Below, in pieces: positions 1-64,000 of a stretch of 64,000 bases of DNA. The number at the start of each line of letters is the position of its first letter. Within the stretch, counting starts at the first letter, position 1. The notes under the pieces were generated by a model. The model was not told where the DNA came from, ran no database searches, and saw only the letters and a list, made by a program, of their open reading frames with translations. The position numbers and the translations under genes were made by a program. Origin of the DNA: Comamonadaceae bacterium (GTDB lineage: Bacteria > Pseudomonadota > Gammaproteobacteria > Burkholderiales > Burkholderiaceae_C); the NCBI GenBank assembly GCA_027488115.1, contig JAIYCG010000014.1:1-64000 (forward strand), in the 5' to 3' direction.

Positions 1-99
1 AGCGGCGATCGGTACAACATCAACAGCTGGCATCCCGATACGGCCAAGGCCGCAGCGGCGAAAGCACAGCCACAAAATGCGGCTCTGCCGCAAAAATAA
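1..99 (+). CDS. pufA: Light-harvesting LH1 alpha chain, C-terminal fragment (truncated by window edge)
   Basis: Open frame ...SGDRYNINSWHPDTAKAAAAKAQPQNAALPQK* directly upstream of pufL; position and tail composition fit LH1 alpha. Confidence 0.75.
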   Translation, partial: SGDRYNINSWHPDTAKAAAAKAQPQNAALPQK

Positions 100-119
100 G
101 GACCACTGGTCTTTATGTC

Positions 120-162
120 GACAGACGCACCTCGCTCAATTCATTTGAACGATGCGTCTGTC
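120..162 (+). terminator. pufA-pufL intercistronic stem-loop
   Basis: Perfect 10-bp stem gacagacgca (120-129) / tgcgtctgtc (153-162) followed by a T-rich stretch. Confidence 0.75.
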
Positions 163-226
163 CTTTTGTTTTTAATTTGAAGCCTACAAGACCTCACAAA
201 CAGTCAATCGGTCGGAGGATGCAACT

Positions 227-1054
227 ATGTCCATGCTGAGTTTTGAACGCCAATACCGCGTACGCGGCGGCACACTTTTTGTGGGCGACCTGTTTGATTT
301 TTGGGTCGGTCCTTTCTATGTCGGATTTTTTGGAATCACGACATTGTTTTTTGTCCTCACGGGCACCACCATGATTTTGTGGGGCGCAGCAATGGGCCCT
401 ACTTGGAATGTTTGGCAAATTAACATTGCGCCACCTGACATCTCTTATGGCTTGCGCTTTGCGCCCATGATGGAAGGTGGCCTCTGGCAACTGATCACCG
501 TCTGTGCCATTGGCTCGTTTGTGTCATGGGCATTGCGCGAGGTTGAAATTGCCCGCAAGTTGGGAATGGGATTGCACGTCCCAGTGGCTTTCGGCATGGC
601 CATTCTTGCGTATGTCAGTTTGCAAGTGATTCGTCCTGTGCTGATGGGTGCTTGGGGCCATGCGTTCCCCTACGGCATCTACAGTCACCTCGACTGGATC
701 AGCAACACGGCTTATCAGTACTTGCACTTTCACTACAACCCGTGGCACATGATTGCGGCCAGCTTGTTCTTTGCAACAACGCTTGCGCTGTCCATGCACG
801 GTGGCTTGGTGTTGTCAGCTACCAACCCTGGCAAGGGCGAAGTGGTCAAGTCGCCAGAACATGAAGACACGTTCTTCCGTGACCTCATTGGTTACTCCGT
901 GGGTACTTTGGGCATTCACCGCTTAGGCCTTTTCTTAGCACTGGCCGGTGTTTGGTTCGGTATTGTTTGTATTGTGGTAAGCGGCCCGTTTTGGACTGGC
1001 GCTTGGCCTGAATGGTGGGGCTGGTGGCTCAACATGCCCATCTGGCGCACCTAA
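227..1054 (+). CDS. pufL: Photosynthetic reaction center L subunit
   Basis: [36 protein letters not shown]..., classic PufL. Confidence 0.98.
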
Positions 1055-1073
1055 TTAAAGAGAGGAAATCGAA

Positions 1074-2048
1074 ATGGCCGAATACCAAAATCTTTTCACC
1101 TCGGTGCAGCCCGTAGGGCCCTTGCACCATGGCGTTGACTTACCCCGCGGCGACGACAAGCGCACGGGAGAACCCTTCCTGGTGCACCTCTTTGGTCGCA
1201 TTGGCAATGCACAAATCGGTCCTGTTTATCTCGGCTCGCTCGGTGTAGCGTCCTTGATTTTCGGCATCGCTGCTTTCAACATCATTGGCTTCAACATGTT
1301 GGCTTCTGTTGACTGGAATCCCATTCAGTTGTTGCGTCAGTTGTTCTGGTTGGCACTCGAGCCACCACCACCAGCTTATGGTCTGAGCATTCCACCTTTG
1401 GCAGAAGGCGGTTGGTGGCTTTTGGTGGGCTTCCTGCTCACGGTATCAATTATGTTGTGGTGGGTTCGCACCTACAGACGTGCCAGACAACTTGGCTTAG
1501 GCACCCACGTCGCTTGGGCCTTTGCAGCCGCCATTTGGCTTTACTTGGTTTGCGGTTTCTTCCGCCCCATCATGATGGGCAGCTGGTCTGAGGCGGTACC
1601 CTTTGGGATCTTTCCGCACCTAGATTGGGTCTCGGCCATCTCCCTGCGATACGGCAACTTGTTTTACAACCCGTTCCATGCGCTGTCGATTGTATTTTTG
1701 TATGGCTCAGTGCTGTTATTCGCCATGCACGGTGCCACCATCTTGGCAGTCGGCCGCTACGGCGGTGAGCGTGAGATTGAACAAATTGTAGATCGCGGTA
1801 CAGCCTCTGAGCGTGCGGGTTTATTCTGGCGCTGGACCATGGGCTTTAACGCCACCATGGAATCTATTCACCGCTGGGCTTGGTGGTTTGCAGTGCTTTC
1901 CCCATTGGTCGGTGGTGTCGGTATCTTGCTCACAGGTACCGTCGTTGACAACTGGTACCTCTGGTCTGTCAAACACCATGTTGTGCCTGCTTATCCATTG
2001 GGCAGCCCTGTTGTGGTCGATCCAGCTATTCTGGGAGTGAAACCATGA
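1074..2048 (+). CDS. pufM: Photosynthetic reaction center M subunit
   Basis: [12 protein letters not shown]..., PufM features; SD-like agaggaa upstream. Confidence 0.98.
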
Positions 2049-3064
2049 AAATAATTTTTAAAACTGCACTTTGCCTGATGGCAGCTGTGATCTTGGCGGG
2101 TTGTGAAAGACCACCCATTGAAACCGTTCAAACGGGTTACCGTGGGACCGGCATGGAACAAATCTACAATCCTCGAACACTTGCCAAGCAGGCTTCTTTG
2201 AACACCGCGCCCGCAGCAGCAGAAGCTGCCGATGCCGACGGACCCAAGGCCAAGGATGTTTACAAAAATGTTCAAGTTTTGGGCGATTTGAGCGTTGGCC
2301 AGTTCAACCGCCACATGGCCTCCATTACCCAATGGGTTGCACCAGATGCGGGGTGCGCATACTGCCACAATGTTCAAAATTTTGCGGACGATGAAAAGTA
2401 CACCAAGGTGGTGGCCAGGCGCATGATTCAGATGACCCAAAAGGTCAATCAAGACTACAAGTCGCACGTGGCAGAAACCGGCGTCACTTGCTACACATGT
2501 CACCGTGGTAACAACGTTCCGACGCAAGTTTGGACAGCGCCCAAGGATCGACTGTATGCCAACAGCTTGCTGGGTGATTTGGCAGGACAAAACATGGCGA
2601 CCAAAGCAGCCGGTTTGACGTCATTGCCGTCGGATCCTTTCTCGCCTTACCTCATGAATGCACAGCCTATTCGTGTGAACAGTGACACAGCCATGACCGG
2701 TGCGGGCGCTTACGCCAACCGCGCATCGACCAAGCAAGCTGAGTTCACCTATTCGCTGATGGTGCACATGTCTGAGTCCTTGGGTGTGAACTGCACTTAT
2801 TGCCACAACACGCGCAACTTTGCATCTTGGGAAGAGTCTAGGCCGCAACGCGTCACTGCATGGCACGGCATTCGCATGGCACGTGACTTGAACAATGACT
2901 ACATCATTCCGCTGACCGACAAGTTCCCAGCAAACCGCCTCGGACCCAAGGGTGATGTGGCCAAGGTCAATTGCAGCACCTGCCACCAAGGCGCTTACAA
3001 ACCGCTTTACGGTGCGCAAATGGCCAAGGACTTCCCAGAACTTCAGGCCTTGGCAAAGCCTTAA
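2045..3064 (+). CDS. pufC: Reaction center tetraheme cytochrome c subunit (lipoprotein)
   Basis: Lipobox LAGC, four CXXCH motifs (CAYCH, CYTCH, CTYCH, CSTCH); ATGA overlap with pufM. Confidence 0.97.
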
Positions 3065-3078
3065 ACCCTGAGACTCAC

Positions 3079-3113
3079 AAGGCCTGCACCCGATGCGGTT
3101 CAGGCCTTTTTTT
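3079..3113 (+). terminator. Rho-independent-like terminator after pufC
   Basis: aaggcctg (3079-3086) / caggcctt (3101-3108) followed by a T run. Confidence 0.8.
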
Positions 3114-3129
3114 ATTTGGAGATTCAGAC

Positions 3130-3840
3130 ATGCTTGCGCAACCATCAGCCAACAACAACGACCAAGTGGTCGTTTTGTTGTTGGCTGATATTGCGCAGTT
3201 ATCGCGACTGTGGGGTTGGACGCGAATTGTCAAAGGCCCACAAGGACTTCAAGACACGCCTGGTTTGCTGTTTTCAAAAGTCATGGGCAGTGGTTATGAG
3301 GGTGGCTTTGGACTGCGTCCCAGTCCTTCACGACAAGGCGTGTTTGGTTTGTTTGAATCATTGCAAACAGCCCAAGAATTCCTTGCAAGCTCCAGTTTGC
3401 TGCAGGATTACCAACAGCGCTCCGACGAATTCTTTTGGGTCATCCTCAAAACTTGGTCATGCCGGGGCAGCTGGGATGGCCAATCCCTTGATGTGTGTAC
3501 AGCACAACCCATCAAGGGCCCTGTGGCCGCGCTAACAAGAGCCTCCATCAGGCTGGCCAAAGCGCCCGCATTTTGGCGGCATGCACCTCCCTCTCAAAAC
3601 GCTTTAAACAATGCCAAAGGCTGCCAATTGGCAGTTGGCTTGGGGGAAGCGCCTTTTGTAAGGCAAGCTACTTTCACCATTTGGGACAGTGTGTCCGATA
3701 TGAATGCCTATGCACGCACGGGCGCGCACTTAGAAGCCATTCAAGAAGCTGCGCAAAACGATTACTTTTCTGAATCCATGTTTGCTCGATTTGTGCCCTT
3801 GCAAATGCAGGGCCAATGGCATGGCAAGGACTATGCCTAA
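3130..3840 (+). CDS. crtA: Spheroidene monooxygenase
   Basis: MLAQPSANNNDQVVVLLLADIAQLSRLWGWTRIVKGPQG...; RATFTIWDSVSDMNAYAR-like region; followed by crtD. Confidence 0.9.
   Translation: MLAQPSANNNDQVVVLLLADIAQLSRLWGWTRIVKGPQGLQDTPGLLFSKVMGSGYEGGFGLRPSPSRQGVFGLFESLQTAQEFLASSSLLQDYQQRSDEFFWVILKTWSCRGSWDGQSLDVCTAQPIKGPVAALTRASIRLAKAPAFWRHAPPSQNALNNAKGCQLAVGLGEAPFVRQATFTIWDSVSDMNAYARTGAHLEAIQEAAQNDYFSESMFARFVPLQMQGQWHGKDYA
3144..3189 (+). repeat. Long inverted repeat/hairpin inside the 5' end of crtA
   Basis: ATCAGCCAACAACAACGACCA (3144-3164) - AG - TGGTCGTTTTGTTGTTGGCTGAT (3167-3189); 21 bp complementary with a 2-nt TT bulge. Confidence 0.9.
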
Positions 3841-5386
3841 GCGAGGTGATACTCCTCGAGTGGTGGTGGTTGGAGCGGGCATTGGCGGATTGGTCAGCGC
3901 GCTGATCTTGGCACACCGCGGCTTGGATGTCACGCTGGTTGAAAGCGCTGCAACGCCCGGCGGCAAAATTCGGCAGGTCCAAGTCGACGGCGTGGGCGTT
4001 GACTCTGGCCCGACCGTGTTCACCATGCGCTGGGTCTTGGACCAAATGCTGCAAGAGATGGGCACATCCCTCTCAGAAATTTTAAAACTTGAGAGCATCG
4101 GTGTGCTGGCCAGACATGCTTGGGATGGCAGCCCACAGACGCTCGATTTGCTGTCTGACACCGGACGCACGGCCGATGCCATTGCCGCGTTCAGCAGCCC
4201 GCAAGAAGCAAAGCGATTTTTAGGTTTTTGCAAGGAAGCCCGAAACCTGTATGACACGCTTGAGAAGCCCTACATTCGAAGCGAGCGGCCCGACCTTTTG
4301 AGCATGGTGGGCGATTTGGGGTTTCAAGGCTTGGCCACACTCACCGGATTGGGGCCCTTCGCCAGTTTGTGGCGCAGTTTGGGCAGACACTTTCACGACC
4401 CTCGCTTGCAGCAACTCTTTGGTCGCTATGCCACCTACTGCGGCGCTTCGCCATGGGAGGCGCCTGCTACTTTGATGCTGGTGGCTCAGGTCGAATTAGA
4501 GGGTGTGTGGTCGGTCTCGGGCGGCATGTTTGAAGTAGCCAAAGCGCTGGCCTTGTTGGGCGAAAAATGGGGGGTGAAACCTCACTATGGGCAAGCCTGC
4601 TCACGCATCCTGACGCTGAACGGTCAAGTCAGTGGCGTGCAGCTTGAGTCGGGCGATATCATGGAAGCCGATCATGTGGTTTTCAACGGCGATGTGGCTG
4701 CTTTGGCGCAAGGCTTGTTGGGCACATCGGTGCAGCCAAGTTTCCAAGCAGTTCCCTCTCACCATCGATCCTTGTCTGCTTTCACCCTGTCCATGCATGC
4801 GAAAAGCCGCGGCTTCCCCATGGTCAGGCACAACGTCTTTTTCAATCAAGATTACCGGCGCGAGTTTGATGATATTTTTCAAACACGCAGGTTGCCTGAG
4901 CAAGGCACGGTGTATGTCTGCGCACAAGATCGAGGCGACGACGGTTTGGCTCAACCTGGCTTGGAACGGCTTTTGTGCCTTGTCAATGCGCCCGCAGATG
5001 GCGACACTCATTCCTTCAATTCATCGGAGATACACGCATGCGAAACCAGCAGTCTGGCGCTGATGCGTCGCTGTGGCCTAGAAATCGAGGCCTCACCTCA
5101 ACAAGTGGTTCGAACGTTGCCGCAGGACTTTGCGCGCCTGTTTCCGGGCAGTGGGGGCGCACTGTATGGCCAAGCGACACACGGCTGGATGTCGGCCTTC
5201 GCGCGCCCGTCATCGCGCAGCAAAGTACCGGGCCTTTACACGGCGGGGGGCAGCGTGCACCCGGGGCCGGGCGTGCCGATGGCAGCCATGTCGGGACGTT
5301 TGGCGGCCGCGGCCCTGATGGCGGACCTCGGTTTGACCAAGTCGTCCCGCCGGGTGGTTATCTCTGGTGGTATGTCGACGCGCTAA
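3833..5386 (+). CDS. crtD: Methoxyneurosporene/hydroxyneurosporene desaturase
   Basis: VVVVGAGIGGLVSALILAHRGLDVTLVESAATPGGK N-terminal dinucleotide motif; PGPGVPMAAMSGRLAAAAL C-terminal motif; sits between crtA and crtC. Confidence 0.9.
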   Translation: MPKRGDTPRVVVVGAGIGGLVSALILAHRGLDVTLVESAATPGGKIRQVQVDGVGVDSGPTVFTMRWVLDQMLQEMGTSLSEILKLESIGVLARHAWDGSPQTLDLLSDTGRTADAIAAFSSPQEAKRFLGFCKEARNLYDTLEKPYIRSERPDLLSMVGDLGFQGLATLTGLGPFASLWRSLGRHFHDPRLQQLFGRYATYCGASPWEAPATLMLVAQVELEGVWSVSGGMFEVAKALALLGEKWGVKPHYGQACSRILTLNGQVSGVQLESGDIMEADHVVFNGDVAALAQGLLGTSVQPSFQAVPSHHRSLSAFTLSMHAKSRGFPMVRHNVFFNQDYRREFDDIFQTRRLPEQGTVYVCAQDRGDDGLAQPGLERLLCLVNAPADGDTHSFNSSEIHACETSSLALMRRCGLEIEASPQQVVRTLPQDFARLFPGSGGALYGQATHGWMSAFARPSSRSKVPGLYTAGGSVHPGPGVPMAAMSGRLAAAALMADLGLTKSSRRVVISGGMSTR

Positions 5387-6258
5387 GCGACGACGGCGAG
5401 TACGGGCTCTCGATCATTGCCTTTGTAGGCAGCGTGTTCTCCCCCTATTACGCTTGGGCGCGAAAGCGTCAAGGCGGCGCAGCCGATCCAGACAATTTCT
5501 GCGCGTTGAATGTGGCTTTGTACGGCAAGGGCGGCAAGCGCTGGACCATGACAGAGCGGGGCCGCTCGCATGTTTCGCGCAATGCACAGCACTATCAAAT
5601 TGGCCCCAGCAGCTTGCACTGGGATGGCCAAGCACTCACCATTGACATTGATGAAATCAATGTCCCTGTTCCCATGCGCGTTCGCGGCCGCGTCACAGTT
5701 CGGCCTGAAGGGCTCTGTCATTTTGTCACGCCACTGGACAACGAGGGCTTGCATCGATGGGGACCGATCGCGCCATGCTCGCGTGTGGAGGTGGCCATGG
5801 ACAACCCCAAGTTCAACTGGCGTGGCCATGCCTATATGGATTCCAATGAAGGCGATGAGCCCGTAGAAAACGGTTTTCAAGATTGGGATTGGGCACGTGC
5901 CGAAATGGCCAATGGCGATACCAGTGTGGTCTACGATGTGCGGCCCCAAAAAGGGCCAGGACGGGTTGTGGCACAACGCTTTTCACCGGATGGTCGTTAC
6001 ACCCCTTTCACACCACCTTCACGGCACCAGTTACCTGCTTCGGGCTGGTTACTTTCGCGGGGTATGTGCAGTGAGTCTCGCCAAGCACCCGAGGTGATCA
6101 GTACACTCGAAGACACCCCGTTTTATGTTCGGTCTTTGCTGCGCACCCAGTTGCTCGGCGAAAGCGTTACCGCGGTTCACGAATCCTTGGACATCCCCAG
6201 GTTGGTGTCCTTGCCAGTTCGGTTCATGCTGCCATGGAGAATGCCCAGACGCGCTTAA
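5038..6258 (+). CDS. crtC: Hydroxyneurosporene synthase/carotenoid 1,2-hydratase (start uncertain, long overlap with crtD)
   Basis: RFDQVVPPGGYLWWYVDALSDDGEYGLSIIAFVGSVFSPYYAWAR... CrtC core; only in-frame ATG is at 5038, preceded by cGGAGa. Confidence 0.85.
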   Translation: MRNQQSGADASLWPRNRGLTSTSGSNVAAGLCAPVSGQWGRTVWPSDTRLDVGLRAPVIAQQSTGPLHGGGQRAPGAGRADGSHVGTFGGRGPDGGPRFDQVVPPGGYLWWYVDALSDDGEYGLSIIAFVGSVFSPYYAWARKRQGGAADPDNFCALNVALYGKGGKRWTMTERGRSHVSRNAQHYQIGPSSLHWDGQALTIDIDEINVPVPMRVRGRVTVRPEGLCHFVTPLDNEGLHRWGPIAPCSRVEVAMDNPKFNWRGHAYMDSNEGDEPVENGFQDWDWARAEMANGDTSVVYDVRPQKGPGRVVAQRFSPDGRYTPFTPPSRHQLPASGWLLSRGMCSESRQAPEVISTLEDTPFYVRSLLRTQLLGESVTAVHESLDIPRLVSLPVRFMLPWRMPRRA

Positions 6259-6285
6259 GGCCGCCGTTTTGCTTGTCTGTTTGGT

Positions 6286-7197
6286 TCAGTTAATTTGACG
6301 AGCGCGTGCCAAGCTTCGTTCCCTTTCTCTAGGGCCAAAGCTAGAAGCCAGAGCGCCCTCTGCTTCTAAGCCCTCCAGGTAAATTTTTTCGATGTCTGGG
6401 GCAGCGCGCAAAAGTTCACGTTCGGCAAAGGGCATGTGCAACAAAGATCTGAGCGCAAACAAAATTCGCAACCACCCTGGCACCCAAACTCTGCGCTTGC
6501 GCTGTAGCATGCCCTGCACAATGACACGCGCAGTGTCTTCTGCAGAAGTTTCGCTGTTCATGGGACCGGGCATGGTGGCGCGAAGCCTCACAAAGCCCGG
6601 ATGCAAAGCACCTTCCGTGACAAGCGGCGTGCGAACCCAGCCAGCATGCACCACGCCTACACCGACCTTGTGCGAAGCCATTTCGATGCGCAAAGAGTTG
6701 CCCATCGCTTCTACAGCAGATTTGCTGGCTGCATAAGCGGACATCACCGGTGGGTGCGCAAAGGACGACGAGGACGCATTGATGAGCACATAGCCACGTT
6801 GCTGCACGATGGCTGGAAGGGCCGAACGGATGGTGTTGAAAACGCCAAACACATTGACCTCGAAGCAGCGCTTCCAGGCAACAGGATCAATGTAAGCAAT
6901 GGGGCCAAAGGCCGCGACACCGGCATTGGCAAATACGATGTCGATGCGGCCCAACTTGCTCAAGGTTTTTTCAACCACCGCTTGCATGGCTAGCAGGTTT
7001 GTGACATCGGCCACGAGGTGCAAAGTTTGAATACCGCAGCGTTGGGCCGTTTGGACAAGCGGTTCTTCGTCGCAGTCCACCAAGACCGGTGTGCCGCCAT
7101 TGGCCACAACTTCAAGCGCAGTCGCGGCACCAATGCCAGAGGCGGCGCCAGTGATTAAAACAACGCGCCCGCCTAATGAGGATTTTGAAGAAGACAT
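6286..7197 (-). CDS. SDR-family oxidoreductase
   Basis: GRVVLITGAASGIGAATALEV (Rossmann TGxxxGIG), NAG, YAASKSAV catalytic motif. Confidence 0.93.
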   Translation of the reverse strand: MSSSKSSLGGRVVLITGAASGIGAATALEVVANGGTPVLVDCDEEPLVQTAQRCGIQTLHLVADVTNLLAMQAVVEKTLSKLGRIDIVFANAGVAAFGPIAYIDPVAWKRCFEVNVFGVFNTIRSALPAIVQQRGYVLINASSSSFAHPPVMSAYAASKSAVEAMGNSLRIEMASHKVGVGVVHAGWVRTPLVTEGALHPGFVRLRATMPGPMNSETSAEDTARVIVQGMLQRKRRVWVPGWLRILFALRSLLHMPFAERELLRAAPDIEKIYLEGLEAEGALASSFGPRERERSLARARQIN

Positions 7198-7211
7198 TGC
7201 GTTCCGAAAGT

Positions 7212-7242
7212 TAGCCGATTTTTAGCCGATTCAATAGCCGAT
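7212..7242. repeat. Three direct repeats TAGCCGAT
   Basis: TAGCCGAT at 7212-7219, 7223-7230, 7235-7242 (spacing 11 and 12 bp), just upstream of the SDR start. Confidence 0.85.
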
Positions 7243-7298
7243 CAGTTTACGGATCTGCAAGCCAGCCTCTCATGTGATCTGTCAAGCGACCACCTGCG

Positions 7299-7751
7299 TC
7301 AAACAGACTTGGTGACCATGAAATACACAATGGGCAAGGGCAGCACCGTGGATATCGCACCGGCAATTTTCCAGATGCGAGACAGGCGCCAATAATCATC
7401 CGTGATCTCTGAATATTGCTGCAGCAAAGCTCGTTGTTTGAATTGAATCGGCACCAGCACAAACAACCAAATCAAGCCTGAAAATGTGAGCAAGCCATAA
7501 GACCACTGAATCCAGGGGTGACTGGCAGCGCCACCAAAATTCTCTGCCATGCCATGGCCCGTCCAGACCACTCCCACCGCGCCCACCAAAGTGAACATGG
7601 CATCGGTGATTAGAACCATCTTGTTGCTAAATTGAATGATGGCGTGATTGCGCGTGCGCTCGGCCAACAAGGCCCAAACGCCGCTCACAATCACATTGCC
7701 CAAAAACAAGCAAGCGCACACCAAGTGAATGACTTTGAGGTTAGGCGTCAT
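7299..7751 (-). CDS. DUF2269-type integral membrane protein
   Basis: MTPNLKVIHLVCACLFLGNVIVSGVWAL..., four predicted TM segments by eye. Confidence 0.8.
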   Translation of the reverse strand: MTPNLKVIHLVCACLFLGNVIVSGVWALLAERTRNHAIIQFSNKMVLITDAMFTLVGAVGVVWTGHGMAENFGGAASHPWIQWSYGLLTFSGLIWLFVLVPIQFKQRALLQQYSEITDDYWRLSRIWKIAGAISTVLPLPIVYFMVTKSV

Positions 7752-7942
7752 AGGCGGTCATTTTGCAGGGGCGACGCAGCCCTTGGGGTAGCCACCTGTT
7801 CATTGCGCTGATTGGCTTGTTTTTCTGCCTCACGTTTTAAACGTGTGATTTCTTTGGCGCGTTGCAAATCACGGAATTGCCAAGCCACAAACAAGATGCC
7901 TGCCACCAGCAATACGCCAACTTCAACGAATTTCAAGTTCAC
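7748..7942 (-). CDS. Small single-TM protein downstream of crtB
   Basis: Possible GTG start giving MNLKFVEVGVLLVAGILFVAWQFRDLQRAKEITRLKREAEKQ...; ATG-initiated form would extend to 8011 inside crtB. Confidence 0.6.
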   Translation of the reverse strand: MNLKFVEVGVLLVAGILFVAWQFRDLQRAKEITRLKREAEKQANQRNEQVATPRAASPLQNDRL

Positions 7943-7956
7943 AGAAATAGCGCTTG

Positions 7957-9036
7957 TTAACGCGACGTTTTCTCGCGTTGTTCTAAACGGTTGAACAATT
8001 CCACCATCCACACCACACGCTCATCAAAGCTTCGAACAGGCAGTTTCCATGGTTTGTCTAGCGCCAAGAGGCTGCGTTCACGGCTCACAATGTCAACCAA
8101 GTAATGGATAGCAGGAACAGGACTTAGCGTGACATCAGGAACGGCGGGCGCCTTCAGCGCCACCGCGGCAGCGCGGGCAATGAGTGCCAGCTTGCGCGCG
8201 GTTGAAACCACGGTGCGGTGGTTCACAGAATTAAGGCCTTCACGTTCTAATTGTTTGCCAATTTCGGCATAGACCAAGCGCGCAGCTTGAATGGCAGGGC
8301 GGCAGTCCCATGGCAATTCTGCCAAACCAAATTCACCACGCCGGTAAAGTGCATCTGCACGCAACAACAGCCGTTGCGTGAAACCGGCAATGCGAGAGTC
8401 AAAAACAGGATCGGCCAACCAAGCATCAGCGTCCATGCCAATTTCGCGGAACCAAGCGCGAGGAATGTACAGGCGCCCCATGCGGGCGTCGTCGCCAATG
8501 TCTCTGGCAATGTTGGTCAGTTGCATGGCCACGCCCAGCTCGCTGGCGCGGGCTATCGCCGTATCGGTATTGGCACCCATGATGATCGACATCATGGCGC
8601 CTACAGTGCCAGCAACCCTGGCGCCATAGGCTTCCACATCGGCCAGGGTTTCATATCGGCGGCCTTGCGAGTCCCATAAAAAACCATCTAGCAAGGCTTC
8701 AAGCAGGCCGCTGGGAACGCCATAGCGATGTACCACAATGGTCAAAGCGCGGTCAGCGTCTTCGGCGCCTGGCCGTCCGGCATAGATGGCAGCTAAACGC
8801 GACTTCAAATCGGCCATGGCCAACACCGGATCGTCCCCCTCATCAATGGCGTCGTCTGCCAAACGGCAAAACGCATAAAGGGCAATGGCGGGTGGACGCA
8901 AACGAGCGGGCAGCAAACGAGAGGCCGCAAAAAAGGATTTTGAGCCACCGCGCATGAGTTCGGTGCAAGCCTCTAAGTCGTAGGGCAAAGACACCGGCGT
9001 TGCATTCAAGCTTGGATCAGGCAAATGATTTGACAT
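7957..9036 (-). CDS. crtB: Phytoene synthase
   Basis: FYAFCRLADDAIDE-type motif (LYAFCRLADDAIDEGDD), QLTNIARDIGDDARMGRLYIP. Confidence 0.96.
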   Translation of the reverse strand: MSNHLPDPSLNATPVSLPYDLEACTELMRGGSKSFFAASRLLPARLRPPAIALYAFCRLADDAIDEGDDPVLAMADLKSRLAAIYAGRPGAEDADRALTIVVHRYGVPSGLLEALLDGFLWDSQGRRYETLADVEAYGARVAGTVGAMMSIIMGANTDTAIARASELGVAMQLTNIARDIGDDARMGRLYIPRAWFREIGMDADAWLADPVFDSRIAGFTQRLLLRADALYRRGEFGLAELPWDCRPAIQAARLVYAEIGKQLEREGLNSVNHRTVVSTARKLALIARAAAVALKAPAVPDVTLSPVPAIHYLVDIVSRERSLLALDKPWKLPVRSFDERVVWMVELFNRLEQREKTSR

Positions 9037-10600
9037 CGGGAACAACCGTTTCAAGCATTTTTGCAGACATTAACACACTGGGCACACCAGCCCCCGGCTG
9101 GCTACTGGCACCCACCATGAACAAACCTTCAACATCTTGGCTTCGGTTGTGCGGACGGAACCATGCACTTTGAACCAAGATGGGCTCTAGGCCAAAACCT
9201 GCGCCTTTGTAAGACCACAAGCGATCTTGAAAATCTTGCGGCGTGGTCACCTTGGAGGACACCACATGCTGCTTCAAGTCAGGCAGCACACTTTCTTGCA
9301 GCACCGTGGCAATGGCATCGCGGTACTGTTCCGTGATGGCTGGCCAATCTGTTTCGCTGCTCAAATTGGGCACCACCGACAGTGCATAAAAACTGTCGCA
9401 ACCTTCAGGTGCCAGGGAAGAATCGGTGGCGGTAGGTCGGTACAAATACAAACTGAAGTCTTTGGACAGTTTGTGATTTTTAAAAATATCTTGCAACAAG
9501 CCTTTGTAGCGTGGGCCGAGCACCATCATGTGGTGCGGTACATCTTCGTACTTGCGATTGGTGCCGAAATACCAAACAAACAAGCCTGATGAGTACTTGC
9601 CCTTGGCAATGCGTTTGTCGGTCCAATGCTTGCGGTGTTGCGGCTCAATGAGGTGGCGGTAAGTCCAAGCGGCATCGCCATTGCTCACCACAATATCGGC
9701 CGGTAAAAACTCGCCATTGGACAGTTCCACCCCTTTGGCACGACCACCCTCCACCCGGATTCGCGTCACTGGTGCGTTGTAACGAATAGGCACTTGGCGT
9801 TGATCCAGTAGCTTCACCAACTCGCTCACAATGGCACCGGTGCCACCCATGGCTGAGTGAACACCCCAGCGTCGCTCCAATGAGTGAATAAGGGAATAAA
9901 CGCAGGTGACCGAGTACGGGTTGCCGCCAATGAGCAGCGGATGAAAACTCATGACGATGCGCAACTTAGGATGCTTGATGTGCTGCGCCACCAAACTGTA
10001 GATAGAACGCCAAGCTTGCATGCGAGCCAAATTGGGCATGGCCTTGATCACATCGCCAAGGGTCTCAAAAGGCACCATGCCAAGCTCTACAAAGCCCAGC
10101 TGAAAACACTTCTCCGAGGCCACCATGAGGTTCTTAAAACCTTGGACATCTTCTGGGCTGAATTTGGCAATTTGGTCGAGCATCAGCTCGTCATTGTTGC
10201 TGTAATCAAAGTGCGTGCCATCGTCAAACCGAATGCGGTAGAAAGGCGACATCAAACGCAGGTCGACATGGTCTTTCATGTCTTGACCACACAATGTGAA
10301 CAACTCTGCAATGAGGTGTGGCAAGGTAATGATGGTGGGTCCTGCATCAAAGGTAAAACCATCTTGCTTGTGAACATAAGCGCGACCGCCTGGGGCATCG
10401 AGCTTTTCCAACATTTGAACGCGATAACCTTTGACGCTCAAACGAATGGCTGCGGCCAAGCCGCCAAAGCCTGTGCCAATCACGATGGCGGTTGGCGCGC
10501 GATCGCCAAGTTCAGAACTTGCGCCCAGCGGATGGTTTTGACCGCCGCCACTGCCCCCCGAACCACCATCGGTGTTAATTGACTTGTAAAGATTTGTCAT
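9017..10600 (-). CDS. crtI: Phytoene desaturase
   Basis: AIVIGTGFGGLAAAIRLSVKGYRVQMLEKLDAPGGRAYV; C-terminal GASSQPGAGVPSVLMSAKM. Confidence 0.96.
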   Translation of the reverse strand: MTNLYKSINTDGGSGGSGGGQNHPLGASSELGDRAPTAIVIGTGFGGLAAAIRLSVKGYRVQMLEKLDAPGGRAYVHKQDGFTFDAGPTIITLPHLIAELFTLCGQDMKDHVDLRLMSPFYRIRFDDGTHFDYSNNDELMLDQIAKFSPEDVQGFKNLMVASEKCFQLGFVELGMVPFETLGDVIKAMPNLARMQAWRSIYSLVAQHIKHPKLRIVMSFHPLLIGGNPYSVTCVYSLIHSLERRWGVHSAMGGTGAIVSELVKLLDQRQVPIRYNAPVTRIRVEGGRAKGVELSNGEFLPADIVVSNGDAAWTYRHLIEPQHRKHWTDKRIAKGKYSSGLFVWYFGTNRKYEDVPHHMMVLGPRYKGLLQDIFKNHKLSKDFSLYLYRPTATDSSLAPEGCDSFYALSVVPNLSSETDWPAITEQYRDAIATVLQESVLPDLKQHVVSSKVTTPQDFQDRLWSYKGAGFGLEPILVQSAWFRPHNRSQDVEGLFMVGASSQPGAGVPSVLMSAKMLETVVPDVKSFA

Positions 10601-11426
10601 GCGAATCCAAATGTGCAGGCAAAACCGGAGGCACATGTGCTTCAAAGGCTGCAGGCGTTTCTGTCGTGTGATGTTTGCGAATGGCCCAACGCCACAATGC
10701 AGTGGTATCGAGTGGCAGAACCAACATCAAATGTTCAACAATGGCCAATGCCAACATGGTGCCCACCAAAACCGCACCCACCACTTGAGCGGGCGAGGTC
10801 ATGGCTTGGTTGCTAAAGTCGACCAAAACCCATAAACAGGCGCTGGCTGACACCACCGCAAAGGGGAAAAATGCATTCATACGGCGGCGCTTGAAAAAGC
10901 TTTGTAAATAGGCCAAATGCGCTGGCAAAAACTCTTCACTCAAATTGCGAACCCCAAAAAACAGGTTCAACTTGGCGCTGGTGCGCATGATCCACAGCAC
11001 CAAATAGGTTCCTGTGCCCACTTGGTTGGGGGCATCCCAAGTGATGAGCACAATGACCAAACCCACCAAGAGTATCGCCAACTCGTGCCACACCACCGCA
11101 TTGAAAGAGGCCACAAAACGCGGCCATCCCTTTGTGCTTTGTGAGATGGCTGTTTTTTGTGGCCCTGTGATCCAACCCGTGAGAAAACTCAGCTCATTCC
11201 AACCCCAAGCCAACAGAGCGCACGTGAATGCGCAGTAGGCCCCCGTGACACCGGTTTGTTGCGCGGTATGCGCCAATCCAGCCAGCGCACCAAGGCCAAG
11301 CGCTGTGGAAATGACCAAGCTCATGACGACCGCCGTGCGCGACATGCGATTTAAGAGAATCACGATACCTGTGCTAAACCACCAGATAAAAATCGCAAAT
11401 CCCAACGCAACGAAAGAGTCGGTCAT
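10575..11426 (-). CDS. puhE: Putative photosynthetic complex assembly protein (PuhE, DUF3623-like)
   Basis: Multi-TM protein with GWNELSFLTGWITGP...; position after acsF/puhC. Confidence 0.85.
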   Translation of the reverse strand: MTDSFVALGFAIFIWWFSTGIVILLNRMSRTAVVMSLVISTALGLGALAGLAHTAQQTGVTGAYCAFTCALLAWGWNELSFLTGWITGPQKTAISQSTKGWPRFVASFNAVVWHELAILLVGLVIVLITWDAPNQVGTGTYLVLWIMRTSAKLNLFFGVRNLSEEFLPAHLAYLQSFFKRRRMNAFFPFAVVSASACLWVLVDFSNQAMTSPAQVVGAVLVGTMLALAIVEHLMLVLPLDTTALWRWAIRKHHTTETPAAFEAHVPPVLPAHLDSHDKSLQVN

Positions 11427-11457
11427 TCTTGGCTTTCAGTGTCTGTTGGCTACCAAT

Positions 11458-12534
11458 TTACCAAGCAGGCACCATGCGAACTTCTGCTGGCAAGGTATGG
11501 TGCTTGACAGGCAAAAAGTACAAGCGAACAAAGGTGATGGCACCTGAAATGGCCCAGCGTGCACGTTGCAGATTTCCCATCAAGCCACCCCGGGCTTTGG
11601 CTGCATCCATTTGAGTTTGCACATGGAACAAGTGCGACAAACCTACCCTGAAGGCAGGGTTGTCAATGTCCAAGCTCACTGGGAACACTTGCTTGGTAAT
11701 TTCATTGGTGATGCGGAACACTTCGTAGTCGTAGGTGGACGACTGTAAACCCATCTCGTGGTGCAGCATGGGGCGCGTGTGGTCACGCACAAACATGGTG
11801 GCGTAAACGGCCAACAAGAAAAAGCGAATCCAGAACACATTGCCACCGCGCAGCAAATGCGGATGGGCGCGCATGATCAGTGCAAACGATTCGCCATGAC
11901 GGAACTCATCGTTGCACCAACGCTCAAACCAACGAAAGATGGGGTGAAAGCGCTTGTCAGGATTCTTTTCCAATTGACGGTAGATGGTGATGTAGCGTGC
12001 GTAGCCAATTTTTTCAGACAAGTACGTGGCGTAGAAAATGTATTTGGGCTTGAAATAGGTGTAGGCCTTGGTGCGTTTTAAATCGCCCAAGTCGATGCCC
12101 AATCCAAAGTCTTTCAAGGACTGGTTGATGAAACTGGCGTGGCGCGATTCATCGCGGGCCATGTAGCGCATCAGTTGCTTGATATCTGGGTTCTCCACAT
12201 TTCGAAAAATTTCGTTGTACAAAATGCAACCCGAAAACTCTGAAGTGAGCGAGGAGATTAAAAAATCTAAAAATTCCTGGCGCATCTCTGGGCTGACCTG
12301 AGAAAATCGCTCTGCAACTTCCTTGGCAAATTGATCGTCGCGCTGAAAGTGATCGTGGTTATTGTCGCCCTCATATTCCGCCATCATTTTGTCCCACTCA
12401 GCACGCATGGGAGACATGTCTAGCTTGTCCATGGCGGCAAAATCGGTGGTGTAAAAACGCGGGCTGAGCATGGTGCTCTCGACCGCTTTTTGAGAAGCTT
12501 TTTCGGCGCTGTCTATGGTTGTATTCGCTTGCAT
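11458..12534 (-). CDS. acsF: Aerobic Mg-protoporphyrin IX monomethyl ester cyclase
   Basis: Di-iron motifs [35 protein letters not shown]. Confidence 0.97.
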
Positions 12535-12574
12535 GAAAGTGAAGCTCCTGCTTTATAAATGGTTGACCAATTCA

Positions 12575-12593
12575 AACCTGATTCATTCAGGTT
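12575..12593 (-). repeat. Stem-loop spanning the puhC stop codon
   Basis: aacctga/tcaggtt 7-bp stem, 5-nt loop; puhC TGA at 12583-12585 overlaps. Confidence 0.7.
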
Positions 12594-13062
12594 GCATGGC
12601 TAAAAATCGAGCAAATTCTGCCGTGTTGGTCGGACCAAATGACTCTAAGTCGACCCTCTGACCGGTGCTCGGATCCATCAAGGTCAACCTGCCGTCGACG
12701 CGGGCAATCAAGTCAAAAGGTTCGGCGGAACCAATGCCTCGGGAATAACGCTCACGGGACAATGCACGCAAAGCGCCTCGCACAAAACCTTGCTCTCCAA
12801 CCAAGACCGTCAAGGTTTGACCTGAAACTCCATCTGCAACGCGAACGCTACCATCCTTTTGATCTTGAAAGACCAATGAGCGCTGAACCGTCGGCGCAGC
12901 TGCACGCTGATCAGGCCCATTGCCAGTGATGCGAATAAGACCCACTGATGTGAGAGAAAACACAATGATGCCAGCGGCGAAATAGAGAATCCAGCGGGGA
13001 AAGCTGTCGGGTGCGACTGATGCGGCAGCACGAGATGGCTGAACAGAATAAGCTTGACTCAT
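12583..13062 (-). CDS. puhC: Photosynthetic complex assembly protein PuhC
   Basis: Single N-terminal TM; SLVFQDQKDGSVRVADGVSGQTLTVLVGEQGFVRGALRALSRER, PuhC-typical. Confidence 0.92.
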   Translation of the reverse strand: MSQAYSVQPSRAAASVAPDSFPRWILYFAAGIIVFSLTSVGLIRITGNGPDQRAAAPTVQRSLVFQDQKDGSVRVADGVSGQTLTVLVGEQGFVRGALRALSRERYSRGIGSAEPFDLIARVDGRLTLMDPSTGQRVDLESFGPTNTAEFARFLAMQPE

Positions 13063-13751
13063 ATGGGTCTCACTTGCAAGGGCCGATTGTCATGGCGATC
13101 GGATGGGCGATCTTCTTTAGGATCGTTTTGGACGGCGCTGGCGTTGGCGGTCTGACCTGTGCTCTGTGTCCATGCATCGCGCAACTTGTCTGCCACCAGC
13201 TGAACATCCGGTATCGCACGCAAAGTAGGCTCAGGCTTTGTGAAGCGCCAAGGGCGAACGCTGGGCCACAAATGAACCCATCCGATCCGGTCTGAGCCTT
13301 TCAATGCCAATGTGATGTCGCCGAAGCCCTTTGGAAGCACACGCACATCTGCAGACGCGAGTTGCTTAAAAGGGAGATTGAATGAAACCGTCAGCACAAT
13401 GCCCAAACGCATGACCACGCGCTTGTTGGTGATGGTGTAAACCGTGGTGCGGGCCGTTGTAGAAGCCAGCAACCACACTGAGATCAAGCCAATTGCTGCC
13501 AAAGGTGCAATCCATTTGATGGCCATCAAAATGGCCATCATGCCAGCGCCCGACTCTAAAGCAGGCCATGCACAGACCAAAATTAAAGCTGCGAAATACA
13601 TGATCAGCTTGTTGAAATGAAAGGCTGAAGCGGCCAATGCACCAGCATCGGGCGAGCCCTGCCAGACAATGAACTCATCGCTGGGCAAGCGCTCGGGCAA
13701 GCCAAACTGCGGCTCAAACTCATATTCATGACCTGAATTTTCGATTGCCAT
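13059..13751 (-). CDS. puhB: Photosynthetic complex assembly protein PuhB
   Basis: EFEPQFGLPERLPSDEFIVWQGSPD, PH-like membrane protein, between puhA and puhC. Confidence 0.93.
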   Translation of the reverse strand: MAIENSGHEYEFEPQFGLPERLPSDEFIVWQGSPDAGALAASAFHFNKLIMYFAALILVCAWPALESGAGMMAILMAIKWIAPLAAIGLISVWLLASTTARTTVYTITNKRVVMRLGIVLTVSFNLPFKQLASADVRVLPKGFGDITLALKGSDRIGWVHLWPSVRPWRFTKPEPTLRAIPDVQLVADKLRDAWTQSTGQTANASAVQNDPKEDRPSDRHDNRPLQVRPI

Positions 13752-13805
13752 TTTCTTTTCCTCAACAGACTTTCAATTCAACTTCAATTGACGCTGGTCT
13801 GATTG

Positions 13806-14567
13806 TCAGATCAACGGTTCGCTGCGCTTTGGATCAGCGTAGAACGTACCACCACCGTAATAGGCACTGATTTTTTCCTCTTCCAACTTGGTAATTTGGT
13901 TGGGATTTCTGAGGGCAGGAACAGCGGCAAAATGGCGTGCATAAATAGAGTTCACTTCTACCTGGTTTCTGCGAATCCTAGAAAACATCATGGGCAGCAA
14001 AACAGTTTTGCCATTGGCGATTTCTACTTCCAAGTAACGGAACATCATCTCTGCGGAGTCAATCCAAATGTCTTTGACAGTTCCGCCTTGCTTACCGTCA
14101 CCCGCCATTACGGGCAGACCACGAGGATCAACATCTTGGGAAGCCACCGTGTACTCGCTGACCACCCGCAGCGGCTGAATCAAAGGCCTGCCATGTGATG
14201 TCATTTCTGGCACATCTTCACGGTTGGAATAAGCGCCTGGGCCGACAGCGGCCAGCATGCCTTCACCTGTGGGCTCAATTGGAGCGCCAGAAGTTGGGCT
14301 GGTCGCCACCGCGTTGTAAGCGGGCTCTTTGCGCATCAGGTCAGGCACAGTGACACTTCTGCCTCCTTCCAACAAGAAGGTTTTGGGCTCAGGGATCGGA
14401 AAGCCCTTGACCACAGCGCGGCCGCTGCTGCTGGACTCCAAGGGGTAACCCTCGCGATGTCCTTCTTGAACAAGATAATAAATGAGACCAGCGAAAAAGA
14501 TCCAAAACACATACAAAAGTATTTGCGCTAGATCGACGTAGCCAGTAATGTTTCCTACGGTTTGCAT
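13806..14567 (-). CDS. puhA: Photosynthetic reaction center H subunit
   Basis: ITGYVDLAQILLYVFWIFFAGLIYYLVQEGHREGYPLE; PRGLPVMAGDGKQGGTVKDIWIDSAE. Confidence 0.97.
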   Translation of the reverse strand: MQTVGNITGYVDLAQILLYVFWIFFAGLIYYLVQEGHREGYPLESSSSGRAVVKGFPIPEPKTFLLEGGRSVTVPDLMRKEPAYNAVATSPTSGAPIEPTGEGMLAAVGPGAYSNREDVPEMTSHGRPLIQPLRVVSEYTVASQDVDPRGLPVMAGDGKQGGTVKDIWIDSAEMMFRYLEVEIANGKTVLLPMMFSRIRRNQVEVNSIYARHFAAVPALRNPNQITKLEEEKISAYYGGGTFYADPKRSEPLI

Positions 14568-14589
14568 AACGACTTCTCCTTGTGAACAA

Positions 14590-16029
14590 CTAAATACGAG
14601 ACTCGGTCAAGCCGAGAGTTTGGGGGACTGCGGGTGAAAAAGAACGACTTCTGCGTTTGACCAGAGGGCCCACCGCAATCAAGGTCAAGAACAACAAAAG
14701 CATTTCGACGTGGTAGACCATGCTGTAACCCACTGAGGGGTCGGTTAATGCGGGTCCCAAAGCACCTTCAAGGCTGAGTGTGGTGATGCCATCTCGAAGC
14801 GCACCGCCAAAAAACATGGCCAAGCCAGCTGCTGCAGATTGCACAGCGCCCCATGCACCCAAGGCCAAGCCAACGTAGGCCGATTCCATGCGCATGGCGG
14901 TAAACAAGGTGCCCACAGCAAACAAGCCGCCGCCATAACCCACACCAAACGCGCCAAATCTGAAGAGCCAGCCAGCTTCTAGGGGTGCCGAGAAAATCAC
15001 AGCAGAGAACGCTGGCAAGCCAGCCAAAGCGCCATAAGCTGCCAATCGCATGGGGTCAACGCCCTTGGCCAACTTGCGACCCGCGACATAAAACCCAAGC
15101 AAACCTCCGCCTGCCAACATGGCCGTCAATGCACTGGTAGCGCCCACGCTCAGTTTGAGGATTTCGCCACCATAAGGCTCCAAAATAATGTCTTGCATGT
15201 TGAAAGCCATGGTGCCAAACGCGGTGGCCCACAAGAATCGGCGTGCATGCGGGATGGCCATGAATTCAGCCCAAACTTCACGGAAGGGTCTGCGAATTTC
15301 AGTTTTCAATGCGGCGACTCGCGCAGGATTTCTTGGCTCTTGTTTCCAAAGCGCAAAGCCGTTGAGAACCAAGACCACCAACGCGGTACCTTGAACCGAT
15401 TGAACCAAGTACTCGGGTGTGAAGTTGGACAACAACACGCTGTACACCAAACTGCCAAAAACAGCACCCACCAACAGCATGGTGTACAAAAGTGCCACCA
15501 CACGTGGCCGTGTTGCTTCACTGGCTTGGTCGGTTGCAAGCGCCAAGCCAGCCGTTTGCGAAGTTTGCAAACCAGCACCCACCATCAAGAAGGCCATCGC
15601 GGCAGCACCTTGTCCCACCCAGTCAGGCACAGGCACTTGGCCGCGACCAGACAACACCAACAGCGCAAACGGCATGATCGCCAATCCCACGAATTGAATC
15701 ACCGTGCCACCCCACATATAAGGCACACGGCGCCAACCAAATGCTGAAACATGCACATCCGACTGATAACCTGTGACAGCCCTGAAAGGTGCGACCAGCA
15801 AAGGGAGTGCCAACATCATGGCGACCAACCAAGCTGGCACACCCAACTCCACAATCATGACGCGGTTCAAGGTCCCAATCATGAGGGCGGTTGTGATGCC
15901 CATGGTGAATTTAAACAAGGACAAGCGCAACAGCCGAGACATTGGCAAGCCGGCGCTGGCCACGTCGGCGAACGGCAACCAAGTCGCAGGCAGCTGCTTG
16001 ACGAACTTGGAAAAATTCTTGCCTTTCAT
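14590..16029 (-). CDS. lhaA: LH1 assembly protein, PucC/LhaA family MFS
   Basis: LPMSRLLRLSLFKFTMGITTALMIGTLNRVMIVELGVPAWLVA; ATGA overlap with bchM stop. Confidence 0.94.
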   Translation of the reverse strand: MKGKNFSKFVKQLPATWLPFADVASAGLPMSRLLRLSLFKFTMGITTALMIGTLNRVMIVELGVPAWLVAMMLALPLLVAPFRAVTGYQSDVHVSAFGWRRVPYMWGGTVIQFVGLAIMPFALLVLSGRGQVPVPDWVGQGAAAMAFLMVGAGLQTSQTAGLALATDQASEATRPRVVALLYTMLLVGAVFGSLVYSVLLSNFTPEYLVQSVQGTALVVLVLNGFALWKQEPRNPARVAALKTEIRRPFREVWAEFMAIPHARRFLWATAFGTMAFNMQDIILEPYGGEILKLSVGATSALTAMLAGGGLLGFYVAGRKLAKGVDPMRLAAYGALAGLPAFSAVIFSAPLEAGWLFRFGAFGVGYGGGLFAVGTLFTAMRMESAYVGLALGAWGAVQSAAAGLAMFFGGALRDGITTLSLEGALGPALTDPSVGYSMVYHVEMLLLFLTLIAVGPLVKRRSRSFSPAVPQTLGLTESRI

Positions 16030-16724
16030 GAGCGAACCCACTCCATGGCTTTGGATTTGTAGAAACCACTGGAGACTTTGTGCGATCGGGCGCACTGCCA
16101 GCTGCTCAATGATTCGTGTGTTTTCATGAGATTGGCGATTCGCGTTTCAGCCATGGGTTCAAGCCATGGTGCCCGATCGCCACGTGGCAACAAACGGCCC
16201 ACAGAAATCATGAGCGCCAACATGGGGGTGCGGGGTGCAAATGTAAACACAATGGATTGGCGAGTGCGCTCAGCCAACTGCGCCAATGCATTGACAGCAT
16301 CTTCCGTGTCATAGTGAATGATGGAGTCCATTGCCACCACATGGTCAAAGTGGCCCAAGTTCTTGTCGAGCATGTCACCACTGTGAAACGCCACCAAATG
16401 GGCCACCTCGGCTGGAATTCTTTCGCGCGCCAAGTTGACCAAAGTAGGTGACAAATCAATGGCCACAACTTCGGCACCAAGCCGCGCGGCCTCAACAGCC
16501 AAAGCACCCGTCCCACAGCCTGCATCCAAAATGCGTTTGCCTCGCAGGTCTTCACCTAACCACGAAACAAGGGTGGCTCGCATTTGATCACGGCCAGCAC
16601 GCACGCTTGCTCGAATGCGGCCCACAGGCGCGTCAGAAGTGAGTTTTTCCCAAGCCGCGACCGCTGTCCGATCGAAGTAATGTTCGATCTGTCCACGCCG
16701 TTGTTCGTAGGTCATTTCATTCAT
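16026..16724 (-). CDS. bchM: Mg-protoporphyrin IX methyltransferase
   Basis: RILDAGCGTGALAVEAARLGAEVVAIDLSPTLVNLA SAM motif; between bchL and lhaA. Confidence 0.95.
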   Translation of the reverse strand: MNEMTYEQRRGQIEHYFDRTAVAAWEKLTSDAPVGRIRASVRAGRDQMRATLVSWLGEDLRGKRILDAGCGTGALAVEAARLGAEVVAIDLSPTLVNLARERIPAEVAHLVAFHSGDMLDKNLGHFDHVVAMDSIIHYDTEDAVNALAQLAERTRQSIVFTFAPRTPMLALMISVGRLLPRGDRAPWLEPMAETRIANLMKTHESLSSWQCARSHKVSSGFYKSKAMEWVRS

Positions 16725-16734
16725 GGTGTTGGTC

Positions 16735-21440
<4,706 letters not shown>

Positions 21441-23023
21441 ACAGTGTCTCCATCGTGATGACCGTCACGCCGCGATCAAGCGCGTAGCGTTCGGTATTTC
21501 GTCTGGCCTTGCCACGTACGAAAAATGGTATTTTTTTAAGTTCTTTTTCTGCGCCAGCATCCCATGACGCCGCCTGAATGATGGGTGAACTTTGAGCACC
21601 GGCTTGTTGCATGGCAGGCGCCGCCATGGCCGCTGGCACTGCCGCAGTTGCGGCTGCCGGCTGCAAGGTTTGAACATGCACACCACCCCCCAAGTGAGAG
21701 GGTGCTGCATCTTCATGAAATTCTGAATCGCCTCTGAACATGCCAATGAGGTGCTCTTCCAAGCCCATCATCAAGGGGTGGACCCATGTGTCAAAGAGCA
21801 CATTGGCACCTTCAAAACCCATTTGCGGTGAATAGCGTGCGGGAAAATCTTGAACGTGAACTGGCGCTGAAATGACCGCGCAAGGAACGCCCAAACGCTT
21901 GGCAATGTGTCTCTCCATTTGGGTGCCAAGCACCAACTCAGGATTCAACTCTGCGATGCGTGCTTCAATTTCCAAATAGTCGTCGCTGATCAAAGCTTCT
22001 ACGCCATACAGTTTGGCGGCTTCGCGCACCTCGCGAGCGAATTCACGGCTGTAAGTACCAATGCCAACGACGGTAAAGCCCATCTCATCGGCAGCCACTT
22101 TGGCAGCAGCCACTGCATGCGTCGCATCACCAAACACAAACACCCGTTTGTTGGTGAGGTAAGTAGAGTCAACTGAACGCGTGTACCAAGCAGCTCGCGA
22201 TTCAGCTTTGGCCAAAGCAGCTTCAGGGTCAAGTCCTGCAAGTTGCGCCACTTCACGAACAAAGTTACGCGTGGCTGTGGTACCAATGGGAATGGTTTTG
22301 GTAAAGGCTTGGCCAAATTGACGCTGCAACCACTGCGCACTCAAATTGGCAATTTCAGGATACAGCACCACATTGAACTGCGCATCTGCCAAGCGTGCAA
22401 TGTCTGCAGGTGTGGCCGTCAAAGGGGCCACCACATTGATTTCAAGGCCCATGTCGGTGAGCAGCTTGCGAATTTCTGTGAGGTCATCACGGTGTCTAAA
22501 GCCCAATGCAGCGGGGCCTAAAATATTGCAACGCGGTTTGCTGCCGGGTGTCTTTTCAATCTGATCGGCTGGCAACGCCAAGTTCCGAACCAATTGGTAA
22601 AAAGTTTCGGAGGCGCCCCAGTTTTCTTTGCGCTGATACGAAGGCAATTCCAAGGCCACAACAGGCACTGGCAAGTTAAGTGCTTTGCACAAGCCACCTG
22701 GATCGTCTTGAATCAACTCTGCGGTGCACGATGCACCGACCAACATGGCTTTGGGCGAGAAGCGCTCAAAGGCTTCGCGCGCTGCTGTCTTGAACAATTC
22801 AGCGGTATCGCCGCCCAAATCACGTGCTTGGAACGTGGTGTAGGTGACAGGTGGGCGTTTTTGCAAACGCTCAATCATGGTGAACAACAAGTCTGCGTAG
22901 GTATCGCCCTGCGGTGCATGCAACACGTAATGCACCTCTTCCATGGCCGTGGCGATTCGCATCGCGCCGACATGGGGAGGTCCTTCGTAAGTCCAGAGAG
23001 TGAGTTGCATGGCTCTGGTTCCT

Positions 23024-24870
<1,847 letters not shown>

Positions 24871-24899
24871 GGGGGCAATTTATTCCCTCTTTCCTGAAT

Positions 24900-24917
24900 T
24901 GTCAACTTAGATTGACG
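24900..24917. promoter_or_regulatory. PpsR/CrtJ-like site (degenerate TGT-N12-ACG)
   Basis: TGTCAACTTAGATTGACG; one mismatch to TGT-N12-ACA. Confidence 0.5.
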
Positions 24918-24933
24918 TAAACACTTAGTTACA
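24916..24933. promoter_or_regulatory. PpsR/CrtJ-like site (degenerate CGT-N12-ACA), abutting the first
   Basis: CGTAAACACTTAGTTACA; one mismatch to TGT-N12-ACA. Confidence 0.5.
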
Positions 24934-24976
24934 TACAAATAAATACCCGACTCGATTAGTAGGACAAAAATAAGCT

Positions 24977-24990
24977 TTGACCAAAGTCAA
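24977..24990. promoter_or_regulatory. FNR/CRP-family-like palindrome TTGAC-N4-GTCAA
   Basis: TTGACCAAAGTCAA in the bchF/aerR divergent region. Confidence 0.5.
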
Positions 24991-25067
24991 GTCAGCGCGT
25001 TAAATGGAAAAAATCGAAATGAACACGCTGCTGTGCAATGTTCTTTCACCAAGCAGGAGACACGGGA

Positions 25068-26003
25068 ATGGACAACTCAAATCAGAGCAATGGCAACAGG
25101 GCGGAAAGCCCCCATTTCCCTGAAAACAGCGAGGAAGGGCATTGGCGAGGATTCGGTGCGCCAGCCAACAGCCGGTTCGATGGCACCCCGGGTTCTGCCC
25201 CCATCGTTGCGGCCACATCCGCCACAACCGTGGCTGTTTTGGCACGTACCATTCAAAACGAAATCATCCCCCGTTTGATGATGGCCCATCGCACACCCAC
25301 AGAGTGTGCAATGCCCAATTTGGTCATTCCCTACAGCATCAGCGGTGCAGATGTCACCAACTTTGTCAATCTCTTGTTAGAAGGAAGACAATCTGATGGC
25401 CTGGATTGGATTGAAGAAGCCCGTGGCAAGGGCGTCAGCATCGAGTCCATCTTTTTGAACCTGTTAGCACCAGCTGCGCGGCAATTGGGCGAGCTATGGG
25501 AAGATGACGAACGCGACTTCACCGAGGTCACCCTGGGCTTGGCCGAGCTGCACAAAATTTTGCACGTGTTGCCTTCCATGAGCGAGTTGCACAAACAATA
25601 CGTGCCCAATGGCTTGTCGATTTTGCTCATGCCCTCGCCCGGTGACCAGCATACATTTGGCTTGGCCATGGTGGCCGAATTTTTCCAGCGGGATGGTTGG
25701 GCAGTCGATGGCGGCACTTTTGCAGCCGCCGACAATCCAGCGCTCTTGGTCAAGGCCAAACGTTACGATGCCGTCGGATTTTCATTGGCAACTGGCCTGG
25801 GTTTTAACCGTTTACAAGACTGCATTTCAGCCATTCGAAAAACGGTCAGCCCAGACAAATTGTGCATAATTGTTGGTGGCCCTTTTTTCGTAGACAACCC
25901 AGACAAAGTCAGCCTTGTGGGTGCCGACCTCTTTGTCCAAGAGGCCAATTTAGCCCCTGGCATGGTCCAAAAGTACATTCAAGCCAACGTGTCCTCCAAT
26001 TAA
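25068..26003 (+). CDS. aerR: B12-binding photosynthesis regulator AerR/PpaA
   Basis: B12-binding fold with PGDQHTFG (DxHxxG); precedes ppsR; GGAG upstream of ATG. Confidence 0.9.
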   Translation: MDNSNQSNGNRAESPHFPENSEEGHWRGFGAPANSRFDGTPGSAPIVAATSATTVAVLARTIQNEIIPRLMMAHRTPTECAMPNLVIPYSISGADVTNFVNLLLEGRQSDGLDWIEEARGKGVSIESIFLNLLAPAARQLGELWEDDERDFTEVTLGLAELHKILHVLPSMSELHKQYVPNGLSILLMPSPGDQHTFGLAMVAEFFQRDGWAVDGGTFAAADNPALLVKAKRYDAVGFSLATGLGFNRLQDCISAIRKTVSPDKLCIIVGGPFFVDNPDKVSLVGADLFVQEANLAPGMVQKYIQANVSSN

Positions 26004-26026
26004 TTTAACTTTGTGAAGTATTCCCT

Positions 26027-27493
26027 ATGAACACCAGTTTTCAAACAGCATCGGAGCAATCGCCCGGGCGATTTGGAAATGCACAAAGTCTATTGGGTCA
26101 CTTAGATGCCAATGTCATTTCCAACTTGATCACCACCACCGCCGACGTGGTGCTCGTGATGGACGAGAATGGCTTCATTGAAGACGCCGCATTTGCCAAC
26201 GAAGAGTTGCTGAAGATTGGTCGAGCCCATTGGATTGGCAAGCCATGGGGGCAAACAGTCACCGAGGAAAGCAAAAACAAAGTCAACGCCTTGCTCAAAG
26301 ACATGAGTGGCGGCAAGAGCACCAAATGGCGCCAACTCAACCAATCGGCTGAAAATGGCACCGACTTGCCCTTGTCCTATTCGGTTGTCACCGTGCCATC
26401 AGGCCAACAAGATGGCCGCGTTCGTGCCTTGGCCTTTGGCCGTGATCTGAGGCCCCAAGCAGCGCTTCAACAAAAAGTGCTCAACGCCCAACGCGCCATG
26501 GAGCGCGATTATTGGCACCTTAAAAACGTAGAAACCCGTTACCGCTTGTTGTTTCAGGTTTCGTCTGAGGCCATGCTGATTCTCAACGCAGACACTGAAA
26601 AGTTAGAAGACAGCAACCCTGCTGCTTTTGAGTTGTTGGGCGGCGATCTGCACAAATCTGGCTGGTCCATCGCCTCCGGTTTGGACAAAGCCAGTTCGGT
26701 CGCTTTCAGCAAAGCATTCGCTGAGCTTCTTGCCAGCGGCCAAACTGCGCCCATCAATTTGACCCTTCCGCAAGGAGGCATCAAAGTATTGGCCCATATT
26801 TCACTGTTTAGGCAAGAAAAGTCAGCTCACTTTCTCATTCGCCTTATTCCTAACCAGACGCGCCCGTCTTTGTCTGCCAACAACCAAACCCGACAGTTGT
26901 TGTCTGAGGTGATGGAGAGTGCGCCCGACGCCTTGGTTGTCACTGACACGAATGGCATGGTCCTGTCAGCCAATCGCTCCTTTTTGCAATTGGCCCAGGT
27001 CAGCAACGAGGCCCTGGTTCAAGGCGAGCCACTAGACCGATGGCTTGGTCGGGCTGGCGTCGAAATGAAGGTCCTGCTGTCAAACCTGAAACAGCGCGAT
27101 GTTGTCAGATTGTTTGCAACTCGCATGCGCGGAGATCTCGGCTCTGCCACTGAAGTTGAAATTTCTGCTGTGTCCGTCACCAGCGGTGAGCAACCTTGTT
27201 TGGGCTTCACCATCCGAGATATCAGCTTGCGTTTGGGCGCAGAAGCCAAATCCAGCAACGATGTGTTCCGCTCCAGGGGGCAAATGACCGAATTGGTAGG
27301 ACGTGTTCCTCTCAAAGACATTGTGAGCGAAACCACCGATCTGATTGAACAAATGTGCATCGAAGCCGCGTTGGAGCTCACTGGGGACAATCGCTCATCT
27401 GCCGCAGAAATGCTGGGCTTGTCGCGCCAAAGCTTGTACGTCAAACTGCGCCGTTTCGGCATCAACGTACCAGACAACGAGCCGGAAGTCTAA
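26027..27493 (+). CDS. ppsR: Transcriptional regulator PpsR/CrtJ (PAS-PAS-Fis HTH)
   Basis: PAS repeats; C-terminal CIEAALELTGDNRSSAAEMLGLSRQSLYVKLRRFGI. Confidence 0.95.
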   Translation: MNTSFQTASEQSPGRFGNAQSLLGHLDANVISNLITTTADVVLVMDENGFIEDAAFANEELLKIGRAHWIGKPWGQTVTEESKNKVNALLKDMSGGKSTKWRQLNQSAENGTDLPLSYSVVTVPSGQQDGRVRALAFGRDLRPQAALQQKVLNAQRAMERDYWHLKNVETRYRLLFQVSSEAMLILNADTEKLEDSNPAAFELLGGDLHKSGWSIASGLDKASSVAFSKAFAELLASGQTAPINLTLPQGGIKVLAHISLFRQEKSAHFLIRLIPNQTRPSLSANNQTRQLLSEVMESAPDALVVTDTNGMVLSANRSFLQLAQVSNEALVQGEPLDRWLGRAGVEMKVLLSNLKQRDVVRLFATRMRGDLGSATEVEISAVSVTSGEQPCLGFTIRDISLRLGAEAKSSNDVFRSRGQMTELVGRVPLKDIVSETTDLIEQMCIEAALELTGDNRSSAAEMLGLSRQSLYVKLRRFGINVPDNEPEV

Positions 27494-27553
27494 ACCGCAC
27501 CCAAGACATTGAGGCGCCTTGACCACGGCGCCGTCGGTGTAAACCATAGGATG

Positions 27554-27571
27554 TGTAAATTTAACTTGACA
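27554..27571. promoter_or_regulatory. Canonical PpsR/CrtJ box upstream of bchG
   Basis: TGTAAATTTAACTTGACA = TGT-N12-ACA. Confidence 0.75.
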
Positions 27572-27577
27572 CCCCAG

Positions 27578-27597
27578 TGTGTCATGAGTAAAACACA
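27578..27597. promoter_or_regulatory. Second PpsR/CrtJ box (two overlapping registers)
   Basis: TGTGTCATGAGTAAAACACA contains TGT-N12-ACA at 27578-27595 and 27580-27597. Confidence 0.7.
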
Positions 27598-27601
27598 TAC
27601 C

Positions 27602-28480
27602 ATGGCCCTCCCTCAACTGTCCGCAGTCACTGAGTTATTCAAACCCATCACTTGGTTTCCACCGATGTGGGCCTTCGCTTGCGGTGTGATCGCCTCTGGC
27701 GTGGCCATGGATGGCAAGTGGGTTTTGGCAGCCATAGGCGTTGCTTTGGCAGGCCCCTTCGTTTGCGCCACCAGCCAGGCGGTGAACGATTGGTTTGACC
27801 GCCATGTCGATGCCATCAACGAACCCCAACGCCCCATACCTTCGGGCCGCATGCCTGGCCGCTGGGGTCTTTACATCGCCATTCTGTGGACCTTGGTCTC
27901 TTTAGGGGTTGCCAGCCTTTTAGGCCCTTGGGGCTTTGGCGCTGCCGTGGTCGGCTTGATCTTGGCCTGGGCCTACAGCGCACCACCTTTTCGCTTCAAA
28001 GAAAACGGCTGGTGGGGCAATGCGGCTTGCGGCATCAGCTACGAAGGCATCGCTTGGACAACGGGGGCTGCAGTGATGGCAGGTGGGCAAATGCCCGACA
28101 AACGTTCTTTGTTGCTGGCACTTTTGTACAGCATCGGCACCCACGGCATCATGACTTTGAATGATTTCAAAGCGGTGCAAGGCGATCGCGAAATGGGCGT
28201 GCGATCGCTGCCCGTCCAACTGGGTGTTCAATCGGCTGCAGGCGTGGCCTGTTGGTTCATGGCCTTGCCGCAAGTCATCGTGATCATTTTGCTGTTTGCA
28301 TGGGGCTGTCCGTCGCAAGCCTTGGCAGTGACTGTCTTGCTGGGCGTTCAGCTTGTGATGATGGACTATTTTTTAACGCGGGTAATGCAACGCGCCCTCT
28401 GGTACAGCGGCTTTGGTGTGCCGTTTTTTGTGGCAGGGATGATGGTCAGTGCCTTCGCCCTGCGCGGTTTACTTTCATAA
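27602..28480 (+). CDS. bchG: Bacteriochlorophyll synthase
   Basis: SQAVNDWFDRHVDAINEPQRPIPSGRMP; HGIMTLNDFKAVQGDREMGVRSLPVQLG. Confidence 0.96.
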   Translation: MALPQLSAVTELFKPITWFPPMWAFACGVIASGVAMDGKWVLAAIGVALAGPFVCATSQAVNDWFDRHVDAINEPQRPIPSGRMPGRWGLYIAILWTLVSLGVASLLGPWGFGAAVVGLILAWAYSAPPFRFKENGWWGNAACGISYEGIAWTTGAAVMAGGQMPDKRSLLLALLYSIGTHGIMTLNDFKAVQGDREMGVRSLPVQLGVQSAAGVACWFMALPQVIVIILLFAWGCPSQALAVTVLLGVQLVMMDYFLTRVMQRALWYSGFGVPFFVAGMMVSAFALRGLLS

Positions 28481-28489
28481 GGTGATGAC

Positions 28490-29698
28490 ATGAGCTCTAT
28501 CGAAACTTTCGATGTGGTGGTGGTAGGCGGTGGTCCTGCAGGTGCTACAGCCGCTCACACGTTGGCCCAGCGGGGACATTCTGTTTTGCTATTGGACAGA
28601 GCAGGTCGCATCAAACCATGTGGCGGTGCGATCCCGCCTAGGTTGATCAAAGACTATGACATTCCAGACCATCTGTTGGTGGCCAAGGCGCAATCTGCAC
28701 GCATGATTGCACCCAGCAACCACGGCGTTGATATTCCCATCGACAACGGTTTTGTGGGCATGGTGGATCGCGCAGAATTTGACGAATGGTTGCGCGAGCG
28801 TGCCGCAAGTGCAGGCGCTGTGAGGCGCATTGGCACCTTTGAAAAACTAACCCGCGACACAGACGGTGTAAGCATCTTGCATTTTGAAGCACGTGAGCAT
28901 CAGCAACGGGGCGCCGGCAAGCCCGCCATGGTCAAGGCCCGCACCATCATTGGGGCAGATGGCGCCAAATCACAAGTGGCAAGGCATGCGGGCGTCACGG
29001 GTGCCGCAGAAACTCAGTACGTTTTTGCGTACCACGAGATTGTGAAGGCCCCAGAAGTAAAGCCAGCTGGCTATGACGGTACACGCTGCGATGTGTATTA
29101 CCAAGGTAAATTGTCACCTGACTTTTACGGTTGGGTGTTTCCCCATGGCAACACCTTGAGCATTGGCACAGGCAGTGCCGACAAAGGTTTTTCGCTGCGC
29201 AATGCGGTGAGCGAATTGCGCAAAGCATCCGGTCTGGGTGACAGCGAAGTGCTCAGGCGCGAAGGTGCACCTTTGCCCATGAAACCTTTGAAAAAATGGG
29301 ACAACGGCCGTGATGTCGTGTTGGCGGGAGATGCAGCAGGCGTGGTTGCCCCCGCTTCAGGTGAAGGCATTTACTACGCCATGTACAGCGGTGAGTTAGC
29401 GGCTCACGCGGTTGAAAAAGTGTTGCACACAGGCGATGCCAAAAATTTACAGATGGCGCGCAAACAATTTATGAAAGAGCACCGCACGGTGTTCACGGTG
29501 CTGGGCATCATGCAATGGTTCTGGTACAGCACTGAAAAGCGGCGCGAGCGCTTTGTCAAAATTTGCGAAGACCGCGATGTGCAGCAACTCACGTTTGAGT
29601 CTTACATGAATAAAAAATTGGTACGCAAAAAACCCATGGCGCACGTGCGTATTTTCTTCAAAGACATGGCGCACTTGTTGGGCATGGCGAAAGTGTGA
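28490..29698 (+). CDS. bchP: Geranylgeranyl diphosphate/bacteriochlorophyllide reductase
   Basis: FDVVVVGGGPAGATAAHTLAQRGHSVLLLDRAGRIKPCGGAIPPRL. Confidence 0.96.
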   Translation: MSSIETFDVVVVGGGPAGATAAHTLAQRGHSVLLLDRAGRIKPCGGAIPPRLIKDYDIPDHLLVAKAQSARMIAPSNHGVDIPIDNGFVGMVDRAEFDEWLRERAASAGAVRRIGTFEKLTRDTDGVSILHFEAREHQQRGAGKPAMVKARTIIGADGAKSQVARHAGVTGAAETQYVFAYHEIVKAPEVKPAGYDGTRCDVYYQGKLSPDFYGWVFPHGNTLSIGTGSADKGFSLRNAVSELRKASGLGDSEVLRREGAPLPMKPLKKWDNGRDVVLAGDAAGVVAPASGEGIYYAMYSGELAAHAVEKVLHTGDAKNLQMARKQFMKEHRTVFTVLGIMQWFWYSTEKRRERFVKICEDRDVQQLTFESYMNKKLVRKKPMAHVRIFFKDMAHLLGMAKV

Positions 29699-29982
29699 GC
29701 CTCGAAGACATTTATCAAACCCCTTGGGTGGTTGACATCGCCATTGGTTTTATTCTGATCGAGACTGCCGCCTTGTGGGCCTTTCACCGAATCACCGGTC
29801 GTGGTTTGGCTATTCAAGATTTTTTACTCACTGTGCTCTCGGGCTTGTCACTCATGCTTGCTCTGCGTTGTGCGCTAACACCCGGACTTTGGCCCGGTAT
29901 GGCCTTGTTTCTCATCACAGCGGGCCTCGCTCATGGGGCTGATTTAAGAGCACGAGCCAAAGCCAAGCAAGATGGTCATTGA
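29695..29982 (+). CDS. Small multi-TM protein of unknown function, GTG start
   Basis: GTGA overlap with bchP stop; 95 aa, three hydrophobic segments; overlaps start of bciA by 11 nt. Confidence 0.75.
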   Translation: MSLEDIYQTPWVVDIAIGFILIETAALWAFHRITGRGLAIQDFLLTVLSGLSLMLALRCALTPGLWPGMALFLITAGLAHGADLRARAKAKQDGH

Positions 29983-30991
29983 CGCCCCATCAGACCCTCC
30001 AAAGCGCCAGCGTGTCTTGGTCCTGGGTGCAACGGGCACCATTGGGCAAGCAAGCGTCAAGTCTTTGCTGAAAGAAGGCCACGAGGTGGTGTGCTTCATT
30101 CGCGCCAAAGCTGGCGTCAATGGCAAACTGAGCTTGCAAGATTGGCAGGCCAAATTGCCAGGCGCTGTTTTTCGCACAGGCGATGTGACCCACTTAAATT
30201 CCTTAACCCGTGATGGGTTTGCAGGCGAGCAATTTGACACGATTCTGTCTTGCTTGGCGTCTCGCACCGGCAACCCCCAAGATGCCTGGGCCATTGACCA
30301 TGCAGCCCACATGTTGGCCTTGAAAGTGGCGCAGGGCGCTGGCGTGAAACACTTTGTGCTGCTCTCGGCCATCTGCGTCCAAAAACCTTTGCTTACTTTT
30401 CAACATGCCAAGCTGGCTTTTGAAGACGCCTTGGTGAAGTCGGGCATGGGCTATGCCATCGTCAGGCCCACCGCATTTTTCAAATCGCTGTGCGGTCAAA
30501 TTGAAAGGGTGCGCAAAGGCAAACCCTTTTTGCTGTTTGGCGACGGTCAACTGACCGCTTGCAAGCCCATCAGCGACCACGATCTGGGCAATTACTTGGC
30601 GCAGTGCGTCAGCGACCCTGCTTTGCGCAACCGAATCTTGCCCATTGGTGGGCCCGATCCGGCCATCACGCCTTTGCAACAAGGCGAGTATCTTTTTGCA
30701 TTGCTCGGCAAAACACCTCGATACAGCCATGTGCCGGTCAAGATGATGGATGTGATCATCGGCACTTTGTCTTTTTTGGGCCGCTTCATGCCGTCATTGG
30801 CCAACAAAGCTGAACTGGCTCGAATTGGCCGTTACTACGCCACCGAGTCAATGCTGGTCTGGGACGAATCGCAAGGCCGCTACGACGCCGATGCCACGCC
30901 TTCTACAGGGCAAGACACCCTGTGGGATTGCTACCGAGCCTTGGTCAGTGGAAAGATCACTCTAGAACGCGGCGATCACGCGGTTTTTTGA
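29972..30991 (+). CDS. bciA: Divinyl (bacterio)chlorophyllide a 8-vinyl reductase, NADPH type
   Basis: RVLVLGATGTIGQASVKSLLKEGHEVVCFIR; SAICVQKPLLTFQHAKLAFEDAL; IVRPTAFFKSLCGQIERVRKGKPF. Confidence 0.9.
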   Translation: MVIDAPSDPPKRQRVLVLGATGTIGQASVKSLLKEGHEVVCFIRAKAGVNGKLSLQDWQAKLPGAVFRTGDVTHLNSLTRDGFAGEQFDTILSCLASRTGNPQDAWAIDHAAHMLALKVAQGAGVKHFVLLSAICVQKPLLTFQHAKLAFEDALVKSGMGYAIVRPTAFFKSLCGQIERVRKGKPFLLFGDGQLTACKPISDHDLGNYLAQCVSDPALRNRILPIGGPDPAITPLQQGEYLFALLGKTPRYSHVPVKMMDVIIGTLSFLGRFMPSLANKAELARIGRYYATESMLVWDESQGRYDADATPSTGQDTLWDCYRALVSGKITLERGDHAVF

Positions 30992-31009
30992 GTCTGTCAA
31001 GGACAGACT
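30991..31009 (+). repeat. Short perfect hairpin between bciA and uvrA
   Basis: AGTCTGTC-AAG-GACAGACT. Confidence 0.7.
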
Positions 31010-31036
31010 TGACTTCTTTAGCGATAATCGAGGGTT

Positions 31037-34000
31037 TTGTCTGGCACCTCGATTTTGAACGCACCCCACGCCCCCGCAAGTCTCACTGAACTGGAAACGG
31101 CCAGGGAAAAAGTTCGCCAGCTAGAAGCCGATTTGGCAAAAGCCAGAAAAGCGGCTGGAATCAGTTCAAAAGATACCCCACAAGATGGGGCCTATTTGGC
31201 CAGCGCCCTGCGCCAAACGCACATCAGCGTGCGCGGTGCCCGCACCCACAATCTCAAAAACATTGACCTCGACATCCCCCGCAACCAGCTGGTGGTCATC
31301 ACAGGCTTAAGTGGATCGGGCAAGTCGAGCTTGGCCTTTGACACCTTGTATGCCGAAGGTCAGCGCCGATATGTTGAAAGCTTGTCGGCTTATGCCCGCC
31401 AGTTTTTGCAACTCATGGACAAGCCCGATGTCGATTTGATTGAGGGCCTTTCGCCTGCCATTTCCATCGAGCAAAAAGCCACCAGTCACAACCCGCGCTC
31501 CACCGTTGGCACCGTGACTGAAATTCACGACTACTTGCGTTTGCTGTTTGCACGCGCTGGCACGCCTTACTGTCCTGATCACAACTTGGCGTTGCAAGCC
31601 CAAACCGTGAGCCAGATGGTTGACGCCGTTTTAGAGTTGCCAGAAGACACTCGCCTCATGATCGTGGCACCCATTGCGCGCGAACGCAAAGGCGAATTTG
31701 AGAAAGTCTTCGAGCAAATGCAGGCTCTGGGCTATGTGCGCTTTCGCATCAATGGTCAAACCTATGAGGTGGAAGATTTGCCCACCCTCAAGAAGACCGA
31801 AAAGCACGACATCGATGTGGTGGTTGACCGACTGAAAATTCGCCATGAAGCTGAAGCGCCTGCACGCGATGCATTGCGCCAGCGCATTGCCGAGAGTTTT
31901 GAAGCCGCTCTGCGCTTGGCCGAGCAACGTTCCGTGGCGGTAGAAATGGACACGGGCAAGGAATACCTGTTCAACGCCAAATTTTCATGCCCAGTTTGCC
32001 ACTATGCCATTGCTGAGCTCGAGCCACGATTGTTCTCTTTCAACTCCCCCATGGGCGCTTGCACCACCTGCGATGGCTTGGGTACCACCGAAGTTTTTGA
32101 CATCGACCGCGTGGTGGCATTTCCCAGTCTGAGTTTGGCAAGTGGCGCCATCAAGGGCTGGGACAGGCGCAATGGCTTTTACTTCAGCATGCTGGAAAGC
32201 TTGGCCAAGCATTACGCATTTGATGTGGAAGCACCCTTCGAATCTCTGCCAGATGCAGTGCGCCACAGCATTTTGTGGGGCTCGGGCGAAGAACACATCA
32301 AATTCAGTTACATCATGGAGTCGGGTGCATCTAAGGGCAAAAAGGTGTCTAAAAAGCACCCCTTCGAAGGCATCATTCCCAACCTCACGCGCAGGTACAA
32401 AGAAACCGATTCCAGCGTGGTTCGCGAAGACTTGGCGCGCATGCGCAGTCACCATGCTTGCTCAGATTGCAAGGGCACTCGTTTGCGCCGCGAAGCTCGT
32501 CATGTGCGTGTGGGCGAGGGCCCACAAGCGCGTGCTATTTACGAAGTGAGCCACGTTACTTTAGGCGAAGCCCAGACCTATTTTCAAAGTTTGAAACTGC
32601 GTGGCGCCAAAGCCGAAATTGCCGACAAAGTAGTGTCTGAAATTGGCTCCCGCTTGAAGTTCTTGAACGATGTGGGTCTGAATTATTTAAGCCTCGACCG
32701 CAGTGCCGACACCCTCTCGGGCGGCGAAGCGCAGCGCATTCGCTTGGCCAGCCAAATTGGCTCAGGCCTCACGGGTGTGATGTATGTGCTGGACGAGCCC
32801 AGCATTGGTTTGCACCAACGCGACAACGATCGCCTGATTGGCACGCTCCAACATTTGCGCGACATTGGCAACAGTGTGTTGGTGGTGGAGCATGACGAAG
32901 ACATGATTCGCATTGCCGACCATGTGATTGACATGGGCCCTGGCGCTGGCGTGCATGGAGGTCGTGTGATGGCACAAGGCACTTGCAATGATATTTTGCA
33001 AGCACCTGATTCATTGACGGGCCAGTATTTGTCGGGGCGCAAAGCCATTGAAGTGCCGGCCAAGCGGCATGCACCCAGCAAAGACTTTATTGAAATTGTG
33101 GGTGCTCAAGGACACAATTTAAAAAATGTACGAGCGGCCTTTCCCGTCGGTCTTTTAACTTGCGTCACAGGCGTATCGGGTTCAGGCAAGTCCACCTTGG
33201 TCAACGAGACTTTGTACACCGCTGCTGCGCGCAGCATCCACCGTGCGCACGATGAGCCTGCTGCCCACGAAGATATTTTGGGTCTCTACCATTTCGACAA
33301 GGTGATCAACGTTGACCAGTCTCCCATTGGCCGCACACCCCGCAGCAACCCGGCCACTTACACAGGCTTGTTCACACACATTCGCGACCTCATGACCGAG
33401 GTGCCGGCTGCGCGCGAACGCGGTTACGGTCCAGGTCGCTTCAGCTTCAATGTGAACGCATCCAATGGCGGTGGTCGGTGTGAAGCATGCCAAGGCGACG
33501 GTATGGTCAAAGTTGAAATGCACTTCTTGCCTGACGTTTATGTGCCTTGCGACGTGTGCCACGGCCAACGCTACAACCGCGAGACTTTGGAGATTTTGTA
33601 CAAAGGCAAAAACATTGCACAAATGCTCGACATGACGGTAGAGGCGGCGTTTGAGTTTTTCAATGCGGTGCCTGCCATTGCTCGAAAACTGCAAACCTTG
33701 CTCGATGTAGGTTTGAGCTACATCCGATTAGGCCAAGCCGCCACCACCTTGTCGGGTGGTGAAGCACAGCGTGTGAAATTGGCACTGGAATTGTCCAAGC
33801 GTGACACGGGCCGTACGCTTTATATTTTGGACGAGCCCACGACAGGTTTGCACTTTGCAGACATTGCCTTGTTGCTCAAAGTCTTGCACCAACTGCGCGA
33901 TGCGGGCAACACCATCGTGGTCATTGAGCACAACCTGGATGTGATCAAAACAGCCGATTGGTTGATCGACATGGGCCCCGAAGGTGGCTCAGGGGGTGGC

Positions 34001-34090
34001 ACAGTGGTGGGTGTAGGCACCCCCGAATCACTGGCGCAGAACCCTGCCAGCTTTACAGGACGCTACTTAAAACGTTTGCTTGAAAAATAA
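31037..34090 (+). CDS. uvrA: Excinuclease ABC subunit UvrA (TTG start proposed)
   Basis: [60 protein letters not shown]. Confidence 0.98.
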
Positions 34091-34933
34091 TCAAGCCTGC
34101 GCGGCTGCTTTGAGAAGATCGCGCGTCCGCAAAGCTTCATGGCGGGCCGCTTGCGCAAAATCAACGCCCGATGACGCATACAATATAGCGCGCGAAGAAC
34201 TCACAACGACAGCGCCAGTGGTCGCGCCATTGCTTTGTCGGTAACCTGCCTTGATGGTAGCCTCTGCATCGCCGCCTTGGGCACCAACACCCGGAATGAG
34301 CAAGGGCAAGGTGGGCGCCAAACTTCGCACTCGCTCAATTTCAGCAGGATAGGTGGCACCCACCACCAAACCCAATTGACCATTCAAGTTCCAGGGACCC
34401 TGCGCTAGCTTTGCAATGTGCTCGTAAAGCAAAGGCTGGCCTTCCACAGATGCCAAACGTTGGTTTTGCAAATCATCACCACCAGGGTTGGAGGTACGGC
34501 AGAGCAAAAAAGCACCTTTGCCGTGGTATTTCAAATAGGGTTGCAAAGAGTCAAAGCCCATGAAGGGTGACAAAGTGACTGCATCCGCGTCATAACGCTC
34601 AAACGCTTCTTTGGCATATTGCTCGGCCGTAGAGCCAATGTCACCTCGCTTGGCGTCCAAAATGACCGGTACATGCGGCGCACTGCGGCGCATGTGTGCC
34701 ATGAGTTTTTCCAATTGGTCTTCGGCGCGGTGCGCGGCAAAGTAAGCAATTTGGGGCTTGAAGGCAATGGCCAAGTCGGCCGTGGCATCAACAATTTGCG
34801 CGCAAAAGTCATAAATTTTGCTAGCGTCGCCCTTCATGCCAGCGGGAAACTTACTGGGCTCGGGGTCGAGACCCACACACAAGAGGGAGCCGTTTTGGCG
34901 CTCAGCGCTTTGCAGTTGTTCTAAGAAGGTCAT
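34091..34933 (-). CDS. pyrF: Orotidine 5'-phosphate decarboxylase (type 2)
   Basis: [35 protein letters not shown]. Confidence 0.96.
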
Positions 34934-35008
34934 GGCTCGATTTTAAAGGCTCAAGTGGCAAGACCCAATCTCACAAGCTTATCGGTCATTTGGCACTAAG
35001 ATCCCCCC

Positions 35009-35905
35009 ATGCATTCACTGACAACACGACAATGGGTGGTCTTGGCGCTCTTAACTGTGGTTTGGGGGCTCAATTGGCCTGTGATGAAGTTAGGCGTCAC
35101 GGGCTTTCCACCCCTGACATTTCGGATGCTGTGCTTGCTCATTGGCACCCCCGTTTTGGGGCTTGGCCTTTTGGCTATGAAGGTGCCTTTTCGAATTCCC
35201 AAGCAGTACTGGCGTGAATTGTTGGTGCTGGCCATTTTTAACATGTTCATTTGGCATGCCTTGATCATCTTGGCCGTGCAGTATTTGTCCAGTGGCAGAT
35301 CGGCCATTTTGGGGTACACCATGCCTATCTTTTCGGCCTTGATTGGCGCTTTTGTATTTCACAATCAACTGAGCAAGCGTGCTTGGGGTGGCGTTGCCGC
35401 TGCAGCATTAGGCGTTGTTCTTTTGCTTTGGCACGAATTGGCCAATCTGACTGGCAAGCCTGTGGGCGTGTTGTTGGCCTTGGTCGCTGCCAGCACTTGG
35501 GCGCTTGGTACACAAATGCTACGCCGAACCACAATCCCTTTGCCAACGCTCACCTTGTCGTTTTGGATGACGGCCATGACCACCGTGGTGATGGTTGTTT
35601 TGGCCTTTGTTTTTGAATCAGATCGCTGGCAAGAACCCACGCCCACGCATTGGGTCTCTATTCTTTACAACGCTTTGTTGGTGTTCGGGTTTGCTCATTC
35701 CGCCTGGTTTTATTTGGCCCGTGGTTTACCGCCAGTGGCCTCCACCTTGAGCGTCATGATGATCCCCATTTTGGGGGTGTTCAGCGGGGCATGGGCTTTG
35801 AATGAAATACTTCATTGGCAAGATTGGGCGGCCATGGGCCTGATGGTCGTTTCAATTGCCAGTGTGCTGTGGCCATCGCAAGCCGCCAAACCTGAAGCAG
35901 CTTAG
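35009..35905 (+). CDS. EamA/DMT-family transporter
   Basis: 10-TM pattern, VVWGLNWPVMKLGV. Confidence 0.9.
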   Translation: MHSLTTRQWVVLALLTVVWGLNWPVMKLGVTGFPPLTFRMLCLLIGTPVLGLGLLAMKVPFRIPKQYWRELLVLAIFNMFIWHALIILAVQYLSSGRSAILGYTMPIFSALIGAFVFHNQLSKRAWGGVAAAALGVVLLLWHELANLTGKPVGVLLALVAASTWALGTQMLRRTTIPLPTLTLSFWMTAMTTVVMVVLAFVFESDRWQEPTPTHWVSILYNALLVFGFAHSAWFYLARGLPPVASTLSVMMIPILGVFSGAWALNEILHWQDWAAMGLMVVSIASVLWPSQAAKPEAA

Positions 35906-36741
35906 GCGCTGTTTGGCTGCATCAAACTGGCAGCCCAACACAAGTCGGCCCAAGCCTTGGCTTTGTCTGCTTGGTTGCGCAGCAAGTAAGCTGGCGGATA
36001 GGTTACCACCACAGGAATGCCCTTGAAACTTTGCACTTGTGAGCGCAACTTGCCTAACGGCTCTGAACTTTGCAACAAGGCCAGCGCAGCCGTTCTGCCC
36101 ATGGCCAAAATCACTTTGGGTTGAACCAACTCAACTTGACGCGCCAAATAAGTGGCGCAATGCGACACCTCGACTTGACTGGCATTGCGACCCACTGGCG
36201 TGCGGCATTTCAAGGCATGCGTTAAATAAACTTGCTCCCTCGTGAGGCTGAGTGCCTTCAACATATTGTCTAGCAATTGGCCTGCCGGTCCTGCAAAACT
36301 TCGCGCCTCTTTGTCCTCATCGTCGCCAGGCGCATCGCCCACAATCATCCAATCGGCTGCAGCCAAACCTTCGCCCAAAATGGCTTGCTGGCGAGATTGG
36401 CTGAGGCCACAGCCTGTGCAAGAAGCCACAGCCGTCTGAATTTGTACCCAGTCCATGCGGGCAATGCCTTCTGGCAAATTCGAAATGTCCACAATGGGGA
36501 CTGACAGCAATTGGGATGCACTGGCTGCAGATGTGGCAGCAGGTTTTGCAGCAGTCTTGTGAACTGGTGAAGCGACAGGCTCTACAAGCTTGACATCAGA
36601 GGACGCCACGTCAGACAAGGCGCGTGTTGTTGGCGGCATCCAAACTCGCACACCCATTTCCGCTAGCATGGCGCGCTGGCGGTCGTCCAATTCAAAATGG
36701 GTGGCGTTGTCGTCCACCGGGACACTTGTTTCTTCAGTCAT
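35902..36741 (-). CDS. Uracil-DNA glycosylase superfamily (type 4/5-like)
   Basis: CTGCGLSQSRQQAILGEG, VGDAPGDDEDKEARSFAGPAGQLLDNML, LTHALKCRTP. Confidence 0.88.
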   Translation of the reverse strand: MTEETSVPVDDNATHFELDDRQRAMLAEMGVRVWMPPTTRALSDVASSDVKLVEPVASPVHKTAAKPAATSAASASQLLSVPIVDISNLPEGIARMDWVQIQTAVASCTGCGLSQSRQQAILGEGLAAADWMIVGDAPGDDEDKEARSFAGPAGQLLDNMLKALSLTREQVYLTHALKCRTPVGRNASQVEVSHCATYLARQVELVQPKVILAMGRTAALALLQSSEPLGKLRSQVQSFKGIPVVVTYPPAYLLRNQADKAKAWADLCWAASLMQPNSA

Positions 36742-36744
36742 TGC

Positions 36745-37242
36745 TTAGGCTTTTAGAGGCATGCTCATGACCACCGCAGACTCTCGGGTGGTTCGACCAG
36801 CAGGATAGTAATCTTTTCTTAAACCAACTTGTTGAAAGCCAAAACTTTTGTACAAGTTCAAGGCGGGTGCATTGCTTTCTCGCACCTCGAGCCACAAGCA
36901 ACTGGCGCCATGGGTTTGCGACCAGAAGCACAAAAATTGCAACAAACAACGCGCCCAACCTTGTCGCTGATAGGCTGGCGCAACGGTGATGTTGAGCAAA
37001 TGGACTTCGTCAATCACTTGCATGGCCACAAAGTAGCCGACCAGCTGTTCTTCTGCCACCAACCGATGCGCCACATTGCCAGCCTTCAAGGCGTCTTTGA
37101 AATTGCCCAATGTCCATGGGTGACTGTATGCCGTTTGTTCAATCGCCAACACTGCTTCTAAGTCGGCTTCGGTCATGGTGAGCAGCTGCACCCTGATCTC
37201 CGGTGTCAGCAATTGCTTCAGCTCTGGTGGCCACAAATTCAT
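36745..37242 (-). CDS. rimI: Ribosomal protein S18-alanine N-acetyltransferase
   Basis: GNAT fold; VAPAYQRQGWARCLL; adjacent to tsaB. Confidence 0.88.
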   Translation of the reverse strand: MNLWPPELKQLLTPEIRVQLLTMTEADLEAVLAIEQTAYSHPWTLGNFKDALKAGNVAHRLVAEEQLVGYFVAMQVIDEVHLLNITVAPAYQRQGWARCLLQFLCFWSQTHGASCLWLEVRESNAPALNLYKSFGFQQVGLRKDYYPAGRTTRESAVVMSMPLKA

Positions 37243-37261
37243 GGTGAATGGGGGTCAGGTG

Positions 37262-38071
37262 TCAAGCAACGGGCTTGGTTTTGGCCCGTTGGATGGCCTC
37301 GCGTTCTGCGGTGGTCTGTGCCACTTTGTCGCGAATGTAGAGCGGCTGAACCGCTTCTGGTGCAACAGCTTGTTGGCTGGCCCACAAGACAGGCGCCATG
37401 CGCAGCAAAGCCAAAGCGTGGGGCACTGCTGAAATACAGAGCAAGGAGACGCCGTTTGATTCAAATTCTTGCAAAGGAAAGCGGTCTTTGTAAACTTCAA
37501 ATCCATTGCCGGCCAACACCAAGTTAGGCAAGCCCAACTGGCTCAGAAGTTTAGCCATCGCTTCTGGCGGCCCCACCTGCAAGGGCCGCACGGATGTCCA
37601 TTGAGAAGTGGCGCCTTGCCACTCATACACCCCCACATAAACCTCGCCCATCCTAGCGTCCATCACAGACGCCATGTACCCATCTGGCGAAGCTTCTAAC
37701 GTAGGCGGCGAATCGAGTGTTGCGCTGTTTTGCTCATGGGCCAGTCTGTAGCGCGCGTCTTCGGCCACTGCCTTCAAACTGTCGATGGGAATGACTTTTA
37801 AATTGGCGCCCAAAGCAAGGCCTTGAGCCACCGCACAGGCCGTTCTGAGGCCTGTGAAAGAACCAGGCCCTTGGCCCACCACCAAAGCTGTCAACTCAGA
37901 CAATGGCAATTGCGCTTGCGCAAGCAAAGCATGGGCCGTGGGAATCAATTGTGCCGAGGCATTGGCACCCCCCAAGCCATGGTGATGCCAAGTTTGTTGG
38001 CCGTTCGACAAGGCGACCGACATCATGTCGGTGCTGGTGTCAAAGGCCAAAAATTTCAATGCTTGGTTCAT
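37262..38071 (-). CDS. tsaB: tRNA t6A biosynthesis protein TsaB
   Basis: LAFDTSTDMMSVAL; VVGQGPGSFTGLRTACAVAQGLALG. Confidence 0.95.
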   Translation of the reverse strand: MNQALKFLAFDTSTDMMSVALSNGQQTWHHHGLGGANASAQLIPTAHALLAQAQLPLSELTALVVGQGPGSFTGLRTACAVAQGLALGANLKVIPIDSLKAVAEDARYRLAHEQNSATLDSPPTLEASPDGYMASVMDARMGEVYVGVYEWQGATSQWTSVRPLQVGPPEAMAKLLSQLGLPNLVLAGNGFEVYKDRFPLQEFESNGVSLLCISAVPHALALLRMAPVLWASQQAVAPEAVQPLYIRDKVAQTTAEREAIQRAKTKPVA

Positions 38072-38098
38072 CAGTTCAATGCGGCTTCGTTTCAAGGA

Positions 38099-39046
38099 TC
38101 AAGATTTGAGCATGCTTTGGCGCACGCCAAACAAAATGCCACCCGTGACCAGGGCCAAACCAGCCCACAAATTCCAAGACAAGGGCTCACCCAAGAAAAA
38201 AACCGCACCGAGCGCAGACAAGCCTGGCACCAAGGCAGTGATCATGGTGGACTTGACGGGGCCAAATGCACGAATCATTTGCGTGAAGGTGATGCCCGAG
38301 ATGACCACCGAACCAATGCCTTGGAAGGCGGCTTGAAACAGAATTTCTGACCATGAAGCTTGTGCCATGTGACTTGGCAGCACATTGAAATTCACCAGCA
38401 AGGCATAAGCGGGCACAAAACTCACCAACGCAAATGCAGTAATGGCCATCGTGGCGCGCACTGCATCTAAACCATATCGACGCACCGTGACGCTGTAGGC
38501 AGACCAACAGAATGCAGCCATCATGAACAACAGGTCGCCCATCCAAACATCCCCGCCTTCAAAGGCTTTGAGCAAACTCATGCCACCCACCAAAATGTCG
38601 CCACACACTATCATGGCCAAACCAATGGCTCGGTTGGCACCAATTTGCTCACGCAAAAAAAGCCACATCAGCAAACTGGTCCACAGCGGCAAGCTCCCTG
38701 GCATGAGCACAGAAGCGTGTCCCGCAGGCGCGTAGAAAAATCCAATGTAAGCCAGCACGGCATACAAGAAGCCGCCTACCATGCCCGCCTGCACCGTGAT
38801 GTTCAAAGGCAATGGCGACAAACCAAACAGGGAGCCCACTTTTTCACCGTGCTGCCGGGCTTCCCGCATCAGCCACCAGGCCCATGGCAAGAGCACACTG
38901 CTAGCGCCCAGAATACGGGCGCATGCAATGTCCAAAGGCAAGAGCACATGAGATGCTGAGGCCCGGGCCACAATGATGAAGGACGTCCAAATGAGAACCG
39001 TGATCACGGCCGCTAAACGGCCAATGCTGAGTTGTGAGAAAGCCAT
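38099..39046 (-). CDS. EamA/DMT-family transporter
   Basis: 10-TM pattern, two EamA repeats. Confidence 0.9.
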   Translation of the reverse strand: MAFSQLSIGRLAAVITVLIWTSFIIVARASASHVLLPLDIACARILGASSVLLPWAWWLMREARQHGEKVGSLFGLSPLPLNITVQAGMVGGFLYAVLAYIGFFYAPAGHASVLMPGSLPLWTSLLMWLFLREQIGANRAIGLAMIVCGDILVGGMSLLKAFEGGDVWMGDLLFMMAAFCWSAYSVTVRRYGLDAVRATMAITAFALVSFVPAYALLVNFNVLPSHMAQASWSEILFQAAFQGIGSVVISGITFTQMIRAFGPVKSTMITALVPGLSALGAVFFLGEPLSWNLWAGLALVTGGILFGVRQSMLKS

Positions 39047-39104
39047 GTCCCAATGATACGTCCTGACAATGGTGCAAGCGGGCAAGGACGGCTAGACTTC
39101 AGGG

Positions 39105-40598
39105 ATGCTCAGTTCTCGCTTTCCCCTTTCTATCCAGACGGCTTGGGCCATGGCCTTGTTCTTGGCTTTGCAAAGCTTCACCGCCATGGCCAAGCCTCTT
39201 GTCAAAAAACCTGACATTGCGCAGTTGCCTGAGCCTGTTGCTCTGGCATTTAAACAAGCCAATGTTCCACTGAGCGCTGTCAGTGTCATGGTCACCCCTT
39301 TGACCCCCAACACGGCTTCTTTAATGCCCCCCAAGCCGAGGTTAAGCCTTCATGCCAATGCAGAGATGAACCCTGCTTCCGTCATGAAACTCATCACCAC
39401 GTCGGCAGGCTTGTCCCTGTTGGGGCCAGACTTCACTTGGCGCAATCAAGTCTGGGTGGATGGCCCCGTGAAAGAGGGCATCTTGCAAGGTAACCTGTAT
39501 TTCAAAGGCAGCGGCGATCCCAAATTGGTTTTAGAACGCCTTCAAACCTTGCTGCAAGATGTGATGGCCAAGGGCATTCGAGAAGTCAAAGGCGACATCA
39601 TTTTGGATGGCAGTATTTTTGACCTGCCCGCAAAAAATCCTGCAAGCTTTGACGATGAGCCTCTGAGGCCCTACAACGTTGCACCGCAAGGTCTTTTATT
39701 GAACTTCAATGCCATGTTGTTCAAGTTCACGCCCGATGCCGCGCGAGGCGAGGCCACCATTGAAAGCGAGCCACCGCTTGCCAATGTTCAATGGCCCAGC
39801 AGCGTGCCGTTGTCGGGGGGGCCATGCCAGGATTGGAGAATCCAACTGAGGGCCGACTTTTCCAAACCAGACAAGGTGCAATTCAACGGCACCTACCCCA
39901 AAGCCTGTGGCGAGCAAAAATGGCCCGTCGCTTATGTGGAGCCGCAATCCTTTGGACTCAGGATGGTCCAAGCCATGTGGCGTCAAGCAGGCGGCCAACT
40001 GAAAGGGCAGGTACGCCATGGCCTCACGCCAACTCAAGGCACGCTGTGGCATGAAGCCTCTTCACTCCCATTGACCGATATCGTGGCGGACATCAACAAG
40101 TTTTCCAACAACGTCATGGCACAGCAGCTGTTTCTCAGTCTCTCTAGCCAGCAAAACAGAGGCAGTTTTGAGGCATCTCGGCAGACGGTTTTGAAGTGGT
40201 GGTCGCAGAACTTAAAAGGGCAAAGTGTTCCCGTGCTAGACAACGGCTCGGGTCTTTCGCGAGAAGAGCGAAGCAATGCGCAAGCTCTCAGCGCCTTGCT
40301 GCACTTGGCAGCCCAAAGCCCCTATGCCAACGCCATGCAAAACTCGTTGGCCATTGCGGGTATCGACGGCACCATGGCACGGTTGAAAGACAGACAACCC
40401 AATTCTGTCGCCATTGGCAGAGCGCTTCTCAAATCTGGCAGCCTGAAAGATGTCGCCTCCTTGGCAGGCTATGTGGATGGTTTGAGTGGCCAACGCTATG
40501 TCTTTGTGGTGATTGTCAACCACCCCAACGCCAATGCCGTTCGCCCCGCCTTCGACAGGCTGCTGGAATGGACCGTGAGGGATGAGAAAAAGTCTTAG
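39105..40598 (+). CDS. dacB: D-alanyl-D-alanine carboxypeptidase/endopeptidase
   Basis: NPASVMKLITT (SxxK), LDNGSGLSREER (SGLS), LKSGSL (KSG). Confidence 0.93.
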   Translation: MLSSRFPLSIQTAWAMALFLALQSFTAMAKPLVKKPDIAQLPEPVALAFKQANVPLSAVSVMVTPLTPNTASLMPPKPRLSLHANAEMNPASVMKLITTSAGLSLLGPDFTWRNQVWVDGPVKEGILQGNLYFKGSGDPKLVLERLQTLLQDVMAKGIREVKGDIILDGSIFDLPAKNPASFDDEPLRPYNVAPQGLLLNFNAMLFKFTPDAARGEATIESEPPLANVQWPSSVPLSGGPCQDWRIQLRADFSKPDKVQFNGTYPKACGEQKWPVAYVEPQSFGLRMVQAMWRQAGGQLKGQVRHGLTPTQGTLWHEASSLPLTDIVADINKFSNNVMAQQLFLSLSSQQNRGSFEASRQTVLKWWSQNLKGQSVPVLDNGSGLSREERSNAQALSALLHLAAQSPYANAMQNSLAIAGIDGTMARLKDRQPNSVAIGRALLKSGSLKDVASLAGYVDGLSGQRYVFVVIVNHPNANAVRPAFDRLLEWTVRDEKKS

Positions 40599-40655
40599 CT
40601 CAGCCTAGTAGTTACCCCATCACCTTTGCTTGGCGGTCTGCTTAAGATGAATCAC

Positions 40656-40677
40656 AAAAGAACGGGCGTTCTTTTTT
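40656..40677 (+). terminator. Terminator-like hairpin after dacB
   Basis: aaaagaacg-gg-cgttcttttttatt. Confidence 0.6.
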
Positions 40678-40724
40678 ATTGCGTCTTTTAGCAAATCAAA
40701 ACAATTCATACAAAGAGGTGAAAG

Positions 40725-41924
40725 ATGAAATCCATAAAGTGGAAACTTGCACTGCTTGCTACAGCAACCGCCGCCTTTTTGGTGGGTTGCGGTGGTGGTG
40801 GCGCCGATCAAACCAGCCAACGCGCAGGCATCACATCCGTGAAAGTCATGGGCGACAGCCTGGCAGACAGCGGCACATTCAAAGGCATTCCCACCAACGG
40901 TCGAATTTTTTCGGTGCAAGACAGCGCCAGTGAGCCCAACACAGTTTGGACAGAACGCATTGCTGCACTTTTGGGCACCCCTCAACTTTGCAACTTTTTC
41001 AAATACACGGGTGCTGCAGCTTCCCCATTTTCCCTGGTGCCCGGTTGCTCTAGCTATGCTGTGGGCGGAGGTCGCATCAACAACATCAACCCTCAAACGG
41101 GTGGCGGTGCTTCACCTTTCTCCATCACTTATCAATTGCAAGTTGCATCTTCTGCAGGCAACTACAAAAGCACCGATTTGCTTCTCGTTGATGGCGGTGG
41201 CAACGATGCAGCCGATTTGGTAGGCGCTTACCTCAACGCCGCCAAAGATGGTGGCGCCAGTTATGCAGCCATGACGGGCACGCTCATTCCAGCAGCAAGC
41301 TTAGGCCCCATGTTGGCGGGCGGCCAATCAGGTATGGCACAAGCAGGCGGAGCCTATATGGTGGCCTTGGCAGACAAGTTTTACGGCAGCATCAAAGCCA
41401 ACGCCTTAGACAAAGGTGCAGAGCGCATCGCTGTACTCAACATGCCTGGCATTACCAACACGCCTCGATTCCAAATGGTGTTGAGCGGTATTGCTGCATC
41501 TTATGGCGGCGGGGTTGCCGGTGCAGGTGCTCGTGCCCAATCAGAGGCTTTGTTCAAGTCATGGGTAGAGGCCTTCAATGCGCGCCTTGCCACTTTGGTG
41601 GCCAACGACAAACGCATTGTGTTGGTCGACTTCTACACGGCATTCAATGACCAAGTGGCCAACCCAGCGCAATATGGTTTAACCAATGTCACCACCCCTG
41701 CTTGCCCCATCACTGGCATGGGTGCCGACGGCTTGCCTTTGTACAACTTCCAAACTTGTACAGCGGCTGCATTGTCGGCCATGACACCGCCAGCAGGCGC
41801 AACGGGTGGCAGCAACTGGTGGCAAACCTATGCTTTCTCAGACGGCTTCCATCCCACACCATTGGGCTATCAGCTGCTGAGCCAGTTGGTTGCAAAGTCT
41901 TTAGCCACAGCAGGTTGGTTGTAA
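40725..41924 (+). CDS. SGNH/GDSL hydrolase lipoprotein
   Basis: Lipobox LVGC; GDSLADSG block I; DGGGND; DGFHPTPLGY block V. Confidence 0.88.
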   Translation: MKSIKWKLALLATATAAFLVGCGGGGADQTSQRAGITSVKVMGDSLADSGTFKGIPTNGRIFSVQDSASEPNTVWTERIAALLGTPQLCNFFKYTGAAASPFSLVPGCSSYAVGGGRINNINPQTGGGASPFSITYQLQVASSAGNYKSTDLLLVDGGGNDAADLVGAYLNAAKDGGASYAAMTGTLIPAASLGPMLAGGQSGMAQAGGAYMVALADKFYGSIKANALDKGAERIAVLNMPGITNTPRFQMVLSGIAASYGGGVAGAGARAQSEALFKSWVEAFNARLATLVANDKRIVLVDFYTAFNDQVANPAQYGLTNVTTPACPITGMGADGLPLYNFQTCTAAALSAMTPPAGATGGSNWWQTYAFSDGFHPTPLGYQLLSQLVAKSLATAGWL

Positions 41925-41946
41925 ATCTCAGCGAAGGACAAAAATC

Positions 41947-42630
41947 ATGAAATCTAAATTCTGCTTTGCGCTGTCAGCGATCACAGCACTCTCTGCACTT
42001 ACTTTTGGTACCGTGGCTCAAGCTCAATCACAGGGCAGCTGGCTGGTTCGAGGCGGCATCATGCAACTTGCGCCGCAAGTCACAAGCGGCACCTTGACGG
42101 CCCCCTCACTTCCAGGCGCACAATCAAGTGTCAGCAACAGCACTCAATATGCGGGTGGCATCACTTACATGCTCAGCAACAGTGTGGCCATTGACTTGCC
42201 AATTGCTTTGCCTTTTAAACACAACCTCTATGGTGCTGGCAGCATCGCAGGCGTTGGCAAAATTGGTGATACCAAAGCCATTCCCGCCACTGTCATGGTG
42301 CAATACCGTTTTGGTGAGTCCAGTGGCATGTTTCGTCCTTACTTAGGCTTGGGCGTCACCTATGCCAAGTTCGATGGCGAGCACACCACCGCTGCACTTT
42401 CTGGGCTCACAGGTGGCACACCGCTTACGCCAACCACGCTGTCTATTCAATCCAAATTGGCTGCAACCATGCAAATGGGTGCTTCTTACAAAATTGATGA
42501 GCGTTGGTTTGTAGATGGTGCAATTACCAAAACGCCGCTGAAAACTCGCAACACTTTGTCCACCGGTCAAACCTTGGACATCACCCTTAACCCCATTGGC
42601 ATTAGCTTGGGCGTGGGCATGCGTTACTAA
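41947..42630 (+). CDS. OmpW-family outer membrane protein
   Basis: Signal peptide; WLVRGGIMQLAPQ; PYLGLGVTYAKF; beta-rich, C-terminal GVGMRY. Confidence 0.88.
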   Translation: MKSKFCFALSAITALSALTFGTVAQAQSQGSWLVRGGIMQLAPQVTSGTLTAPSLPGAQSSVSNSTQYAGGITYMLSNSVAIDLPIALPFKHNLYGAGSIAGVGKIGDTKAIPATVMVQYRFGESSGMFRPYLGLGVTYAKFDGEHTTAALSGLTGGTPLTPTTLSIQSKLAATMQMGASYKIDERWFVDGAITKTPLKTRNTLSTGQTLDITLNPIGISLGVGMRY

Positions 42631-42647
42631 GCGTTACGAAGCGAATG

Positions 42648-42676
42648 AAAAAAACACCCCTAGGGGTGTTTTTTTT
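42648..42676. terminator. Bidirectional rho-independent terminator
   Basis: aaaaaaacaccccTAggggtgttttttt. Confidence 0.93.
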
Positions 42677-42693
42677 GGTCAAGTCCTTTTGTT

Positions 42694-43026
42694 TTAAGCC
42701 CCTACAGCTTGTTCTTTGAAATTATTTTTAGGTTGCCGCCGACTGTGGGTCTTCTTTTGTGCAGGACTTTCCCATCCTGGAAACACAAGAACTGCTGGAT
42801 GACATTGAAGGGCTATCGCAAAAATTTTTGCACGATCTATACCCAAATTAATGCGGTCATTTTCGATGGCCGAAATGGTCGGTTGAGGTATACCAGTGAT
42901 CTCTGCCAATTGCCCTTGGCTAAGTTCTTGGAGTTCTCGCAAGATTCGGAGCGTTTCGCCAACGGTAACTTCAACTCTTTTTCTTGCGGGTTTAAATTCT
43001 GACATGTCAGTTCTTTTCGTAGTCAT
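42694..43026 (-). CDS. XRE/HigA-like antitoxin
   Basis: LRELQELSQGQLAEITGIPQPTISAIENDRINLGIDRAKIFAIAL HTH; start may be 43005. Confidence 0.88.
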   Translation of the reverse strand: MTTKRTDMSEFKPARKRVEVTVGETLRILRELQELSQGQLAEITGIPQPTISAIENDRINLGIDRAKIFAIALQCHPAVLVFPGWESPAQKKTHSRRQPKNNFKEQAVGA

Positions 43027-43291
43027 GTGGGGTTACCTCAACAACCTGAATCCTTAAAACTTTGGCGATCACTTGGTAAATGACTCGCCACTGCAAACTT
43101 AAACGAGATGAGCGATAGCCCGTCCACTTGCCAGTGAGCGCTTCATCGCGAAATCCCTTGATGCGCCGTAGCCCTGCAGGGCCAGAAAGTGTCGCAATGT
43201 TTTTCCAAGTTTCATACCGCTTCAATATCTCTGTGGGCACGCGTTTTGAAAGTTGCTTTTCGACATGACGGTGTTCTTGGATTTCCCACAT
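43007..43291 (-). CDS. RelE/HigB-like toxin
   Basis: MWEIQEHRHVEKQLSKRVPTEILKRYETWKNIATLSGPAGLRRIKGFRDEALTGKWTGYRSSRLSLQWRVIYQV; overlaps antitoxin. Confidence 0.87.
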   Translation of the reverse strand: MWEIQEHRHVEKQLSKRVPTEILKRYETWKNIATLSGPAGLRRIKGFRDEALTGKWTGYRSSRLSLQWRVIYQVIAKVLRIQVVEVTPHDYEKN

Positions 43292-43303
43292 GAGATCATC
43301 GTT

Positions 43304-43323
43304 ACATACCATTTATAGTATGT
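43304..43323. promoter_or_regulatory. Inverted repeat upstream of the toxin-antitoxin operon
   Basis: ACATAC-N8-GTATGT. Confidence 0.65.
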
Positions 43324-43370
43324 CAACCTACAAAGGCTGTCAATGCATTTGATTGCGAATGCCCACCGAA

Positions 43371-44363
43371 TCAGGCTGCTGCGCGATTGAGCCTATCTCG
43401 CACACCTTCCCACTCGGGGGTTTCGGGGGGTGTCTCAATCCAAATGGTTCGAACACCTCGCGCATCAAAATTGCGCAACACATTGAACAAGTCATGCGCA
43501 GCTTGCGTTGCGTTGGAGGGCATGGCGCGCCAAATCAAGCCAGCACCCATGCTTTCGTGAGAAGGTTTTTGGACAGACCACAATGCCAAGTTTTGGGTAT
43601 GCGGCCCTAAGGCTAACAGCGCCTTTTGCCACTCAGCAGAACTCATCAAGCGAACTTTGGCTGTGGGCGCGTAATGGGATTCCAAGGTGCCCGAGGCTCG
43701 AGGAGCTTGTGTGTGAAGTGCTTCTGGACTGACCAGTTTCAAGCCGCATCCTTGCTCGATTTGAGTGCGACTGATTTGCCCTGGTCGAAGCAGCACTGGG
43801 ACCCCGCGGGTGCAATCGACAATGGTGGACTCAATGCCAACCTCGCATTCGCCCCCATCCAAAATTAAAAGTTCAGGTCCAAATTCAGTTTGCACATGCG
43901 CAGCGCTGGTAGGGCTCACACGGCCAAACAAATTGGCACTGGGCGCCGCCACACCCCAGACACCTTTTGCGGCGCAAGCCTTCAGGACTTCAAGGGCTAG
44001 AGGGTGAGAAGGGCAACGCAGGCCGACAGAATTTTGTCCGCCCGCTGCAGCTGCGGCCATTTCTTCCCGACGTGGCAAGATCAGCGTAAGCGGACCCGGC
44101 CAAAATTGCGACATCAGTTTTTGCGCAAAGTCGGGGACTGAACTGGCAAATTGATGCACTGAACCTGCAGACGCCACATGAACAATCAAAGGGTGATTGG
44201 AAGGCCTCCCCTTGGCTTTGAAAATTTTGGCAACGGCAGTTTGGTTGCTGGCGTCGGCGGCCAAACCATAAACAGTTTCTGTTGGTAAACCCAAGAGTTC
44301 GCCTGCACACAAAGCTTCGACTGCTTGCTGCACGTGCACGGGGTTGCTGCCTGAAATGATCAT
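43371..44363 (-). CDS. tsaC: L-threonylcarbamoyladenylate synthase (Sua5/TsaC type)
   Basis: GELLGLPTETVYGLAADAS; KAKGRPSNHPLIVHV. Confidence 0.95.
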   Translation of the reverse strand: MIISGSNPVHVQQAVEALCAGELLGLPTETVYGLAADASNQTAVAKIFKAKGRPSNHPLIVHVASAGSVHQFASSVPDFAQKLMSQFWPGPLTLILPRREEMAAAAAGGQNSVGLRCPSHPLALEVLKACAAKGVWGVAAPSANLFGRVSPTSAAHVQTEFGPELLILDGGECEVGIESTIVDCTRGVPVLLRPGQISRTQIEQGCGLKLVSPEALHTQAPRASGTLESHYAPTAKVRLMSSAEWQKALLALGPHTQNLALWSVQKPSHESMGAGLIWRAMPSNATQAAHDLFNVLRNFDARGVRTIWIETPPETPEWEGVRDRLNRAAA

Positions 44364-44429
44364 GGACTGATGGGTCAGATAGAGGTGATGTCGAAGTGCG
44401 GTTGGGGTGCGATGTGTTTGGCGTGCAAC

Positions 44430-45647
44430 TTAAAAAGCTTCAATGCCCAAAATAGCCGCTGCCTTCAAAGCTACTTTGCGGACCTCTTCCGATGTTGCGC
44501 CGGTCACATTCAGGTGACCCATCTTGCGTGCCTTGCGCGCTTCAGTTTTGCCATACAAATGCAAGTGGGTGCCAGGCAATGCCAAAACAGCAGCCCAATC
44601 CGGCAAACGCACCGCGCCCTGTGAATCAAACCAGACATCGCCCATTAAGTTGAGCATGACGGCAGCGCTGTGCTGTCTGGGTTGCGTCAAAGGCAAACCT
44701 GCCAATGTCCGAACTTGTAAATCGAATTGCGATTGGTCGCAAGCGTCTAGCGTGTAATGCCCACTGTTGTGCGGACGCGGCGCCATCTCATTGACCACCA
44801 TGCTGCCATCTTGAAGTACAAAAAATTCAATGCACAAAACGCCTACATAATCGACGCCTTCTGCAATGGAACGTGCAGCAGCTACGGCTTGCTGCTGCAA
44901 AGCTTGAGGCAAATGACCCTCATACACTTCAGTGACTGCCAAGATCCCTTCGCGGTGCAAATTGCGCTGAACCGGAAAATTCACCATGTGCCCATCGCGG
45001 CCTCGGGCCAGGATGACAGAGCACTCCAAGTCCAATGGCAACATTTTTTCCAAAACACAAGGGACTTGCTGCAACGCTTGCCATGCATCGCGCAAAGCCG
45101 TTTCATCTTTCACACGGACTTGGCCTTTGCCGTCGTAACCCATGCGCGCAGTTTTCAAAATGCCGGGCAGCAAGTTTTGATTCAAGGCCACTGTCAATTG
45201 GTCTTTCGTCTCAATCACAGCATAAGGGGCACAAGGGACGCCGCATTTCACGAAGTGCGCTTTTTCTGCAGCACGGTCTTGTGCAATGGCCACCGCATCG
45301 GCGCCGGGAGACACAGGCCTGAGCTTGGCCAATTCAAGCAGAGCTTGAGCAGGCACATTTTCAAACTCAGTGGTAATGGCAGCACTGCACGCTGCCAATT
45401 CTTTCAAGCCACTTGAATCGGTGTAATCTGTTTGAATGTGGCGATGGCTGACACGGCCTGCCGGGCTTTGAGCATCGGGGTCAAGCACCGCTGTGAAATA
45501 ACCCATGGTTTGGGCTGCATGAACAAACATGCGCCCCAATTGGCCACCGCCCATCACACCCAATGTGAGAGGTTCAGCAGTAGAGGAAAGGCCATTGCTT
45601 GAACTACCTCCTGGCAACAAAGCTACAGACTGTGTCATGCCACTCAT
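44430..45647 (-). CDS. purK: 5-(carboxyamino)imidazole ribonucleotide synthase
   Basis: [42 protein letters not shown]. Confidence 0.97.
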
Positions 45648-46162
45648 GCACCACCTACAGGGGGCAGGGTCATGGCTTGCGCCGCAGCCGTTTGATCTTT
45701 TCTGAATTGTTCCAGTTTGGCCTGCAATGGCGCATCGTTTTGAGCCAGCATGGCCACCGCAAACAATGCGGCATTGGCCGCCCCTGCCGCACCAATGGCA
45801 AAGGTGGCCACTGGAATGCCTTTGGGCATTTGCACGATGCTGTGCAAGGAATCAACCCCTTGCAAATGTTTGCTGGACACAGGCACGCCCAACACCGGTA
45901 CCACTGTTTTAGCCGCTAACATACCAGGCAAGTGCGCTGCACCCCCTGCGCCAGCAATGATGGCCATCAACCCACGTTCAAGGGCCGTTTCGGCATATCT
46001 GAACATTTCATCGGGCATTCTGTGGGCTGAAACCACTTGAGCCTCGTGATCGATGCCAAACTGTTGGAGAATCTGGACTGCGTGCTGCATCGTGTCCCAG
46101 TCAGAGCTGGATCCCATGACCACGCCAATGCGTGTTTTGGCTTTGGATGCTGTGTTTGGCAT
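45644..46162 (-). CDS. purE: 5-(carboxyamino)imidazole ribonucleotide mutase
   Basis: [40 protein letters not shown]. Confidence 0.97.
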
Positions 46163-46178
46163 GTTTGGCTTTGCTCAA

Positions 46179-46190
46179 GCGTCTAGACGC
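46179..46190. repeat. 12-bp palindrome in purE/thioredoxin divergent region
   Basis: GCGTCTAGACGC. Confidence 0.8.
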
Positions 46191-46213
46191 AGTAGGTAAG
46201 ATGGAAAAACTGT

Positions 46214-46234
46214 TTCGGCTGAATTTCAGCCGAA
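46214..46234. promoter_or_regulatory. 21-bp palindrome in purE/thioredoxin divergent region
   Basis: TTCGGCTGAA-T-TTCAGCCGAA. Confidence 0.8.
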
Positions 46235-46273
46235 TCCTTGAATTTTAAGGTTTAGGCCATAGGTCTGGTAAAT

Positions 46274-47230
46274 ATGATTGATGTCACCGTAGAAACATTT
46301 GAAGCTGAGGTCATTGCGGCCTCCATGACCACCCCCGTTTTGGTCGATTTTTGGGCGCCCTGGTGCGGTCCTTGCAAAACTTTAGGCCCCCTCTTGGAAA
46401 AGGTAGAAATCGCCTATGGCGGGCGCTTCAAGTTGGTCAAAATTGACTCTGACCAAGAGCAACAATTGGCTGCTGCCTTTGGCATCCGCTCCATTCCCAC
46501 TTGCGTCTTGCTCAAAAACGGTCAACCTGTAGATGGCTTTATGGGCGCTGTGCCAGAAGGCAAATTGCGCGAATTCCTCGACAAACACGTACCCGGTGAA
46601 AACGAAGTTTTGGCTGAAGCTGAAGTGCAAGAGGCTGAAGCCTTGTTGGAATCAGGCGACCTAGAGACGGCTCAAGCCAAACTGATGCAAGCGCTTGAAG
46701 CCAACCCCGACAATGACGATGCGCGCTTTGACTTGGTCAAACTGCTCATCAGCATGGGCCAGCTCCAAACAGCTTCCACTGTGCTGAGCCCCTGCCTGTC
46801 TCAAATTCCGCTCAAGTTGCGCTTTGAAGCCTTGAAACAGTGGCTCGATGCTTTGGCATTTGTCACCACCGATCCGATGGGCCAATGGCCTTTGGAAAAG
46901 TTTGACGAACTCATTGCTGTCAACAAACGTGACTTCGACACTCGCTATGCCAAAGCCCGAGTGCTGTTGGCCAGCGACGATTGGACAGGCGCCATGGACG
47001 AGCTTTTAGAAATTATCATGCGCGACAAAAAGTGGAGTGACGAAGCTGCGCGCAAAACCATGGTGGGATTGTTGGAGTTGCTCACGCCGGTAGCGCCTAA
47101 AGGCGGCGCCGAACACACGGGCAAAACAGCTGGCGGTATTGAACTCATGGGTCAAAGTGCCATTCAAGAAGACCCGCAAGCGGCCATGGTGTCGAGCTAT
47201 CGGCGCAAGCTCAGCATGATGCTGAACTGA
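46274..47230 (+). CDS. Thioredoxin-TPR co-chaperone (YbbN/CnoX-like)
   Basis: VDFWAPWCGPCKTLGPLLEK; C-terminal tetratricopeptide-like region. Confidence 0.93.
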   Translation: MIDVTVETFEAEVIAASMTTPVLVDFWAPWCGPCKTLGPLLEKVEIAYGGRFKLVKIDSDQEQQLAAAFGIRSIPTCVLLKNGQPVDGFMGAVPEGKLREFLDKHVPGENEVLAEAEVQEAEALLESGDLETAQAKLMQALEANPDNDDARFDLVKLLISMGQLQTASTVLSPCLSQIPLKLRFEALKQWLDALAFVTTDPMGQWPLEKFDELIAVNKRDFDTRYAKARVLLASDDWTGAMDELLEIIMRDKKWSDEAARKTMVGLLELLTPVAPKGGAEHTGKTAGGIELMGQSAIQEDPQAAMVSSYRRKLSMMLN

Positions 47231-47274
47231 TGCGCACGGCGTGTTAAGTTCATCAACACTTGGTGCTGACTTGA

Positions 47275-47811
47275 TTATCTGGTGGCGCCCGCCTGCGCCT
47301 CAATCAGGCTGTGCATGCTGCGAAGCATGCCGGCCATCATCAAAGCCTCTCCCACCACAAACATAGGCCCCACTAAAAGACCCACCACATCGTCTACAAA
47401 GGCCGGTTTGCGGCCTTCAAAGATGTGGCCGACGAACTGAATGATCCAACCCATCACAAACACAATCAGGCCAGGTAACCAAGCAGCGTCGTAAAGCGCA
47501 TTCATGCCCCAGCCCATTGCCGCATCGGGCGTATGAGCGAATGCAATCAGAGCCCCATTCACCAAGCTGGTGGCGAGCCCAAGCAACAAGTTGCCTCGTG
47601 AAAGGTACCAAAGACTTGAAAGCACCCAAAGCAAGCCCGCCAAGGTGACCGTTTGGCCTGCAATGTCGAAAGATACCAAGGACAGCAACATGCCAATGGA
47701 CAAGACGATCAGGGGGATACCCACCAAGTGCGTAACGATGTTGCGACGGTCGCGATGGTAGTGCGCGTACTGCACCATCAGCTCAGACGCTGAGCGAAAC
47801 AAACTGATCAT
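47275..47811 (-). CDS. DUF962/Mpo1-like membrane protein
   Basis: VQYAHYHRDRRNIVTHLVGIPLIVLSIGMLLS; multi-TM. Confidence 0.87.
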   Translation of the reverse strand: MISLFRSASELMVQYAHYHRDRRNIVTHLVGIPLIVLSIGMLLSLVSFDIAGQTVTLAGLLWVLSSLWYLSRGNLLLGLATSLVNGALIAFAHTPDAAMGWGMNALYDAAWLPGLIVFVMGWIIQFVGHIFEGRKPAFVDDVVGLLVGPMFVVGEALMMAGMLRSMHSLIEAQAGATR

Positions 47812-47845
47812 GAAAAGCTTCTCCCAGATTAGAAGCAAAGCCAAA

Positions 47846-48760
47846 TTAACGCGTTAAACGCAGCAGTGCTTCTTCGTATTTTGCCGAGGTCTTCTCAATC
47901 ACTTCACGGGGTAAACGAGGAGCGGGAGGCGTTTTATCCCAAGGCTTGCCGTTGACCAAGGTGCTTTCAAGCCAATCACGCAGAAATTGCTTGTCGTAGC
48001 TGGGTGGATTCACACCTTCTACATAGCTTTCAGCCGGCCAGTAGCGGGAAGAATCGGGCGTGAGCACCTCGTCCATCAACACCAGGGTGCCATCGGCATC
48101 GAGTCCAAATTCAAATTTGGTGTCGGCAATGATGATGCCTTTTTCGGCTGCAATGGCACTGGCTGCTTTGTAGAGGGCAATGCTGATGTCTTTGATGCGC
48201 GTGGCCAAGTCAAGGCCAATCATGTCCACTGTTTTTTCAAACGTGATGTTTTCATCGTGCTCGCCCACGGCGGCTTTGGCGGCGGGTGTGTAAATGGGCT
48301 CTGGCAATTTGCTAGCGTTCTTCAAACCTGCAGGCAACTTCACACCACACACGGCTTGAGATTCTTGGTATTCCTTCCAACCGCTGCCAGCCAAGTAACC
48401 TCGCACCACGGCCTCCACAGGCAGAGGTTTCAAACGCTTCACCAACATAGAGCGACCTTGAACTTGCGATACTTCTGCCCCACTCACAGCACTTTCAGGC
48501 GCATCGCCTGTCAAGTGAATAGGGCAGAGGTTCAAGCCCTTGGGGCCGAGTTTGTCAAACCAATACAAAGCCATTTGTGTGAGCAACACGCCTTTGCCTG
48601 GAATGGGCTCGCCCATGATGACATCAAAGGCACTGATGCGGTCGGAGGCCACCATCAGAATGCGATCGGTGCCTACCGCATAGTTGTCTCTGACTTTGCC
48701 ACGCGCGAGCAAGGTGAGAGAAGTGAGCGCGGAAGTGTGCAATGCAGAAACGGTCTTCAT
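47846..48760 (-). CDS. purC: SAICAR synthase
   Basis: [42 protein letters not shown]. Confidence 0.97.
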
Positions 48761-48784
48761 AGTCCCTGCATTATCGAGCCAATT

Positions 48785-49849
48785 TCAGTGAACAACTTGC
48801 GCCAATTCGCCTTTTGCGTATTGCGCTGCGACCACTTGCAAGCTGTGCCCTTTGATTTTGGACGCCTGTCCAACGCAACCAAACTCGATGTAGCGTTGTT
48901 TGCAAATTTGCTTAGCGGCTTCACGTGCAGGCTTGAGCCATTCGCGAGGATCAAACTTCTCGGGGTTTTGCACCATGAACTTGCGCACTGCGGCTGTCAT
49001 GGCCAAGCGAATGTCGGTATCGATGTTGATCTTGCGCACACCAAACTGAATGGCCTTTTGAATTTCTTCGACCGGCACGCCATAGGTTTCTTTCATGTTG
49101 CCACCATATTCACGAATGATGGCCAACAAATCTTGTGGCACGCTGGAAGAGCCGTGCATCACCAAGTGGGTGTTGGGAATGCGTTTGTGAATGGCTTGGA
49201 TGCGGTCAATGGCCAAAATGTCGCCCGTGGGCTTGCGCGTGAATTTGTAAGCGCCGTGGCTGGTACCAATGGCAATGGCCAAGGCATCAAGCTGTGTGCG
49301 CTTGACAAAATCGGCGGCTTGTTCAGGGTCGGTCAAGAGCTGTTCGTGTGTCATGACGGCATCGGTGCCGTGACCATCTTCTTTGTCGCCTTGCATGGTT
49401 TCCAAGGAGCCTAAGCAGCCCAACTCACCTTCAACCGTAATGCCCAACTTGTGCGCCATGGCCACCACTTTTTGCGTCACTTCGAGGTTGTAGTCATAGC
49501 TGGCAATGGTTTTGCCATCGGCCTCCAAGCTGCCGTCCATCATGACGGAGCTGAAACCCAAATTGATAGCGCCTTGACACACGTCAGGGCTTTGGCCGTG
49601 GTCTTGGTGCATCACCACAGGAATATCAGGGTAGGACTCGACGGCTGCTTGAATCAGGAGCTTCAAAAAGCCTTCACCCGCATATTTGCGAGCGCCAGCA
49701 GAAGCTTGCATGATCACAGGCGCACCCGTTTCTTTGGCAGCCTCCATGATGGCCTGGACTTGCTCCAGATTGTTGACGTTGAAAGCAGGAATGCCGTAGC
49801 CATTGGCGGCAGCATGGTCCAGCAACTCACGCATTGATACGAGTGCCAT
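48785..49849 (-). CDS. fba: Class II fructose-bisphosphate aldolase
   Basis: [32 protein letters not shown]-type; [10 protein letters not shown]. Confidence 0.96.
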
Positions 49850-49933
49850 ATTGAAAAGTCCCAGATTGAATGAATATTTCCCAAGCCAACTTGTCGCCAT
49901 CCATTCTCAAGCACTGAGGTTTGAAAAAAGACA

Positions 49934-49953
49934 TGTAACTGGCTTGTAACTGG
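49934..49953. repeat. Direct repeat TGTAACTGG x2 upstream of fba
   Basis: 49934-49942 and 49945-49953, 11-bp period. Confidence 0.75.
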
Positions 49954-50016
49954 GCATGATTTTAACAAGCGTCTGTGAAAATTCTGAGTTTATTGGCCAG
50001 TCCGACTATGATTTAA

Positions 50017-50733
50017 GTGATGTTCGCAAACCTTCCCCCAATGCAAGACCACCAATCAGCGCCAACTTGGCGAGTTCCCGCCGCCATCAGCCTCGGTTTG
50101 ATGTTGCTCTTATTGGCGTGGGACTTTTCGGGTGGAGACATGAAGATGGCCGCGCTCTGGGGTGACAGTGCAGGTTTTGCTTTGCGCCAGCATTGGTGGA
50201 TGGTCAAGGTGATGCATGAAGGCGCTCGAACATTGGGATGGCTCTTCTTGTTGGGGCTGCTGGTCGGCATTTGGCGGCCTTGGGGCACCCTCCGGTCCTT
50301 GGCTAGCGCAGAGCGAGCCGCCCTTTTTGTGAGTGTTGTGTGTGCTTTGCTGTCTGTCACGTTGCTCAAAGGGTTCAGCCAAACCAGCTGCCCTTGGGAC
50401 TTGCAAGTCTTTGGGGGGCAAGTTCCTTACGTATCACATTGGAATATTTGGGTTCGCGATGGTGGCGTGGGTCATTGCTTTCCTGCCGGTCACGCATCAA
50501 CAGGCTTTGCCTTTATGGCGAGCTATTTTGGTTTGAAGCAAAACAGGCCAAGCGCTGCGACCAAATGGTTGCTATGCGCCTTGGTCATTGGCTTTGTCCT
50601 GGGCATTTCACAACAAATGCGGGGCGCTCATTTCATGAGCCATACGCTTTGGACCGCCTGGCTTTGCTGGACCGTGGGTTGGCTGAGCCACGCTTTGTTT
50701 CATCGTTTTTTCAATCCCTTGCGCACCATTTAA
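50017..50733 (+). CDS. PAP2-superfamily phosphatase
   Basis: GHCFPAGHASTGFAFM PAP2 motif; GAHFMSHTLWTAW. Confidence 0.9.
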   Translation: MMFANLPPMQDHQSAPTWRVPAAISLGLMLLLLAWDFSGGDMKMAALWGDSAGFALRQHWWMVKVMHEGARTLGWLFLLGLLVGIWRPWGTLRSLASAERAALFVSVVCALLSVTLLKGFSQTSCPWDLQVFGGQVPYVSHWNIWVRDGGVGHCFPAGHASTGFAFMASYFGLKQNRPSAATKWLLCALVIGFVLGISQQMRGAHFMSHTLWTAWLCWTVGWLSHALFHRFFNPLRTI

Positions 50734-50744
50734 AAAAATGGAAA

Positions 50745-50772
50745 GGGGTCCAAATTCAAAAATTTGTACCCC
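50745..50772. repeat. Inverted repeat between convergent PAP2 and pyk genes
   Basis: GGGGT-c-CAAATT-CAAA-AATTTG-t-ACCCC. Confidence 0.75.
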
Positions 50773-50805
50773 TGATAGATTGGCGCTTGTTGAGGAAGTT
50801 AATCT

Positions 50806-52239
50806 TTACTCAGCACGACACAGTTTGAGCATATTGGTACCCCCTGGTGTGCCCATAGGCTCACCACAGGTTATGGCATAGATATCTCCCGTTGACACAA
50901 TGTTGCGCTTCTTCAAATGCATTTCGGCTTGCGACAAGGCTGTGTCGAGGTCTGTGCTGGTGTCCATCAACAAGGGGCGAACATTGCGGTACAAAGCCAT
51001 TTTTCTTTGCGAGCTGACCTTGGTGGTTAAAGCATAAATTGGAATTTTGACGCGATGGCGGCTCATCCACAAAGCAGTTGAGCCCGATTCGGTCAGGGCC
51101 ACAATGCCTTTGGCATTGAGATGGTGCGCCGTAAACAAGGCCCCCATGGCAATCGATTGGTCAATGCGGCTGAAGGTTTGCCCACTGAAATCGGCATCCA
51201 GTTCATACTCTTCGGCGGCCTCCGCAGCCAAACAAATTTTGGCCATTTCTACAACGGTTTCAAGCGGGTACTTGCCGGCAGCTGTTTCTGCGCTCAACAT
51301 GACGGCATCGGTGCCATCCAAAACAGCGTTGGCCACATCACTGACTTCAGCGCGCGTAGGCACTGGGTTGGTGATCATGCTCTCCATCATTTGGGTGGCC
51401 GTGATGACCACCTTGTCGTGCGCACGGGCCAATTTAATCATGCGCTTTTGCAGAGCAGGTACCACGGCATTGCCCACTTCAACGGCCAAGTCGCCCCGAG
51501 CCACCATGATGCCGTCGCTGGCCAACAAAATTTCTTCTAAGCGTGGAATGGCTTCTGCGCGCTCAATTTTGGCAATCAAGCCAGGCTTGTGGTTGTACTC
51601 GGCAGCGGCCACATTGGCCAACTGTCGGGCCATTTCCATGTCGGTGGCATTTTTGGGAAAACTCACAGCCACGTAATCGGCTTGAAAACTCATGGCCGTT
51701 TTGATGTCTTCCATGTCCTTGCCTGTGAGGGCCGGTGCAGTGAGGCCGCCACCTTGTTTGTTGATCCCTTTGTTGTTGGACAACTCACCGCCCAACTTCA
51801 CGGTGGTGTTCACTTTTTCACCTTGTACGGCGTCAACCGTCAGCACAATCAAGCCATCGTTCAACAGCAGCACATCGCCGGCCTTCACGTCGCGGGGGAG
51901 TTCTTTGTAATCAAGTCCGACCCCTGTTAAGTCGCCAGGTTCGGTGCGGGAGGCGTCAAGCACAAACTTGGCACCTGGCTCCAACATCACTTTACCCTCG
52001 ACAAACTTACCCACGCGAATTTTGGGACCTTGCAAATCGGCCATGATGGCCACCTCTCGGCCAGCCCTGGCTGCCGCCTCTCTCACCAACCGAGCTCGGT
52101 CAATGTGGTCCTGCGCTTTGCCATGACTGAAGTTCAAACGAACCACATTCACCCCTGCGCGAATCATGGCTTCGAGCAAAGCAGGATCGCTGGAGGCGGG
52201 GCCTAAGGTGGCAACAATTTTGGTAGCACGGGTTGGCAT
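50806..52239 (-). CDS. pyk: Pyruvate kinase
   Basis: RATKIVATLGPASSDPALLEAMIRAGVNVVRLNFSHG; MVARGDLAVEVG. Confidence 0.97.
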   Translation of the reverse strand: MPTRATKIVATLGPASSDPALLEAMIRAGVNVVRLNFSHGKAQDHIDRARLVREAAARAGREVAIMADLQGPKIRVGKFVEGKVMLEPGAKFVLDASRTEPGDLTGVGLDYKELPRDVKAGDVLLLNDGLIVLTVDAVQGEKVNTTVKLGGELSNNKGINKQGGGLTAPALTGKDMEDIKTAMSFQADYVAVSFPKNATDMEMARQLANVAAAEYNHKPGLIAKIERAEAIPRLEEILLASDGIMVARGDLAVEVGNAVVPALQKRMIKLARAHDKVVITATQMMESMITNPVPTRAEVSDVANAVLDGTDAVMLSAETAAGKYPLETVVEMAKICLAAEAAEEYELDADFSGQTFSRIDQSIAMGALFTAHHLNAKGIVALTESGSTALWMSRHRVKIPIYALTTKVSSQRKMALYRNVRPLLMDTSTDLDTALSQAEMHLKKRNIVSTGDIYAITCGEPMGTPGGTNMLKLCRAE

Positions 52240-52309
52240 TTGGAAAAGTCTCCGGTGTAATTTAATTTCAATTTTCCCACGAAATGAGTTACATCCCGAG
52301 AACAAATGA

Positions 52310-53341
52310 TCAGTTGTCGCCTTTGATGCCTGCTTTTTCAACCACGCGCGCCCAACGGCTCAATTCGTTTTTGGCCAAATCGCTCATGCGCTCAGGCTTG
52401 CCACCGGCTATGACCAAGCCTTGCTTGTTCATGGTTTCTTTGACATCGGGCAATTGCAGCAAGGCATTGATGTCGGCATTCAGTTTAGCCACCACATCAG
52501 GGGGTGTGCCCGCGGGCACAAAGACGCCATACCAAGTTTCAACCACACCGTTGGCCACGCCCAACTCTTTCAAGGTTGGCACATTGGGAAATGCTGGTGA
52601 GCGCTCTGGGCTCATTAAGGCCAACATGCGCAAAGAGCCATTTTGCAAATGCGGCGCAGCCGTTTGCAAAGCCACAATGCTGGCGTCAACATGCCCACCC
52701 ATTAGATCGGTGAGCGCACCAGAGGTTCCTTTGTAGGGCACGTGCAAAAGCTTAAGGCCCGTTTCTTGGGCTAACAATTCCATGGCCAAATGTTGCGGCG
52801 AGCCTGTTCCGGGAGACGAGTAATTCAAAACACCTGGCTGTTTTTTGGCAGACTCTTGAAAGTCTTTGAAGGTGTTCAAGGCCGACTTGCCCGATGTAGC
52901 CACACCCAGCGCACTGGTGCCCAGCAGAATAACGGGGGCAAAGGCTTGATGCGGATTGAAAGGCAGTTTGGGCATCAGTGCCGGAAACGTGCCGTGCGCA
53001 GTGGCAGTGACCAGTACCGTGAGGCCATTGGGTGCTGCTTTGGCCGCCATGCCGGTGCCAATCGAGCCACTCGCACCCGCTTTGTTGTCAGTCACAACCG
53101 ACACTTTCCATTTGTCGGCCAATTTGGGGCCGAGCAGGCGCGCCATCAAATCAGCACCGGTTCCGGTGGTAAAGGGCACCAGCAAAGTCACTGGTCCACT
53201 GGGATAAACATTGGCTGCATTGCTAGCACCCGCTGTTTGTGCGTTGGCAATGCCAAGCGAGAAGCCTGCCAAACAAAGGGCAGCAGCCATGCGCAAGCTG
53301 GCCAGACGCTTGTATGAAAAGACAAAAGAGGAGTGTGTCAT
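52310..53341 (-). CDS. Bug-family (TctC-like) tripartite tricarboxylate transporter substrate-binding protein
   Basis: Signal peptide; YPSGPVTLLVPFTTGTGADLMARLLGPKL; AGASGSIGTGMAAKAAPNG. Confidence 0.93.
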   Translation of the reverse strand: MTHSSFVFSYKRLASLRMAAALCLAGFSLGIANAQTAGASNAANVYPSGPVTLLVPFTTGTGADLMARLLGPKLADKWKVSVVTDNKAGASGSIGTGMAAKAAPNGLTVLVTATAHGTFPALMPKLPFNPHQAFAPVILLGTSALGVATSGKSALNTFKDFQESAKKQPGVLNYSSPGTGSPQHLAMELLAQETGLKLLHVPYKGTSGALTDLMGGHVDASIVALQTAAPHLQNGSLRMLALMSPERSPAFPNVPTLKELGVANGVVETWYGVFVPAGTPPDVVAKLNADINALLQLPDVKETMNKQGLVIAGGKPERMSDLAKNELSRWARVVEKAGIKGDN

Positions 53342-53354
53342 CGCGTGCTTCAAT

Positions 53355-54089
53355 TTAGGATCGGGGTAATTTGCTTTTCCAAACATTCCAAGGCCGCTCA
53401 ACTTGACCTGCGTTGGTTTCGGCGGAGTTGCGGGCTTCGTCATCAGACAGGTACACAGGCTCGCCTGCACCCATGCCGAAACTCATGCGCATCGCATCCG
53501 CTTGTAACTTGGCATTGCCTTCTGTGTAGTAGGCACGAAACACTGCAAGTTGGATTGAGTTGGCCACCACCACATTGCCATGACCTCGCAGCAAGGCCAC
53601 GGTGTTGTTGCCCAGCGTGTCGGCCAATGACTCGCCAATGCTTTGATTGCGAATGAGCATGTCAGAGGTTTCGCCCAGCGTATCGCGAATTTCAAAGGTA
53701 GGCACGTTGCTGCCCAAGAAGCCACTCATGTGGCAAATGGGGCGCAGGCGCGCGCCCGTCACGCCAAACGGAATGATGGCGGGTGAATGGCTGTGCACAA
53801 CAGAGTTCACGTCTGGGCGTTTTTTCAAGATCGCACTGTGGATGAATCTTTCCAAATAAGATTTTCGGCCTTGAGCATCGTGCACGTCGCCATTCAAGTC
53901 GCATTCCACAATGTCAGCCGCAGTGACCGATGCCGGCGCCATGCTGCGCGCAATGAAAAAACGCTCTGGGTTGTCGGGATGGCGAACACTGATGTGGCCA
54001 AAGCCGTCAAAGACGCCTTCGTTGGCCAAAATTTGATTGGCCGTGGCCAAGTCTTCTAAGAGTTGTTGAATTGCAGGGGAAGTTGACAT
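53355..54089 (-). CDS. Class II aldolase/adducin-family protein
   Basis: FDGFGHISVRHPDNPERFFIARSMAP; VVHSHSPAIIPFG; ALLRGHGNVVVANS. Confidence 0.92.
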   Translation of the reverse strand: MSTSPAIQQLLEDLATANQILANEGVFDGFGHISVRHPDNPERFFIARSMAPASVTAADIVECDLNGDVHDAQGRKSYLERFIHSAILKKRPDVNSVVHSHSPAIIPFGVTGARLRPICHMSGFLGSNVPTFEIRDTLGETSDMLIRNQSIGESLADTLGNNTVALLRGHGNVVVANSIQLAVFRAYYTEGNAKLQADAMRMSFGMGAGEPVYLSDDEARNSAETNAGQVERPWNVWKSKLPRS

Positions 54090-54124
54090 GGCGGTTTTCT
54101 TGTTGTGTGAATGGGGCTTGCTAA

Positions 54125-55219
54125 TTACTTTGTTAAGAACAAACGGGTCCAGTGCTGATTCCATTTCTCGGCTTCGTCAACGACGATGCCAGGATCGGTC
54201 AGCACATAGTTAAAGTTGTTCAAATTAGATTTGACTTTTTGATTGGCAGGTGGACGGCCCATGCTGTTTAACAGCGTTTGCGCTTCGGGTGAAAGAAAAA
54301 AGTCTGCCAACAAAGCAGCAGCATGCGGATGCGGCGCGTTGCGAGCAACACCGACACCTTGAGGACGTGCCAGTGTCGGCTCGATAGGCACCCAATCGAT
54401 TGGGGCACCCCGTTGTTTCAAAGACTGAGCATTGGCGTTGTAGATGGTCAAGCCCACATCGGTTTCTCCCGCCGATACCATTTGTGCCAACAAAATATGG
54501 CCTTTGCGCACATCTGGCTTTTGATCAGACAGTTTCTTGAAAAACGCCATGCCACGTTGTTCGCCCATCGAATTGACCAGGCCACCCATCCACTCAGCAT
54601 CGGTTGACTCAATGGCGATGCGGCCTTTCCACTTTGGCTCTGTAAAGCCTTCATAGTGTTTGGGCAAGTCTTCGCGTTTCACTTTTTGCGTATTGAAAGC
54701 AACGACAAAGAAGTTGACACGGTCGGGCAACCACATGCGGTGTTTGGGAATCATGCCTTGCGGTAAATCTGCAATGTGGGGACTGTGAAATTCAGACAAC
54801 ATTTTTTCTCGCGCCAACATTTCCATTTCTGGTCCATTGGTCTCCACCACATCTACCGTATGGCGCTTGGCGCGACCTTCGTTCACAACGCGCTGCACCA
54901 CACCATCGCTCAGGCCTCGCCACACCGTCACTTTGATGCCATATTTTTTTTCAAACTCAGCCAACAAAGGACCCGATTCGGTGGGTGCCAAAGAGGTGTA
55001 AAGCGTGACTGCGCCTTCTTTGCGTGCACGCTCTAACAACCAAGCTTCGCGGTCTAGCGCCTTGTTCATCAAAATAGCATCATGCGGTCCCACATTCTGC
55101 GGCGCTGTTGTTTGAGCCACAGCCGCCAGTGAGAGAGACGCTGTGACCCAAAAAATCGCCAGCCTTCGCGTGATGGCACTAGAAAATTCCAACGCTTGGT
55201 CAAGACAAACTTGCAGCAT
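54125..55219 (-). CDS. Extracellular solute-binding protein (Fe3+/polyamine ABC-type SBP)
   Basis: GAVTLYTSLAPTESGPLLAEFEKKYGIKVTVWRGLSDGVVQRVVNE. Confidence 0.9.
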   Translation of the reverse strand: MLQVCLDQALEFSSAITRRLAIFWVTASLSLAAVAQTTAPQNVGPHDAILMNKALDREAWLLERARKEGAVTLYTSLAPTESGPLLAEFEKKYGIKVTVWRGLSDGVVQRVVNEGRAKRHTVDVVETNGPEMEMLAREKMLSEFHSPHIADLPQGMIPKHRMWLPDRVNFFVVAFNTQKVKREDLPKHYEGFTEPKWKGRIAIESTDAEWMGGLVNSMGEQRGMAFFKKLSDQKPDVRKGHILLAQMVSAGETDVGLTIYNANAQSLKQRGAPIDWVPIEPTLARPQGVGVARNAPHPHAAALLADFFLSPEAQTLLNSMGRPPANQKVKSNLNNFNYVLTDPGIVVDEAEKWNQHWTRLFLTK

Positions 55220-55230
55220 GAAGTTCTCCT

Positions 55231-57630
55231 TCAAATTGAGGCCAAGATAGATTTCACTCGCGTGGGGTTCAACGGTGCTTGTCGCATTCGGACACCCGTT
55301 GCATCAAAAAATGCATTGGCCACTGCCGCTGGCACCACCCTGCAAGTTGCTTCACCCGCGCCTGTGGGAGGTGCTTCTGGCCGATTGATCAGCACGATGT
55401 CAATCTCTTGTGGCGCATCTTTGATTTCCAAAATAGGGTAGCTGTTCCAATCGACGCTTTTGACTTTGTCGGGCGCAAACTGCACCTCTTCAAACAAGGT
55501 TCTAGAAAGTGCTTGAACGAGACCGCCTTCAATGGTGTAGCGCAAACCTTGCGGGTTCACAATCAGGCCGCAATCGTGGGCCACCGTGAATTTACGGCCC
55601 CAAATTCGACCTGTCTTTCGATCCACTTCAATCTCAGCCACCACGGCCACGATGGTGCCTGCGCGTTGTGCATAAGCAATACCGCGGCCACTCAAAACAG
55701 GGCCGCGTCTGTCACGCTTGGCATGACCCCGAGGCTCCCAGCCCGACTTTTCAGCAGCGGCTTTGAGGACGGCAATGTCACGGGGTGCCTTGGCATATTT
55801 CACGCGAAATGCCACCGGGTCTTCTCCCGTTGCGTGGGCCAGTTCATCGATGAATTGTTCGCTGGCAAATTGAATTTGCAAACCCACAGGGTCTCGCATG
55901 TGCGAGGTGCGCATGGGGGAGGCGCTGGCAATCAAATCGGGAATCACTTCCCATGCCAACATTTTGTGGTCAAAGGCATAGCTTTCTTCAGGCGTGCCAA
56001 AGGTGATGCCACCTTTGGGAGGCAAGCCTAATTCCATGCCCACCAAACTGTCGCGTGGATCTGACTCGTTGCTGTCAATCGTTGCACGTGAAAATGCACG
56101 GGTTGTGAAATCGTAGCCCACCACTTTGCCAGAAGCATCAATGGCTGCTCTTGCGCGGTGCACCGATGCAGGCGCTTTCGGATCCCATGCGGTGCCGTCA
56201 TGTCGCATGCCTTGCACGCGCACAGGTTGACCGACCAGCTTTGAGATCATGGCCGCATCTAGCACGGCGTCACCTGCATCGTTGCGACCATACGAGCCAG
56301 GACCTTGAACCCAAATGGCTTCAACAGTTTCAACCGGGACTTTTAACAAATTGGCGACGCCATCTCGCGCATAGTGTGGCTTTTGTGAGCCTGTCCAAAT
56401 GGTAATTTGGCCTGCCTTCACATCGGCCACTGCACTGGCGGGGCCCATGCTGGCATGCGATTGAAAGGGCCATAAATATTCGGCCTCCACCAACTTCACA
56501 GCAGACTTCAAAGCCGCGGCAACATCACCGTTTTTGATGTCCTCAGAACGCTTGCGTGTGGGCGCTTGACGAATGTGCTCATGCAGTTTTTCAAATTCTG
56601 GGAATGGCTTGCTTGGAGCCACCCACGTCACCTTCAATTCTTTGGCAGCCTTCACGGCATCCCACTCACGCGCGGCCACCACCGCCAAGAAGTTCTTTTC
56701 GCGCACCACACGGGCCCCTTGGATGTGCTTGATGGAAGACTCGTCGACCTTGTCTGCGAGGCCGCCAGCAACAGGGGTGCGTATGACACGTGCATGCAAC
56801 ATGCCGGGTACTTTGACATCGGCAATATTGCCTTCAGTCCCAAAAACTTTCCACGCGACATCATTGCGTGGCAAGGACAATCCCACCACCTTGTACTCAG
56901 AGGGCGTCTTCAATTTGGCGGTCCCTCTGACATCCAATTGATTGCCTATTTGCTTGTTCCAAACCACTTTGGAATTGAAGTACTTGCCGCCAATCAGTTC
57001 TGCGTAAGTCACTTTCAGAGCTTCATTGCCTTTGACAGAAATAACACCGTCAAAAATGCTTAAATTGGCCACCGGCACATTCAGTTTTTCACTGGCCAGG
57101 TTGAGCAAAATGCGACGCGCTTCTGCAGCCGCATTGCGCAGCGGTTTAGCGCCCGCTTGGATGCCTAAAGCGCTAGAGGCGCCGCCTTGATTCAAAGAAG
57201 TGGCCGAGTTACCCATCACAATTTTGACTTTGCGATAAGCCACATCCAATTCTTCTGCCACGATTTGGCCAATGGCGACATCCAAACCCTGACCCAAATC
57301 TACTTTGCCGTAATAGGCCACCACATGGCCATCGGGTTGAATGGCCACCCATGAGTCTAGCTCTTCCGCTGTCAACGCAGGCTTGATGGCGCTGATGCTT
57401 GCCAAGCTTGTCCCCACTGCACCCACAGTGCTGCCTGAAGCAGCAGCAGCGGTGGTATTGCCCGCCGCTTGCGCAAACGCTTCGGTTGACAAGCTGCCAC
57501 TGGCGACTGAAACAACCAGCGCGCCGGCTGCACTTAAAAAATCACGCCTTGAAGGACCACTGGCCAATTCTGATGAGCCTTGTTGCATGTCAATAGGCTG
57601 GGGGCTGTCTGGATTGAACTTGTGTGTCAT
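55231..57630 (-). CDS. Tat-exported molybdopterin-binding hydroxylase large subunit (isoquinoline-1-oxidoreductase beta/aldehyde oxidase-like)
   Basis: Twin-arginine SRRDFLSAAGALVVSVASG; ALTAEELDSWVAIQPDGHVVAYYGKVDLGQGLDVAIGQIVAEEL; GAGEATCRVVPAAVANAFFDATG. Confidence 0.92.
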   Translation of the reverse strand: MTHKFNPDSPQPIDMQQGSSELASGPSRRDFLSAAGALVVSVASGSLSTEAFAQAAGNTTAAAASGSTVGAVGTSLASISAIKPALTAEELDSWVAIQPDGHVVAYYGKVDLGQGLDVAIGQIVAEELDVAYRKVKIVMGNSATSLNQGGASSALGIQAGAKPLRNAAAEARRILLNLASEKLNVPVANLSIFDGVISVKGNEALKVTYAELIGGKYFNSKVVWNKQIGNQLDVRGTAKLKTPSEYKVVGLSLPRNDVAWKVFGTEGNIADVKVPGMLHARVIRTPVAGGLADKVDESSIKHIQGARVVREKNFLAVVAAREWDAVKAAKELKVTWVAPSKPFPEFEKLHEHIRQAPTRKRSEDIKNGDVAAALKSAVKLVEAEYLWPFQSHASMGPASAVADVKAGQITIWTGSQKPHYARDGVANLLKVPVETVEAIWVQGPGSYGRNDAGDAVLDAAMISKLVGQPVRVQGMRHDGTAWDPKAPASVHRARAAIDASGKVVGYDFTTRAFSRATIDSNESDPRDSLVGMELGLPPKGGITFGTPEESYAFDHKMLAWEVIPDLIASASPMRTSHMRDPVGLQIQFASEQFIDELAHATGEDPVAFRVKYAKAPRDIAVLKAAAEKSGWEPRGHAKRDRRGPVLSGRGIAYAQRAGTIVAVVAEIEVDRKTGRIWGRKFTVAHDCGLIVNPQGLRYTIEGGLVQALSRTLFEEVQFAPDKVKSVDWNSYPILEIKDAPQEIDIVLINRPEAPPTGAGEATCRVVPAAVANAFFDATGVRMRQAPLNPTRVKSILASI

Positions 57631-57639
57631 GGGATCTCC

Positions 57640-58104
57640 TTAAGCCATCAAAGTTTGAGCGCGCTTGATGGCACGCAAGATGGCGACATGCGTGCCGCAG
57701 CGGCACTTCAAACCTTCCAGCGCAGTTTTGATTTCTGCATCACTGGCTTTCGGATTTTTCTTCAAAAATGCGGCAGAAGTCATGACCCAACCATTGATGC
57801 AATGGCCACATTGCGGCACTTGCTCTTCTAAAAATGCAGCTTGAATGGGGTGTGGTTTCTCGGGGGTGCCCAGTCCGGCCAAGGTGGTCACTTTTTTGCC
57901 CTTCACTGCAGACACCGGCATGACACACGAGCGCACCGCTTGGCCGTCAATGTGCACCGTGCATGCGCCACATTGGGCGAGGCCACACCCAAATTTGGGG
58001 TTGTTCAATTTCAGATCGTCGCGCAATGCATAAAGCAATGGCATTTGCGGATCGCTGTCGATTTGGACGGATTTTCCGTCTACTTGAAAAGGTGTTAAAG
58101 CCAT
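57640..58104 (-). CDS. (2Fe-2S)-binding subunit of Mo-hydroxylase
   Basis: GCGLAQCGACTVHIDG; QCGHCINGW; CRCGTH. Confidence 0.96.
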   Translation of the reverse strand: MALTPFQVDGKSVQIDSDPQMPLLYALRDDLKLNNPKFGCGLAQCGACTVHIDGQAVRSCVMPVSAVKGKKVTTLAGLGTPEKPHPIQAAFLEEQVPQCGHCINGWVMTSAAFLKKNPKASDAEIKTALEGLKCRCGTHVAILRAIKRAQTLMA

Positions 58105-58125
58105 GTTGCCTCCTGTTGATTTTGA

Positions 58126-59124
58126 TCAGTCTTCTGAAAGTATTTCATCCAAAGCTGCCACCAGCGCACGCTGTAATTCCGGGTCTTGGCTGGAGTGGCC
58201 TGCTGTATGCACCACGCGCAACTTAGCCAGTGGCCAAACTTGCTTGAGTTGCCAAGCAGTTTCGGCAGGTGTCACCATGTCGAATTGGCCTTGCACAATG
58301 ATGCCGGGGATGTCTTTGAGAAAGTCATTGGCCGTGCTGGGCAGAACCTGTCCCCGACTGCCCAAGCCAGGATCATGCGCAAACATGTGCGCCGATATTT
58401 TGGCCATGGCCAAACAATGCAACTCATCTTCTTGCGTGAAGTAAGGATGCAAAAAAGGCTCACTGGGATGCACGCTGCTAAGAGCATCCTCCCATTGACA
58501 CCAGGCTTTAGCCATGGCCAGAACTTGATCTGGCTTAGCGTTTTGAAGTACGTCGTCGTATGCGCGCAAAATCTCACATGACTGGCCATGGGCTGGGTCC
58601 GCTTGTAAAGGCCGCAGCGCAGCAACAGCTTCAACATAAGCCTGCCATTGCGCTCTGAAAATGCGCGATGCGCCGCCTTCTTTGTACAGCCAATCCAGTT
58701 CTTGGTCTTGTGCTGCAAAGACACCTCGCAAGACCATGCCCGATACACGGTTTGTGAATTTTTTGGCATAGGCCAGCGCCAAGGTGCAGCCCCATGAACC
58801 ACCGCACAACAACCACCTGTCTATGCCCAGCAAGACTCTCAGTTGCTCAAGGTCGGCCACCAAGTTTGCTAAAAAGTTATGCGCTGTTTCGGCATGGGGC
58901 ATTGATCTGCCACAGCCTCGTTGGTCCATCAAAATAATGCGGTACCGATGCGGATCGAACAAGCGTCTGGCAGTGGGTGTGCAGCCACCGCCAGGGCCGC
59001 CATGCAAATACACCACAGGTCGACCTTGTGGATTGCCACACTCCTCCCAATATACCTGATGACCGTGACCGACCTCCATCAAGCCTGTCTTGTAGGGAAT
59101 GGTGGCCGGGTACAAAGGGGTCAT
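58126..59124 (-). CDS. Alpha/beta hydrolase, prolyl iminopeptidase-type
   Basis: VVYLHGGPGGGCTPTARRLFDPHRYRIILMDQRGCGRS; LCGGSWGCTLALAYA. Confidence 0.93.
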   Translation of the reverse strand: MTPLYPATIPYKTGLMEVGHGHQVYWEECGNPQGRPVVYLHGGPGGGCTPTARRLFDPHRYRIILMDQRGCGRSMPHAETAHNFLANLVADLEQLRVLLGIDRWLLCGGSWGCTLALAYAKKFTNRVSGMVLRGVFAAQDQELDWLYKEGGASRIFRAQWQAYVEAVAALRPLQADPAHGQSCEILRAYDDVLQNAKPDQVLAMAKAWCQWEDALSSVHPSEPFLHPYFTQEDELHCLAMAKISAHMFAHDPGLGSRGQVLPSTANDFLKDIPGIIVQGQFDMVTPAETAWQLKQVWPLAKLRVVHTAGHSSQDPELQRALVAALDEILSED

Positions 59125-60662
59125 GTTTGCAATGCCGCTCGGCCTAGCCCAGACGAGCCAGGAAAAACCAAACTCTTGATGACCACGGGCACAGCGCCAG
59201 AGGTTTCAAGCATGGCGCCAATGTCAATGAAATCGAGTTCTTTCAGGGTAATGCCATCGATTGAAAGCACTGGACTGTCGATGTGCAACTCTTCGTGGCA
59301 ATGAATGCCTATCAGGCCGCCACAGTCAGCCTCTCCCACCAACAACAGCGGATGAGCTTGCTTCAATACGGATGCCATGCCATCGACCACGGCACGGCAA
59401 AAGGCATCCAGTCTTTGAAAGGTGGCCGAACCTTGCCAGCGATAGCACAAAGCCACTGCTTGAACCCCTTCGTGTAAATCCAAACGCCTGAGGGCGCGTC
59501 GAATGTGCTCTGCAATGTCTTCGCCGTTCAATGTCTCTGCCGTCAAATCCAATTGAGGCGCAATCACAGGCACATTGCGCAGCGGCAAAATGGTGGCAGG
59601 CTCCACATAGATGGTGCTACCGCTCACTTGAACCGTGTACTGAGATGCACCAATGACTGTGGCGCGTATGCCTTGATCTGGCACCTCGAGCCTAGGCCCC
59701 CATGTCAGGGCTTTGGCTCTCACGGCCTTGGCCAGCAAGGGGCCTAAATCGCCATAGGCTTGAGTTTCTCTGCCGTAAACATACTCCGAAACGCCGCCGG
59801 AAAACGTCAGAACATCGGGCATTTTTTCGGCCAGCAACGGCTCGAGCCTGAGCAAGGACTGGCTGATGGCGTCTGGTGCAGAAGTGCCAGCCACTTCAAA
59901 TATTCTGTCGGCCATGCGCTCAACCATGCGCTCTAAATCTGTCGCAGCAACAGCTTGGCCCAGTTGTAAATTCAGGCCTACTTCTTGCGCAAATCTGCGG
60001 CCAGCTTCTTCCAAACGAACCAAGCAGCCATTGGCGTCCAACGCCACAATGCGTGCGCCGATGTCCACAGCCGTCAAGTCAACCAACTCACCGTTTTCAC
60101 ACACCGCAATTTTGGTGGTGCCGCCGCCAATGTCAATGTTCATGACGCGCGCGGTTTCACGCACCGAGCGAGCAGCTGCACCGGAGCCAAAAGCAGCGAG
60201 TGTGGTTTCCAAAGCATCACCCGCGCTGACCGATACAAACTTACCAGCTTGTGCTGCAAACAAATCGGCAATGGCCCGCGAGTTACTTCGCCTTACTGCT
60301 ACGCCCGTCAGAATCAAGGCGCCTGTGTCAATTTTGTCGGGCGCAATACCGGCTTGTTCATATTGCGCTTCAATGAACTTGCCCAAAGCCGCAGCATCAA
60401 TGCTTTGATCGGATGCATAAGGTGTCAAAAGCACATCCGATTCATGCAGTACGGTGCGCTCGCTCACGATGTACCTGTTGTCAAGTCGCTCTAGCACCAA
60501 GCGCGAGAATACCAAGTGCGAAGTCGAGGAACCGATGTCAACGCCCACACTGACCAAAATAATTTCATCTTCGCCTTCCAAACTGCGGCGAACATTGCTG
60601 AAGAAAACGCGACCGCCAACAGGAGCTTCCTGCTGTTGTGATGCGATCACGTCGACACTCAT
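59121..60662 (-). CDS. EutA-like ASKHA ATPase (ethanolamine ammonia-lyase reactivase family)
   Basis: VSVGVDIGSSTSHLVFSRLVLERL; ALILTGVAVRRSNSRAIADLF; MNIDIGGGTTKIAVCENGELVDLTAVDIGARI. Confidence 0.85.
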   Translation of the reverse strand: MSVDVIASQQQEAPVGGRVFFSNVRRSLEGEDEIILVSVGVDIGSSTSHLVFSRLVLERLDNRYIVSERTVLHESDVLLTPYASDQSIDAAALGKFIEAQYEQAGIAPDKIDTGALILTGVAVRRSNSRAIADLFAAQAGKFVSVSAGDALETTLAAFGSGAAARSVRETARVMNIDIGGGTTKIAVCENGELVDLTAVDIGARIVALDANGCLVRLEEAGRRFAQEVGLNLQLGQAVAATDLERMVERMADRIFEVAGTSAPDAISQSLLRLEPLLAEKMPDVLTFSGGVSEYVYGRETQAYGDLGPLLAKAVRAKALTWGPRLEVPDQGIRATVIGASQYTVQVSGSTIYVEPATILPLRNVPVIAPQLDLTAETLNGEDIAEHIRRALRRLDLHEGVQAVALCYRWQGSATFQRLDAFCRAVVDGMASVLKQAHPLLLVGEADCGGLIGIHCHEELHIDSPVLSIDGITLKELDFIDIGAMLETSGAVPVVIKSLVFPGSSGLGRAALQT

Positions 60663-61888
60663 TGTTTTTTCGGTCCAAACTTTGCCATGAACTCAGCGGG
60701 AATGTTGTACCAATCGGGGTCCATGCGATCGGGCACACTGTTTTTCTTCAAGAGTTCTTGGTACTCTTTGCGAATATGCGGGTCTTCCAACCAATAGGGT
60801 ATGGTGGTGCCACCTTCGGTCACATCTTGTGCGGTGTAGTCCGTGTGCTTAGAGCCCGGTGCACCAGGATCGCGGCCTGGATTGTGTGGGCCAAACCATG
60901 CTGTAAGACGCAAAGCTTCTTCGCCTGCACTGAAATGCTGGTGATACCAGCGTGCGCCGCCTGGGGCTGCCGACACCAAGCCAACGGGCTCGTAATCAAT
61001 GCGACGGACCAAATGTTCTTTGCCGTCTTTCCAAGGGGTCTCGCCTTCGTCTTCAGGCCATGTGTAGGTATAGCCTTTGCCATTCAAACAAATGAGCACA
61101 GCAGCAGAGGTGTGAGCATGCGCCCTTGAATAGCGACCATTTTCGTGTTGGCCAATCCAGAAATAAAAGCAGTTGTTGGTCATGAAGGGCTCAATGCGGC
61201 GGTAACCGGGAGAGCGGCGGTTGTCCAATGGCAACTCGCACTTCATGACATCTGGAATGAAGTTGGTTTTGCGCATGGCCAAACCGCGGACGGGGTCGGC
61301 TTCCACTTCATCGCGGGCTTGGTAAAAGTCGTCGGCACCATTGAAGCGATCACGGAACACGAAGGGGTTGTTGAAAACAGCCTCGGTGCTTTGCAGCATG
61401 TTCAACACATTGGGTGCGGTGGTGCCAGCGAGCAACAAAGCGCCGCTTGAAGTGGCATTCACAATGCGATGCCATGCATTGATGGGGATGGAGAACATGG
61501 AGCCGGCTTGCCACTCAAACACGTGCTTCTTGGTGTCGCCCTCTTGCCAGACCTCGGTGGTGCCTCGGCCTTCCACAACCAAGTAAATTTCTTCGTACAT
61601 GTGCTTTTCAGGGTGCAATGCACCAGCACCTGGCACCTCGACCACATAGCAACCCCACTTGGTTTCTGTGCCGTACAGCTGTATGAAGTGACCTTTGCCG
61701 CCCGTACGCTTCCAAGGCACCAAGGGCAAGTTTTGCACCTTGTTGATGCCCACATCGCGAAACACCGGTAAACCTTCGGCTTCCATGAACGCGTCATAAG
61801 GCGTGGGTTGCTTTTTGAAAACGCCATAGCCGGCTTTTTTGTGACCCGCTGGCTCGTGCCAATGGCTGGTGTCTTTGTCGTGGGGCAT
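60659..61888 (-). CDS. Double-domain cupin protein
   Basis: HPEKHMYEEIYLVVEGRGTTEVW and SRAHAHTSAAVLICLNGKGYTYTWPEDE, two cupin blocks; HQHF C-terminal. Confidence 0.88.
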   Translation of the reverse strand: MPHDKDTSHWHEPAGHKKAGYGVFKKQPTPYDAFMEAEGLPVFRDVGINKVQNLPLVPWKRTGGKGHFIQLYGTETKWGCYVVEVPGAGALHPEKHMYEEIYLVVEGRGTTEVWQEGDTKKHVFEWQAGSMFSIPINAWHRIVNATSSGALLLAGTTAPNVLNMLQSTEAVFNNPFVFRDRFNGADDFYQARDEVEADPVRGLAMRKTNFIPDVMKCELPLDNRRSPGYRRIEPFMTNNCFYFWIGQHENGRYSRAHAHTSAAVLICLNGKGYTYTWPEDEGETPWKDGKEHLVRRIDYEPVGLVSAAPGGARWYHQHFSAGEEALRLTAWFGPHNPGRDPGAPGSKHTDYTAQDVTEGGTTIPYWLEDPHIRKEYQELLKKNSVPDRMDPDWYNIPAEFMAKFGPKKQ

Positions 61889-61960
61889 GTCTCTAGTCCA
61901 AAATTGAAGGGTTGCAAAAGCTTGCTTAGAAAAGGCCGTCCAAAGTCGTTCTTTTATATT

Positions 61961-61971
61961 GAACGGCGTTC
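61961..61971. promoter_or_regulatory. Palindrome GAAC-N3-GTTC upstream of the cupin operon
   Basis: GAACGGCGTTC, 73 nt upstream of the cupin ATG. Confidence 0.6.
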
Positions 61972-62165
61972 TACTATGCTAAACCACCCCTCTTGTACCG
62001 TCAACAGGGTTCGCCTTTGAAAGTGCCTTGAGCGCTGTGGCTTTTTCTCACAAGGCGCGACACCAAAAAGTGTTGTTATGGCGCAAATGAATCTGACGTC
62101 TAGGGTATTCACGAATGTGTGGAATGCCTGATTTTTCGCTTAATAGGACCACTGTCTTTCAAAAG

Positions 62166-62178
62166 AGAACAGTGTTCT
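62166..62178. promoter_or_regulatory. Palindrome GAAC-N3-GTTC upstream of the porin
   Basis: AGAACAGTGTTCT, ~76 nt upstream of the porin ATG. Confidence 0.6.
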
Positions 62179-62253
62179 TCATGCCGGAACAGGCGGCTGA
62201 ACCCCCAGATCACTGGGCTCAATGATTTCACTTTTTATTACTTGGAGATCCAC

Positions 62254-63507
62254 ATGACTTTCAAATACCGCGCCCTCACTTTGGGTTGCTTCGCAGCAAT
62301 GGGTTTGGCCAGCACCGCACAGGCTGTTCAAATTGCCGGTGAGTTGCTCGAGGTATACGGCAACGTTTACCCCCAGTACCAAACCGTGACGTTTGGTGAT
62401 TCTTCCCCAACAGGCGCAGCCGTCAGCACCTTGACCGCTGGCAAAACAGGTGTGCAAACCAACACCTTCAAAGCAGCTGCCGTCAGCACCAACAAGCTCA
62501 CACCCGTGAACTCTTACATTGGTTTCACTGGCAAGAAAACCGTTGATGGTTTGACATTGGGCTATGACTTGCAAGGCGTGATCAACATTGACAGCACAGC
62601 CTCTAACCCTTCTTTCATGTCTGAGCCACGCGATGCATTTGTCTTCGTTAGCCACGCCCTGTTTGGTACTTTCCAAGCTGGTCAACAAGACACCATCTAC
62701 AAATCCTACGGCGACAGAGTGCGCATGCTGGGCGTGTCTTCCAGCAATTTCGTGTCCACATCCAACGTGGTGTCCAACCCCACATGGAGCAACAAAGGCA
62801 CATCAACTTCATTCAACACCCGCATCAATGGCCAGTTGTTGTGGACCAGCCCCCGCATGGGTGGCTTTGAAGTGGGCTACTCACTGCGTCAAGACCCCAC
62901 CAAAACCGCTACACGCAACCAAGGCTTGAGCTCTGTGGGTATCAACTGGACAGACAAAACTTACTACGTTGGTTTGGCACAAGAAGTTCATGACGACTAC
63001 TATGCATTCTCTGGCGCTGCTTCAACAGCAGCAGCCGGTTCCATTTACAACGCCGCCACTGGCCTGCGCTCTAAAGACACAGCCACTCGCTTGTCTTTCG
63101 GCTACCGCGCATCAGGTATTCGCATTGGTGCAGATGCCTCCACACTGAACTACACAGAAACATCTTCCCAAGCAAATGGTTTCCAAAGCTACAAGACAAA
63201 CTCTTGGCAAATCACTGGTGAATACGATCTGAACAGCAAGATTTCGCTGGCTGCTCAGTACGCCAACAACGGCGCTGGCAACTGCGCTTTGAACGGCACC
63301 ATTTCTTGCTCTACCGTGGGCTTGGGCGGCACCTTGGTGGGCTTCGGCGCCAACTACAAGTTGGACAAAAACTTTGCCCTCTTTGCTTTGGCAGCCAAAG
63401 GCTCTGCCAACTCTGGTGCGTCCATTTCCTTGGGCAGCGGCGCTGGCAGAACAGCCATCGGCGGCACCATCAACGCAGTCGCAGTGGGCATTCAAGCTCG
63501 CTTCTAA
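62254..63507 (+). CDS. Gram-negative porin
   Basis: Signal peptide MTFKYRALTLGCFAAMGLASTAQA; porin-type beta strands, terminal VAVGIQARF; GGAG RBS. Confidence 0.92.
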   Translation: MTFKYRALTLGCFAAMGLASTAQAVQIAGELLEVYGNVYPQYQTVTFGDSSPTGAAVSTLTAGKTGVQTNTFKAAAVSTNKLTPVNSYIGFTGKKTVDGLTLGYDLQGVINIDSTASNPSFMSEPRDAFVFVSHALFGTFQAGQQDTIYKSYGDRVRMLGVSSSNFVSTSNVVSNPTWSNKGTSTSFNTRINGQLLWTSPRMGGFEVGYSLRQDPTKTATRNQGLSSVGINWTDKTYYVGLAQEVHDDYYAFSGAASTAAAGSIYNAATGLRSKDTATRLSFGYRASGIRIGADASTLNYTETSSQANGFQSYKTNSWQITGEYDLNSKISLAAQYANNGAGNCALNGTISCSTVGLGGTLVGFGANYKLDKNFALFALAAKGSANSGASISLGSGAGRTAIGGTINAVAVGIQARF

Positions 63508-63532
63508 TCTAAGCACTGAGGTGCTATGAGCA

Positions 63533-63566
63533 AGCAGGTGTTCTTCGCAGAGCACCTGCTTTTTTC
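63533..63566 (+). terminator. Rho-independent terminator after the porin
   Basis: agcaggtg-N12-cacctgct followed by T run. Confidence 0.9.
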
Positions 63567-63587
63567 TTGTCGAATGAGGACCTAGAA

Positions 63588-63950
63588 ATGAAGATGACTT
63601 TGATGGGTGTCAGTGTGTTGGTCAGCCTTTCAATCAGTGCTGTGACCAACGCTGCCGACTTGGATGCAGCCAAGCGGGGGGAGAAGCTTTACATGCAACA
63701 CCAATGCTACAGCTGCCACGGCACCAACGGTCAAGGGGGTGAGCGCAATGCAGGCCCGCAAATTTTTCCAAACCCAACACCCTTTGTAGCGTTTGAATTA
63801 CAGATGCGAACCCCGCGCAACTTGATGCCGCGCTATGCCGTGCAAAACATCAACGAAGCACAACTTAAAGACTTGTACGCCTTTGTTGAAAACATGCAGG
63901 TGAGCCCAGCTGCAGCAAAGATTCCTTTGCTCAGCAATGCAATGCGATAG
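63588..63950 (+). CDS. Small secreted monoheme c-type cytochrome
   Basis: Signal peptide; CYSCHG heme motif; conserved-type LMPRYAVQNINEAQLKDLYAFVENM. Confidence 0.9.
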   Translation: MKMTLMGVSVLVSLSISAVTNAADLDAAKRGEKLYMQHQCYSCHGTNGQGGERNAGPQIFPNPTPFVAFELQMRTPRNLMPRYAVQNINEAQLKDLYAFVENMQVSPAAAKIPLLSNAMR

Positions 63951-63991
63951 TTGAATTCAATTCTGTTGTTGATAGCTTGAATTGAATCAAC
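63950..63991. repeat. Inverted repeat after the cytochrome gene
   Basis: GTTGAATTCAATTC / GAATTGAATCAAC, one-nt bulge. Confidence 0.7.
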
Positions 63992-64000
63992 GCGCCTGGC

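Follow-up and report, generated by a model that had tools for sequence, protein, structure and literature searches.

The question raised by this locus is whether the long inverted repeat at the very start of the crtA-like gene is kept for a role in the mRNA or is a by-product of mutation or of the encoded peptide. The gene lies at positions 3130 to 3840 on the plus strand of the window (the whole stretch of 64,000 nucleotides that was analysed) and encodes a protein of 236 amino acids, which was assigned to the spheroidene monooxygenase family on the basis of the NCBIfam model NF045923 and gene context. The protein is related to the CrtA family and its specific function is suggested by the gene context, as the match to the model (E 1.5e-48, 165 bits) is under the 300-bit equivalog cut-off. 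Betaproteobacterial CrtA of this kind is poorly covered by current models (165 vs 300 bits, no Pfam match for the protein). The first 11 codons of the gene form a variable N-terminal tail.

The start codon is separated from the pufC stop codon by 65 bases. This spacer contains an intrinsic-terminator-like stem-loop with a U-tract (3080 to 3113, plus strand), followed by a Shine-Dalgarno-like GGAG (3118 to 3121, plus strand) 8 nt upstream of the ATG, and a motif comparable to the latter is present in most relatives. In the relatives examined, the terminator is conserved upstream of crtA and sits directly between pufC and the Shine-Dalgarno motif. Its stem shows compensatory changes at three pairs across the family, the double changes keeping the pairing. 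No sigma-70 promoter for crtA was found by consensus at the pufC-crtA junction. Since the terminator lies ahead of crtA, this gene and those behind it need either read-through or a promoter that was not recognized here. The terminator flanks CUGAG.CUC and GGAG.UUCAG (3067 to 3128) can pair in the window, which would hide the crtA Shine-Dalgarno motif. An extended terminator stem of this type (UCUGAA:UUCAGA) was predicted in several species and rejected as a conserved element; it is not maintained in all of them, and in the alignment its pairing is lost without compensation in L006, L009, L012, L018 and others.

The hairpin at the crtA start is real as a predicted structure and exceptionally strong in the window species, a freshwater photosynthetic bacterium. 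With the ATG at 3130, ATCAGCCAACAACAACGACCA begins at 3144, i.e. at +15. The 5' arm of the core stem (ATCAGCCAACAACAACGACC, 3144 to 3163) lies within the codons of the variable tail, the apical loop AAGU occupies 3164 to 3167, and the 3' arm (3168 to 3189, with a 2-nt bulge at 3174-3175) encodes the conserved VVVLLLAD; all these elements are on the plus strand. An outer stem on the same strand (3134 to 3141 with 3191 to 3198) extends the helix. The predicted fold thus comprises 20 core pairs, a 4-nt loop, a 2-nt bulge and 8 outer pairs, 28 pairs in total, and the 15-nt arms 3144-3158 and 3175-3189 are 100% complementary. The fold energy predicted for +1 to +75 is -43.0 kcal/mol. When the region 3065-3250 was folded, as the sequence-only reading had proposed, its energy was -80.6 kcal/mol (z -6.2), and none of 200 dinucleotide shuffles was equally stable. 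That reading had placed the repeat correctly, behind the pufC terminator, and had given its sequence correctly as well; the outer stem had been missed.

The hairpin stands out from its surroundings. No other 70-nt segment on either strand of the window folds as stably (GC-corrected z -7.4), nor does any on the plus strand of 396 kb sampled from its own genome (z -6.7; about 332 kb were taken as stretches). By raw energy of +1 to +75, crtA ranks second of 268 putative gene starts, surpassed by a single GC-rich one. No second copy was found in the own genome, where the sole other match was the reverse complement of the hairpin itself (63 nt, 85%), and a repeat copy or mobile element was rejected as its source. 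No Rfam family was assigned, the best match being a microRNA model with 28.9 bits (98 are needed). An intrinsic or bidirectional terminator was rejected because no U-tract follows the stem: the full stem is flanked 3' by TTATCGCGAC on the plus strand and by GCATGTCTGA on the minus strand, and a terminator scan gave a single match, the inner stem followed by the tail TTGTTGTTGG, and this tail belongs to the outer helix. An assembly artefact is unlikely, since the tail length and frame equal those of close relatives.

In a genus search, crtA relatives were found in 62 of 90 genomes, including Limnohabitans sp. MMS-10A-178 and a Limnohabitans MAG from Lake Baikal. The CrtA proteins of the ten nearest species are 82-88% identical to that of the window. 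These species and an eleventh sister, L085, which is represented only by the 5' part of crtA and was left out of the tree, share with the window the ATG, a tail of 11 codons and the upstream terminator. In the crtA tree, the window and the ten full-length relatives fall on one side of a branch with support 81/90, the window forming its own early branch within the clade. All 12 clade members (the window and eleven sisters of the Limnohabitans group) have a hairpin at the crtA start with 21 to 28 pairs between the tail and the body of the gene. Those of the eleven sisters (21-26 pairs) are weaker than that of the window and interrupted by bulges; they share the apex, whereas the register of the 5' arm differs: L008, L011 and L012 pair through CAACAG/CTGTTG, for example, while L006, sister to L008, uses GCAAC/GTTGC.

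The sequence-only reading had named compensatory changes in relatives as the test of the stem. In the fixed register of the window, one pair changed on both sides, compared with 2.1 in shuffles (covariation score 0.111 vs 0.117), and RNAalifold found covariation at none of 12 pairs, which by that reading's own standard counts against the stem. Fixed-register covariation is missing because species differ in the register of the 5' arm. Tests that are independent of register point the other way. They covered the 12 clade members and the eleven next-nearest relatives, of which nine belong to the same genus and two lie beyond it (crtA and the terminator being present), and more distant CrtA sequences (45-49% identity) were left out.

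Native combinations of tail and body fold better than chimeras (p 0.0024, or 0.014 without the window), and random tails of the same codons fold worse in seven species, the window excluded (Fisher p 2e-4), although such combined p-values are too small and overstate the case, as the species share ancestry. When the chimera test was run over 67 crtA positions in the set that includes the window, no other position gave so low a score. Within the 3' arm, the synonymous codons chosen favour pairing in every one of the 12 clade members (p 0.001-0.12), and those in the tail do so in most of them. Among all ten-codon runs of crtA, synonymous diversity is lowest at codons 12-21, which cover the 3' arm (rank 1 of 148; p 0.013 against random codon sets), also when the window is omitted (rank 1 of 153, p 0.009). 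The chimera, synonymous-pairing and low-diversity signals are absent from the eleven next-nearest relatives, in which start-proximal pairing is, if anything, avoided. With register shifts allowed, the stem is retained beyond composition in 12 of 12 clade members, a count limited by shared ancestry. The evidence for clade-specific selection on the RNA of the crtA start in this Limnohabitans-like clade seems to be good but not conclusive.

The predicted effect on translation differs within the clade. In the window, opening the region from -13 to +15 costs 9.9 kcal/mol, compared with 9.7 kcal/mol for synonymous scrambles; the cost is unchanged because the strong stem begins at +15. In 10 of the 11 sister species, the cost is raised, by a mean of 4.9 kcal/mol over synonymous scrambles. 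For the whole clade, the mean increase is 4.6 kcal/mol (11 of 12 species), and it does not occur in the eleven next-nearest relatives. A stem that impedes initiation, as proposed by the sequence-only reading, is consequently not predicted for the window species, although it is for most of its sisters; an alternative fold, as a structural switch would require, was not seen. The wider notion of an RNA-level role gained comparative support in the sister clade from the chimera, random-tail and synonymous tests, in contrast to the specific block of initiation in the window.

The reading that we prefer, with a probability slightly below one half (about 0.45), is a clade-specific hairpin within codons 1-23 of crtA which would be kept by selection on the mRNA and act as a fixed brake on crtA translation. 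The unconstrained N-terminal tail would supply the 5' arm and pair with the codons of the conserved VVVLLLAD in the 3' arm. In most sister species, the hairpin would reach back over the docking site and the start codon and brake translation at ribosome docking. As the stem barely affects the docking site of the window, any effect there is expected on early elongation: the main stem from +15 would lie at the edge of the initiating ribosome and slow the first elongation steps. The setting of crtA, immediately downstream of the puf structural genes and their terminator, is suggestive: such a brake might keep the CrtA enzyme low in spite of this position. The predicted structure, its restriction to the clade and the synonymous constraint are shown; that the hairpin forms in cells and brakes translation, in which direction and to what end, is what we infer from them.

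In bacteria, structure at the translation initiation region can lower translation. The crtA hairpin resembles such structures as a start-proximal stem and in the raised docking-site opening cost predicted for most sisters; it differs in that the main stem of the window starts at +15 and does not raise this cost, and in having no known ligand, RNA or protein partner. With dnaX-type ribosome-pausing stem-loops (PMC8861025) it shares a stable stem-loop met by the translating ribosome, but neither a slippery sequence nor a frameshift product was recognized at the crtA hairpin. Against a translational brake, ribosomes unwind stems efficiently, and the stability of an mRNA stem alone does not predict ribosome pausing (PMC8861025). 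The missing fixed-register covariation, the unchanged initiation cost in the window and the chimera signal, which one other crtA position surpasses once the window is excluded, also speak against it. If the brake is real, a disposable N-terminal tail of a protein also supplies an arm of an mRNA structure, and pairing is conserved though neither the register nor individual pairs are, so that standard covariation screens would miss such cases. It would further illustrate the tuning of a low-dose carotenoid enzyme whose gene follows a photosynthesis operon.

The alternative that survives best is a mutational origin without function, in which template switching between short inverted repeats copied the 3' arm into the free tail and the RNA hairpin is a tolerated by-product. 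Quasipalindrome template switching can both generate hairpins and perfect them (PMC8794818), and it is also known to change coding sequence (PMC8604942). As in these cases, one arm of the crtA hairpin is conserved and the other, lying in the variable tail, is its near-perfect reverse complement, here including the flanking GCGCAA/TTGCGC. Two in-frame 3-nt changes of the window relative to L004 (ATCAACAGCC to ATCAGCC and CAACAATGACC to CAACAACAACGACC) each improve the pairing. Across all relatives, a template-switch alignment gained a median of 12 points over a linear one, compared with medians of 1.5-5.5 and single maxima of up to 8 at other positions; however, the gain against L004, the most similar relative, was just 8, which is within the null range. 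The crtA case also differs from known quasipalindromes in having no sampled close ancestor for a single event, and the clade's synonymous constraint points to something beyond mutation. Template switching alone leaves unexplained both the low synonymous diversity of the conserved arm and the absence of the signals from the next-nearest relatives. We regard template switching as a serious rival for the perfection of the window stem, and an origin by it without function as less likely than the brake. Template switching is compatible with selection: the perfection may come from templated mutation, and the pairing may be maintained by selection. A bolder proposal, rated as still more doubtful, is that aerobic anoxygenic phototrophs of one clade keep a register-free crtA brake in which the fast-evolving protein tail would repeatedly re-evolve pairing with the conserved codons downstream, partly by templated mutation, the function being conserved without conserved pairs. 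The natural variants of the twelve species form a ready comparison set for weighing selection against template switching as the source of hairpins.

A role in mRNA processing or stability appears improbable. The puf-crtA read-through RNA would be cut in the U/A-rich spacer and the hairpin would shield the 5' end of crtA, or the duplex would serve as an RNase III site, so that the lifetime of the crtA RNA would differ from that of puf. The stem is long and stands just behind the terminator and a U-rich spacer, and in Rhodobacter the segmental stability of puf mRNA is set by RNase E sites and hairpins (PMC6238624; PMC11354728). The strong Rhodobacter hairpins, which set the expression ratios of neighbouring genes (PMC6238624), likewise belong to a photosynthesis operon, but the puf hairpin is intercistronic, whereas the crtA hairpin lies within the coding sequence of a different gene, in a different bacterial class. 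Within a translated region ribosomes would open the stem, and the weaker, bulged stems of the sister species should be poor RNase III substrates.

Coding coincidence, by which the stem would be an accident of the peptide NNNDQVVVLLL with its mutually complementary runs of AAC (Asn), Asp, GTT/GTC (Val) and TTG (Leu) codons, is already disfavoured for the window and seems the least probable alternative: the codon compositions of tail and body are complementary and the apex GACCAAGTGGTC, present through most of the clade, follows from the Asp-Gln-Val-Val codons, but synonymous resampling from the codons of the same gene gave -25.8 +/- 4.3 kcal/mol for +1 to +90, compared with the native -46.9 kcal/mol (z -4.9, 0 of 500), permuted tail codons gave -27.7 kcal/mol (0 of 500 reached the native value) and random tails from the clade's own codons gave p 0.001. 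Codon usage and the encoded protein explain the apex alone and not the long stem, in agreement with the original remark that the encoded segment does not account for the symmetry.

The repeat had also been described as one of the longest in the window. This is accurate, as two imperfect inverted repeats with 20- and 21-nt arms (11109-11164 and 40644-40687) are longer and less perfect than the crtA arms; "most stable" is the stronger description. Elsewhere in the own genome, on contig C12, a very stable pair of hairpins (L097:15789-15865, GC-corrected z -6.6) was seen, in which the stem GATTTCGCAAACAGT/ACTGTTTGCGAAATC precedes a GC-rich one formed by CTGCACCC/GGGTGCAG.
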